IMG/VR virus record: IMGVR_UViG_3300032086_002967
Location: 1 to 43,482 of that record
DNA: 43,482 nt
DNA from: a virus
Direction: 5' to 3' (one strand)
This document shows positions 1-43,482 of the stretch, piece by piece (positions within the stretch are counted from its first letter, which is position 1; each line of letters begins with the position of its first letter). The notes beneath the pieces are model-generated. The model was not told the origin of the DNA. It ran no database searches and saw only the letters and a list, made by a program, of their open reading frames with translations. The position numbers were made by a program, and so were the translations under genes.

Positions 1-104
1 GCATTTGCTGTTGCGGCATTTGCTGTTGCGGCATTTGCTGTTGCGGCATTTGCTGTTGCGGCATTTGCTGTTGCGGCATTTGCTGTTGCGGTATTTGCTG
101 TTGG
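1..104. repeat. 15-bp tandem repeat encoding QQQMP, window start
   Basis: Six exact 15-bp units (gcatttgctgttgcg) fill 1-90, followed by one diverged unit that encodes QQQIP. On the minus strand each unit reads QQQMP in frame in the SSB tail. The same array ends the window at 43385-43482, so the contig closes on itself here and the real copy number cannot be read. Confidence 0.95.
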
Positions 105-646
105 TTAACTGGGCTACCACCACCGCCACCAGCACCTAGAATTTTAGATGCATCAATACCGCCACCTAACTGCAATCTAGGGGTTGTTGAGTCGATGATT
201 TTAACACCGTCTAAACCTGCCGCTACACCTTTGGACTTGTTGTTATAGGTGTAAAAATGAACAAGCAATTCAACTTGTGCGCCAGCATATAAAATTTGGT
301 TTAACTGCATAGCGGGAATGACAGCACCGTTAGCGTCAAAAACCTGCGGTAAACCGTTATATGTTCCGGCGTTCATCACATAATAATTAGGGAACATTCC
401 GTTAAACTCAGAGGCGTCAGCAGTAGTGAGAGCGAACCGGCCACCGTTAGGTAATATGCCTTTGAACTCACCACTGTTAAGCTCGTTAGTCGCTAACTGC
501 ATTGCCTCTTGCGCCTCGGGTGCTTGTGGATGGATAACTATTTTACAAGAATGTTTTAGCTTTCCGTTATCATTAGTGTCAGGATTAGTTAAACCGTCCC
601 AAACGACGATCCCCGTGACAGTAACGTATTTATCTTCGTATATCAT
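1..646 (-). CDS. ssDNA-binding protein (DUF2815-type), 5' part, runs off window start
   Basis: Probable phage single-stranded DNA-binding protein that coats ssDNA during replication and recombination. About 181 residues precede the repeat tail; the N-terminal beta-rich domain and the later stretch LVHFYTYNNKSKGVAAGLDG match the DUF2815 (T7 gp2.5-like OB fold) pattern as I know it. A Gly-rich linker then leads into QQQIP and repeated QQQMP units that run into the window edge. The ATG at 644-646 overlaps the stop of the upstream DUF2800 nuclease as ATGA, with an AAGG Shine-Dalgarno. The rest of the gene is at 43350-43482. DUF2800, DUF2815 and a polymerase in a row is a known phage replication-module order. 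The Gln/Met/Pro tail is unusual. Confidence 0.8.
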   Translation of the reverse strand, partial: MIYEDKYVTVTGIVVWDGLTNPDTNDNGKLKHSCKIVIHPQAPEAQEAMQLATNELNSGEFKGILPNGGRFALTTADASEFNGMFPNYYVMNAGTYNGLPQVFDANGAVIPAMQLNQILYAGAQVELLVHFYTYNNKSKGVAAGLDGVKIIDSTTPRLQLGGGIDASKILGAGGGGGSPVNQQQIPQQQMPQQQMPQQQMPQQQMPQQQMPQQQM

Positions 647-1809
647 TGTGTATTACCTTTTGGTTTTGCGCTAAAAACTTTAAATGCGCGGGTTGTTTCA
701 ACGTCGACAATAATTTTTTTACCGACAGATGGTTGTGAATAAAGCTTAATAATTTCTGGCGAAATTAACTTTTTAGCTTGGTTTGGTGTTATCGGTTTAT
801 CTTTAAATAAATCGACTTTCATTAGATTAGCAAGTGCTCTAATTTCGTTTTCAGGCTTAGACCATTTTAACGATCCTCGCTTGTTATCTAACGTTAAACC
901 GTAGACCTGTTGACCGTTTTCGATCAGTGCTTCAATTTCAGATTCAACGGATGATAATTGTTTTTTAATTATATCATGCGCGCGTTTCAACTGTTCACGA
1001 TAAGGTTTTAAATTGTGTTGTTCAATATCCACAAACCCAATAGTTTCAGCGAAATCTAAACCGTTCATTGAAGCCTTAATTGCTGCCTGACAGTGAAGCA
1101 ATGCGGAGCAATCAGCGCAATGATTACCCGTTACCGCCTCGGGATTATCACCTAGAGCCTTAGCGCCTTGACTGATCAATCGTTCTAGCATTGGTATAAT
1201 TTCAACTAGTTTAACTGACCAGCAACGATCCACACCGTCAACGTGCATTGATCTAGGTTGAACTATTCTAAAATTAATTGTAACTAAATTCGGATCGAAT
1301 TTGCCGCCAGTGTAAAGATCGACTAGGCCGACAGCGTAACAAACTAGCTGTGGGTTAAATCGTGTTTCAACAGTTCGATGACCGTGTTTAAAATCCCAAA
1401 CGTCAAGCGTCAAAGTGGACTCGTCCCAAATATTAGCGTCGGGTGTACCTTCGCATTCAGTCGGGTGTACCCGTGGTATTTTAACATGCTTTTCAATGTT
1501 TAATTTTTGGAGCAAACCACGCTCGCCGCAAATCATTAAAACGCTGTTAACATAAGTGTCAGCAGAATCGGCCATTCCTTCGTCAATTACAACGCCGTTA
1601 GGCGCTGTTGATCCGATAAAGTCGAAAGGTATTTTAATACCCTGCGCTTTATTAGCTTTGAATGATTCTAAACACTCGGAGCCTACCCAGTGCGCCGCCG
1701 TGCCTTCCAACGTGTCGTCGGTGTCGGCTTGAGGGTGTCGCTCTTGAGATTGTACGCTAGCCGCACAGTAATAAAACGTATGGCTAGCGCTTGGTCTTAG
1801 TCTTGCCAT
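643..1809 (-). CDS. DUF2800 family PD-(D/E)XK nuclease (Cas4/RecB-like)
   Basis: 388 aa, probable exonuclease used in phage replication or recombination. The nuclease core is visible: P123-D124, then D139-F-K141 in VWDFKHGH, then Q154 in the following helix. Four cysteines, C15 near the N-terminus and C231, C234, C240 (CxxC-x5-C), fit the iron-sulfur cluster arrangement of Cas4/AddB-type nucleases. The start MARLRPSASHTFYYCAAS matches the typical DUF2800 N-terminus. It overlaps the upstream gene by 13 bp and the downstream SSB gene by 4 bp (ATGA), so the three are translationally coupled in a leftward operon. Its likely partner is the SSB; both families recur side by side in phage replication modules. 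Confidence 0.85.
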   Translation of the reverse strand: MARLRPSASHTFYYCAASVQSQERHPQADTDDTLEGTAAHWVGSECLESFKANKAQGIKIPFDFIGSTAPNGVVIDEGMADSADTYVNSVLMICGERGLLQKLNIEKHVKIPRVHPTECEGTPDANIWDESTLTLDVWDFKHGHRTVETRFNPQLVCYAVGLVDLYTGGKFDPNLVTINFRIVQPRSMHVDGVDRCWSVKLVEIIPMLERLISQGAKALGDNPEAVTGNHCADCSALLHCQAAIKASMNGLDFAETIGFVDIEQHNLKPYREQLKRAHDIIKKQLSSVESEIEALIENGQQVYGLTLDNKRGSLKWSKPENEIRALANLMKVDLFKDKPITPNQAKKLISPEIIKLYSQPSVGKKIIVDVETTRAFKVFSAKPKGNTQ

Positions 1810-2477
1810 AACTCATCCAAACGCTTACCGATTACCGGCACTAAATCAGGATAGCTCAAAAGAGACGTTAAACCGTTAACGTTGTTTTCAGCTAGAACAG
1901 CGTCGACAATGCTGGAAAATTCGGCTTTTTGTGCTTGTCGAGCAGTTATTGATTGTACCAACGATGCGAAATCCAAAGGCTCGTCATTAGTGGGCGTAGG
2001 CTCAGGTTGAGCGGTGCTATTACCTAAAACCTGACTAGCTATGTTTGATTGCGTGGTGACTGGTGCAGCTTCGCCGTTAGCGCCTATTTCAAACTCAAGC
2101 GCGCCTTCCGGTGCCACACCGTTAGCAGCGTCGGCAGCGGCTTGCATCGCCTGTTGCTCTTGCTTTACTTGCTCAATTAATTCCGGCGTCGCCTTACCTT
2201 TTAGACGATAAGAGCCGTCTTTTAGAATAGCGCGACTTGCTACGTGGATTCGATCATCCCATCGTAAGCCTTTAGTGTCGATGTGGTCTAAAGGTAACTC
2301 GTCGTTATCGCTAGTAGTTTCTTTTTTAACGCTAGCGGCGGGTTTTGTTTCTTCAACCGTTGATTTAATTCCCAGCGTTTCACCGGTTAGGTCGTTAGCT
2401 AATCCCATCAACATATCGGAAGCCCGTTGTAAGGCTTCTTTATTGTCTAGGGGTAAGGTTATACTTATGTTACTCAT
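1797..2477 (-). CDS. hypothetical phage protein with GLRWDDRIHVASR motif
   Basis: 226 aa, first gene of the leftward replication operon. The ATG at 2477 is chosen because AGGTGA lies 8 nt upstream; an in-frame ATG 12 codons earlier lacks a site and would lie inside the -10 region. A GLRWDDRIHVASR motif followed by a KDGSYRLKGKATPE stretch occurs in the middle; I recognise similar WD(E/A)RIH motifs in unnamed proteins of many phage replication modules. Flanks are Ala/Glu/Pro-rich and probably disordered, and a short helical C-terminus (about 40 residues) ends in LWQD. No enzymatic motif is visible. Its position suggests a role in replication or recombination, perhaps an SSB or nuclease accessory, but this is inference. 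Confidence 0.75.
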   Translation of the reverse strand: MSNISITLPLDNKEALQRASDMLMGLANDLTGETLGIKSTVEETKPAASVKKETTSDNDELPLDHIDTKGLRWDDRIHVASRAILKDGSYRLKGKATPELIEQVKQEQQAMQAAADAANGVAPEGALEFEIGANGEAAPVTTQSNIASQVLGNSTAQPEPTPTNDEPLDFASLVQSITARQAQKAEFSSIVDAVLAENNVNGLTSLLSYPDLVPVIGKRLDELWQD

Positions 2478-2514
2478 TGTTTTTTCACCTATTGGTTTGT
2501 TATTGACAATCAAA

Positions 2515-2542
2515 ATAATAACACTATTGACAAAGTTGTCAA
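2515..2542 (-). promoter_or_regulatory. leftward early promoter
   Basis: On the minus strand: -35 TTGACA (2542-2537), 16-bp spacer, -10 TATTAT (2520-2515). It faces the 2477-40509 leftward operon. Its -35 hexamer is one arm of the operator palindrome at 2527-2542. Confidence 0.7.
2527..2542. promoter_or_regulatory. palindromic operator between divergent early operons
   Basis: TTGACAAAGTTGTCAA, two 7-bp inverted arms around 2 bp. Each arm supplies the -35 hexamer of one of the two divergent promoters, so one bound dimer could cover both. A second copy with the same outer arms lies at 6175-6190. Confidence 0.7.
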
Positions 2543-2555
2543 CAAGAAATATTAT
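2527..2555 (+). promoter_or_regulatory. rightward early promoter
   Basis: -35 TTGACA (2527-2532), 17-bp spacer, -10 TATTAT (2550-2555), upstream of the helicase gene. Near-consensus sigma70 promoter sharing its operator with the leftward promoter. Confidence 0.75.
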
Positions 2556-2593
2556 GCTTATTCAAATTAAACAATAAAGGTTGTACTTATTAA

Positions 2594-4222
2594 ATGCAGT
2601 TAAGGGATTACCAACTAGCCAGCGAATACGATATTAATAAAGCTTGGCAAGCCGTTAAAAATGTATTACTAGTATCGCCAACCGGTAGCGGTAAAACCGT
2701 TCTAATGGGTAAGGTGGTTAATGATCACATTGGTAAAGTTTGCGCTATCGCTCATCGTAACGAGTTAGTCGGTCAAATATCATTATCGCTAGCAAAATTC
2801 GGCGTTGAGCATAACATAATAGCTAACAATACAACGATTGCCGAAATAATCAAAACCCACATTGAGGAAACCGGACGAAAATTTTATAACCCTGTTGCAA
2901 AATGCGCTGTTGCGTCGGTTAAAACATTACTGTCACGACAAGCAAGTTTAAAATCATGGTGCGAGCAAGTAACTTTATGGGTTACGGACGAGGCGCATCA
3001 TATTGTTGACGGTAACGAATGGGGTAGAGCGTGCGATCTTTTCCCTAACGCTAAAGGTTTAGGCGTTACAGCAACGCCGTTACGGGCTGACGGTCTTGGT
3101 TTAGGTCGTCATCACGACGGATTGTTTGACCAAATGGTTGTCAGTGCCACAATGAGAGAGTTGATCAACCGTGGCTATTTAACTGATTATAGAATTTTTG
3201 CGCCGCCGTCAGATCTTAATATGGAAGGCGTCAAGATTACCGGCAAGGGTGAGTTTAGTCCAAAAGAAACAAAAGAGCGTTTCAAGCGTTCAAAAATTCT
3301 AGGCGACGTAGTTAGTCACTACTTAAGAATAGCGCCTAATAAATTAGGGATCACTTTCGCTGTCGATATAGAAACAGCAAAAGAACTGACTCAAAAATAT
3401 AATGACGCTGGCGTTCCGGCCAAGTTAGTTACCGGTGACACGTCAATTACTGAACGTGCTAAAATATTAAGGCAATTTAGAAACAGAGAAATATTACAGC
3501 TAGTTAACGTTGATCTGTTTGGCGAGGGTTTTGATTTACCAGCGCTAGAGGTTGTTAGCTTTGCTCGACCAACACAAAGTTACGGGCTTTACGTTCAACA
3601 GTTCGGTCGAGTTTTGAGATTGATGGACGGTAAAGAGTACGGGATCATCATCGATCATGTTGGTAACGTTGACCGTCACGGGTTGCCAGATAAGGAAAGA
3701 GTGTGGACACTTGATCGACGCGAAAAGTCAAAACGCAACAAGCACGACCCCGATTTAATACCGCTTAAAACTTGCTCGGGTTGTACGGGTAAATATGAGG
3801 CTTTTTACATTGCTTGTCCTTATTGCGGTGAAGTTAACAAACCGCAAAGCAGAGCGACACCCGAGCAAGTCGACGGTGATTTGCAAGAACTTGACCCCGA
3901 AGTATTAAAGGCAATGCGCGGCGAAATCGCTAAAATAGACGGTGCGCCTAAAATGCCACGGGGTTTAAATGGTAACGCGCAAGTTGGTGTTTTAAACAAA
4001 CACGCAAAAAAACAAGAAACGCAAAAAAAACTTCGTGAACTAATAAGATGGGTCGGCGGTTATCACTCATCACAGGGTTACACCAAATCACAAAGCCACA
4101 AGTTTTTTTATTGGCGTTTTCAGATTGACGTTTTAAGCGCTCAAGCGTTGGCTGAAAAGGACGCTATAATTTTAATAGAAAAAATAGAAAGTTTTTTAAG
4201 AGATAAAGAGGTTTATTTATGA
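2594..4222 (+). CDS. SF2 DEAD/DEAH-box helicase with C-terminal zinc ribbon
   Basis: 542 aa ATP-dependent DNA helicase or translocase, first gene of the rightward early operon. Visible motifs: N-terminal Q-motif-like MQLRDYQ, Walker A SPTGSGKT (about residues 28-35), DEAH (about 131-134), motif III ATPLRAD, and helicase C motifs ending with QFGRVLRLMDG. A CxxC...CPYC pair at about 394-412 is a probable zinc ribbon, usual in this phage helicase family. The C-terminal part is basic and helical. The Shine-Dalgarno is weak (AAAGG about 13 nt upstream), but MQLRDYQ is the family start. It overlaps the next gene by 4 bp. Likely role: replication fork or origin remodelling with the PrimPol-SF3 protein; the exact role is inferred. 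Confidence 0.9.
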   Translation: MQLRDYQLASEYDINKAWQAVKNVLLVSPTGSGKTVLMGKVVNDHIGKVCAIAHRNELVGQISLSLAKFGVEHNIIANNTTIAEIIKTHIEETGRKFYNPVAKCAVASVKTLLSRQASLKSWCEQVTLWVTDEAHHIVDGNEWGRACDLFPNAKGLGVTATPLRADGLGLGRHHDGLFDQMVVSATMRELINRGYLTDYRIFAPPSDLNMEGVKITGKGEFSPKETKERFKRSKILGDVVSHYLRIAPNKLGITFAVDIETAKELTQKYNDAGVPAKLVTGDTSITERAKILRQFRNREILQLVNVDLFGEGFDLPALEVVSFARPTQSYGLYVQQFGRVLRLMDGKEYGIIIDHVGNVDRHGLPDKERVWTLDRREKSKRNKHDPDLIPLKTCSGCTGKYEAFYIACPYCGEVNKPQSRATPEQVDGDLQELDPEVLKAMRGEIAKIDGAPKMPRGLNGNAQVGVLNKHAKKQETQKKLRELIRWVGGYHSSQGYTKSQSHKFFYWRFQIDVLSAQALAEKDAIILIEKIESFLRDKEVYL

Positions 4223-4419
4223 AACTATCAGAAAAAACAAGAATTGAGAAAGCTATTGAAAAAGCTATTGAAAAAGCTATTGAAAAACATGGTGAATCAA
4301 AATTTAACCGATGCGTTGAATTAAGCAAAAAAACACCTTTCAGCGTTTTCTATTGGTTGGAAAACGAAAATAATCTACTGCAAGTAAACTCAGATATGAT
4401 GACAGGGAACTACTCATGA
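4219..4419 (+). CDS. small hypothetical protein with KAIE repeats
   Basis: 66 aa, not recognised. It starts as ATGA overlapping the helicase stop and ends in another ATGA overlap, so it is translationally coupled on both sides. Residues 9-23 carry tandem EKAIEKAIEKAIEK units, which reflect a 12-bp tandem DNA repeat at about 4248-4285. This part is predicted to be a charged helix; the rest (RCVELSKKTPFSVFYWLENE) is mixed. The repeat is a likely site of replication slippage. No function assigned. Confidence 0.6.
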   Translation: MKLSEKTRIEKAIEKAIEKAIEKHGESKFNRCVELSKKTPFSVFYWLENENNLLQVNSDMMTGNYS

Positions 4420-4736
4420 AACTAGTAATAATCGAAAGCCCTTTTGCTGGCAATGTGGACGCAAATATTGAATACGCTAGACAATGTGTCAAACATAGTT
4501 TGCTGAAAGGCGAATCACCAATAGCGAGCCATTTATTATACACTCAACCTGATATTTTAAATGACAATGATTATAGTGAAAGGGCGCTAGGAATAACCGC
4601 CGGATTAGCTTGGCTGCGAGTTGCTGATCTATCGGCTGTTTATACTGATTTAGGAATTTCAAACGGTATGCAACAGGGTATGAATCAAGCTATGAGTAAC
4701 GGCGTGACTGTTGAATTGCGGAGTATTTACGAATGA
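4416..4736 (+). CDS. DUF7768/DUF4406-like protein (nucleoside deoxyribosyltransferase-like fold)
   Basis: 106 aa. The N-terminus MKLVIIESPFAG followed by N..YARQC, then PIASHLLYTQPDILND and a C-terminal G-I-S-NGM-Q-G-M segment is the pattern of small phage proteins with a nucleoside 2-deoxyribosyltransferase-like Rossmannoid fold. Members are assumed to bind or process nucleotides, possibly in the nucleotide pool or NAD-related counter-defence; neither is established here. Starts by ATGA overlap with the previous gene and ends by ATGA overlap with the next. Family assignment is from memory of the pattern, not a search. Confidence 0.6.
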   Translation: MKLVIIESPFAGNVDANIEYARQCVKHSLLKGESPIASHLLYTQPDILNDNDYSERALGITAGLAWLRVADLSAVYTDLGISNGMQQGMNQAMSNGVTVELRSIYE

Positions 4737-4933
4737 AAGGTGAGCGATTTAAAAAAGTTATTAGTGTTATAAGATCATGCGAGACTATAGATCAGTTGAA
4801 TGTGTGTTCGTCTTGGATCTTAAATGTCCACAGGTTTAAAAAGTTTGAAGCTTACGAGCGTATGCAGTTTTTTACTGCGTTACTCGTACAATGTGAGCAA
4901 ACCAGACAAAGGAAACTAAACAATGAAAAGTGA
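4733..4933 (+). CDS. hypothetical small protein
   Basis: 66 aa, not recognised. Predicted mostly helical, with the segment IRSCETIDQLNVCSSWILNVH containing two cysteines and a C-terminal basic tail. It overlaps the upstream gene by 4 bp (ATGA) and the VRR-NUC gene by 11 bp, which supports it as a real member of the operon. Confidence 0.6.
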   Translation: MKGERFKKVISVIRSCETIDQLNVCSSWILNVHRFKKFEAYERMQFFTALLVQCEQTRQRKLNNEK

Positions 4934-5282
4934 AGCGGCGATCCAGCAAAAAAAGCAACTAGAAGAAAGTAAAAAAGGCGCTAGGCTTTGGCGTAATAAT
5001 GTAGGCGCTTATTCTGACGACTATGGTAATTATATTCGCTATGGTCTTTGTAACGAATCCAAGGCCGTCAACCAGCTATATAAATCAAGTGATTTAATCG
5101 GCATAACTCCCGTTTTAATAACACCTGACATGGTGGGTCAAACTATCGGTGTGTTTACTGCTTACGAGTGTAAAAAAGAAGGATGGAAATTTAAACCGAA
5201 CAACAAGCACGAACAAGCGCAATTAAATTTTATTAACCTAGTTGTATCAATGGGCGGCATTGGGGCGTTCATCAATGAATAA
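4923..5282 (+). CDS. VRR-NUC domain nuclease
   Basis: 119 aa single-domain PD-(D/E)XK endonuclease of the VRR-NUC family, typically a structure-specific nuclease or Holliday-junction resolvase-like enzyme in phage replication modules. Visible core: N-terminal E4 helix, G-A-R-L-W-R-N-N-V-G strand, S56-D57 (SSDLIG), E82-C-K84 (AYECKK) and Q98/Q100 in the final helix. Length is normal for the stand-alone phage form. It sits between small genes with an 11-bp overlap upstream and an 8-bp overlap downstream. Probably processes branched replication intermediates together with the DUF2800 nuclease. Confidence 0.85.
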   Translation: MKSEAAIQQKKQLEESKKGARLWRNNVGAYSDDYGNYIRYGLCNESKAVNQLYKSSDLIGITPVLITPDMVGQTIGVFTAYECKKEGWKFKPNNKHEQAQLNFINLVVSMGGIGAFINE

Positions 5283-5508
5283 ACTAACTTATAGAATTAG
5301 AAAATATTATGGTTTACTGCATTGCGTTACTGACGAGGAAATAGAAAGATGTTTATATGACTCGCACGGTGCTAGTGTGTGTCGTTTGAATTTAGCTTTA
5401 GAAAAACTGTCGAAAGAAATAAAAAAAATAGCAATCATCGATGCCTGTCGTTTCAAACTAGCTTTAGAAAAACTGTCGAAAGAAGCAAAAAAGGTATTAG
5501 GTCAATGA
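5275..5508 (+). CDS. hypothetical protein with internal 66-bp duplication
   Basis: 77 aa, not recognised. ATG at 5275 overlaps the VRR-NUC stop, and the TGA overlaps the methyltransferase start (ATGA). The C-terminal half holds two copies of the helix RFKLALEKLSKE at a 22-residue spacing, from a 66-bp direct duplication (5380 and 5446) with a 26-bp identical core. The second copy lies directly over the upstream region of the methyltransferase. Confidence 0.6.
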   Translation: MNKLTYRIRKYYGLLHCVTDEEIERCLYDSHGASVCRLNLALEKLSKEIKKIAIIDACRFKLALEKLSKEAKKVLGQ

Positions 5509-6206
5509 TTGAACAAAACGACGCAATAACATTTTTAAAATCGCTAGGTAAAAACAGCGTTGATTTGATAGTTACCGATCCGCCTTATGATATTAAAAAC
5601 ACTCGAGCAGGTAACAGCTTTTTACAAGATGGGTTAAATAAAAGCCAATCAGATCTAACTGATTTAAATATCGACAAATGCGCCGGTTTAGATTGGTGTC
5701 AAGAAATACCTAGAATTCAAGGCGGCAAAATTAATTGCTATATCTGGTGTAACAAAGCGCAAATATCAATGTATTTAAATTATTTTGTCGGTCAATTAAA
5801 ATGCTCGTTTGATATTATCGTGTGGTATAAACCAAACACCCCGCCGACGTACCATAACAAATGGATGAGTGATAAAGAGTATTGCCTGTATTTTAGAAAG
5901 TCGGGTTACTGTATGCCTAAAACGCACTCAGATGCTTGCACTTTGTTTAAGCATCCTATGAATGTGAAAGATAAAAAAATATATGGTCACCCGACCGTTA
6001 AACCGCTCGAAATAATCAGAAGGTTGATCCGAAATAGTAGCCGAAAAAAACAAACCGTGATTGATCCGTTTGTCGGCTCAGGAACAACAGCAGTTGCCGC
6101 GCTAATGGAAGGTCGAAAGTTTAAATGCTGTGATCTCGACCGTCATTTTGTGGCTGTGGCTCAAGCTAGAGTTATTGACACCATTGTCAACAAGGGGTTA
6201 GAATGA
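5505..6206 (+). CDS. DNA N6-adenine/N4-cytosine methyltransferase
   Basis: 233 aa site-specific DNA methyltransferase of the N6_N4_Mtase family. Motif IV DPPYD at residues 25-29 comes before motif I DPFVGSGTT at about 187-195, the beta-class order. The segment PTVKPLEIIRRLIR ahead of motif I is typical. I take ATG 5505 (ATGA overlap with the upstream stop) because the motif IV region starts soon after; an in-frame upstream extension reads the antisense-like frame of the repeat gene. No restriction endonuclease is adjacent, so it is probably an orphan enzyme that protects phage DNA or modifies host DNA. Its last codons hold a promoter and operator for the next gene. Confidence 0.88.
   Translation: MIEQNDAITFLKSLGKNSVDLIVTDPPYDIKNTRAGNSFLQDGLNKSQSDLTDLNIDKCAGLDWCQEIPRIQGGKINCYIWCNKAQISMYLNYFVGQLKCSFDIIVWYKPNTPPTYHNKWMSDKEYCLYFRKSGYCMPKTHSDACTLFKHPMNVKDKKIYGHPTVKPLEIIRRLIRNSSRKKQTVIDPFVGSGTTAVAALMEGRKFKCCDLDRHFVAVAQARVIDTIVNKGLE
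6175..6204 (+). promoter_or_regulatory. promoter with second operator copy, before TetR-like gene
   Basis: -35 TTGACA (6175-6180), 18-bp spacer, -10 TAGAAT (6199-6204), inside the 3' end of the methyltransferase gene. The palindrome TTGACACCATTGTCAA (6175-6190) has the same outer 6-bp arms as the operator at 2527-2542, and both are followed by CAAG. It is well placed for autoregulation of the DNA-binding protein at 6241. Confidence 0.65.
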
Positions 6207-6240
6207 AACAAATAATAACAGTACAATTGAGTATTAATTA

Positions 6241-6549
6241 ATGAAACCTAGAAGAATGAAGCCTAGCGCGAGGAAAACGCAATTGTTAGACGCGGCAGTA
6301 CAAGCCGCTGGAAAGTACGGTTTTCATCAATTCAACCGCGATCACATTGCCGAGTTTAGCGGAACAAGCCCGACGCTAATAACCGTTTATTTTAAAAGTG
6401 TTAACAAACTTAAAAACGCAATCATGCGAGAAGCGTTGAGACGTGAGCATTTGAAGATCATAGCCGAGGGTATAGTGACCGGTGATCCCATCGCTAAAAA
6501 AGCGGATCGAGTTCTAAAGAAAAAAGCATTAGAATCAATAGGCGTTTAA
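6241..6549 (+). CDS. short TetR-like helix-turn-helix DNA-binding protein
   Basis: 102 aa. Residues about 10-60 (ARKTQLLDAAVQAAGKYGF, then IAEFSGTSPTLITVYFKSVNKL) match the N-terminal three-helix HTH of TetR-family regulators, including the recognition-helix pattern ending YF. The large TetR ligand/dimer domain is missing; only about 40 helical residues follow, so dimerisation must differ. The start 6241 lacks a clear Shine-Dalgarno; ATG 6256 is an alternative. A promoter with a palindromic operator lies 50 bp upstream and a matching operator controls both early operons, so I infer a phage regulator acting at both sites. It precedes the PrimPol gene by 1 bp. Confidence 0.75.
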   Translation: MKPRRMKPSARKTQLLDAAVQAAGKYGFHQFNRDHIAEFSGTSPTLITVYFKSVNKLKNAIMREALRREHLKIIAEGIVTGDPIAKKADRVLKKKALESIGV

Positions 6550-6550
6550 C

Positions 6551-8974
6551 ATGAATCAAATACCAACGGCTTTGATGCCGCTTGCAAACTATAACCAGTT
6601 TGTAATTTGGCAGGCAGTACCTAATAAAAAAAACCCGAACAAATTTGATAAAATAACATTAGACCCGAACACTTTATACGCACATAACGCGCATGACCCT
6701 AAAATATGGTTTAGCGCGGCTGACGCTTTAGCAATTGCTAATAACCTTGGCCGAACTTTTGGTGTCGGCTTTGTGTTTACCAATAACGATCCGTTTTGGT
6801 TTTTTGATATTGATAATTGCACCAACGACGATGGAAGCTGGACAAATGACGCTCAATCCTTCGTTAATTATTTTACCGGTTGCGCCGTGGAAATTAGCCA
6901 TAGTGGAAAAGGGTTGCATATTTTCGGTACAGGCACAGGCTACCACGCTGATCACCGTAAAAAAAATATACCATTAGGGTTAGAGTTTTACACGAGTGAT
7001 CGCTTTGTTGCGTTAACCGGTGTCGGCGCTATGGGTGATGCCAGCTTTGACGCTAGCCACTTATTACCGTCATTTGTCAATTACTATTTCCCGCCTAAAA
7101 CAATCGACAACACGCTAGAATGGACAACGGAACCAGTACCCGAGAGTAAACCGCTAAAAACCGATAAAGCTTTGATCAAAAGAATGAAAGAATCAACCAG
7201 CGCCGCTCAAGTGTTTGGTACTAAAGTTAGCGCCGCCGATTTATGGGATTGTAACGTTGAAAAATTAGGTGTGGCTTTTCCACCAACTAATATCGAAGAT
7301 GGTTTTGATCGATCCAGCGCGGATCAAGCTTTATGTAATCACCTAGCGTTTTGGACGGGTAAAGATTGCGAACGTATCGAGCGATTAATGAGTCAATCCG
7401 GCCTTGTGCGTGACAAATGGGAAAACCGCAAGGATTATAGACGCGACACCATATTAAACGCTGTGCGCGGCTGTCGTGACGTCTACGGGTCACAAATAGC
7501 CGCTAAAGAGGCAGCAAGGCAAGAGTGGAAGCCAGAGCAACACATAGTTCACGACACCACTGTCAAAGCTAATGGTGGATCGAGAATGCTTGCTTACGAG
7601 GAACGGCCTAATTTTTTTGCAGGTCATTACTTTATGACATGTAACAGTAAGGTTTTTTGTCCTGACGGCGTTGTCAGGGGTCAAACCGAATATAATAACA
7701 TGTATTCAACTGTTGAATTTTTAGAGGCGTTCGGCGGCAAGCCAATAAAAGAAGCTTGGAAAGCTTACGTAACAGCGCCAGATATGACGCGCGCGGAAGT
7801 TTACGACAGGGCTTATCGACCTGAATATGAGTTCGGCACAGTGTTCGAGGATAGCGGCCGTAGCTATGTTAATGAATATGTCAATCAAGACGGCTTGCGG
7901 GTCGAGGGCGATGCTAGCCCGTTTTACAATCACATAAAAATTATGTTACCTAACGACCAAGACGCTGAAATACTAATTAGCTGGATGGCGGCGTTTGTTC
8001 AGTATTCCGGTAAAAAGTTTCTGTGGTCGCCGTTCATCCAAGGTGTTGAGGGTAACGGTAAAAGTTTAATTGCTAGAGTGCTGACCTATTGTATTGGTGA
8101 TGATCACGTTGAAGATGTTGATCCCGAGGATTTTTGTAATAGCGGCGGTAAATTTAACAGTTACATTAAAAATCACCGGCTAGCTGTATTAGAGGAAATT
8201 AAAACCGGATCAAGAAACCAAGCAGAGGCAGCGTTGAAACGTTTCATTGGTAATTCAAGAATACAAACCCAAGCAAAAGGTGTTGATCAGTTAACGATTA
8301 AAACGTGCATTAATTGGCTACTAATGAGCAATTACAAGGACGCTGTGAAAGTTACTGATCATACTCGCCGGTTTGCCATTTTGTTTTGCGCACAACAAGA
8401 AACCGAGGATCTAGCGTTAAACGATATGCAAAGAGGCGGTAAGTATTTTAGCAACTTGTTTGACTGGTTTTACAATCAAGACGGATGGGCTAAGACCGCA
8501 CATTTTTTAGACACCTACAAAATACCCGATGAATTTAACCCTGCAACGCTCGCCGATAAAGCCCCTATAACGAGCAGTTTCTTAGAAGCTATCAACGAAT
8601 CCAAAAGCGCACCACATCAAGCCGTCAGCGAGGCTATCACCAGCGGCAAAGCAGGTACTTTGAAAAGCTGGTTATCGGTTCAAGCTCTCAGAACAATATT
8701 ACAAAACGAATACGGCATTAAACCGCCTAGCGGTAAGATGCTGGCTATTTATTTAAAACAAGAGGGTTACGTTAAGCATCCGGCGCTAACAAACCAAGGG
8801 CGAGCTACTAGGGCTATCATGCAGGAAAGCAACAACCGCTCAGTACTCTATGTCAAATCGGGCAGTATTCAATCTCAAATAGCAGATGCAACACAAGCCA
8901 CCAATCAATATATGCGTGATCAAGGTTATGAGGCTGAAAATAATTATCAGCAAGGGGTTGCACAATTAAAATAG
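6551..8974 (+). CDS. primase-polymerase fused to SF3-type helicase (DUF5906-like)
   Basis: 807 aa replication initiator-like enzyme. N-terminal AEP primase-polymerase: motif I FFDID (84-88), motif II SHSGKGLHI (116-124), motif III EFYTSDRFVALTG (145-157). C-terminal helicase: Walker A in GVEGNGKS (about 497-505), Walker B LAVLEEI (about 544-550), and a downstream MSNYKD sensor segment, as in phage D5/VirE-like DUF5906 helicases. The fusion supplies priming and unwinding in one polypeptide and is well known in phages and mobile elements. A roughly 150-residue C-terminal tail is probably a winged-helix or partner-binding region. It is the last gene of the early operon; a promoter for the next block lies in its final codons. 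Confidence 0.92.
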   Translation: MNQIPTALMPLANYNQFVIWQAVPNKKNPNKFDKITLDPNTLYAHNAHDPKIWFSAADALAIANNLGRTFGVGFVFTNNDPFWFFDIDNCTNDDGSWTNDAQSFVNYFTGCAVEISHSGKGLHIFGTGTGYHADHRKKNIPLGLEFYTSDRFVALTGVGAMGDASFDASHLLPSFVNYYFPPKTIDNTLEWTTEPVPESKPLKTDKALIKRMKESTSAAQVFGTKVSAADLWDCNVEKLGVAFPPTNIEDGFDRSSADQALCNHLAFWTGKDCERIERLMSQSGLVRDKWENRKDYRRDTILNAVRGCRDVYGSQIAAKEAARQEWKPEQHIVHDTTVKANGGSRMLAYEERPNFFAGHYFMTCNSKVFCPDGVVRGQTEYNNMYSTVEFLEAFGGKPIKEAWKAYVTAPDMTRAEVYDRAYRPEYEFGTVFEDSGRSYVNEYVNQDGLRVEGDASPFYNHIKIMLPNDQDAEILISWMAAFVQYSGKKFLWSPFIQGVEGNGKSLIARVLTYCIGDDHVEDVDPEDFCNSGGKFNSYIKNHRLAVLEEIKTGSRNQAEAALKRFIGNSRIQTQAKGVDQLTIKTCINWLLMSNYKDAVKVTDHTRRFAILFCAQQETEDLALNDMQRGGKYFSNLFDWFYNQDGWAKTAHFLDTYKIPDEFNPATLADKAPITSSFLEAINESKSAPHQAVSEAITSGKAGTLKSWLSVQALRTILQNEYGIKPPSGKMLAIYLKQEGYVKHPALTNQGRATRAIMQESNNRSVLYVKSGSIQSQIADATQATNQYMRDQGYEAENNYQQGVAQLK

Positions 8975-8986
8975 TTTTAGTATAAT
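8958..8986 (+). promoter_or_regulatory. promoter of small-gene block, copy 1
   Basis: -35 TTGCAC (8958-8963), 17-bp spacer, -10 TATAAT (8981-8986). The spacer contains TTAAAATAGTTTTA and the -10 is followed by TATTTTA, almost identical to the promoter at 12077-12105. Confidence 0.75.
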
Positions 8987-9019
8987 TATTTTACTGACTA
9001 CAGAAAAAGGTGCATTTTG

Positions 9020-9193
9020 ATGAACAAACAAAAAATAATAGGCGCTTTGCAAAGTAAAATTAACGAGCTAACCAACGAGTCGATCAAACAAGCAAAAGGT
9101 TTAAATTTTAAAAAAGTTGATTTACTAGAAGCTAAAATTGAAGCGTTTCAATCTGTTCAGGGCGAAATAATAGGCGGCGATTATGATCAATAG
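9020..9193 (+). CDS. small helical hypothetical protein
   Basis: 57 aa (MNKQKIIGALQSKINELTNE...), not recognised. It is the first gene after the promoter at 8958-8986, with AAGGTG 8 nt upstream of the ATG. Predicted as one or two charged helices, Lys- and Glu-rich, consistent with a small early regulator or host-targeting protein. It overlaps the next gene by 11 bp. Confidence 0.65.
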   Translation: MNKQKIIGALQSKINELTNESIKQAKGLNFKKVDLLEAKIEAFQSVQGEIIGGDYDQ

Positions 9194-9413
9194 TCGCCAA
9201 CATCACCAAAATTTTATAATTGCCGGTTATCTCAATGAGGAATGCGAATTTCAAAAAGAATTGTTTTTATCGGGAATATCTTTAAAAAAAGCGCGCAATT
9301 CATTTAACCAAGGCGCAAAACTTAGAAGGTCAATATTAAATGACACCAAGCGAACAAGCGATCAGCATGGGGCTAGAATCACTCGCCCAAGTAACGCGAC
9401 TAACGGGCGTTAG
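9183..9413 (+). CDS. hypothetical protein
   Basis: 76 aa, not recognised. The ATG follows AGGCGG, and the start overlaps the previous gene by 11 bp. The first 50 residues (HQNFIIAGYLNEECEFQKELFLSGISLKKARNSF) look like an ordinary helical protein; the last 25 residues run over the next gene in another frame and have a biased composition. The long 74-bp overlap lowers my confidence in the C-terminal part. Confidence 0.5.
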   Translation: MINSRQHHQNFIIAGYLNEECEFQKELFLSGISLKKARNSFNQGAKLRRSILNDTKRTSDQHGARITRPSNATNGR

Positions 9414-9534
9414 TCAGCAAACACTTATTAATTGGCACAAAAACAAACCAAAGCTTTTTAAAATTGTTTTGTGTGGATGTCAGAGGAATATTAGAAATGC
9501 TAGAAATGCGAAAATTAAAAGGGAGCGGCAATAA
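9340..9534 (+). CDS. small helix-turn-helix protein
   Basis: 64 aa. Residues about 15-38 (LAQVTRLTGVSQQTLINWHK, then PKLFKIVLCGC) form a clear helix-turn-helix of the kind found in short phage proteins that read LTGVS-x2-TL-x2-W-x-KNKP-x-LF. Start supported by GAAGG 10 nt upstream. Probably binds DNA, as a Cro- or AlpA-like regulator or transposase-type HTH. It overlaps the flanking genes in other frames. Confidence 0.7.
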   Translation: MTPSEQAISMGLESLAQVTRLTGVSQQTLINWHKNKPKLFKIVLCGCQRNIRNARNAKIKRERQ

Positions 9535-9715
9535 CTACTATGCTGCTTACACGGTTAACGGTCGATTGATGGAACCGTTAATAGGTAAAAAATCCGATGT
9601 GTTAACGGCTCTAGCAAGTTCAGATGCTGACGACGTTGAGCACATCATAATTAATGACGTCGAGGTTGATAAAAATGAAAAGAGCGCAAGTAGGTGTCAT
9701 TTTCACACATACTAA
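9497..9715 (+). CDS. hypothetical protein
   Basis: 72 aa, not recognised. ATG 9497 is chosen because GAGG sits 9 nt upstream; longer in-frame starts lie inside the HTH gene. The N-terminal beta-like stretch KGSGNNYYAAYTVNGRLMEPLIGKK is followed by an acidic DADDVEHIIINDVEVDKNE segment. It overlaps the HTH gene by 38 bp and the next gene by 41 bp. Confidence 0.55.
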   Translation: MLEMRKLKGSGNNYYAAYTVNGRLMEPLIGKKSDVLTALASSDADDVEHIIINDVEVDKNEKSASRCHFHTY

Positions 9716-9875
9716 CGGTACAGGTTGGGCGTTAGGTGACGTGCCAGTTGACGCAGAGCATGACGATATTGTCGAAGTTCTGGAAAGGGAAATAACCCGA
9801 GAGTCAAAAGGTAAATACACTAATGTTAAAGTGGAAGACTATAACGTTAACGGGTATTTCGACGATGGCAAGTAA
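9675..9875 (+). CDS. hypothetical acidic protein
   Basis: 66 aa, not recognised. ATG 9675 has GAGG about 8 nt upstream. MKRAQVGVIFTHTNGTGWALG followed by an acidic DAEHDDIVEVLEREI helix. It overlaps its neighbours on both sides, in keeping with this densely packed region. Confidence 0.55.
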   Translation: MKRAQVGVIFTHTNGTGWALGDVPVDAEHDDIVEVLEREITRESKGKYTNVKVEDYNVNGYFDDGK

Positions 9876-10050
9876 AACGAAAGCTAATTTTTTGAGACAG
9901 CTGAGACGTAAAAACAAAAAGTCGTTTGAGCATTTCGGCGTTTACTATTGTGCTAAGTGTGAGTCTCAAGTTCACGGGCATGAGCTAAACCGCGCCGGAA
10001 TATGTTCTAAATGTATTCGTGACGCGCTAGCTATAGCGAGGGGTTTATAA
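9865..10050 (+). CDS. small zinc-ribbon protein
   Basis: 61 aa. CAKC (residues about 29-32) and CSKC (about 48-51) form a CxxC-x15-CxxC zinc ribbon after a basic N-terminus (SKTKANFLRQLRRKNKKS). Such phage proteins usually bind nucleic acid or a host polymerase subunit. Starts within the last codons of the previous gene; stop and next start overlap as TAATG. Confidence 0.65.
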   Translation: MASKTKANFLRQLRRKNKKSFEHFGVYYCAKCESQVHGHELNRAGICSKCIRDALAIARGL

Positions 10051-10232
10051 TGTTCCAACCAGATTGCGCGACCATTGAAAGCTGGAAAGCTGAACTAGCA
10101 GAAGCCGCCACCACACGGGCTAAAATTAAAGCGCTTGTTTTAGAGTTGGAAGGTTTAAGCGACGATAAAATAAGCATTGAACTAATCATCAAGAAAATTA
10201 AAAAACTTGATCCTTATTGGGGGATGTTCTAA
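10050..10232 (+). CDS. small helical hypothetical protein
   Basis: 60 aa, not recognised. ATG overlaps the previous stop (TAATG) with GAGGGG upstream. Predicted helix-rich, with alternating Lys and Glu. Ends in TAATG with the next gene, so coupled translation is likely. Confidence 0.6.
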   Translation: MFQPDCATIESWKAELAEAATTRAKIKALVLELEGLSDDKISIELIIKKIKKLDPYWGMF

Positions 10233-10531
10233 TGAAAACACTATTCTTTTTGTGGTTGTTTTCGCCGGTCGGCATATGGTCTGTTGCCAGAAAGCAACAG
10301 GAACCGTGCGATGAGTCTAACCGTTTAAACAAAGTTATTTTATTCTGGTTTGTTTTTACTAGGTATCAGCAAGTTAACCAATTATTTTACGCTAAGAGTG
10401 GATTGATGGTTGGTCAGTGGGAACTTATAAAAATAGCCACCTTCCAAGAGGGGCTTTTAGCAGAAGCGTTACCGTTTTTAAAAACCGATCTTTGGGAAAC
10501 GCTTGTTATTAATTTTAAAAAGGTGGTCTAA
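10232..10531 (+). CDS. hypothetical protein with N-terminal hydrophobic helix
   Basis: 99 aa, not recognised. The first 20 residues (MKTLFFLWLFSPVGIWSVAR) form a hydrophobic helix that could be a signal anchor; no clear cleavage site. The remainder has aromatic-rich stretches (FWFVFTRYQQVNQLFY). Start taken at the TAATG overlap. Likely membrane-associated. Confidence 0.6.
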   Translation: MKTLFFLWLFSPVGIWSVARKQQEPCDESNRLNKVILFWFVFTRYQQVNQLFYAKSGLMVGQWELIKIATFQEGLLAEALPFLKTDLWETLVINFKKVV

Positions 10532-10720
10532 ATGGATATATTTATTAACAGTTTGATTATTATAGCAAGCACGATACTATTAGCTTTTATCGCGGTCATG
10601 CTGATCAGCTGTTTACCAAAACAGTCGATCAAAGGTCAGCCGAACACAATTAGATCGCGACTAGTAGGCGTGTTAAGCGCGTCGATAGCTGCTATTTTAC
10701 TAGTGCTACTTTGGGTTTAG
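10532..10720 (+). CDS. small two-helix membrane protein
   Basis: 62 aa with two predicted membrane helices (about 7-27 and 44-61) joined by a short basic loop (KQSIKGQPNTIRSR). It follows the previous stop without a gap, with AAGGTGG upstream. Holin-like in size and topology but far from the lysis genes, so a role in membrane exclusion or host interaction is equally possible. Confidence 0.6.
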   Translation: MDIFINSLIIIASTILLAFIAVMLISCLPKQSIKGQPNTIRSRLVGVLSASIAAILLVLLWV

Positions 10721-10723
10721 TTT

Positions 10724-10750
10724 AACCGGTAGCCATCACCGGTTTGTTTT
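10724..10750 (+). terminator. rho-independent terminator
   Basis: 7-bp stem AACCGGT (10724-10730) and ACCGGTT (10738-10744) with a 7-nt loop, followed by TGTTTT. It lies just after the membrane-protein gene. Confidence 0.6.
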
Positions 10751-10778
10751 GATGGCAATTGCTAAAGGAAATTTAAAT

Positions 10779-11183
10779 ATGAAAAAACAATTCAGTAAAA
10801 TTTGGGTCTGTTTAACCGTGATGCTTGCGGTTTTTGCTATGCCTGCTATGGCTGTTAGTGATCCGGTGGCGGAGTTCACAACATCCTATATGGAGTGTGG
10901 TAAAACACATTGTGTTGTCTGTGACATGAACGATCGTTGCCATATTGTCAAAAAGCAAAAGAAGTCAAACTTTTTAGACATGTCAACGCCTGATATTAAG
11001 GTAGCAAAATATATTTGGGACTGTTCCGGCTCAGGCACTCATTGTAAAATTTGCACTAAAAACGGGTCGAAGTGTATCTACAAGAAAAAGAAAACAGCAG
11101 GCGGCACTTATGCCAAGCTTAAATGCGAAAAGGCTAAAACCTGTAAAATAATTGTCGATAAAAATAGGCGATATTCTGCCTAA
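10779..11183 (+). CDS. secreted cysteine-rich protein with two repeats
   Basis: 134 aa, not recognised. The start at 10779 gives a textbook signal peptide (MKKQFSKIWVCLTVMLAVFA, cleavage after AMA near residue 25) with AAAGGAAA upstream; longer in-frame starts spoil it. The mature protein holds two similar modules of C-x4/5-THC-xxC-x5-C followed by a Lys-rich strand (one with CVVCDMNDRCHIVKKQKK, one with CKICTKNGSKCIYKKKK), plus a third partial C...C pair. The pattern suggests a disulfide-stabilised, basic periplasmic protein made early. It is flanked by terminators on both sides, so it may be its own transcription unit. Superinfection exclusion or envelope modification are reasonable guesses only. 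Confidence 0.7.
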   Translation: MKKQFSKIWVCLTVMLAVFAMPAMAVSDPVAEFTTSYMECGKTHCVVCDMNDRCHIVKKQKKSNFLDMSTPDIKVAKYIWDCSGSGTHCKICTKNGSKCIYKKKKTAGGTYAKLKCEKAKTCKIIVDKNRRYSA

Positions 11184-11190
11184 CTTGCCG

Positions 11191-11216
11191 AGCCCCGCTT
11201 TTGTGGGGTTTGTATT
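11191..11216 (+). terminator. rho-independent terminator
   Basis: Stem CCCCGC (11193-11198) with GTGGGG (11203-11208), TTTT loop, then a weak T-tract, ten bases after the secreted protein stop. Confidence 0.7.
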
Positions 11217-11237
11217 TTCTAAAATTCAGGTTATAAT
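11210..11237 (+). promoter_or_regulatory. possible promoter
   Basis: TTGTAT (11210-11215), 16-bp spacer, TATAAT (11232-11237) ahead of the membrane coiled-coil genes. The -10 is consensus, the -35 is 4 of 6. Confidence 0.45.
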
Positions 11238-11290
11238 CGAGCAACTTTTAGAGTTTAACGATTTACTAAAAGGTCTAACGCGGGTTTTTA

Positions 11291-11575
11291 ATGAGACAAA
11301 GGAATATTGTGATCAGGATCAGCGGTGAGGGTAAAGGTACGCTGATATTACTATTATTCACAGCTATTTTGCTGTTAATGTGGGTCACAGTTAGCCTAAT
11401 CTCATTGCGAGATACTTTTAAGGAAACTAAGACCGAAATTAGACTTTTACAGATGCACGTTCAAGATCAAAACGCTATTTTAATCAGAGAAGGCGTTAAA
11501 AAGGTCGGCGATTCTACCACAGGGGCTACACACCCCGACAAAATGAGGCAAGGCGATGAGCGCAATGAGATGTAA
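11291..11575 (+). CDS. membrane-anchored coiled-coil protein
   Basis: 94 aa, not recognised. Short basic N-terminus, one membrane helix at about 17-38 (GTLILLLFTAILLLMWVTVS), then a predicted coiled coil (RDTFKETKTEIRLLQMHVQDQ). Topology is N-in with the coiled coil outside if the positive-inside rule holds. It overlaps the next gene by 20 bp. Confidence 0.65.
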   Translation: MRQRNIVIRISGEGKGTLILLLFTAILLLMWVTVSLISLRDTFKETKTEIRLLQMHVQDQNAILIREGVKKVGDSTTGATHPDKMRQGDERNEM

Positions 11576-11741
11576 GATTGTTATATGCGGTAATGAGGCG
11601 GCGAACGCTTCATTAACGTCTGCTGAAATAGCCGAGCAGATAGAAAAAGACCCCGATCTGGCTAAACGTCTTATTGAACGACAAGAAAAATACGTATCAG
11701 ATATGCACCGTTTTTTTGCTAAAGTGACTAACAATGTCTGA
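11556..11741 (+). CDS. small cytoplasmic helical protein
   Basis: 61 aa, not recognised. ATG 11556 has GAGGCAAGG just upstream. Predicted helical (AEIAEQIEKDPDLAKRLIERQEKYV). It is sandwiched between two membrane coiled-coil proteins with overlaps on both sides, so the three are probably co-made and may interact. Confidence 0.55.
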   Translation: MSAMRCKIVICGNEAANASLTSAEIAEQIEKDPDLAKRLIERQEKYVSDMHRFFAKVTNNV

Positions 11742-12012
11742 GCCGTCAAGAGTAACGGCTTATATCCCCGTCATAGTCACTATTTTAGCTCACGTTATGT
11801 TTATTGCCTTTAGTTGGGGCGTACTCAAGGGTGAGGTTGACTCGTTTAAAAACGAGGTTAAATCGTTAAATCAAGCCATGTCATCAATAGTCGTCGAGCT
11901 TAAGAAAACCAACGAGTCGATTTATCAACTAAAAGAAAACGATATCAGATTGGAATACCAATTAAAAAACGACAGTAAACGCCTAGATCGCCTAGAAACC
12001 AAACACCCCTAA
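11734..12012 (+). CDS. membrane-anchored coiled-coil protein
   Basis: 92 aa, not recognised. One membrane helix at about 9-30 (AYIPVIVTILAHVMFIAFSW), then a long heptad-like coiled coil to the C-terminus (VDSFKNEVKSLNQAMSSIV and KKTNESIYQLKENDIRLEY). Same architecture as the gene at 11291, though the sequences differ. Similar short proteins are found as phage membrane proteins of unknown role. A terminator follows. Confidence 0.65.
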   Translation: MSEPSRVTAYIPVIVTILAHVMFIAFSWGVLKGEVDSFKNEVKSLNQAMSSIVVELKKTNESIYQLKENDIRLEYQLKNDSKRLDRLETKHP

Positions 12013-12039
12013 TCCAATACTCCTGTGTCTGTAGTTATT

Positions 12040-12065
12040 AACCGCTTTAATTAGCGGTTTTTTTT
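12040..12065 (+). terminator. strong rho-independent terminator
   Basis: 7-bp stem AACCGCT (12040-12046) and AGCGGTT (12053-12059), 6-nt loop, then a run of eight T. Ends the membrane coiled-coil operon just before a new promoter. Confidence 0.85.
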
Positions 12066-12076
12066 GTCTAAAGTGC

Positions 12077-12105
12077 TTGCAATATTAAAATAGTTTTATT
12101 ATAAT
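12077..12105 (+). promoter_or_regulatory. promoter of small-gene block, copy 2
   Basis: -35 TTGCAA (12077-12082), 17-bp spacer, -10 TATAAT (12100-12105). Spacer and downstream region (TTAAAATAGTTTTA, then TATTTTAA) nearly match the promoter at 8958-8986. Confidence 0.75.
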
Positions 12106-12139
12106 TATTTTAACGGTTAACAAGACGGGTAAATAACAA

Positions 12140-12454
12140 ATGGCTAATGCTGCGAAAAATATCAATTTTGACAGATTTCTAAATAAAGAAATGGACGCGT
12201 TAAGATCAACCATAATCAATCAAACCGCTAACGACCTGCTAGAATTAAAGAAAGTATTGGGTGACCCTGAAACCATAGAAGATTTGGAGCAAATAGCGCA
12301 CGACTTTAGGTTTTATGCTTTAGGCTATTATTGCGGGTATGTGGACACTCACGGGACTGACCACGGGTTATCTAAAAACCTTGGGATCAGAATGGAAAAA
12401 ATACTAACGCTAGAAGCGCTTAAGCGAATTTTTGATCACGTAGGGGCTGACTGA
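12140..12454 (+). CDS. hypothetical protein
   Basis: 104 aa, not recognised; first gene after the promoter at 12077-12105. Helical throughout, with a central YALGYYCGYVDTHGTDHGL segment holding one Cys and two His. No membrane segment. Stop and next start overlap as TGATG. Confidence 0.65.
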   Translation: MANAAKNINFDRFLNKEMDALRSTIINQTANDLLELKKVLGDPETIEDLEQIAHDFRFYALGYYCGYVDTHGTDHGLSKNLGIRMEKILTLEALKRIFDHVGAD

Positions 12455-12657
12455 TGAATAAAGCAGAAGCAATCAAACAATTAAATAAAGGTGAGAGGTT
12501 AAAGCATCCATCTTTTACCAGCGAGGAATGGGTGCAAGGCGACGGGAATGGAATGTATATTTTTGAAGACGGGTGCAGTTGTTACGCTGAGGAGTTTTGG
12601 CACTTTAGGACTGATCCTAATTTTGATAATAACTGGACAGTAATAAGAAATAGATGA
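12454..12657 (+). CDS. conserved small phage protein (FEDGCSCYAEEFW type)
   Basis: 67 aa. The pattern KGERLKHPSFTSEEWVQGDG followed by YIFEDGCSCYAEEFW occurs in small proteins of many gammaproteobacterial phages, without known function. I recognise the pattern but cannot name a family. The stop lies in the first three-frame cassette of the series: it uses the TGA of AGATGATG. Confidence 0.7.
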   Translation: MNKAEAIKQLNKGERLKHPSFTSEEWVQGDGNGMYIFEDGCSCYAEEFWHFRTDPNFDNNWTVIRNR

Positions 12658-12896
12658 TGGGACAGCGAGTAGAAAATTATGCTTTCATAGATGAAGAAGG
12701 CGACGAGGTGAGGTTTAACTACGTCACCAGATGGTGCATGTGCGCTTGCGATTGCTATAGCGACGAAATCGAGCTTTTTGAAAGTGGTAGCGAAATTCCC
12801 TGCAGATTAGACATTGAAGGTTCTGAAATGAAGTGGCTAATAAAAGGATTGATAGATGGTGACATAAAACCGAGCCTTTTAACCAACCATAAGTGA
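12654..12896 (+). CDS. hypothetical acidic protein with Cys cluster
   Basis: 80 aa, not recognised. Begins with the cassette tandem ATG. Acidic N-terminus, then RWCMCACDCYSDEIELFE with four closely spaced cysteines (possible metal site), and a C-terminal helix. The final residues LLTNHK come from translation into the next cassette. Confidence 0.6.
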   Translation: MMGQRVENYAFIDEEGDEVRFNYVTRWCMCACDCYSDEIELFESGSEIPCRLDIEGSEMKWLIKGLIDGDIKPSLLTNHK

Positions 12897-12899
12897 TAG

Positions 12900-13163
12900 A
12901 TGATGCTTAAAGTAATGAAAAAACAGTGTGATCAATGTTTATTTACTGATAATAAAATTGTTAGTAACGAAAGGCGAAAGGATCTAATAAAAGAGATCAC
13001 TTCAAAACAATCATATTTTGAATGTCACAAGGCCAGTATTGCAGGGCAAAATCATTGTTGCCGCGGTTATTATGATCAGTTAGGTCATCACTCGCAACAA
13101 ATACGAATAGCTGAGAGGTTAGGTTGCGTGGCTTTTGAAGATTTAGACGAGCAACAACCATAA
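12900..13163 (+). CDS. small cysteine-rich phage protein
   Basis: 87 aa. QCDQCLFTDNKIVSNERR, then FECHKASIAGQNHCCRGYYDQ and RIAERLGCVAFEDL match a widespread small phage protein with a CxxC...C...CC set, probably metal-binding; function unknown. Starts on the cassette; its TAA stop is the TAA of the next cassette. Confidence 0.7.
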   Translation: MMLKVMKKQCDQCLFTDNKIVSNERRKDLIKEITSKQSYFECHKASIAGQNHCCRGYYDQLGHHSQQIRIAERLGCVAFEDLDEQQP

Positions 13164-13170
13164 GGAATAG

Positions 13171-13437
13171 ATGATGATTGATTACAATTGGATTAAAAGT
13201 TTTTCAAGCAGGTTCCCTAAAACACACATCTATCTAACTTTATTGTTTGGGACGATGGTTTTTGTTGGTGGGTTTATATTTATTTTAGCGTGGCAAGGTT
13301 CGATAAATTTTTGGGTTTTTATTAAAGAAACTTACTCGGATATGCGCTTTTTTATAGACGAGACATTGATTTACGGTTGGAAGTTAAATTTAAAAGATCT
13401 ACGCGATTTGAACAATAAGGAAGGTGACGGGAAATGA
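13171..13437 (+). CDS. single-pass membrane protein
   Basis: 88 aa, not recognised. One strong membrane helix at about 22-45 (YLTLLFGTMVFVGGFIFILAW) after a short N-terminus with net positive charge. The second ATG of the tandem pair is 7 nt from AGGA and is the better start. The last residues NNKEGDGK are encoded by the next cassette, read in frame, ending in an ATGA overlap. Confidence 0.65.
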   Translation: MMIDYNWIKSFSSRFPKTHIYLTLLFGTMVFVGGFIFILAWQGSINFWVFIKETYSDMRFFIDETLIYGWKLNLKDLRDLNNKEGDGK

Positions 13438-13616
13438 ATATCACTAGAAACAAAGCTATAAGCTTATACAAAGCTATCTCTGATCCAATAATCGATTTAA
13501 GAGTTGAAAACTCTTCAAGTTTTAGTATTGAAGAGATGGACGAAAAGCTATTTGAGCTAGAAAAAGAAATTGCGGAAAGGGTTAGAGTAGCCCTCAACTT
13601 AAAAAAGAATTGGTGA
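13434..13616 (+). CDS. small helical hypothetical protein
   Basis: 60 aa, not recognised. Charged helices (IEEMDEKLFELEKEIAERV). Begins at the type 2 cassette (AAGGAAGGTGACGGGAA then ATGAAT) with an ATGA overlap, and ends 20 bp before the next gene. Confidence 0.6.
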   Translation: MNITRNKAISLYKAISDPIIDLRVENSSSFSIEEMDEKLFELEKEIAERVRVALNLKKNW

Positions 13617-13636
13617 GCAATAACCATAAGGAATAG

Positions 13637-14053
13637 ATGATGACTGCTAATTTAAAAGAGACCACAAAAGGAAATTACACTTTACGTCAAGAGTTATGGT
13701 GTGATGGGGAGGATGTAATCATTAGGTCAGATGGTAAAAAGCTTTATTATTTGTCGAGCCTATTCGATGAATTAGTAAATCTTGAAAAAAAAGCCAACAA
13801 TAAGGAACAGATGATGAGTACTTTAAGTGAACATGAAAAAACAATGGTTAAAGCATTCTTGCAGAATTATAGTGATGTTTTAGGAAATAGAGCCTGTAAT
13901 GACTGGGAATTTCCTAATGACTGGACTCATAAAGAAAAGGTTAATTTTGTTGAAGCCTACCATAAATGGAATGGTGATCCAGAAGAGTTTGATGAAAATC
14001 ATTTATCTCTACCCGATTTCGCAATTGTTTCTTTTCTTGCAAGTAAAATTTGA
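13637..14053 (+). CDS. fusion of two small proteins across a cassette that lost its stop
   Basis: 138 aa as an open frame. Residues 1-53 (MTANLKETTKGNYTLRQELW...DELVNLEKKAN) and residues 59-138 (MMSTLSEHEKTMVKAFLQNYSDVLG...) look like separate proteins. Between them the DNA reads AATAAGGAACAGATGATG, a cassette whose in-frame TAG has become CAG, so translation can read through; the ATG pair at 13811-13816 with AAGGA is still intact and may give the second protein alone. The second part resembles small phage proteins with a CND motif after a QNYS helix, which I have seen without function. Both products may be made. Confidence 0.65.
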   Translation: MMTANLKETTKGNYTLRQELWCDGEDVIIRSDGKKLYYLSSLFDELVNLEKKANNKEQMMSTLSEHEKTMVKAFLQNYSDVLGNRACNDWEFPNDWTHKEKVNFVEAYHKWNGDPEEFDENHLSLPDFAIVSFLASKI

Positions 14054-14070
14054 CCAACCATAAGGAATAG

Positions 14071-14253
14071 ATGATGATCATAGAGTTAGAGTTAAAAGCA
14101 GCGGGAGGTTTTGAGCCTACAAAATCAGATATACAGAAAAACATCAACGCACTTGATGATGCTTTGTCTCGCAAGTTCAAAGGTGATACCAATATTTTAC
14201 TAATAGACACAAAAAGCATTTTGATTGGTATACAGAAAAACCTAAGCGAATAA
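14071..14253 (+). CDS. small hypothetical protein
   Basis: 60 aa, not recognised. MIIELELKAAGGFEPTKSDIQ, then two similar KNI-type helices. The cassette supplies its start and the following one its TAA stop. Confidence 0.6.
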   Translation: MMIIELELKAAGGFEPTKSDIQKNINALDDALSRKFKGDTNILLIDTKSILIGIQKNLSE

Positions 14254-14260
14254 GGAATAG

Positions 14261-14563
14261 ATGATGAATTTATTTACTGTAGAACAATATGACAAAGCAA
14301 TCGAAAATTTAAAAGAAGCTAGAAAGCAGCTTATAGATGGCGTTCAAGGAAAAGTCTGCTGCGGTGTTTGTGGTGGAAATTGTCACCCAGACATGTGCGG
14401 ACATAATCCTCTTTATGCTCAATATTTATGTAATCAGTTTTCTCAGCAATCTCAAGCGCTGCATATCACGCTGCACAGGCTATCGGGATTTGATACCTAT
14501 ATGGGGGAACCTGTAGGAATTGCGAGAGTTGTATCACCGCAACCAACCAGCAATAAGGAATAG
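14261..14563 (+). CDS. cysteine-rich hypothetical protein
   Basis: 100 aa, not recognised. N-terminal helix (EQYDKAIENLKEARKQLIDG), then KVCCGVCGGNCHPDMCGHN with five cysteines and two histidines in 18 residues, a probable zinc-binding knuckle, then a Gln-rich C-terminal helix. Its last residues SNKE come from the next cassette and it stops at that cassette's TAG. Confidence 0.65.
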   Translation: MMNLFTVEQYDKAIENLKEARKQLIDGVQGKVCCGVCGGNCHPDMCGHNPLYAQYLCNQFSQQSQALHITLHRLSGFDTYMGEPVGIARVVSPQPTSNKE

Positions 14564-14803
14564 ATGATGAGTGATTTTAATAAAGAGGATGTTATCACTA
14601 TTGCCAAAGCTCTGGTGAACGGTTTTGTTGAGTGGGATTGTGCAGGCTCAGCCTTTTCAGATTTTGACGGGTATGAGTGTGGTTTTTGTGATGCTGACAA
14701 GGTTGAAAATTGTAATGATATAAAGCATGACCTTGATTGCCCTGTATTAGTTGCTCAGGATATTTTAACCAACCATAAGGAAGGTAACGAGAATGAATTA
14801 TAA
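14564..14803 (+). CDS. hypothetical acidic Cys-containing protein
   Basis: 79 aa, not recognised. Acidic, with cysteines in VEWDCAGSAFSDFDGYECGFC and in NCNDIKHDLDCPV. Starts on the cassette; reads through the following type 2 cassette (LTNHKEGNENEL) and overlaps the next gene by 11 bp. Confidence 0.6.
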   Translation: MMSDFNKEDVITIAKALVNGFVEWDCAGSAFSDFDGYECGFCDADKVENCNDIKHDLDCPVLVAQDILTNHKEGNENEL

Positions 14804-14957
14804 ACAACGGCTCGAACTAATGGTTAAGAGGGTGGATATTTTAACAAGACTTAGAGTTTGTCAGGCTCGACAATGGGATGCTCCATGGTTTGATGGCAGG
14901 TATTATGGCGCTATTCGCAATCCTGACGGCGTTGTTTTCTCGAGGTGTTCAGTATGA
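14793..14957 (+). CDS. small basic hypothetical protein
   Basis: 54 aa: MNYKQRLELMVKRVDILTRL, then arginine-rich helix and QWDAPWFDGRYYGAIRNPDG. Not recognised. Start is the ATG of the last type 2 cassette; its TGA overlaps the next start as ATGA. A real product is supported by this coupling on both sides. Confidence 0.6.
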   Translation: MNYKQRLELMVKRVDILTRLRVCQARQWDAPWFDGRYYGAIRNPDGVVFSRCSV

Positions 14958-15331
14958 ATAACCTAACACAAGAGCAAGTGAGTGAGTTGAGTGATCACAA
15001 CCTAACCAAAAATATAGTTTTACTCCTTGGCCTTACATTACATCACAAACAGTATGAGCAAGACGCTGTTGTTATCTGGGGGGATGAGTTTGACAATGGA
15101 GATATTGACACCTATTTAGTTGACTACTGCAACAACTGGAATGATTTGATGCCTTTGGTTGTTGAGCATGCGCTAAAAATACAAACATTTAAAAGGAGAA
15201 ATAAATTCTTAGTGCGAGTGATATTAAATGATAATACCGACTCTTTCACCGCTGGCGCAAAAACCTTACAACGCGCCCTAGCTGAATGTCTATTTCTAGT
15301 ACTACAGGAAAAAGCTAATAATGGAAACTAA
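14954..15331 (+). CDS. NinX/DUF2591-like phage protein (tentative)
   Basis: 125 aa. Segment YCNNWNDLMPLVVEHALKI is like the NDW-x-x-x-x-P-L-I-E pattern of DUF2591 phage proteins, and the C-terminal RALAECLFLVLQ helix fits the terminal helix of that family. Function of the family is unknown. Start at 14954 by ATGA overlap. Family call is from pattern memory. Confidence 0.55.
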   Translation: MNNLTQEQVSELSDHNLTKNIVLLLGLTLHHKQYEQDAVVIWGDEFDNGDIDTYLVDYCNNWNDLMPLVVEHALKIQTFKRRNKFLVRVILNDNTDSFTAGAKTLQRALAECLFLVLQEKANNGN

Positions 15332-15692
15332 AGAAGCTATCGAGATTTTAAACGAAATGAAAGACTCGCCATTTAAATGGCAGTCTTGTAATAACGCTAT
15401 CGACCATGTGATCGTTAAGGTTAACGAGTTAGAAAAGCAATTAGCCCAAGCTAATTATGATTTGGGTATGACTCAAATAAACCTTGAAAGTCAAACTAGA
15501 TTATTAGAGCAATGTACCATGGCTTTGACTCGCAGTAATGACGCATTAGTCGAGTCAGTACCCAAGAGCGAAATAACCGATGCCGTACAAACTCTAAAAG
15601 ATTTGGCTGACGGATATGAGCAAACAGATCAAGAGTCTAAAGTATTAGCCGTGACGCGTTGTTATAGTTTAATTGAGAGGCTATTAAAATGA
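15321..15692 (+). CDS. coiled-coil hypothetical protein
   Basis: 123 aa, not recognised. A long coiled coil runs from about residue 30 to 75 (NELEKQLAQANYDLGMTQIN) with a Cys-containing ends region. Starts 11 bp inside the previous gene, ends by ATGA overlap. Confidence 0.6.
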   Translation: METKEAIEILNEMKDSPFKWQSCNNAIDHVIVKVNELEKQLAQANYDLGMTQINLESQTRLLEQCTMALTRSNDALVESVPKSEITDAVQTLKDLADGYEQTDQESKVLAVTRCYSLIERLLK

Positions 15693-15916
15693 GCATGCAA
15701 CGAGAATTGAAAAAAATTAATTGGTTACTTGACTTGCTGACGGTTTGCTTTGTGGTTGTTTGCATGATTGCTGTTTTCGCATTGCAACGGGACGCCAGCA
15801 ACCCTTGTCAAGAAGAATTTAACCTGCCAGTTAAAACCCAAGTAAAAAAAGTAGGGAGATCAATCCCTCATAAACCCGACCGGCCTGATATGGTCATCTT
15901 AATCTGTGGAGAATAA
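15689..15916 (+). CDS. small single-pass membrane protein
   Basis: 75 aa, not recognised. One membrane helix at about 12-33 (LLDLLTVCFVVVCMIAVFAL) and a basic, Pro-rich C-terminal tail (KTQVKKVGRSIPHKPDRPD). Confidence 0.6.
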   Translation: MSMQRELKKINWLLDLLTVCFVVVCMIAVFALQRDASNPCQEEFNLPVKTQVKKVGRSIPHKPDRPDMVILICGE

Positions 15917-15921
15917 ACAGA

Positions 15922-16377
15922 ATGAAAATAACTAAACGAACGGAAAAAATAGAAACAACTGCTTTTGAAATTCCTAAATCAGTAATAGGTGAAATGGTCA
16001 AAAATTATATTAAACATAAGGGTTATTTTTTAATTAATCAGCGCGAATTTGAAACCGCGTTAAATGAAAATGGCGTCACCCTAACAGTTAAACGTAAAAG
16101 CCGTTCATCTTCAAGCACCCTGACAAAACCACCAGCGCCGTCAGCACCGTTACCACCAGCGCAGGCACATGTTAACGGCGTACAGGTTGAACTATACGGT
16201 ACATACCGGTTGATCCAAAGCGACAACGCCAAACCGTTTAACATTAATGATAAATTAATCTGCGTTAAAATTGAGGAAGGTCAGCCGTATTTTAGAGCTA
16301 GCTATCAGTCGCAACAATCACCAGCTTTAGCATTAACTAGGTCAGAACGCATTGAACCGGTGACCGACGATGAGTAA
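15922..16377 (+). CDS. hypothetical protein with Pro/Ala-rich linker
   Basis: 151 aa, not recognised. N-terminal domain about 1-60 (helix, basic), a Ser/Pro/Ala-rich linker at about 63-85, then a beta-rich C-terminal domain beginning NGVQVELYGTYRLIQ. GGAG lies 10 nt upstream. It overlaps the next gene by 8 bp. Confidence 0.6.
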   Translation: MKITKRTEKIETTAFEIPKSVIGEMVKNYIKHKGYFLINQREFETALNENGVTLTVKRKSRSSSSTLTKPPAPSAPLPPAQAHVNGVQVELYGTYRLIQSDNAKPFNINDKLICVKIEEGQPYFRASYQSQQSPALALTRSERIEPVTDDE

Positions 16378-16603
16378 TTTTTGCGTTGTTTACCACGTTG
16401 CACCATTCGGTCAGGTTTTAACGAGAATTGGTAAATCGTGTAATCGATATAGCATCGTCATAAGCTTTATAGTCGATGGGAAATTTATTGATTTAACTGT
16501 TGACGGGTTTAAAAGTTTTGAAATAGCAAAAGCCTGTTTTGACGAATTAACATTTAACGACATTAAAGAGGCTGTGGAAACTGCCGCTGACGATTTAATT
16601 TAA
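16370..16603 (+). CDS. hypothetical protein
   Basis: 77 aa, not recognised. Beta-rich core (SIVISFIVDGKFIDLTVDG) followed by acidic C-terminal helices. Last gene of the small-gene block; the iteron-like non-coding region starts immediately after it. Confidence 0.55.
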   Translation: MSNFCVVYHVAPFGQVLTRIGKSCNRYSIVISFIVDGKFIDLTVDGFKSFEIAKACFDELTFNDIKEAVETAADDLI

Positions 16604-16978
16604 CTTGCCTACTTGCGCGATCTACTAGACATCTAAGTAGTAGACACGCGCAATCCCTTACCAGATACAACCTGCAGCGCCGTTTGCCTACTTGTCTAGT
16701 TATTTCCGACTTCTTATATAGATATACTATTATTTATTACTATTATTATTTTATTTATTTACTAATAGACTTATTTATAAGTAGACAAGTAGACAAGATG
16801 GTATAAAAGACTTTAGTTATCAGCAACTTACGTTTGTCTACTTACATTTACAACTAGGCATTAAACTAGACAGAAACCCGTGGAAGCCCCGCAGCACCTA
16901 GCCTGTAGGCTTTTTGATAAGTAGACAAACAAATTTTAATTGCTCTGACTAAAGGCTATTGGCTATAATCTCGGGACT
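16604..16978. other. non-coding iteron-like region with AT-rich core; candidate origin or packaging site
   Basis: 375 bp without a gene. It holds several copies of AAGTAGACAA and close variants: TTGCCTACTTG (16606-16616 and 16685-16695), AAGTAGTAGACA (16635-16646), TAAGTAGACAAGTAGACAAG (16778-16797, two overlapping copies), GTTTGTCTACTTA (16832-16844) and its exact inverse TAAGTAGACAAAC (16918-16930). A strongly AT-rich stretch (about 16711-16780) separates the first and second groups. Repeats plus AT-rich unwinding region suit a replication origin; position directly before the small terminase gene also suits a packaging (pac/cos) site. I cannot decide between them. Confidence 0.6.
16940..16969 (+). 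promoter_or_regulatory. possible late promoter before small terminase
   Basis: TTGCTC (16940-16945), 18-bp spacer, TATAAT (16964-16969). The start codon at 16979 is only 9 bp past the -10, so the message would start at or next to the ATG. Confidence 0.45.
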
Positions 16979-17413
16979 ATGAGCAATAAACTACACCTAA
17001 CAGAACAAGAACAGAAATTCGTTGAGCATTATTCTATTCACGGAAAGCCAACAGCGGCTTACCTATATGCGGAATACTCCGATATGAGTCCTCAGCTAAA
17101 CGCTACGGAAGCGCAGAAGATTTTAAAACGCCCGCACGTAGCCCTCAGATTATATGAAATTCAAGTTGCTGCTACAGAATTGATTTCTGTGAGCGTCGCG
17201 CAAAAAAAGCAATGGTTGAAAACGATTATCGAAAAATCGCTAGAAATAATGCAAGATCCGAAAAGCAAAAAACATCAATTAGCCGGTGATTTGAAAGCAG
17301 CGATAACGGCAATAGCCGAGTTAAACAAAATGGACGGTGATCTAGCGGCGCAGAAAAAAGAAATAACCGGCGCTATTGGTATTAGTATCGACAGTGACGA
17401 TGACGACCTTTAA
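16979..17413 (+). CDS. terS: terminase small subunit
   Basis: 144 aa DNA-recognition subunit of the packaging motor. N-terminal LTEQEQKFVEHYSIHGKPTAAYLYAEYSD forms the Terminase_2-type HTH, followed by a NATEAQKILKRPHVALRLYE helix and a C-terminal oligomerisation helix and tail. It lies upstream of the large subunit with a 14-bp overlap. There is no convincing Shine-Dalgarno before the ATG (GGGA is too close), and the nearest promoter -10 is 9 bp away, so it may be translated from a leaderless message. Probable binding site for packaging is the repeat region just upstream. Confidence 0.85.
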   Translation: MSNKLHLTEQEQKFVEHYSIHGKPTAAYLYAEYSDMSPQLNATEAQKILKRPHVALRLYEIQVAATELISVSVAQKKQWLKTIIEKSLEIMQDPKSKKHQLAGDLKAAITAIAELNKMDGDLAAQKKEITGAIGISIDSDDDDL

Positions 17414-18647
17414 AAAAACCCCCAAGCAAAAAGAAGCAACCAAACTATTAGCCGCTGTAAAATATGCGCTACTTTTCGGCGGTAGTCGATCCGGTAAAAC
17501 GTTTTTAGCTGTTCGCTCAATTGTTGTTAGAGCCGCTAAAGTTAAAAGCCGTCATTTGATCGCTCGATTTAGATTTAACAGTGTCAAAACGTCAATCGGG
17601 ATGGACACGCTACCTAAGGTGATGGCGCTTTGTTTTCCTGATTTACCTTACAAGTTAAACAAAACCGATTGGTTCGTGGAATTACCTAACGGCTCGCAAA
17701 TATGGCTTGCTGGTACTGACGATAAAGAAAGAACGGAAAAAGTATTAGGTACAGAATTCAGCACTATTTATTTTAACGAATCATCACAGTTCGTCGACTA
17801 TGACACGATCACAACATTGTTAACCCGCCTAGCAGAAAACGCCGGATTGACAAACCGCGCATGGTTTGACTGTAACCCGCCTAGCAAAAAGCACTGGACG
17901 TATCAAATATTTGTTAAAGGTTTAATGCCAGTTACTAAAGAGCCTGTACCTAATTTCGAACGGGATTATGGTTATATACTGATGAATCCAGCCGACAACA
18001 TGCAAAACTTACCGGCTGACTATATTGAGACATTACAAAGTATGCCTAAGCGTCAAAGGCAAAGATTTTTGGAAGGTAAGTTTTTACTCGATGTCGAGGG
18101 CGCTTTATGGAATCAACAGATGATCGACGCGGCGCTGGCAAAGGATGAACCGTGGAACTTAAGGCGCACAGTGATAGGCGTTGACCCCGCGACAACTAAC
18201 GAGGAAAATTCTGACGAGTGGGGAATAGGCGCGGCGTCGGAATACAATAACAAGGATTACAGTGTTGATGCTGACTATACGTTGAAAGCGTCACCGGCTA
18301 CGGCTGTTCAAGTAGTTATTAACGCTTACGAGAAACACGACGCCGACGCTGTTGTCGTCGAAACTAATCAGGGCGGCAAAATGATCGAGGAATTATTGCG
18401 TAATGCAGGGTTCACCGGTCGAATAATCAACGTACATGCCAGTAAATCTAAATTCAGCCGAGCCGAACCGATAGCGGCATTGTATGAGCAAGGGCAAGTT
18501 AAACACCGCCAAGGGTTAGATGAATTAGAGTCCGAGCAAATGGAATACGTACCGCTAACGTCTAAAAAATCACCTAATCGTTTAGATTGGTTAGTGTGGG
18601 CGCTGACCGAATTGAGCAAAGGTAACTTGCAAGCTGGCGGCTTTTAG
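17400..18647 (+). CDS. terL: terminase large subunit (Terminase_6-type)
   Basis: 415 aa packaging ATPase and nuclease. Walker A FGGSRSGKT (about residues 27-35), Walker B-like FSTIYFNESSQF (about 119-130), and C-terminal RNase H-like nuclease with GVDPATT (about 260-266), VVVETNQGG and a final acidic segment NRLDWLVWALTELSK. The start at 17400 overlaps the small subunit by 14 bp; an in-frame extension of eight codons is possible but lies in the acidic end of terS. Length is normal. A promoter lies in its last codons. Confidence 0.93.
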   Translation: MTTFKKTPKQKEATKLLAAVKYALLFGGSRSGKTFLAVRSIVVRAAKVKSRHLIARFRFNSVKTSIGMDTLPKVMALCFPDLPYKLNKTDWFVELPNGSQIWLAGTDDKERTEKVLGTEFSTIYFNESSQFVDYDTITTLLTRLAENAGLTNRAWFDCNPPSKKHWTYQIFVKGLMPVTKEPVPNFERDYGYILMNPADNMQNLPADYIETLQSMPKRQRQRFLEGKFLLDVEGALWNQQMIDAALAKDEPWNLRRTVIGVDPATTNEENSDEWGIGAASEYNNKDYSVDADYTLKASPATAVQVVINAYEKHDADAVVVETNQGGKMIEELLRNAGFTGRIINVHASKSKFSRAEPIAALYEQGQVKHRQGLDELESEQMEYVPLTSKKSPNRLDWLVWALTELSKGNLQAGGF

Positions 18648-18656
18648 TCTTATAAT
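18627..18656 (+). promoter_or_regulatory. promoter before portal gene
   Basis: TTGCAA (18627-18632), 18-bp spacer, TATAAT (18651-18656). The -35 matches the two small-gene promoters. The leader of about 50 nt before the portal start has no other feature. Confidence 0.6.
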
Positions 18657-18712
18657 CGCGTTAACTTGTATTTTTACTATCCTTTCACATTAATAGCGAG
18701 TTCTAAAATGTA

Positions 18713-20122
18713 ATGTCTGAATCTGCTAACGTTTTTGAAATAAACAACACGCACAAAAAAGAAGGCGTAATAATTAACGCGCTCCAATCGGCTGTTAGGC
18801 GGTTGTCGGCTTCTTTTGGTTTTGGCGTGTCACCAGACGGCAAGCGAGACTATAACGCATTGTTTGGTTACGGTACTGATTTAACGTACTCTGACTTTTA
18901 CGGAATGTATAAGCGCGGCGGCTTGGGTAATGCTGTTGTTAAGAAAGTAGCCCGAGCCTGTTGGGGTGAAAAGCCTAAATTAAAAGTAGGCGAGCAGGAA
19001 GTACTAGAAAACGAAATAGCGTTACTTGCCAAAAAGGGTTTTTTCTCAGCACTGCAAAAGGCTGACATCCTCAACAGAATAGGTAATTTTAGCGTATTGC
19101 TGATCGGACTACCTGACGGTCAGGATTTAGATAAACCGCTTGGTAAAGTCGGCACGCTGGAAAAATCAATTAAGAATATGTATTTCAACGCTTACAACTA
19201 TGACGGCGTGACGATCACAAAATACGATGAATCGCCAACAAGCCCACGGTTTAACCTTCCAGAAATTTATCAACTTCAAACATCGGTAACCAGCGACAAA
19301 GCAAAAGATACGTCGTTTAAGGCGATTAACGTTCACCATTCACGCATAGTTCATTTCGCTGAGGGTTCGCTAGAGTCCAGTATTGAAGGTGAAAGCGCGC
19401 TAGAGCCTATATGGAATTCTTTGCTCGATTCTGAAAAGGTCAGAGGCGGTAGCGGCGAGGCATTCTTTAGAAACGCACGACAGCAGCGAGCGCTAGAAGC
19501 TGATAAAGACAGCCAGCTAGAAGCGGGATCAGAAGCACTAACCAAGCTGAACGAGAACATACAGGCGTTTGATAACGGATGGGAATCGACGTTAAGACTT
19601 AAAAATATGAAAGCCAATCATTTACCAATCTCTAGCATTAGCCCTAGAGATACGTTTGATATATGCGTGGAAACCATTAGCGGTGAAACCGGTATCCCTG
19701 TTAGAGTTTTAACCGGTAAGGGTGGCGGTCAAACTACCGGCGAGGAAGATAGAGCGAGTTGGAATCAATTAATAATGGATCGTCGCGATGACTTTTGTGA
19801 TCAAATTTTATTCAGAGCGTTAGAGATTTTAGCTGATTGTAGCGCGATTAATTTGCCCGATAACGCAAAGACTGAATGGCCTCCGCAACGCTCAACAACT
19901 GAAAAAGAGCAAAGCGAAATTAACAAAAATAAGGCTGACACTTTTGATAAAGTAGTGACCGCGATGGGTAAGCCTTACGGTGATGAGGCTAAGGCTAACG
20001 ATGTTCTAGCGGCTGTCGGTCTTGATGATATAAAAATTGATGATTCTAAAATCGAATTAGATAACGAGCCTGAGCCGGACGAAGATTTAAACGATGATAA
20101 GCGACAACCCGACGAAAACTAG
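18713..20122 (+). CDS. portal protein (DUF1073 family)
   Basis: 469 aa portal vertex protein, the DNA gateway between capsid and tail. N-terminal region LTYSDFYGMYKRGGLGNAVVKK and the middle stretch FEINNTHKKEG...SAVRRL follow the DUF1073 (Pfam name now also Acb1-like N-terminal) portal pattern; the central SISPRDTFDICVETISGETGIPVRVLTG is the characteristic portal stem/clip region. Length is normal. Starts after a possible promoter, with a weak ribosome site. It overlaps the MuF-like gene by 29 bp. The C-terminus is highly acidic. Confidence 0.88.
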   Translation: MSESANVFEINNTHKKEGVIINALQSAVRRLSASFGFGVSPDGKRDYNALFGYGTDLTYSDFYGMYKRGGLGNAVVKKVARACWGEKPKLKVGEQEVLENEIALLAKKGFFSALQKADILNRIGNFSVLLIGLPDGQDLDKPLGKVGTLEKSIKNMYFNAYNYDGVTITKYDESPTSPRFNLPEIYQLQTSVTSDKAKDTSFKAINVHHSRIVHFAEGSLESSIEGESALEPIWNSLLDSEKVRGGSGEAFFRNARQQRALEADKDSQLEAGSEALTKLNENIQAFDNGWESTLRLKNMKANHLPISSISPRDTFDICVETISGETGIPVRVLTGKGGGQTTGEEDRASWNQLIMDRRDDFCDQILFRALEILADCSAINLPDNAKTEWPPQRSTTEKEQSEINKNKADTFDKVVTAMGKPYGDEAKANDVLAAVGLDDIKIDDSKIELDNEPEPDEDLNDDKRQPDEN

Positions 20123-20981
20123 AGGGATAGAAAAGGCTTGGCGTCGTGAAATTAACAAACGATGGCGGCAATTTACCCGAGAGGTTATAGCCGAATTGAA
20201 GCGCGTTAATCAAATTACTGTTAACGCTTTCGACGTCGACCCTATACAATTAAGGGCTTATATCGCTTTTTTTCAACAGAAAATAAACGAGTTGCTTAAT
20301 GGTGATTGGCAGAATACGTACCAATTGAGGGCTTACGAGTTAGCCATTGATCGCGCTATGCAATCATTAAGAGCGAGCGGCGCACGAACGGCGATCACTC
20401 GAACAGATCGAGAGTTAGCCGCTAGAATCGAATCTTTTACAGCCACTAGTTCTTTAGGGATCAGCGCTGTAGACGTTGCCCGATTCCCAATACACCAAGA
20501 AGCGTTAAGTTTTTTATTTACTAGGTCTTTTGAGTCGTTAGAAGGATTTAACTCAACAATGAGTCGACAAGTAAGGCAAATACTTTTTGATTCGGTTGAG
20601 CAAGGGTTAGGTGTCGCCGAGACTGTGAGGTTAGTTAAAGAACGAATAGCGGTTAGTCGTTCAAGAGCAAGGTTGATTGCCCAAACAGAAACTATACAAG
20701 CCTACCAACGAGGCACTATTAACCAAGCGCAATTGGCACAAGAACAGCTTGGGGAAACGGTAAAACTAAGATGGCTAACACGGCGAGATGCTAAGGTTAG
20801 ACCGTTACATGTGGGCTTTCACGGGCAAATTATGACCCAAAAAGAAGCTAGACGAAATATAGCTATTAGCCCTTACAATTGCCGGTGTGCGTTGTCTGCT
20901 ATAATCAAAGAGTCAGACACGCCAGAAAAAACAGCTAAATTTAAAAAGGAAAAACGCCAGTTAGAGGCGTTGACACCTTGA
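20094..20981 (+). CDS. MuF-like minor head protein
   Basis: 295 aa minor capsid protein of the SPP1 gp7/MuF family, carried in the head with the portal. The C-terminus RWLTRRDAKVRPLHVGFHG and IAISPYNCRC contain the MuF signature (TR-D-x-R-x-x-H ... P-x-NC-R-C), at about residues 230-285. The N-terminal 200 residues are helical. Overlaps the portal gene, as is usual for these pairs. Confidence 0.85.
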   Translation: MISDNPTKTRGIEKAWRREINKRWRQFTREVIAELKRVNQITVNAFDVDPIQLRAYIAFFQQKINELLNGDWQNTYQLRAYELAIDRAMQSLRASGARTAITRTDRELAARIESFTATSSLGISAVDVARFPIHQEALSFLFTRSFESLEGFNSTMSRQVRQILFDSVEQGLGVAETVRLVKERIAVSRSRARLIAQTETIQAYQRGTINQAQLAQEQLGETVKLRWLTRRDAKVRPLHVGFHGQIMTQKEARRNIAISPYNCRCALSAIIKESDTPEKTAKFKKEKRQLEALTP

Positions 20982-21005
20982 ACCACTTAGAATAGGATCG
21001 AAACT

Positions 21006-22316
21006 ATGAGATTTTCTATTAACAGTAAAACCAGCGGCAAATATACCGAGGAAACGATCAACGGTAGGAATCATATTGTCACGACGATGCGCCCTATTGT
21101 TGGCGATATTTCGATGAATAAAGTATTTTACCCAAACGCCGAAGTTAAAAAATCTTACACTCAATTAAACAACTTGCCAGCGCCTAACGGTCACCCGAAA
21201 ATAAACGGCGTCCATGTTACGGCATTTAGTCCTTTAGCTATGAACGCTTTCAACGTCGGCGGGTTCATTAGAAACCCTAAGATGAAAAACAAAGAAGTTT
21301 ACGCGGAGTTTGTGATCGACGAAACGGTTGCAAACACTAGCGACGACGGCAAAGAAATTATCAGACGGATCAAAGAAAATGAGAAAATCGGAGTTTCTAC
21401 CGGTTTAAATATCCAACAAGTCACTAACGCTAGCGGTAAGGATGACTTAGGCGTTGAGTATGAGCGCACCGGATCAGGTTTTAATTTTGATCACGTTGCT
21501 ATATTGTTAAACGAAAAGGCAGCAGGCGAGCACGCTGGTACTGAGTTAGTATTAAACACAGAAGATGATAACGACCCGATTTACGTTGTTAATCTTGATG
21601 TTGGAAGTATAAACGAATTGTCTGTTGACGAGTTGAGAGACGACCTTAACGGGTTGTTAAGAAAAAACAATTCTGATAAAAGTGACGTTTGGATAACTGA
21701 AATTTTCCCAGAATCAAAACATATTATTTGGTCTGTTTACCAAGACGGCGAATATCGATTGTTCAAACAGTCCTATCGCGTCGATACTATTGATGGTAAA
21801 GAGAACGCCGTTTTACTAGACGATGTGTCTCAAGTAGTATTGAAAAAAGAGTTCAAACCCACCACCACTAACCAAGAGGATGACGAAATGAACAAAGAAA
21901 TTTTAGTTCTTTCGATTATCGCTAGCGTTAACAATTCTTTCACTAACGACGATAAGGAACGCTTGACGGCGATGAACGAATCTGAGTTAGTGAAAGCTTT
22001 GGAAACGCCGGTTGATGATAATCAAGCCAAAGAAGTTTTAACCAATAGCGGTTTTGACTTTAAAGGCTACGATTCGTTTGTTGCTAATAAAGATGCTTTC
22101 GAGTCATTTTTAAAAGCAGAAAACGAGAAGTTAGACGCTCTCAAAACTGAGATTGTCGCAAATTCTGACTACACCGTCGAAATGCTAGAAGGTAAAACGT
22201 CAGACGAACTAGACACCATAAACGGGCTTGTTGAGAAATCAAAAAGCGCGGTTAGAGTTGGCGAGGGTCAATCACCTTCAAAAACTGTGGCGTCTATTAA
22301 CAGTTACGATATGTAA
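21006..22316 (+). CDS. DUF2213 prohead protease-scaffold protein
   Basis: 436 aa. N-terminal about 200 residues are the DUF2213 domain: MRFSINSKTSGKYTEETING, a strand of HIVTTMRPIVGDISMNK, and the family core NGHPKINGVHVTAFSPLAMN ending in ISTGLNI-type strands and DHVAILLNE. This family is a putative capsid maturation protease. Residues 200-290 are a variable linker and 295-436 are a helical scaffold-like domain with an acidic, coiled-coil profile. Starts after AGGATCGAAACT, a ribosome site seen again at other late genes. An internal start inside it is listed separately. Confidence 0.82.
   Translation: MRFSINSKTSGKYTEETINGRNHIVTTMRPIVGDISMNKVFYPNAEVKKSYTQLNNLPAPNGHPKINGVHVTAFSPLAMNAFNVGGFIRNPKMKNKEVYAEFVIDETVANTSDDGKEIIRRIKENEKIGVSTGLNIQQVTNASGKDDLGVEYERTGSGFNFDHVAILLNEKAAGEHAGTELVLNTEDDNDPIYVVNLDVGSINELSVDELRDDLNGLLRKNNSDKSDVWITEIFPESKHIIWSVYQDGEYRLFKQSYRVDTIDGKENAVLLDDVSQVVLKKEFKPTTTNQEDDEMNKEILVLSIIASVNNSFTNDDKERLTAMNESELVKALETPVDDNQAKEVLTNSGFDFKGYDSFVANKDAFESFLKAENEKLDALKTEIVANSDYTVEMLEGKTSDELDTINGLVEKSKSAVRVGEGQSPSKTVASINSYDM
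21888..22316 (+). CDS. nested capsid scaffold protein (internal start in DUF2213 gene)
   Basis: 142 aa, in frame with the DUF2213 gene from residue 295. ATG 21888 has AGAGGATGACGAA directly upstream (GAGG about 8 nt away), and the new protein begins right where the helical scaffold domain begins (MNKEILVLSIIASVNNSF). A nested scaffold in a protease gene is known in lambda (C/Nu3). Whether both products are made here is inferred from the ribosome site and domain boundary. Confidence 0.6.
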   Translation: MNKEILVLSIIASVNNSFTNDDKERLTAMNESELVKALETPVDDNQAKEVLTNSGFDFKGYDSFVANKDAFESFLKAENEKLDALKTEIVANSDYTVEMLEGKTSDELDTINGLVEKSKSAVRVGEGQSPSKTVASINSYDM

Positions 22317-22328
22317 CAAGGGGCTACC

Positions 22329-22793
22329 ATGTCTAAAGTAATTCAAGCAACAGGCGGCGACGCGGGTAACCCTATCGTCGACGAGGCTAAGGCAGCAGCG
22401 GGATCAGCTATTATGGCGGGTCACTTGGTCGAAGAAACCACAGCGGGAGAAGTGCAACAGCATTCCACTGCGGCAGACGGGGCGCAAAAGCTGATTGCTT
22501 TACCAAACACGGCTAACGGTAATAGTACTGACGTCGCTTACGCAGTAGGCGAAACAGTGCGTTACGGTTGTTTCCATTCAGGCCAAAAAGCCTATATGAA
22601 ACTAGCCGCAACAGCTACGGCAGTAACTATCGGGGCGGCTCTTGAAAGCGCTGGCGACGGGACTGTTAGAGTATTAACCACAGACGCAGCAACCGACGAC
22701 ACACAACGTAACAGTGTGGTCGCTTATGCAGTTGAGGCCGTTGATAATTCAGGCGGCGCAACTGAGGCGTTTATTAAAGTGAGGGTTGCGTAA
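22329..22793 (+). CDS. head decoration protein (probable)
   Basis: 154 aa, between the protease/scaffold and the major capsid genes. Ala/Thr/Gly-rich beta protein without enzymatic motifs; position and composition match capsid decoration or stabilisation proteins (DUF2190-like). AAGGGG upstream of the ATG. Stop and the capsid start overlap as TAATG. Confidence 0.6.
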   Translation: MSKVIQATGGDAGNPIVDEAKAAAGSAIMAGHLVEETTAGEVQQHSTAADGAQKLIALPNTANGNSTDVAYAVGETVRYGCFHSGQKAYMKLAATATAVTIGAALESAGDGTVRVLTTDAATDDTQRNSVVAYAVEAVDNSGGATEAFIKVRVA

Positions 22794-23887
22794 TGGGTAA
22801 CTTAATCAAAACAGCATTCGGCAACGACCGATCAGCGCACGCGGTAAATATTGCGCTACACGCTAACAACTGGGCAGAGTACGAGAAGATACATAAAGAC
22901 GTTTTCGCAGAAAATAACTTGCGTAAATATCATGTTGTCGACTCGAGCGGTAAATTAATCGCTAACGCTGATGACGCTCTTGAGTTAGTACATCACACTA
23001 ACGGTACAGTCAGACACGAGGATTTTTTAGTTATTCGTGACATGGTTGTCGAGGTTAGACGACGCGATTTAACTGGTATTAACGATTTGAAAGCGGCTGG
23101 ACTAACGTTCAACGCTGACATTGGTGATCAGTTGGTTGGTTTTGAAGTGATTAGCGAGTTCACCGAAGCACAACAAGAGATGAACCCGCAAAACTTTGAT
23201 AACAACGATATCGTTTACACTGAGGATTTTGTTCCGAATCCAATTACACACAGTACGTTTAATGTGCCTTGGAGACAACAAGGTTTTAACTATAAGCGAT
23301 CAGCAGGTTTAGCAGAGTCATTACGTCAAACAGCAGAACGTTTAGAAGAAACTTTGTTTAATGGTAATAGTAATATTGCTGTTAGCTACAATGGTTCAAA
23401 CTCCACAATCTATGGTTACACCACTGATCCTAACCGTGGTACTGGTACAATTACCGATTGGACGCTTAACGCAACTAATCGTGATTTGATTGTTTCAGAA
23501 GTGATCACGCAGGTCGGCGCTATGTATAGCGACCAAGGCGGGGTGGCTAATGATAGTGTTGTTCTTTATGTGTCTAACGATTTTTGGACGATCTTTCAAA
23601 ATGATTATGTTGATGGTCAGCCGTCAAAAACCATTTTAGCAAGACTCCGAGACATTGCGGCCATTAAAGATGTTAAACCGGCTGAAAAGCTAGCGAGTAA
23701 ATCAGCGGTATTAGTTGAAATGCGAAGCAGAGCGGTAGAACTAGCAATAGCTAGTGACATTATCGTAACCCCGCACACTAAAACTAACCCGATGCAACCG
23801 CAAGCAATGACCACTTACGCGGCTATGGTTCAAAAAATCAAAGCTGACGCAAATGGTAATACAGGCGTTAGACATCTAACAATCTAA
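22793..23887 (+). CDS. major capsid protein
   Basis: 364 aa, HK97-fold type. It follows protease, scaffold and decoration genes in the usual order. N-arm helix (ANNWAEYEKIHKDVF), E-loop region, then FVPNPITHSTFNVPWRQQGF, a probable spine/beta region, and a C-terminal A-domain ending in KTNPMQPQAMTTYAAMVQK. A clear terminator follows. I cannot name a specific MCP family. The N-terminus shows no obvious cleavage site. Confidence 0.85.
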   Translation: MGNLIKTAFGNDRSAHAVNIALHANNWAEYEKIHKDVFAENNLRKYHVVDSSGKLIANADDALELVHHTNGTVRHEDFLVIRDMVVEVRRRDLTGINDLKAAGLTFNADIGDQLVGFEVISEFTEAQQEMNPQNFDNNDIVYTEDFVPNPITHSTFNVPWRQQGFNYKRSAGLAESLRQTAERLEETLFNGNSNIAVSYNGSNSTIYGYTTDPNRGTGTITDWTLNATNRDLIVSEVITQVGAMYSDQGGVANDSVVLYVSNDFWTIFQNDYVDGQPSKTILARLRDIAAIKDVKPAEKLASKSAVLVEMRSRAVELAIASDIIVTPHTKTNPMQPQAMTTYAAMVQKIKADANGNTGVRHLTI

Positions 23888-23893
23888 ACCCTA

Positions 23894-23927
23894 AAAACTA
23901 ACCGTCTTTAATCGGGCGGTTAGTTTT
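23894..23927 (+). terminator. rho-independent terminator after major capsid gene
   Basis: 11-bp stem AAAACTAACCG (23894-23904) and CGGTTAGTTTT (23917-23927) with a 12-nt loop; T-rich 3' arm. It may lower transcription into the tail genes relative to capsid. Confidence 0.75.
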
Positions 23928-23946
23928 ATCATTGGAGAATTTCAAA

Positions 23947-24336
23947 ATGGCTAAGTCCAAAACTGAAAAATACATCGTTGTTAAATCAGGCGTTTGTTTA
24001 GACCCTAAAAGCACTAAATCCGAAAAAATCGGTGCGGTTGTCAATCTAACATCTGACAAAGCAGCTTGTTTAGTAGGTAAAGTACAAAAAGCTAGCGAGC
24101 ATGCAGCGGAAGATAAGCCTAAGGCTGATGCAAAACTGGTGAAAGAAAACGACAAGCTTTTAGCATCGATTGAAGAATTAACCGACGCTAACACCAAACT
24201 AGGTGAAGAAAACGACAAGCTTTTAGCATCGATTGAAGAATTAACCGACGCTAACACCAAACTAGGTGAAGAAAACAAAATGCTCAAAGAGCAAATCGGT
24301 AAGTTAACCGAGCAAATCAGTAAACCAGCCGAGTAA
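23947..24336 (+). CDS. coiled-coil protein with exact internal duplication
   Basis: 129 aa, not recognised; located between capsid and connector genes. ATG 23947 has GGAG upstream. Residues 1-60 form a small beta domain (KYIVVKSGVCLDPKSTKSEK), then a coiled coil with two identical 21-residue (three-heptad) units at about 67-108 beginning ENDKLLASIEEL, and a third partial unit. Possibly a head-associated fibre or spike. The duplication is recent (identical at DNA level). Confidence 0.65.
   Translation: MAKSKTEKYIVVKSGVCLDPKSTKSEKIGAVVNLTSDKAACLVGKVQKASEHAAEDKPKADAKLVKENDKLLASIEELTDANTKLGEENDKLLASIEELTDANTKLGEENKMLKEQIGKLTEQISKPAE
24145..24270 (+). repeat. 63-bp exact tandem duplication
   Basis: Two identical 63-bp units (24145-24207 and 24208-24270), in frame, encoding three coiled-coil heptads each. 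Copy number may vary between isolates. Confidence 0.9.
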
Positions 24337-24346
24337 GGTTATTCAA

Positions 24347-24703
24347 ATGAGTAGAACAACAGCATGCGAGGTTAAAGCTATCAGGCCGACTGACGTTGAC
24401 GTCGAGCCTATGATTGTGGCCGCTAATGCTGTTGTTACTCGCATTAATACTGAAAGCGGTAAAACATTTACCGACGATGATTTAGCCGCAATTGAACTAT
24501 GGTTAGCCGCTCATTTGGTAGGCACTATTGATCCGGTTGTAGCAAAAGAAAAATTCGAGAATTCAGACATTACTTACATGGTTGGTAAAACAGATCTAAC
24601 CGGTGTAATGTCTGATAAATATGGACAAACAGCTAATATGCTGGCTAGAGGTTGTTTAGCTGATTTAGACAAGCCGCTAGCATGTGTTACTTTCGTACAA
24701 TGA
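24347..24703 (+). CDS. head-tail connector protein (probable)
   Basis: 118 aa in the usual place of the first head-tail adaptor (gp6/DUF4054-like). Helical N-terminus (VEPMIVAANAVVTRINTE), a central LAAIELWLAAHLVGTIDP helix, and a GQTANMLARGCLADLD helix match the all-helical adaptor pattern. Assignment rests on synteny plus helical profile. Confidence 0.65.
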   Translation: MSRTTACEVKAIRPTDVDVEPMIVAANAVVTRINTESGKTFTDDDLAAIELWLAAHLVGTIDPVVAKEKFENSDITYMVGKTDLTGVMSDKYGQTANMLARGCLADLDKPLACVTFVQ

Positions 24704-25017
24704 TTACAAGCCGAATGAAGCTACCACATAAAATGACTTATTGGTTGCCTACAGCTAATAATGGTACAGGCGGTAAAACTTGGGCTAGTCCGGTAACGGT
24801 TGACGCTAGGGTTGCTGACGTTGATAAAATAGTCAACACACCGGAAGGAAAGCAGCACCACGCGACGAAAGTATTTTATTCTAAAACCACATTACCTTTA
24901 GGCGCTTATGTAGTGCAGGGTGAAACAACAGCATCGACACCGAGTAGCGAGGCGAAAGAAGTTAGGATGTCGAACCTTAATAGCTCAATGACTGATCTTA
25001 AATTAGCGACCGTTTAA
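24700..25017 (+). CDS. head closure protein (probable)
   Basis: 105 aa, start 24700 in an ATGA overlap with the previous stop. Pattern MKLPHKMTYWLPTANNGTGGKTW, then strands, then RVADVDKIVNTPEGKQHHATKVFY matches beta-barrel head-closure (stopper) proteins. Assignment mainly by order in the operon. Confidence 0.6.
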   Translation: MITSRMKLPHKMTYWLPTANNGTGGKTWASPVTVDARVADVDKIVNTPEGKQHHATKVFYSKTTLPLGAYVVQGETTASTPSSEAKEVRMSNLNSSMTDLKLATV

Positions 25018-25018
25018 A

Positions 25019-25378
25019 ATGAAAGTTAGAGGCGTCAGGCAGGTTATTGGTAATTTGAATAAGGAAATAAAAAAGATAGAAGGCGATACACGACTAGGTT
25101 TAATGGCGGCTGGCATTTTTATTGAAAATGAAGCGAAAGAAATAACGCCGCATGATAAAGGTGTTTTAGTATCGAGCGCTTACCACCACGTTGATAGGGT
25201 TGGTAATGATTGGGCGTTGAGAGTTGGATACACCGCCAAATACGCGCCGCACGTACACGAAATGCCTAACAGCGTTAATTGGAGCAAGCCGGACACAGGC
25301 AATAAGTTTTTATTTAAGGCTGTTTTTAATAACGAGGCTAACATTTTGAGAATTATTAAAAATAGGATCCAATTTTGA
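25019..25378 (+). CDS. HK97 gp10-like tail completion protein
   Basis: 119 aa. MKVRGVRQVIGNLNKEIKKI, then GIFIENEAKEITPHDKGVLV, then VGYTAKYAPHVHEMP form the HK97-gp10/neck pattern (P-x-D-x-G-x-L; Y-A-x-x-V-H). Ends 4 bp inside the next gene. Confidence 0.82.
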   Translation: MKVRGVRQVIGNLNKEIKKIEGDTRLGLMAAGIFIENEAKEITPHDKGVLVSSAYHHVDRVGNDWALRVGYTAKYAPHVHEMPNSVNWSKPDTGNKFLFKAVFNNEANILRIIKNRIQF

Positions 25379-25767
25379 ACGCTGTTAGTGTGGATATAAT
25401 GCAATTACTAACTGATAACAGTCTAGGAACAGTCGGCGTTGATTTGTTCGCTATGGGCTGGGGTGAGGGGGTGGACGCTCAAACTTTAGTTATGGATCAG
25501 TCAGGTAGAGACAGCGCGTTAAAAGAAGTTTACGAAAACCCGCTTTTTCAGATATTGGTTAGAGGTGACAAAAACGGTGATCTTAACACCGCTTATGGTA
25601 CTATTAGATCAATACATGAGTTTTTAATTGCTCAACCGACAACGCAAATCAACGGTGAGGATTATTTAGGCTTTGAACCTATAGGTAGTATAGCACCGTT
25701 AGGTCGAGACGATAATGATCGCCCAGTGTGGTCAATGAATTATTTTACATTTAGAAACCCTATTTAA
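25375..25767 (+). CDS. tail terminator protein (probable)
   Basis: 130 aa. Starts on a TTG that overlaps the previous stop (TTGA), with AGGA 10 nt upstream; internal start codons lack ribosome sites. The helix VDIMQLLTDNSLGTVGVDLF and later EDYLGFEPIGSIAPLGRDDN fit tail-terminator/minor-capsid proteins that sit just before the tail tube gene. Assignment rests on order and fold profile. Confidence 0.65.
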   Translation: MNAVSVDIMQLLTDNSLGTVGVDLFAMGWGEGVDAQTLVMDQSGRDSALKEVYENPLFQILVRGDKNGDLNTAYGTIRSIHEFLIAQPTTQINGEDYLGFEPIGSIAPLGRDDNDRPVWSMNYFTFRNPI

Positions 25768-25782
25768 CGAGAGGATCGCATC

Positions 25783-26214
25783 ATGGGAAATACAGTAAAG
25801 AATCGAGATTATGTACTATCTCTTTCAACAGATTCAGGCACAACGTTTAACCCGATAGCCGGTATTCGTACTAAAAATTTGACGCGCGAAAACCCGATAG
25901 CGGATGAAACAAACCAAGCGACAACCGGTAATGAAACAGAAGCTTGTTATACCGGTTATAGTACCGTCACATTATCAGCAGCGGCGGTTAGTGACGTCAG
26001 AACGGCATCACTAACGGCTTTAAATTCGTTTATAGCTACTGCTAACGGTAGTGACCCGACAGCGCTATTAAAGCTTGAAAATGCCGCGCTCGGTACGTAT
26101 GAAGGCACGTTTATCATTACTAGCTTTTCTGGCGGTGGTGAGCAAAACGGGTTAGTCGAGTTTGATTTTGCACTACAAAACGAGGGTGCTATTACATTTA
26201 CAGCAGGAGTGTAG
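25783..26214 (+). CDS. major tail (tube) protein
   Basis: 143 aa tail tube subunit. MGNTVKNRDYVLSLSTDSGT, then DETNQATTGNETEACYTGYS, and C-terminal FIITSFSGGGEQNGLVEFDFALQNEG match the TP901-1-type tail tube family. Preceded by the ribosome-site motif AACGAGAGGATCG, which also precedes the gene at 35937, and followed by the tail chaperone gene, as expected. Confidence 0.85.
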   Translation: MGNTVKNRDYVLSLSTDSGTTFNPIAGIRTKNLTRENPIADETNQATTGNETEACYTGYSTVTLSAAAVSDVRTASLTALNSFIATANGSDPTALLKLENAALGTYEGTFIITSFSGGGEQNGLVEFDFALQNEGAITFTAGV

Positions 26215-26217
26215 AAC

Positions 26218-26718
26218 TTGTCATCTAATAAATTGTTAGGACAAATAGATATTGAATGTGGCGACGATATCTATTTGTTTAAAAGTGATTTTTCTTTTTT
26301 AGCCACACTTAACGAAAGCCACGCTGATCCGATGACTGTGTATGTCGATTTGGCGAATGGTAAAAGCGACCCGCTAGCAATCAGAGAAATTATGCTAGCG
26401 TCGATTAAAAGTAAAAACGGTAAGCCGGTGCTTAAGCCTAAAAAAGAAGTTGAAGAATTGATCACCCGATATGGTTTACAAGAATGCTGGATTTTATGCC
26501 GTCACCTTTTAGCTTATGCTATGGTTGGTGATGAAAAAAAGTCCGAACTGCGAAACATGACGCCGAGCAAGTTGACGCAGATAATTACAGAGCCTTTCCT
26601 CTTGGAGAGTTCGAGAAATCGGCGCTTATTATGGGTGTATCATCTGGCGATTTCTGGGGCTTATGTATGTTTCAGTTTCAGCGTATATATTCTGCTTACT
26701 GCGCTAAAAATAATCTGA
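26218..26718 (+). CDS. tail assembly chaperone, zero-frame product (G-like)
   Basis: 166 aa read in zero frame from a TTG or near-start codon; the first 108 residues (to EKK) form the true chaperone domain. The remaining 58 residues, after the slippery site, are an out-of-frame hydrophobic reading of the overlapping second-frame domain, probably not a selected sequence. Works with the frameshift product to guide tail-tube assembly onto the tape measure. Confidence 0.7.
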   Translation: MSSNKLLGQIDIECGDDIYLFKSDFSFLATLNESHADPMTVYVDLANGKSDPLAIREIMLASIKSKNGKPVLKPKKEVEELITRYGLQECWILCRHLLAYAMVGDEKKSELRNMTPSKLTQIITEPFLLESSRNRRLLWVYHLAISGAYVCFSFSVYILLTALKII

Positions 26719-26798
26719 GAGAGGATGGTACTAGTAAGGATAAAATCTCTAGGGATGAGTTACAAGAACTAATGGCGGCTAACGGTTATGGCACTTAA
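26218..26798 (+). CDS. tail assembly chaperone, -1 frameshift product (GT-like)
   Basis: About 193 aa: zero frame 26218-26541, then -1 frame 26541-26798. The slip site is A AAA AAG (26535-26541), read GAA-AAA-AAG in zero frame. The -1 frame is open and encodes AEQVDADNYRAFPLGEFEK and SSGDFWGLCMFQFQRIYSAY, a clean 85-residue domain whose stop overlaps the tape-measure start. -1 frameshifting in G/GT genes is established for siphoviruses. The C-terminal part FPLGEFEKSALIMGVSSGDFW is typical of T-like domains. Confidence 0.8.
26535..26541 (+). promoter_or_regulatory. -1 ribosomal frameshift site (A AAA AAG)
   Basis: The heptamer is in the correct phase (A|AAA|AAG in zero frame), and the frame it leads into is open to 26798. 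Confidence 0.8.
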
Positions 26799-28875
26799 AC
26801 TAGGCAGTTTGTTTGTAGACATTGGAGCGAATACCGATCCATTACGTCGTGCCGACAAAGAAGTCAGACGAACCGCCGCCGGAATGGGTACAGCGTTCAG
26901 CAAGCTAGGCGGTATAATAGCCGCCGCGCTTAGTTTCCAAGCCGTTAAAAGCACAATTATGTTGGCTGACAGCATGACTCAATTGGATCAGAAAATTAAA
27001 AATGTTTCTCGATCGGCCAAAGAATTCCAAACAGTCAGAAAAGGCGTTAGAGATATTGCCGCCGAAACTGGAAACTCCATTCAATCTATTTCCACATTGT
27101 CACAGCAATTATTGATCGCCGGTGAGTCTATTGGGGCTACTAGTGACGAAATAGTTTTGATGACTAATAACTTAAATAAACTAGGAACAATAGGCGGGTC
27201 GTCGTCCGAGCAAATGAGTAATGCAATGCTACAATTCGGTCAGTCTATGGCTGGCGGTATTGTCAGGGCTGAGGAATTTAATAGCATTGTGGAAAACACG
27301 CCGGTTATTGCTCAGTCAATCGCTAAGGGATTAGGTACAAGCGTCGGCAATTTGCGAAAAATGGTTAACGATGGAACCGTTTTATCCGAGGATGTTTTCG
27401 AGGCGCTTAAAAGTCAAACCGAATCAATTAACGATACCTTCGCCAAAATGCCGTTAACGGTCGACCGTGCGAGCGGAATGATCGCTAATTCTTTTGCTGT
27501 TGCGGTGCAAGAAATAGATCAAGGGTTTAGTGTCACAGAATCGCTAGCCGAGACAATGAAAACTATTAGCGATTTGATCGCTAGCGATTTAGTGCCAGCC
27601 GTGGACGAGGTTTATTTACAGTTTAAAGAGATTGCTATTCTTTGGGATGAAACAACCGCTAGCGCTAGGAGTGCAACCGGTGAAACTTTAAACTGGGGCG
27701 CGTCGTTTGGAATAATTAAAGACTCGATCAAGTTTATATGGAACGCAATTGTTAACATTCCTAATAATATTAAGGATATGGCTACTATTTTAATAGGTAC
27801 TTTCGATCAGGCGTTCACAATAATTTCAACCAATATTGAACTATTCGCAAAAACGACAAAAGTGACTTTCATTAACGCTTTTGAATTGGCTATTGCTTCA
27901 ATGAGGGCGGCATTTGCTGGTTTTATTGGTAATTCACAAAAACTACTTGCTGAAATGTTTAGTTTCTTTGGTGCTGACGATATAGCTGACAGCATACGGA
28001 TGACCGGCGAAGCGACCATTACAAGCGGTCAGGCTGTTGTTGACGCGTTCGAGGAACAAAAAGCGTTAAGAATAGAACAACTTAACGAGGAAAAAGCAGC
28101 CATAGAGGAAATGGCAAACATAAGAATTGAAGCCTCTCAAATAGCGATCAGCATGGGGCTTGAAGAAACAGAGGCGTTAAAAAAACAAGTTAAAAAACGC
28201 ATTGAAGAAATGCGAAAGGAAATAAAAGCTAGACGAGATGTCACCAAGCAAGTCACCAAAGACGCTGAGACTAAAACCAAAACGGAAGCGGTTAACTATG
28301 AGCAACAACAGAAAAATTTAGCAGCGGCTAATCAAACTGTCGGTAATTTGAGACAGGCGGGATTGATTGACGCTAGAACAGATGCCGCCGCGCAAATAGG
28401 TATAAGCGCCGCCACCGCAATCAGTAAAACAAGCGAATTAGGATTTCCGCAAGCTATACCGTTTATCGCTCAGGCTCTCGCTACTATCGCCACGGCTCGC
28501 AAACAGTTAAGCGGGTCAGGCAGGGCTAACGGTGGTACAGCTACCGCAGGTTTACCAATACCGATAAACGAGCGCGGCACACCTGAGATGTTTATTAATA
28601 ACGCCGGTCGTCAATTTTTATTGCCGGATCAAAGCGGATCTATCGTACCATTAAGCGCAGGCGGCAGCGATGGCGGCGGCGGTATGAGTGTGGTAATTAA
28701 TAATAATTCTGACGCTGTTGTCAGTGAACCAACTATTACCCGTGGCGAAATGATGATCGAAATTAACAACGCCATCGATACAGCCGTTGATCGTGTGGAC
28801 TCGAGTTTAGCAACACAACGAGGATCGACCGCCGAATCGTTACGCAACGGATTTTTGCAAACTAGGAATATCTAA
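26788..28875 (+). CDS. tail tape measure protein
   Basis: 695 aa length-determining tail core protein. N-terminal FVDIGANTDPLRRADKEVRRTAAGMG and the tape-measure domain (SISTLSQQLLIAGESIGA, LGTIGGSSSEQMSNAMLQFG, GLGTSVGNLRKMVNDGTV) are standard; long hydrophobic and coiled-coil stretches follow at about 330-420 and 440-500. It starts 11 bp before the chaperone frameshift stop, as expected. At 695 residues the tail would be around 100 nm by the usual rule of thumb, an inference. Confidence 0.93.
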   Translation: MALKLGSLFVDIGANTDPLRRADKEVRRTAAGMGTAFSKLGGIIAAALSFQAVKSTIMLADSMTQLDQKIKNVSRSAKEFQTVRKGVRDIAAETGNSIQSISTLSQQLLIAGESIGATSDEIVLMTNNLNKLGTIGGSSSEQMSNAMLQFGQSMAGGIVRAEEFNSIVENTPVIAQSIAKGLGTSVGNLRKMVNDGTVLSEDVFEALKSQTESINDTFAKMPLTVDRASGMIANSFAVAVQEIDQGFSVTESLAETMKTISDLIASDLVPAVDEVYLQFKEIAILWDETTASARSATGETLNWGASFGIIKDSIKFIWNAIVNIPNNIKDMATILIGTFDQAFTIISTNIELFAKTTKVTFINAFELAIASMRAAFAGFIGNSQKLLAEMFSFFGADDIADSIRMTGEATITSGQAVVDAFEEQKALRIEQLNEEKAAIEEMANIRIEASQIAISMGLEETEALKKQVKKRIEEMRKEIKARRDVTKQVTKDAETKTKTEAVNYEQQQKNLAAANQTVGNLRQAGLIDARTDAAAQIGISAATAISKTSELGFPQAIPFIAQALATIATARKQLSGSGRANGGTATAGLPIPINERGTPEMFINNAGRQFLLPDQSGSIVPLSAGGSDGGGGMSVVINNNSDAVVSEPTITRGEMMIEINNAIDTAVDRVDSSLATQRGSTAESLRNGFLQTRNI

Positions 28876-28877
28876 AA

Positions 28878-29288
28878 ATGCCTGTCACCTATCCTGTCAA
28901 TATGCCTGTACCTTTAGTTAAAGGTTATTCGGCTGTTGACGATACTAAATTTAGAAAGGATAAAATTAAACAGTCGCCTTTAAAATATAGAAAATTGACT
29001 GACACCGGATCGATGGTTATAAAGGCTCAATGGTCGCTTAACGCTTTAGAGTTTCAAGTATTTGAGGGTTGGTATCGACACGACCTATATTATGGATCTA
29101 AATCTTTTGATATGAATATTAAGATTAACGGCGGCTCAAGTTCGCACACTTTTTATTTTCCCAATAGTTATATAACCACGATGAAAGGTAAACTATTCAT
29201 AGTAAACGCGTCGCTTTTAGCTTTAGATAAAAACTATGATGACTTAGCAACCTACGAAGCGGCTAGAGATAGCCTAGCGGGTGTTTAA
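28878..29288 (+). CDS. tail protein, paralogue A
   Basis: 136 aa. MPVTYPVNMPVPLVKGYS, then QVFEGWYRHDLYYGSKSFDM, then YDDLATYEAARDSL. The next gene begins with the same domain. Position (after tape measure, before the tip proteins) suggests a distal tail or baseplate component. Family not named with confidence. Confidence 0.7.
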   Translation: MPVTYPVNMPVPLVKGYSAVDDTKFRKDKIKQSPLKYRKLTDTGSMVIKAQWSLNALEFQVFEGWYRHDLYYGSKSFDMNIKINGGSSSHTFYFPNSYITTMKGKLFIVNASLLALDKNYDDLATYEAARDSLAGV

Positions 29289-30398
29289 ATGGCTGAACTT
29301 TACCCTACTAATATGCCGTTACCGCTGATAACCGGTTACACTCAAGGGAGCGCAAACCAAGTAGAACAAGTGGACGTTGAGATCGGCGCGCCTAGATTTG
29401 AATTTAAAGTTGATACAGTCAACATGCCCGTCAAGGTTCGATGGTTGTTTGACGATATACAGATGCAAGTTTTTGAAGGCTGGTATTTTCACGTATTAGA
29501 TAGTGGTACTAAATCTTTTGATATGGATCTAATCGTTGGTGGCGGTGCTAAATCACACGAATGCTATTTTCAAAAACCCTACAAAATAGCGCTTAAAAAT
29601 AAAAAATGGTTGGTTACTGGCGATCTTAATGCTGTCTCTAAACAGTACGATGATTTAGCGACATATCAAGCGGCGGCTGCGTTACTAGAAGGACTACCGC
29701 CACCGGAAGTTCTACCCGCTGGTTTGATTGCTTATTGGAAATTTGATGATGACGGCGGCGCAACGCTAGACCCTACCGCTGACACCAGCACGGAAGGATC
29801 TAACCATGTATTAACATCTAAATACGGCGCTAAAGAATTCGAGTCACCAGCAACAGGCAGCGTAAACAGTGTTACAGCATGGAAGTGTAGAAACGCAGGC
29901 GGAACAACAAGCGGTTATGTGGCCGCGCCGAATTCTGATTTTGATTTAGGTAAAGATTTAACTATTATATTTAGCGCTAGAGTTGATGACACAGGTACAT
30001 CGAGTAACGCCAAATTCGTAATGGTGATGTCACGGGGAACTTTCCTTTGGGATTGGTCAGTCTACTATAGGGCTAGTACGAAAGAATTCAGATATGATCC
30101 TGTTTTTAATAGTGTGGCAGGAAACACAGTCACAGCGACGCCTGACAGCGGTGTTTGGTATAGAATAGCGTTCGTTGTTGATTCAGTGTCAGACACTTGT
30201 AAAACCTATGTTGATGGTGTTGAAGTAAGGGAAGAACTTGCCCCCTTCGCGGCTCAATACGACCCTACAGCAGAATTAATGCTTGGCGGGTCAGCATCCG
30301 CCTCAGAATCTAATTTTTTCGGGTCTTTAGATCAAGTTAAAATACTAAACAGGGTTATGACTCCCGCAGAAATATTAGACGAATATGAGAATTATTAA
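29289..30398 (+). CDS. tail protein, paralogue B fused to a LamG/concanavalin-like domain
   Basis: 369 aa. Residues 1-132 repeat the architecture of the upstream gene (MPLPLITGY, QVFEGWYFHVLDSGTKSFDM, YDDLATYQAA), so the pair arose by tandem duplication. Residues about 145-365 are a LamG/concanavalin-type beta-sandwich: GLIAYWKFDDDGGATLDPT, DLTIIFSARVDDTGTSSNAK, and the C-terminal FFGSLDQVKILNRVMTPAEI are hallmark segments. Such domains bind carbohydrates, so this copy may contact the cell surface. Confidence 0.75.
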   Translation: MAELYPTNMPLPLITGYTQGSANQVEQVDVEIGAPRFEFKVDTVNMPVKVRWLFDDIQMQVFEGWYFHVLDSGTKSFDMDLIVGGGAKSHECYFQKPYKIALKNKKWLVTGDLNAVSKQYDDLATYQAAAALLEGLPPPEVLPAGLIAYWKFDDDGGATLDPTADTSTEGSNHVLTSKYGAKEFESPATGSVNSVTAWKCRNAGGTTSGYVAAPNSDFDLGKDLTIIFSARVDDTGTSSNAKFVMVMSRGTFLWDWSVYYRASTKEFRYDPVFNSVAGNTVTATPDSGVWYRIAFVVDSVSDTCKTYVDGVEVREELAPFAAQYDPTAELMLGGSASASESNFFGSLDQVKILNRVMTPAEILDEYENY

Positions 30399-30400
30399 AA

Positions 30401-30922
30401 ATGGCAGCAATAGACGAATACAAAAAGTTTGCGGCAAGTATGCCCGAGTCAGAAAGGGAGTACAGAACTATCGAATTATATCATCCTGATTTCTCATCGA
30501 CTTTGAGATTTGTTGCGTCGTCGGTTGATGAAGGTTTAACGCTAGAGTCAGACGCACCGCGCGACGCCTCGGTTAAAGTTAATTTTGTTGGCATCAATAT
30601 GAAAGTCATAGAGCCTCAAGAGAGCGGCGAAATTGAGCAGATTTTAACTGTTAGTATCGGCGGGGTTGGCGGTGAGGTCAATAACATTATTGACGAGCTA
30701 ACCGAAGCGGGACGGCTGACACCTATCGATCTAATCTATCGTAAATTTTACAGCGGTGATGGTGGAGCGGAGCCGGTCATTGTGGTTAAACTGTCGGTTG
30801 CTGATGTATCAATGAAAGGTTACGAGCAAGTAACTTTTACGGCTGAGGACATCGACTTCGCAACTAAGCGAGCCGGTGAACTTTATTTAATAGAACGTTT
30901 TAGCGGGTTAAGGTCTTTATGA
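30401..30922 (+). CDS. DUF1833 tail-tip protein
   Basis: 173 aa. EYRTIELYHPDFSSTLRFVAS matches the DUF1833 N-terminus; this family sits between tape measure and NlpC/P60 in many siphoviruses. Overlaps the NlpC/P60 gene by 4 bp. Confidence 0.78.
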   Translation: MAAIDEYKKFAASMPESEREYRTIELYHPDFSSTLRFVASSVDEGLTLESDAPRDASVKVNFVGINMKVIEPQESGEIEQILTVSIGGVGGEVNNIIDELTEAGRLTPIDLIYRKFYSGDGGAEPVIVVKLSVADVSMKGYEQVTFTAEDIDFATKRAGELYLIERFSGLRSL

Positions 30923-31326
30923 TTGATTATAACGATTATGTAGGTATTCCTTGGGTTTGTGGTAAAGCTGATTTAGACGGCGCTGATTGTTGGGGTATTG
31001 TCTGCATTGTATATTTGGATCTGTTCGGCATAAGGTTATCACATTTTAACCCAAATGATATAAATTCCACGGAGAAAACCGCCGATAAAATTAAAAGCAT
31101 TAAGCGCAAGTCTGACGATTGGGTCAAGGTTGCTAGGCCGGTTGACGGCGACGTTGTTGTTATGACCAGTCGAAAAACTCTGAGGCCAGAGCATGTTGGG
31201 GTTTTCATAAAAGGCGGTTTTGTGCTACATTCACTAGTTAGAGAATCCGGCGCATCTGAGATCCACAGTGTTAAACACCTTAGTAAACTATTCAAAAGGT
31301 TAGATTTCTATCGTTATGCAACCTAG
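30919..31326 (+). CDS. NlpC/P60 peptidoglycan hydrolase of tail tip
   Basis: 135 aa cysteine peptidase, probably opens peptidoglycan during DNA entry. Catalytic C24 in GADCWGIV and H92 in PEHVGVF; H104 could be the third residue. Single domain, normal length. Starts by ATGA overlap and ends overlapping the TipJ gene by 11 bp. Confidence 0.88.
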   Translation: MIDYNDYVGIPWVCGKADLDGADCWGIVCIVYLDLFGIRLSHFNPNDINSTEKTADKIKSIKRKSDDWVKVARPVDGDVVVMTSRKTLRPEHVGVFIKGGFVLHSLVRESGASEIHSVKHLSKLFKRLDFYRYAT

Positions 31327-34300
31327 AATAACAATTTACCATGACCCCGAAGGGATCAACAAAAGAGAATTAATTTTTCTTAAAACTGGCGATAATCTAG
31401 CTGGTTTTTTGATGAATTTATATCCTGACGGTTTTGTTACGCCGACCGCTATTTTTAGTAGAGAAGTTAGTGAAGAAACACGAATAGATTTAGACGATTT
31501 TGAACAAGTAAACATTGAGTTAAAAGACCACGATCACTTTATTATCGTACATCGTCCTCAAGGTGTTGAGGTTGTTGTCGCTATTATCGTAGCTGTGGTT
31601 GCTGCTATAGTATTAGCGCCGGATGTTAACCCGCCACCAATACCAGAAAACCCAAATTTCCCCAAGACAAGCGAAAGCCCAAACAACCGACTAACAGGTC
31701 AGACCAACGTTGCTAGACCACTGTCGCGCATACCTGACATTTACGGTCGACGCAGAGTTTACCCCGATTTAGGAACTAGAACAGTTGTCGAATATATCGA
31801 GCATATTAAGTTTGTCACTGAGTATTTGATTATCGGACGCGGCGAATACGATATAGCCAGCTTAAAAAGTACCGATACGTTAATTGACGATATTTCTAGC
31901 GCTGAATATTCGATCTATAATTCTTATGAATTAGTACCTGAATTGCTAGAGTCGTTCGCAAGTAACGAGGTTAACGGTCAGGAAATAAAAGCGCCTAACG
32001 ACGTGGCTAATTTTGACATAAGCACTAGCGGCGTGACGTTTAACGATGGTACTAGTTTCAGATCAGATTCCTCGTTATTTAGCCGATTTAGCCGATTAAA
32101 AGAAGGTGAACAGTTTTCGATCACTGGAACCGGATCTAACGACGGTACTTATACTTTTGTCCAATATTCACCATTTACGATACCCGCCGAGCCGCCTGAT
32201 TTTGAAGGTCAAACAACCTACAGAATAATAGTCGAGGAACCTACAGTTAGCGAGACGGTTAACACTATTGTTAATTTTGAGAGCGTCGGCGATTTTGGTA
32301 ATGTTGGAACATTCAAGGTGTCGGGCGATACAAATGAAATTTGGGTAGATATAATAGCACCTAGAGGTTTAGCTGATAGGCGATCCGGCTCGTCGGTTGA
32401 AATATCGATCACGCTTGATGTCATTTTGGACGAGCTAGACTCTAATGACAATATCGTCAATACGGAAACTTACACCTATGTCATTAGCGACAACACATTA
32501 GACCAAAGGTTTTATACGTTTAAAATCATACCGGCCAACCAAGGCGCTATTTATCAAGCCACTATCGAAAGACAAACGAACACTATAAACGACGCGTCTT
32601 ATTATGATGTCGTCAAGTGGGCTAGACTAGTTGGTGTTAAAAGAATTAGTAATTTTGATCAGGGTAATGTTACGTCGATACTACTAACAACTAGAGCAAC
32701 GGATCAAGCGACCCAAGCGCAAGAAAGAAAGTTTAACGCTATCGTTACTCGAAAGCTAAAAACATATAACACCACTACCGATCTGTTTGAAGGGTCGGAA
32801 GTTATTATTATAAACGCTAACGCGGTTATCGCAACAAACACTTTTACAGTAGATCAGACCGCCGATCCAGATTTCACCGATTTTAACGATCTTGTCGCCG
32901 GTGATAAGTTCGTAATTGTGGGATCTGATGAGAATGACGGTACTTACACTTTTGCGTCTATTGCTGACGTTTCTGGTGACTGGGTTGTAACTGTTGATGA
33001 GGATATGCAGGCTCAAGCGGCTGTTGATCTAGAGTTCAGAATATTACCCAAGTTAAACCCGACAACCAAGATGGCTGATGCGTTAATGAATCATTTAACC
33101 GATCCGTTAATAGGTAATAAATCAGTTAACGATATAGATTACGTAGGTCTTTACACCATACAAGACGCTTTAGACAGTGACGCCACTTACGGCAGCGTAC
33201 TAGGTCGTTTTAGCTACTCTTTTAGCTCAGATAAAGCCAGCGTTAAAGACGAATTGATCACTATCGCTAACTCTTGCCGGTGCTTTGTTAAAAAGGTCGG
33301 TCATAGGGTCGAATTCGGTAGAGATCAAGAAAACACAATACGAACGACTGTTTTTAATGGTAGAAATAAAAAACCAAGGTCTGAAAAGAAAACAATAAAA
33401 TTGCAACGGCCGACCGATTTTGATGGGGTCGAGTTACAATGGGTTTACGAGGACACCGGCGAAGCGTTCACGATTCACTTGCCCGATGACGAAAGCGCTT
33501 TAAATCCTAAGAAAATAGACGCCGCTGGTATTATGAATTTCAAGCAAGCATGGAACAGGGCAAACATTGAATTTAAAAAATTAAAATTGCACCGTGAGTT
33601 TGTGGAAGTTGTGACCACTAAAGAAAGTTTACATTTGCAAGCGGGTGACCGTGTGGCGAATGCTGATGGTACTGATATCAACGTTCAAGCGGGTGAAATT
33701 AAAGCTTACGACGAGACACCGGCAGGCACTTATTTGACTTATGATCCTATTGATTTTAATGGTCAGGCTGACGGTACAGTTATTTTTAGATCTGAGGATG
33801 GGTTAGAGACGTCAGAGCACACAGTAACCCCAAGGGGCGACGGGCTTAACGGGTTTTTTACATCCGACGTGATACCGTTCACAATTCGCGCTAGAGGTGA
33901 TGCGGGTTATCAGGTAGGAACTTTATTTTTATTTAAACCGAACGATTCAAGCGTTTTAAAAGATTATATTGTTCAAAGAGTAACGCCGAAAGATGATAAT
34001 TATGTATCAGTAAAAATGACGCGTTACAACTCTAGCGTTTTTGAGGCTGACACATTAACGCCGCCGGTTCACGAAACAACCGTTTTAAAAATAACAGCCG
34101 ATGTTGTACCGTCTAACAATGATATACCGACCGACCACACAATCAGTTTAGCAGCAGCAGCGGCCGAAACGCTATCATGGAACGCCGCACCAACGGGAAC
34201 TTACGATGCTATAGGCGACGAGATAGCGGCTAAAAGCTTTAGTTTAAGAACAGATGGCACGTGGACTGTTGCGGGAACCGGTACAACTCAAAATGATGTT

Positions 34301-34582
34301 GACAACGGCGTATTTAAGCCGACAGCGACAACTGACACCACATCGTATGAATACTTTATGACTCAAAATGCTGTTGCTGGTGTTGGTCAAGGCGTGACAG
34401 TTATTGGAACTTTAAACGCTTGGACGCCGTTAACTAGTGATCTTTTGGTATCAATTTCAGACATGAGCGCCGGTAGCATTTCGTCGAGCATGACTGTTGA
34501 AGTTAGAGAAATATTAACCCCTGCTAACACGACCGGTCAAGCGTCGTTCGGGTTAACGGCTGACGGCACTGTTCCCGAATAG
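31316..34582 (+). CDS. TipJ/host-specificity-like tail tip protein
   Basis: 1088 aa, lambda J-like central tail tip. N-terminal 80 residues, a hydrophobic stretch GVEVVVAIIVAVVAAIVLAP (about 83-102, tail-insertion helix), then a long beta region and C-terminal fibronectin-like/low-complexity repeats. Two similar beta-modules with the pattern G-x-x-F-x-I-x-G-[T/S]-x-x-NDGTYTF occur at about 270 and 540. Probably binds the receptor. The last 200 residues are the likely specificity region. Confidence 0.85.
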   Translation: MQPRITIYHDPEGINKRELIFLKTGDNLAGFLMNLYPDGFVTPTAIFSREVSEETRIDLDDFEQVNIELKDHDHFIIVHRPQGVEVVVAIIVAVVAAIVLAPDVNPPPIPENPNFPKTSESPNNRLTGQTNVARPLSRIPDIYGRRRVYPDLGTRTVVEYIEHIKFVTEYLIIGRGEYDIASLKSTDTLIDDISSAEYSIYNSYELVPELLESFASNEVNGQEIKAPNDVANFDISTSGVTFNDGTSFRSDSSLFSRFSRLKEGEQFSITGTGSNDGTYTFVQYSPFTIPAEPPDFEGQTTYRIIVEEPTVSETVNTIVNFESVGDFGNVGTFKVSGDTNEIWVDIIAPRGLADRRSGSSVEISITLDVILDELDSNDNIVNTETYTYVISDNTLDQRFYTFKIIPANQGAIYQATIERQTNTINDASYYDVVKWARLVGVKRISNFDQGNVTSILLTTRATDQATQAQERKFNAIVTRKLKTYNTTTDLFEGSEVIIINANAVIATNTFTVDQTADPDFTDFNDLVAGDKFVIVGSDENDGTYTFASIADVSGDWVVTVDEDMQAQAAVDLEFRILPKLNPTTKMADALMNHLTDPLIGNKSVNDIDYVGLYTIQDALDSDATYGSVLGRFSYSFSSDKASVKDELITIANSCRCFVKKVGHRVEFGRDQENTIRTTVFNGRNKKPRSEKKTIKLQRPTDFDGVELQWVYEDTGEAFTIHLPDDESALNPKKIDAAGIMNFKQAWNRANIEFKKLKLHREFVEVVTTKESLHLQAGDRVANADGTDINVQAGEIKAYDETPAGTYLTYDPIDFNGQADGTVIFRSEDGLETSEHTVTPRGDGLNGFFTSDVIPFTIRARGDAGYQVGTLFLFKPNDSSVLKDYIVQRVTPKDDNYVSVKMTRYNSSVFEADTLTPPVHETTVLKITADVVPSNNDIPTDHTISLAAAAAETLSWNAAPTGTYDAIGDEIAAKSFSLRTDGTWTVAGTGTTQNDVDNGVFKPTATTDTTSYEYFMTQNAVAGVGQGVTVIGTLNAWTPLTSDLLVSISDMSAGSISSSMTVEVREILTPANTTGQASFGLTADGTVPE

Positions 34583-34591
34583 GAGATAATG

Positions 34592-35002
34592 ATGGCTAAC
34601 GTATGGTATGAATTAAGCCTTGCTAAAATAGGTAACAACACGCTAGATTTAGGCGCGTTGACTGACCCTAGAATAATTATGATCGAGGATGGGGAATACA
34701 CGCTAAATCAAACACACGAATTTTTAGACGATGTGCCGGTTGCGGCAAGAATGCAAACAGCATCGTTAAGTAATTTTACTTTTGGCGTTTCTGGCACTAG
34801 CTGGATCGATGCAGACGACCCGACTTTTTTAACTCCGACCGTTGCGACCTGTAAAGCGTTGATTGTTTACGATCACAAAGCTACAGAGGCGACGAGTGAA
34901 TTATTATGCTATATTGACTCGGGTGTCGGTTTACCCCTTGTCACTGAGTCCTCGAGAGATGTCGAACTAACTTTTAACGCTAACGGGATTGCTAAGCTAT
35001 GA
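34592..35002 (+). CDS. tail-associated hypothetical protein
   Basis: 136 aa. Tandem ATG at 34589/34592; AGGAG is 6 nt from the second, which I choose. Beta-rich, MANVWYELSLAKIGNNTLDL then DDPTFLTPTVATCKALIVYD. Typical of proteins found after the tip gene in siphoviruses; function unknown. Ends as ATGA overlap. Confidence 0.65.
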   Translation: MANVWYELSLAKIGNNTLDLGALTDPRIIMIEDGEYTLNQTHEFLDDVPVAARMQTASLSNFTFGVSGTSWIDADDPTFLTPTVATCKALIVYDHKATEATSELLCYIDSGVGLPLVTESSRDVELTFNANGIAKL

Positions 35003-35361
35003 TTGATTTATTAATGTGGTTGCTTGAGTGGGGAACTAAAAGTTTTATTGTTCTTTGGTTGCTTTATGTAATAGTAATGTCGTTAGAAAAAGCACCCCTT
35101 TGGGTTAAAATTGTTTTTTCGCCTGCGTTAATAATAGGCTACCCGCTAGACGTTATTTTTAATTTAGTTTTTGGCACGATCATTTTTTTACAATGGCATC
35201 ATACCAAAAAACTAAGCAAACTAACGCTAACCAGTCGGTTAAGGTTCATTTTAATCACTGAGGACGAGAACCGATGGCGATGGAAGTTAGCACATTTTCT
35301 ATGTAAATACTTTATTGAACCTTGGGATTTCGGCCACTGTGGCGCTGGTTATTTCAAATAA
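34999..35361 (+). CDS. conserved phage membrane protein
   Basis: 120 aa with two membrane helices (about 12-30 and 36-60), then a cytoplasmic C-terminus WRWKLAHFLCKYFIEPWDFG. I recognise similar proteins next to phage endolysins, without a known function. May assist lysis or be a host-membrane factor. Confidence 0.65.
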   Translation: MIDLLMWLLEWGTKSFIVLWLLYVIVMSLEKAPLWVKIVFSPALIIGYPLDVIFNLVFGTIIFLQWHHTKKLSKLTLTSRLRFILITEDENRWRWKLAHFLCKYFIEPWDFGHCGAGYFK

Positions 35362-35377
35362 TTGAGGACTGTTAAAA

Positions 35378-35920
35378 ATGAGTAATTTTAAAAACGCAAT
35401 ACTTTTTGTTTTACGTAACGAGGGCGGTTATTCTGACGATAAAGCGGACAAGGGCGGCGCTACAAATCTAGGTATTTCGACCCGTTTTTTAAAACTAACT
35501 AAAGAAGATATCGACGGCGACGGACATATTACGGAAAAAGACGTTTTAGCTTTAACTAAGGAAAGGGCTGTCGGTCTTTATAAAAAATATTTTTGGTCAC
35601 ACTACAAGCTTGATAATATTAGAGATCTAATTGTTGGTAGAAAGGCTTTAGATCTGTTTGTTAACATGAGAGGTAAAGCCGCTGCTAAAATAATACAGCA
35701 AGCATGTGTTGATTGTGGATCTAAAATCAAAGTTGATGGGGTGTTAGGACAACGCAGTTTTTACGCCGTTAATCGTCTTGGTGATTTTACCAATACCCAC
35801 GGGCAACTGATTGATGCGATTATCGACAATCAAATCAAGCACTATAACGCTATTGTTAAAAACGACAAAACGCAAAGTAAATTTTTAAAAGGATGGATCA
35901 ATAGAGCTAAGCGTTTTTAA
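35378..35920 (+). CDS. GH108 endolysin (N-acetylmuramidase)
   Basis: 180 aa peptidoglycan hydrolase. RNEGGYSDDKADKGGATNLG is the GH108 signature with catalytic E15 and the downstream GIS motif; C-terminal residues about 100-180 (KVDGVLGQRSFYAVNRLGD) fit the PG_binding_3-type helical domain. No signal peptide, so release needs a holin. It is followed by a small membrane protein and spanins, the expected lysis cassette. Confidence 0.9.
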   Translation: MSNFKNAILFVLRNEGGYSDDKADKGGATNLGISTRFLKLTKEDIDGDGHITEKDVLALTKERAVGLYKKYFWSHYKLDNIRDLIVGRKALDLFVNMRGKAAAKIIQQACVDCGSKIKVDGVLGQRSFYAVNRLGDFTNTHGQLIDAIIDNQIKHYNAIVKNDKTQSKFLKGWINRAKRF

Positions 35921-35936
35921 ACGAGAGGATCGACCT

Positions 35937-36119
35937 ATGGTTAAATATATAAAACAGCGAGTGAAATCTAAAACTTTTAATTTTGGCATGTTAATCAATA
36001 TGGCTGGCTTAATACAACTTTATCTCGAACAGATGGGGTACGGTTTAGCAACCTTGATTGTAGGGTTAATAATCATTTGGTTAAGAGAACAAACCAAACA
36101 ACCGATTGACGAGAAATAA
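35937..36119 (+). CDS. small membrane protein, holin candidate
   Basis: 60 aa between endolysin and spanins. Hydrophobic helices at about 16-30 and 36-50, basic N-terminus. Topology and place are holin-like, but no sequence signature proves it. Preceded by the ribosome site AACGAGAGGATCG. Confidence 0.6.
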   Translation: MVKYIKQRVKSKTFNFGMLINMAGLIQLYLEQMGYGLATLIVGLIIIWLREQTKQPIDEK

Positions 36120-36120
36120 A

Positions 36121-36606
36121 ATGCTTGATGTATTATTGAAAGTTTTTAACCCCGTGATCGGTTGGTTGTTTGGTTCACCGGCTAGGATCAAAATATTTTT
36201 GGTCGTCGTCGGTGTTTTATTGTTTGGCGGCACAGTGTGGTATTTGACAGATAAATACAACGACCAAAAATTAGAAAACGCTAAACTACTTTCTAAAAAT
36301 GAGCAATTTGATCTTCAAAACAAACAGTTAGTTGGTCAAGTCGAACATTTAGAAAAGCAAACAGAGCTAGACCGATTAATTATTGATGAACAACAAAATG
36401 CAATTAATCAAATAAATTTAGAATTTGATACATTGCGGAGGCAAAAAGAAAATGATCTTAATGTTTTCAAAAAAGAAAAAGGGCGCTTTGACCGTTTGTT
36501 ACAAGTTAAAGGTGATCGGATTGTTAAGCTTGCTAACGTTGGCACTGAACGGATGCGCCAGCGATTACAAAAAGCCACCAGTGATGATCACGAAGTACCA
36601 AACTAA
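36121..36606 (+). CDS. Rz-like i-spanin
   Basis: 161 aa. One membrane helix (about 22-43), then a long coiled coil (about 50-110, QLVGQVEHLEKQTELDRLII) reaching into the periplasm. Start 36121, directly after the previous stop. It works with the embedded o-spanin to fuse inner and outer membranes at lysis. Confidence 0.82.
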   Translation: MLDVLLKVFNPVIGWLFGSPARIKIFLVVVGVLLFGGTVWYLTDKYNDQKLENAKLLSKNEQFDLQNKQLVGQVEHLEKQTELDRLIIDEQQNAINQINLEFDTLRRQKENDLNVFKKEKGRFDRLLQVKGDRIVKLANVGTERMRQRLQKATSDDHEVPN

Positions 36607-36847
36607 ACCGGTTGTCTGTTTAGATACTCCAAAAAATAAACCGCTCGAATTGTTAACTATTACTTGGGTTTTAGCCAAAACTAAAACAGGCGAAAACGTT
36701 TTAGGGTTACAGCTAGGTGATTATGAAAAAATGGCCGATAATACTAGCCAAATCTTAAATTATATTATTAAACAAAACCTAATATCTGATCACAAAGATC
36801 GCTGTATTAGCTCACACAATGAAAAGGTGAAAAAACAAAATGATTAA
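36452..36847 (+). CDS. Rz1-like o-spanin (lipoprotein)
   Basis: 131 aa in a +1 frame relative to the Rz gene, starting inside it. ATG 36452 has GGAGG 10 nt upstream. Signal peptide (MILMFSKKKKGALTVCYKLK, then hydrophobic) ends at a lipobox LNGC with C35. The mature part (MITKYQTKPVVCLDTP and a helical C-terminus) is longer than a minimal Rz1 but the lipobox-in-Rz layout is diagnostic. Confidence 0.78.
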   Translation: MILMFSKKKKGALTVCYKLKVIGLLSLLTLALNGCASDYKKPPVMITKYQTKPVVCLDTPKNKPLELLTITWVLAKTKTGENVLGLQLGDYEKMADNTSQILNYIIKQNLISDHKDRCISSHNEKVKKQND

Positions 36848-37691
36848 ATATATAACGATTTTATTATTGTTTCCGTTGTCAGTGCTTGCGGCTGACGTAT
36901 CTGAGTATCAACCGGTTGGCGAAATGCAGAATCTAGCAGGTTATACCGATTTGTCGGGCGGCGCTTATAGTCCTATTTACGGCGCGACATACGTTGACAA
37001 CAAAAGCGGAATGGTTAGCTTTAGCGATAGTCCAACGCAATGCGCTAGTGGAGGCGATTTAGAGGCGGTTGAATATTTAGACGACCACAGGGTTTACACA
37101 GTCAACGAGGCTAAAAACGGGGTGTCTGTGATTAACGTTAGTAATTGCAGCGTAGAACGTCGATTTTTTGTCAATATCCCCAAAACTGGCAGTGACGGCA
37201 TCGAAGGTTTAACCGTTCACAACGGGATTGTTTATGTTTTAGATGAAAGATCATCAAGCATTTACTCGTTTGTCGACACTGGCGGTAATAGAAACACCAT
37301 AACGCCTGATTTTTTATTTTCGGTAAGCGGATGCACTAACGGCGGTGACTTAGCAATGAACGGTGACAATATTGTAATAGTGTGCGAATCGTCACCCAAT
37401 ATAGTTGAATATGATTTGTTTGGTAATTGGGTTGCGTCTAACAATCTAGTTACTTTTATCAACACCGAGGTTATTTATTTTAACGACAATCAAATGTGCG
37501 CGGGTGGTGAGCCGGATCAATTACAATGCTTTGAGTCATCAAACACACCACCACCACCGCCACCGGTTGACGAATTTGAAACTTGCACCTATTCCGGTGA
37601 AGTTGTCGTTAATGTGGAAACCGGCGCTTTTGATCCTCAAACCGTAGTTTTTAATTGCCCTACCATTACAGCGAGTGGAACGCTTAACTAA
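36840..37691 (+). CDS. secreted beta-propeller-like protein (SdiA-regulated/YjiK-like)
   Basis: 283 aa with a signal peptide (MIKYITILLLFPLSVLAADV). Repeats with GDLEAVEYLDDHRVYTVNEA, GIEGLTVHNGIVYVLDERSS and GGDLAMNGDNIVIVCESS are blade-like and match the SdiA-regulated pattern. A proline run (PPPPPP) then leads to a short Cys-containing C-terminal beta segment. Encoding a secreted protein between spanins and fibre is unusual. It could be a periplasmic or surface factor; no function is known. Ends as TAATG with the fibre gene. Confidence 0.65.
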   Translation: MIKYITILLLFPLSVLAADVSEYQPVGEMQNLAGYTDLSGGAYSPIYGATYVDNKSGMVSFSDSPTQCASGGDLEAVEYLDDHRVYTVNEAKNGVSVINVSNCSVERRFFVNIPKTGSDGIEGLTVHNGIVYVLDERSSSIYSFVDTGGNRNTITPDFLFSVSGCTNGGDLAMNGDNIVIVCESSPNIVEYDLFGNWVASNNLVTFINTEVIYFNDNQMCAGGEPDQLQCFESSNTPPPPPPVDEFETCTYSGEVVVNVETGAFDPQTVVFNCPTITASGTLN

Positions 37692-39568
37692 TGTCTGTAG
37701 CGTACGACAATCATGTTAATTCCACAGGGTTTGGTGGCAATGTGACAATGAACATAACACCCGTCGCTGATCCATCGGGTGTTTGGGCTGGTGTTGCACA
37801 AGGTACTAACGATAATGACACTATAACCGGCGTGACTTATGGCGGTGTCGCTATGACCCGCGTTGCTCGATTTGTTGGAACCGGCGCAGAGCATACCGTA
37901 CATTATTTATATTTTTTAGGGTCAGGGATTCCGACCGGAAATCAAGATTGTGTAATTTCGGTCAGTTCTAATACAGGTAAACACTGCATTGTAATGACGT
38001 TAACGGCCTCGGCTGATACAGAAATTAACGTAACTGAGGAATTAATAGATTCTAGCAGTGAAACAAACCCGAGAGCAGTATTCGCAATCGGCGGCGTTGA
38101 ATCGTTTGTAGGTGAGATACTAACAAGTGGTTATTCACAAGTCACCAACATAAGCCCGATAGTACCAAACTGGTCAGACCGTGGTGAGGGTGACATGGGC
38201 GCTTTAGTCTCGGCTTTTTATACTTATGACATTGTTGGTACTGCCGATGTTACCTGTGGTTATGATAATACTGGCGGCGCGGAAGATGCACAGCTTTTTG
38301 CTTTTGCCATAAGCGAGGTAGCAGGCGGCGCAACCGTTACACCTGACGAAGTTAATCAGTCGCAAAGCGTTGATAGTCCGACGTTGACTCAAGACCACGC
38401 GCTGACACCCGACGAGGTTAACCAGTCGCAGACGATTGATAGTCCGACGATCAGTAGCGGTGTCTCTTTAAGTGTGGATAGTGTCAGCCAGTCACAGAGC
38501 ATCGATAGTCCGACGCTGACCCAAGAGCACGCGCTGACACCTGACGAAGTTAATCAGTCACAGACGATCGATAGTCCGACGCTGACCCAAGAGCACACGC
38601 TGACACCTGACGAAGTTAATCAGTCACAGACGATTGATAGTCCGACATTAACCCAAGACCACGTACTAACGCCTGACGAAGTTAATCAGTCACAGACGAT
38701 TGATAGTCCGACGTTGACCCAAGACCACGCGCTGACACCTGACGAAGTTAATCAGTCACAGACGATTGATAGTCCAGTACTAACGGCTGACGGTGCACTA
38801 ACGCCTGACGAGGTTAATCAGTCACAGAGCGTTGACAGTCCGACGTTGACCCAAGACCACGTACTAACGCCTGACGAGGTTAATCAGTCGCAGAGCGTTG
38901 AAAGTCCGAAGATGACCCAAGAGCACGCACTGACACCTGACGAGGTTAATCAGTCGCAGAGCGTTGATAGTCCGGTGCTTTCAATACAGGGTGTTTTAAC
39001 AGCGTTGAACGTCAACCAATTACAGAACATTGATAGCCCGACGTTAACCCAAGACCACGTATTAACGCCTGACGAAGTTAATCAGTCACAGACGATTGAT
39101 AGTCCGGCACTGTCTATTGCTTATGCGCTCATAACGGCAAATTTGAGCCAGTCACAGAGCATCGATAGCCCGACTATAACCGCCGACGGGTCTTTACTGC
39201 CCGACGAGGTTAACCAGTCGCAAAGCGTTGATAGTCCGACGCTGACCCAAGACCACGTATTAACGCCCGACGAGGTTAACCAATCGCAGACGATTGATAG
39301 TCCGGTGATTGTGGATAACGGGATCGCGTTATTGGTTGATGATTTGAACCAGCTACAAATATTAGATGCCACAACGTTAAATCAGATCAACGTTTTGCAA
39401 CCGGACAACATAACACAACAGCAAATTTTAGACGTGTCAAGGCTTGGCGGGGTGGTTATTGGTTATTATAACGCCGAAATTAGCATATTGACGGCGTATA
39501 ATGGTAATATTAAAATAGAAAACGCTCTGACGGGTGAAATCAAAGTGATCAACGCTCTAAATATATAG
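37691..39568 (+). CDS. repeat-rich fibre-like protein
   Basis: 625 aa. Residues 1-215 are a beta-sandwich head (SVAYDNHVNSTGFGGNVTMN, TLTASADTEINVT, FAFAISEV) of a type seen in phage tail proteins. From about 216 to 585 there are 17 units of 22 residues with consensus LTPDEVNQSQTIDSP-x-LTQ-x-H-x; the last units diverge. Residues 590-625 form a short beta tail (YYNAEISILTAYNGNIKIE). Probable extended stalk or adhesin on the virion. Repeat number is likely variable. Confidence 0.75.
   Translation: MSVAYDNHVNSTGFGGNVTMNITPVADPSGVWAGVAQGTNDNDTITGVTYGGVAMTRVARFVGTGAEHTVHYLYFLGSGIPTGNQDCVISVSSNTGKHCIVMTLTASADTEINVTEELIDSSSETNPRAVFAIGGVESFVGEILTSGYSQVTNISPIVPNWSDRGEGDMGALVSAFYTYDIVGTADVTCGYDNTGGAEDAQLFAFAISEVAGGATVTPDEVNQSQSVDSPTLTQDHALTPDEVNQSQTIDSPTISSGVSLSVDSVSQSQSIDSPTLTQEHALTPDEVNQSQTIDSPTLTQEHTLTPDEVNQSQTIDSPTLTQDHVLTPDEVNQSQTIDSPTLTQDHALTPDEVNQSQTIDSPVLTADGALTPDEVNQSQSVDSPTLTQDHVLTPDEVNQSQSVESPKMTQEHALTPDEVNQSQSVDSPVLSIQGVLTALNVNQLQNIDSPTLTQDHVLTPDEVNQSQTIDSPALSIAYALITANLSQSQSIDSPTITADGSLLPDEVNQSQSVDSPTLTQDHVLTPDEVNQSQTIDSPVIVDNGIALLVDDLNQLQILDATTLNQINVLQPDNITQQQILDVSRLGGVVIGYYNAEISILTAYNGNIKIENALTGEIKVINALNI
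38338..39455 (+). repeat. 66-bp coding repeat, about 17 units
   Basis: Period 66 bp (22 residues), several central units nearly identical at DNA level. A direct-repeat recombination hotspot inside the fibre gene. Confidence 0.9.
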
Positions 39569-39576
39569 GTGATAAT

Positions 39577-39945
39577 ATGGCTAAACTAATACCAGATGCT
39601 AACATCGATTTAATGTTAGATATCGTTGAGGGTGATGAGGTGCATGTTTGCGCCGGTCAACCGACAACGTTTGCGGAAGCAACAACAACTTTTAACTTAG
39701 CAACTCAAGCTATTTCAGGCGCTAATTATACTAAAGCCAACGGTGACACTAATGGACGTAAAAACACATTAGCACCACCGGCAGGCACAAGCATAACGGC
39801 GACCGGAACGGCGGATCATGTTGCTGTTACCACTACAACGGGTAGTGTTTTGGAGTTAGTTACTACAGTAACTAGCCAGTCATTAACGAGCGGGGGAACC
39901 GTCGATATTGGTTCATTCGATCACGAAATTGGAGACGCAGCATAA
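39577..39945 (+). CDS. small virion-like protein
   Basis: 122 aa, not recognised. Beta-rich and Thr/Ala-rich (NLATQAISGANYTKANGDTN, VAVTTTTGSVLELVTTVTS). Members of this kind follow fibre genes in several siphoviruses; perhaps a fibre tip or capsid-surface protein. One bp overlap with the next gene. Confidence 0.6.
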   Translation: MAKLIPDANIDLMLDIVEGDEVHVCAGQPTTFAEATTTFNLATQAISGANYTKANGDTNGRKNTLAPPAGTSITATGTADHVAVTTTTGSVLELVTTVTSQSLTSGGTVDIGSFDHEIGDAA

Positions 39946-40202
39946 TGAGCGAAATTAAACCTAAAAAAGTAGAGGTTGTAGAGCCTAACGGGGTTCGCGG
40001 CTGGGCGTTCAAGGCTGACGGTGTTGAGCGTTACGAGGGCGATGTTTTCACTCATCCTAACGGTCAGCATTATATCGACTTAGGTTGGTGTAAATGTGTG
40101 GAAACTGGCGAAGTTGGCGAAAGAAAAACCGGCGTTAGCAAGTTACAGCCGCATAACGTTAAAACGCCTTTAACGCCTAAGCCAGCCGGAAAATCCAAAT
40201 AA
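39945..40202 (+). CDS. hypothetical late protein
   Basis: 85 aa, not recognised. Basic C-terminal tail (KTPLTPKPAGKSK); central segment HYIDLGWCKCVETGEVGERK has a CxC. Overlaps both neighbours by one base (TAATG type). Confidence 0.55.
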   Translation: MSEIKPKKVEVVEPNGVRGWAFKADGVERYEGDVFTHPNGQHYIDLGWCKCVETGEVGERKTGVSKLQPHNVKTPLTPKPAGKSK

Positions 40203-40516
40203 TGAGTTGCGATCTAGTTTTAAATATTGATAATTCAGTGACGGTTAAATTAATTTTAACTAATCCTGAAACCGATCCGATCTATGTTAATGACGCCACA
40301 GTTACGGCCGAAATATTAGATATGGACGATACGGAAATTAGAACTAGTTTCGCTTTACCTTACGTAGTAGCTAGTGACGGTGTTTATAGAGAAACTATAA
40401 CGCCTGTCGCTGGTTTGACTAAGGGTGTAATGTATAAAGTTGTACTCGAGGCCACTGGTAGCGATGGTATCATTGGTAAATGGACAAAGAAAATAAAAGC
40501 AACTATAGCTAGTTAG
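40202..40516 (+). CDS. Ig-like late protein
   Basis: 104 aa, all-beta by pattern (VTVKLILTNPETDPIYVNDA, VYRETITPVAGLTKGVMYKV), with Ig-like strand spacing. Small Ig-like proteins often attach to capsid or tail surface. Its stop overlaps the convergent gene by 8 bp. Confidence 0.6.
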   Translation: MSCDLVLNIDNSVTVKLILTNPETDPIYVNDATVTAEILDMDDTEIRTSFALPYVVASDGVYRETITPVAGLTKGVMYKVVLEATGSDGIIGKWTKKIKATIAS

Positions 40517-40736
40517 TTGTTAAACCATAGTTCAACATTTCTAAAACTTCATCCCAGTAATGGGACTTTTTACCACCTTTAAACCACGACACCACCAAAC
40601 AACTAGATGCGCTAGCGTCAAAAATTCGGTCGTCGTTTGTGTAGAATGTAGAATCCCAAAAATTAAAAGAATCGTCATGCACAAACTCAATATTTAATTT
40701 TTTGACTAGCTTATTAACTTTTAGTTTTGTTGACAT
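40509..40736 (-). CDS. hypothetical protein
   Basis: 75 aa, not recognised. Convergent with the late operon, stop codons overlapping by 8 bp. Contains aromatic-rich FNFWDSTFYTNDDRIFDA and WFKGGKKSHYWDEVLEMLNY. It is directly downstream of a leftward promoter, so likely expressed early. Confidence 0.6.
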   Translation of the reverse strand: MSTKLKVNKLVKKLNIEFVHDDSFNFWDSTFYTNDDRIFDASASSCLVVSWFKGGKKSHYWDEVLEMLNYGLTTN

Positions 40737-40768
40737 TTAAAACCTTGACGTCTGATTACATTAAAACT

Positions 40769-40797
40769 ATTTTACTATAATTATTTTAATAAGTCAA
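40769..40797 (-). promoter_or_regulatory. leftward promoter, copy 3 of a shared element
   Basis: On the minus strand -35 TTGACT (40797-40792), 17-bp spacer, -10 TAAAAT (40774-40769). The DNA here (TTAAAACTATTTTACTATAA then TTATTTTAA) resembles the two rightward promoters at 8958 and 12077, with the opposite functional orientation. Confidence 0.55.
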
Positions 40798-40800
40798 GTT

Positions 40801-40965
40801 CTAATAACCTAGATTTCTTTTGAGTTCCTGTATTTTTTTAACGTTTCGTTCCCATCGACTAATGCACTTAGGCGGGTTAGGGTCGCGAACATGCCACGAT
40901 TTACCGCAAACGTGACATTGCAGTTCATTACAAACTCGAGTAGTTTGGTGGCTTAGTTTTTCCAT
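40801..40965 (-). CDS. small zinc-finger protein
   Basis: 54 aa starting MEKLSHQTTRVCNELQCHVC. CNELQCHVCGKSW and PPKCISRWERN hold four cysteines. The VCGKSW-x-V-x-DP-x-PP pattern is familiar from small phage zinc proteins. A longer start at 41034 would overlap the upstream gene by 82 bp, so I prefer ATG 40965, overlapping by 13 bp. Confidence 0.65.
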   Translation of the reverse strand: MEKLSHQTTRVCNELQCHVCGKSWHVRDPNPPKCISRWERNVKKIQELKRNLGY

Positions 40966-41165
40966 TGTCCGGTTGTAGCGTTGTATTGCGATAACTCTCG
41001 CTTTAGATCTGCTAGCAATTCTCTGTTTGACCATCTGTTAACATCTATATACCTTAGACGACCACGAACCAAAAAGGTCATTTGTTCAACTCGGATGTTA
41101 GCTTGTCTAATTGCCCTTTCAGCGTCGTTAACCGCCGCCGTCACTTCGTCGAATGTCACACTCAT
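40953..41165 (-). CDS. hypothetical coiled-coil protein
   Basis: 70 aa, not recognised. Helical N-terminus (VTFDEVTAAVNDAERAIRQA), basic middle and acidic/polar tail. Lies 2 bp after the polymerase stop; AGAGG is upstream of its ATG. Confidence 0.6.
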   Translation of the reverse strand: MSVTFDEVTAAVNDAERAIRQANIRVEQMTFLVRGRLRYIDVNRWSNRELLADLKRELSQYNATTGQWKN

Positions 41166-41167
41166 TT

Positions 41168-43297
41168 TTAATATCCTCTGACTGATCTAACTAAATCGTT
41201 TGTTTGGTCGATATAATATTGATAATTTATCGGGGCGGTTAAATCGTTCATATTGTTACAGGGTTTAGCCTCGAATCCTTTGTCAATAGCAAAGTACCTT
41301 TCGCCGTTTGGGTTTGATGGTAACGGTGGCATTATTTTAAACAGTTCAACACCGTGTAACTTTTCGGTGATATAGTACCTAGTTGTTTGCGATAGCGGTA
41401 CTTCAAGCTTGTCTAAAAACGGCGCTTTAGGATTTAACATTTTACCGATTAACCGGCTACTACGAGGCACTTTTGCACGCTTCATAAAATCAAAAACGTT
41501 ATTGTGGGATCTAATAAACGTTTCAGGATCAACACCGTGCAATAAAACCGCCTCGGCTGCTTTTTTGATGATCAGACCACCGTGATTTTTATGCCACGGT
41601 AATTCCCGCTTGTTGCTTCTGTCGTGCGCGAAAATACCCTTTCGTTTTAAATCACCGTTTGTTTTTTCAGCAATAAAATTATTAACATCTCTGACAAAAA
41701 ATCGTTTAAATTCAACATATTCTAATTCTAATAAAGTTAGCCTTTCCCAATCAGAACAGATTGTTTTAACAAAAGGTTCAACGTCTCGAGGCATTCTAAT
41801 AGTCAAACCGTCGGTGTTTATTTGGATCATTTCAATTTCAGGATGATCGGTTATTCGTTCAGCTAATAATGCTAGCAGTAATTGACCGTTAATCGTGACG
41901 GTCATCGTATATTTTGGGTCGTAAAAAGGGCTGTAAATACTGTTACTGTCACCATAAACACCATTTAACGCTAGTTTCAGCATTGCGTTTTCTGGCGACT
42001 TACTGTCTGTTACTTTTCGTTGCTCATACAGATCTTTATAAACCGAGCAAAAAGCATCACCTAAATGCTCAGGCGATAAACGATTAGCTATTGCTAAATT
42101 AGGATAGTAACTTTTAACGTCAATATCTAATATCATAAAAGTATCATCACTTTGAGCTATCTGAGGTTCACAGCAACCGTGTATGCCGCCTGTACCAAAG
42201 TCATATCTAAACCCACGATCTAAAACGTGCAAGTTGTCAGAGAAGTAAGACCGATCCGGCGTGACTAAATGCGGTGCGTGTTTTAACAAGTCGACTAACT
42301 TAACAGGCCGACCAGCATTGACGGCGGCGATCATTTTCTTCTTGACAGATCTAACCAGCGGGTGATCGTCATCATTGATCAAATCTTTAACATAAGCGGG
42401 GCTAATAGCTCGCACTTTAACCAATGATGGGTCTGAATAAACCGCCAGATCATAAGGTATTCTAAGATTATCAAAAGCACCTTTAGTCTGATAAATAATT
42501 TGCTTTTTAATAAAATCGTTCAACAGTTGAAATGGTTTAGATTTAAACTGAATGTAATCAAAAACACACTCGGACAAATTAATATTAGCTCTAATGGTCT
42601 GCCTTGGTTGTTTTTTATTTTCCGAGTCGCGATAAAAGCATAATTCCTCGCCTAATCTCATTATGAAATAGTCTTTGCCTATTTTAGTATCATTGTGGTT
42701 AGTGAAATTTTTACCTAATTTTATGGTTAACTGTTCGCGCATTTCGAGCGCCTCCACAGTTTCCATAAAAAACTTTTTAGTCTCACTAACATCGTGTTTA
42801 TTATAAGTGCCTAACGTGTCGAAACCTTCCACACCTATTGGTTGAGCCGGTTTAAACGGTAGATCTTCAAGGTTCCATGACAACATATTAAATTCTAAAG
42901 TTTTTAAGCTTGTTCGTCTTGCGGCGTTGTCGAAGTGATGTATTTTATAGAGGTCGACTTGATCGACTAACCAGTCAGATTCCCAGACTTGATGATCAAA
43001 ACTACTAAAACTAGTAATGATTGCCTGTGCTTTTTGAAATATCAAATTAACGTCACTGACGGCTTGAGTTACGATCATATGCAATATGGGATAATCGAAA
43101 CCAATATTATTATAACCGACTAATTTAGCATTACATTGCTGTAATTCAGAAATAAAAAAGACAAAATTATGATAATCGTTACGTCTTGTGCTTATTTCAA
43201 AAAACCATTTCGACCCTGTGGTTACATGCTCAAAAGCAGCAGTAAAAATATCGGGGTAAGTCTCAAAATCGTAGGCGTAATATTGATCTAAATTCAT
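41168..43297 (-). CDS. family B DNA polymerase
   Basis: 709 aa replicative polymerase with proofreading. Exo I YDFETYP (D10, E12), Exo II VGYNNIGFDYP (60-70), Exo III TYNKHDVSET (about 164-173). Polymerase motif A LDIDVKSYYPN (D393), motif B KLALNGVYG (441-449), motif C QINTDG (492-497). Motif C has NTD where most family B enzymes have DTD; the essential second Asp is kept. The segment SLKTLEFNM (about 130-138) is usual in phage PolB. No thumb-truncation seen; the length is at the short end. It is in the leftward operon after SSB, separated by a small hairpin. Confidence 0.9.
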   Translation of the reverse strand: MNLDQYYAYDFETYPDIFTAAFEHVTTGSKWFFEISTRRNDYHNFVFFISELQQCNAKLVGYNNIGFDYPILHMIVTQAVSDVNLIFQKAQAIITSFSSFDHQVWESDWLVDQVDLYKIHHFDNAARRTSLKTLEFNMLSWNLEDLPFKPAQPIGVEGFDTLGTYNKHDVSETKKFFMETVEALEMREQLTIKLGKNFTNHNDTKIGKDYFIMRLGEELCFYRDSENKKQPRQTIRANINLSECVFDYIQFKSKPFQLLNDFIKKQIIYQTKGAFDNLRIPYDLAVYSDPSLVKVRAISPAYVKDLINDDDHPLVRSVKKKMIAAVNAGRPVKLVDLLKHAPHLVTPDRSYFSDNLHVLDRGFRYDFGTGGIHGCCEPQIAQSDDTFMILDIDVKSYYPNLAIANRLSPEHLGDAFCSVYKDLYEQRKVTDSKSPENAMLKLALNGVYGDSNSIYSPFYDPKYTMTVTINGQLLLALLAERITDHPEIEMIQINTDGLTIRMPRDVEPFVKTICSDWERLTLLELEYVEFKRFFVRDVNNFIAEKTNGDLKRKGIFAHDRSNKRELPWHKNHGGLIIKKAAEAVLLHGVDPETFIRSHNNVFDFMKRAKVPRSSRLIGKMLNPKAPFLDKLEVPLSQTTRYYITEKLHGVELFKIMPPLPSNPNGERYFAIDKGFEAKPCNNMNDLTAPINYQYYIDQTNDLVRSVRGY

Positions 43298-43321
43298 TTA
43301 ATTATTATCTCACAAAAGACC

Positions 43322-43339
43322 CGACGCCGTTAAGCGTCG
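43322..43339 (-). terminator. hairpin between SSB and polymerase genes
   Basis: 6-bp stem (CGACGC and GCGTCG) with a 6-nt loop; followed on the minus strand by GGTCTTTTG, a weak T-tract. It could be an attenuator that lowers polymerase expression relative to SSB. Confidence 0.4.
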
Positions 43340-43349
43340 AGTTAGTTGG

Positions 43350-43482
43350 TTAAGGGTTTAAATAGTCTTGACCTGCCTGTTGCGGCATTTGCTGTTGCGG
43401 CATTTGCTGTTGCGGCATTTGCTGTTGCGGCATTTGCTGTTGCGGCATTTGCTGTTGCGGCATTTGCTGTTGCGGCATTTGC
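43350..43482 (-). CDS. ssDNA-binding protein, C-terminal part
   Basis: Last about 44 codons of the SSB gene: six QQQMP units, then QQAGQDYLNP and TAA at 43350. The start is at 646 on the other side of the contig junction. The tail lacks the acidic tip of classical SSBs and T7 gp2.5. Confidence 0.8.
   Translation of the reverse strand, partial: QMPQQQMPQQQMPQQQMPQQQMPQQQMPQQQMPQQAGQDYLNP
43385..43482. repeat. 15-bp tandem repeat encoding QQQMP, window end
   Basis: Six full units and 8 bases of a seventh, identical to the array at the window start. Joining the ends in phase needs an overlap of 8 plus a multiple of 15 bp. Confidence 0.95.

Follow-up and report, generated by a model that had tools for sequence, protein, structure and literature searches.

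A ligand-free TetR-type protein as putative autoregulated repressor of early promoters in a widespread family of phages

What might a phage do with a TetR-like protein of only 102 amino acids, whose gene is preceded by a perfect palindrome that recurs at a single other place in the genome? The question is raised by IMG/VR record IMGVR_UViG_3300032086_002967, positions 1 to 43,482 of which form the window, i.e. the whole 43.5-kb stretch of DNA analyzed here. A sequence-only reading had proposed that the protein is a phage-specific autoregulated repressor or timing switch of a minimal TetR form. We find that the arrangement is real and conserved and that the best explanation is a TetR-type repressor, ligand-free and autoregulated, that acts on early promoters of the phage. 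That the protein represses early promoters independently of ligand, with a Cro-like feedback on its own synthesis, is in our judgment quite likely.

The dyad TTGACA-N4-TGTCAA has exactly two copies in the whole genome, at 2527-2542 (TTGACAAAGTTGTCAA; predicted operator O1) and at 6175-6190 (TTGACACCATTGTCAA; predicted operator O2). Both are followed directly on the 3' side by CAAG, as had been noted, so that TTGACA-N4-TGTCAA-CAAG also occurs twice; no dyad appeared in 100 shuffles of the genome, i.e. zero copies are expected. O1 lies between divergent exonuclease and helicase operons. Beyond what had been noted, its two arms form the -35 boxes of a rightward helicase-operon promoter (2527..2555, plus strand; TTGACA-17-TATTAT) and a leftward exonuclease/annealing-operon promoter (2515..2542, minus strand; TTGACA-16-TATTAT). 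O2 supplies the -35 box of the promoter of the gene for the short protein (6175..6204, plus strand; TTGACA-18-TAGAAT), which by position also serves the primase-polymerase gene. Each promoter has 11 of the 12 consensus bases, and the three (plus 2527, minus 2542 and plus 6175) ranked at the top of a consensus scan for sigma-70 promoters in the first 9.1 kb; the same rule applied to the whole window returned no further 11/12 promoter.

The rightward operon begins with a DEAD/ResIII helicase gene (2594..4222, plus strand). The leftward operon has as its first gene a PHROG 11133 member of unknown function (1797..2477, minus strand) and includes the DUF2800 exonuclease gene (643..1809, minus strand); helicase and exonuclease are both predicted to be under O1 control. 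O2 overlaps the last 32 nt of an ORF (5505..6206, plus strand) assigned by Pfam to a DNA methyltransferase (N6_N4_Mtase) and is therefore not intergenic. The ATG of the short protein, hereafter mini-TetR, stands at 6241, 50 bp past O2, which agrees with the distance reported earlier. Its gene (6241..6549, plus strand) is followed, 1 nt past the stop codon, by an NrS-1-like primase-polymerase/helicase gene (DUF5906; 6551..8974, plus strand). A search for further sites in this genome and its relatives had been suggested. Relatives supplied such sites, as described below; within the window, one-mismatch dyads at 24821, 30666, 31112 and 32445 all lie inside structural genes and were set aside as probably due to chance. 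With only two copies present, an unbiased dyad scan of this window alone did not single out the TTGAC dyad, and hence the case rests on exact matching, the promoters and the relatives.

The only Pfam domain of mini-TetR is TetR_N (PF00440), at residues 15-53 and 24.2 bits (cut-off 24); the homologues from JD001 and SppYZU01 reach 29.1 and 43.9 bits. Residues 1-100 match PHROG 8723, a family of unknown function, with 94.4 bits (E 1.7e-26). An AlphaFold2 monomer model based on 51 relatives (pLDDT 94.8, pTM 0.84) has the helices of the helix-turn-helix (HTH) at 8-26, 33-40 and 44-51; past the HTH and helix 4 it contains only helices 71-80 and 90-101, whose fold matches, to helices further along in complete TetR proteins, are too weak to interpret. 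Model and Pfam thus agree with the earlier description of a TetR HTH without a ligand domain: the C-terminal ligand-binding and dimerization domain of the TetR family, whose full-length members have ~190-220 aa, is absent. A small-molecule ligand is consequently not expected to release the protein from DNA. Homologues in the alignments have similar lengths, tandem forms excepted. A palindromic operator-like dyad at the protein's own promoter, which is a trait of the TetR family, is present by sequence as O2 and as its equivalents in relatives.

Several PHROG 8723 members have been named "TetR family transcriptional regulator" in phage genomes (JD001 gp45, CP-T1 gp14, SppYZU01_43), and these share family, size and genomic position with mini-TetR. 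Genes of the family are annotated by name only or as unknown, and the literature searched gave no operator, regulon or function for it. Comeau et al. 2012 (PMC3391216) only noted tetR-like genes in phiPLPE, CP-T1 and 138 and guessed at co-option. When related viral contigs were fetched with the helicase profile, 72 of the 80 carried a mini-tetR homologue on the same strand downstream of the helicase gene. The minimal TetR form with a dyad on its own promoter therefore stands, and the notion that it is specific to this phage does not. In isolated phages the gene likewise lies 3' of the helicase gene and often just 5' of the primase-polymerase gene, and the hosts include Acinetobacter, Pantoea, Edwardsiella, Klebsiella, Pectobacterium, Shewanella, Vibrio and Aeromonas, among others. 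Scans of viral contigs with the Scuro and 97.13 proteins gave no matches. Vibrio phage 1.022.O showed neither a homologue match nor an exact dyad; Sinorhizobium phage Susan was dropped as a gene-less control because a weak 80-aa homologue is present. JD001 gp48 (L014, 5885-8581), annotated as terminase large subunit, matches the helicase, and its product name is therefore likely wrong.

In part of the family the dyad has been kept together with the gene. It occurs upstream of tetR, exact or with one mismatch, in Scuro, AAM22, MSW-3, PVN06, PEi21, JD001, BUCT_49532, PEAT2, LAPP1, KsaM-C1 and CP-T1, and these phages also have it, exact or with one to two mismatches, in the exonuclease/helicase divergent region. 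The O1 position is matched in Scuro, AAM22, MSW-3/PVN06, Jedunavirus and CP-T1, and in annotated relatives equivalents of O2 precede tetR by 42-61 bp. Both positions are retained among phages whose proteins share 30-40% identity and whose upstream genes differ. Whole genomes of relatives contain up to nine exact copies; in annotated genomes most dyads lie close to a gene start (typically 50-60 bp upstream of it), and the genes concerned include some that run against late operons. Over 99 distinct sites the consensus is TRTTGACR-N4-YGTCAAYA. In the divergent regions of L023-L025, two overlapping promoters seem to stand face to face (TTGAC-N~30-GTCAA), as opposed to back-to-back in the window.

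Strong TTGACA -35 boxes could in principle generate such dyads as a by-product, at divergent promoters or by chance, with nothing bound to them; the left arm is, after all, a consensus -35 box. We regard this as hardly credible. A -35 box accounts for one arm only, and the arms of Klebsiella phages are mostly TTGACG, off the -35 consensus. In the 72 tetR-bearing contigs TTGAC-N6-GTCAA has 61-63 exact copies, whereas 59 permuted arms average 1.0 copies, with none approaching the observed count, and spacings other than N6 yield 0-5. On these arm-permutation and spacing controls, chance or a pure -35 origin was rejected. When all 5-bp dyads were scanned without bias, the top rank in JD001, PEAT2, AAM22, Scuro and MSW-3, and the second rank in CP-T1, went to the TTGAC dyad or to a form of it shifted to TGAC. 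Exact dyads have a density of 1.0/kb within 150 bp upstream of tetR (~30-fold) and 0.35/kb within 500 bp upstream of the helicase gene (~10-fold), compared with 0.035/kb elsewhere. A -10 hexamer is found 16-18 bp from a dyad arm at 64 of 87 sites versus 10% of random positions.

The reader of these dyads might instead be a TetR protein of the host, for instance RutR, through which the phage would sense pyrimidine status, the phage protein being something else or a competitor. RutR of E. coli is the nearest solved sequence relative of the mini-TetR HTH (38% over 58 aa), and between rutA and rutR E. coli K-12 has TGGACTAAACGGTCAA (TGGAC-N6-GTCAA), which differs from TTGAC-N6-GTCAA by one mismatch. 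RutR, however, has 212 aa and a ligand domain where mini-TetR has 102 aa and none, and mini-TetR scores just 30.4 of 230 bits and 29 of 368 bits at the RutR family cut-offs and falls far short of that for BetI. The eight contigs lacking tetR (104 kb; some are short and may be truncated) contain no exact dyad, compared with ~5 expected in proportion. In phages that infect several different host genera, dyads precede the phage gene itself, and the distribution of RutR across Proteobacteria is mosaic (PMC5343134). Dyad presence also follows the recognition helix of the phage protein, and altogether we judge a host reader very improbable.

A search for covariation of operator and recognition helix had been suggested, and covariation was found as a small effect. 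In a set of 75 proteins sharing less than 80% identity, the distance between recognition helices predicts dyad presence when corrected for the rest of the protein (Mantel partial r 0.05, p 0.006), while the rest of the protein, corrected for the helix, does not (p 0.46). Small as the effect is, it suggests that the dyad is read by the phage protein. Relatives that have the protein and lack the operators, which would weigh against the sequence-only reading, do exist, as about half of the mini-TetR family is without the TTGAC dyad; the distant Scuro, AAM22, MSW-3, PVN06, JD001, PEAT2, KsaM-C1 and CP-T1 nevertheless keep it. A substitute motif was found in one dyad-less clade only: CKB-S1, VP16C and 1.009.O (L020, L019 and L026) have copies of YTAGATTAG at the same two promoters, as direct repeats at 11 bp in the divergent region and as a single copy overlapping the -10 at the tetR promoter. 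In SFCi1 and 97.13, palindromes over the -10 were spotted by eye. The tetR site of Klebsiella phages is asymmetric (TTGACC..CGTCAA) and most of their other sites are TTGACG..CGTCAA, which, speculatively, would fit weaker autorepression.

We infer binding, dimerization, repression and timing as follows. Upon phage entry, host RNA polymerase would fire from the near-consensus promoters and mini-TetR would accumulate. A dimer, formed without the classical TetR dimerization domain, would then bind the 16-bp dyads TTGACR-N4-YGTCAA, the arms of which are -35 boxes of early sigma-70 promoters. With O1 occupied, host RNA polymerase would be kept from both divergent replication promoters, and with O2 occupied, from the protein's own promoter and that of the downstream primase-polymerase. 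Negative feedback would in this way turn the early promoters down to a set level. Since the predicted sites cover the strongest early promoters, including its own, mini-TetR is probably a self-limiting brake on early expression, and the "timing switch" proposed earlier would be one way to describe it. The same may hold for other members of PHROG 8723, a phage TetR-like family to which the papers searched assign no function.

Lambda Cro is a small DNA-binding protein of an early operon that acts at divergent early promoters and also regulates its own synthesis. Mini-TetR would resemble it only in manner of working, its repression being a prediction: its TetR HTH belongs to a fold family unrelated to the HTH_3 of Cro, and there is neither a CI partner nor an operator array here.

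The overlap of dyads with -35 boxes fits repression best and is compatible with other outcomes. Mini-TetR could, for example, be an activator or dual regulator, perhaps of late or middle promoters, activation being something that TetR proteins of the LuxR/HapR type are capable of. By profile and fold its HTH is near those of the quorum regulators HapR, SmcR and LuxR, and some dyads in MSW-3 and CP-T1 are 9-18 bp from late gene starts. Those regulators, in contrast to mini-TetR, are full-length TetR host proteins with a regulatory domain and large regulons. Occupancy of arms that are -35 boxes would block RNA polymerase, and promoters so near to consensus should need no activator; we thus consider activation quite improbable.

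Repression could alternatively serve immunity or lysogeny maintenance, mini-TetR being the CI of these phages in an unrecognized temperate or pseudolysogenic state. The predicted operators do cover early promoters in both directions, as CI would need, and putative integrases are annotated in the homologue-bearing phages VP16C and PY6, as is one recombinase in PD0307. CP-T1, which has a tetR-like gene, was described as temperate without known lysogeny genes (PMC3391216), and an immunity role is conceivable for that reason. In this genome, by contrast, neither Pfam Phage_integrase nor HTH_3 was detected, which agrees with the statement that the phage is without CI and integrase. Phage 138, a sister phage whose protein is identical, was described as lytic (PMC3391216), and tetR lies in the replication region, apparently co-transcribed with the primase gene, a placement that would suit an early gene of lytic growth. 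On balance we think an immunity repressor unlikely, and favor the early brake.

A broader reading is possible, and we offer it tentatively. In a large group of dwarf phages, most of which look virulent, the ligand-free TetR half-protein may be the master repressor of early genes and possibly the one that confers immunity, with operator specificity diverging between clades via the recognition helix and, in one branch, two HTH modules fused into a single-chain pseudo-dimer. Immunity or timing groups defined by this family would then be new for phages without CI. The branch in question comprises tandem forms of about 166-180 aa with two TetR-like HTH modules, in ~16 contigs (L003, L011, L075, L077-L083, L088, L091, L118, L124, L136 and L140). 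Their extra N-terminal module, GIPDGSFPHIMGCNF, is highly conserved (GIPDGSF..MGCNF) and was modeled as a separate HTH on a flexible linker (pLDDT 85.6, pTM 0.59); such proteins could be single-chain pseudo-dimers.

No description of early-gene control in Jedunavirus, Yokohamavirus, CP-T1 and relatives was found in the literature searched, and some phages of these types have been studied for phage therapy. A named regulator, an operator consensus and predicted targets in each phage are now available, which makes the early switch testable at once. The arrangement suggests that a TetR module can serve as a pure timing device without ligand, and the family offers natural recognition-helix/operator pairs for studies of DNA specificity.

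Other features of the window were also recorded. A 64-aa ORF at 9340-9534, after the primase gene, has an HTH-like stretch, VTRLTGVSQQTLINWH, with a weak MerR match, and is possibly a second small regulator. A 625-aa ORF near the tail region (37691-39568) contains ~12 units of a 66-bp tandem repeat (TPDEVNQSQ..DSPTLTQ) at 38339-39304 and possibly encodes a length-variable fiber or adhesin. Both window ends, 1-103 and 43377-43482, carry the same 15-bp tandem repeat, GCATTTGCTGTTGCG; the genome is probably circular or permuted and was opened, in this record, within a repeat that belongs to the C-terminus of a leftward early gene.
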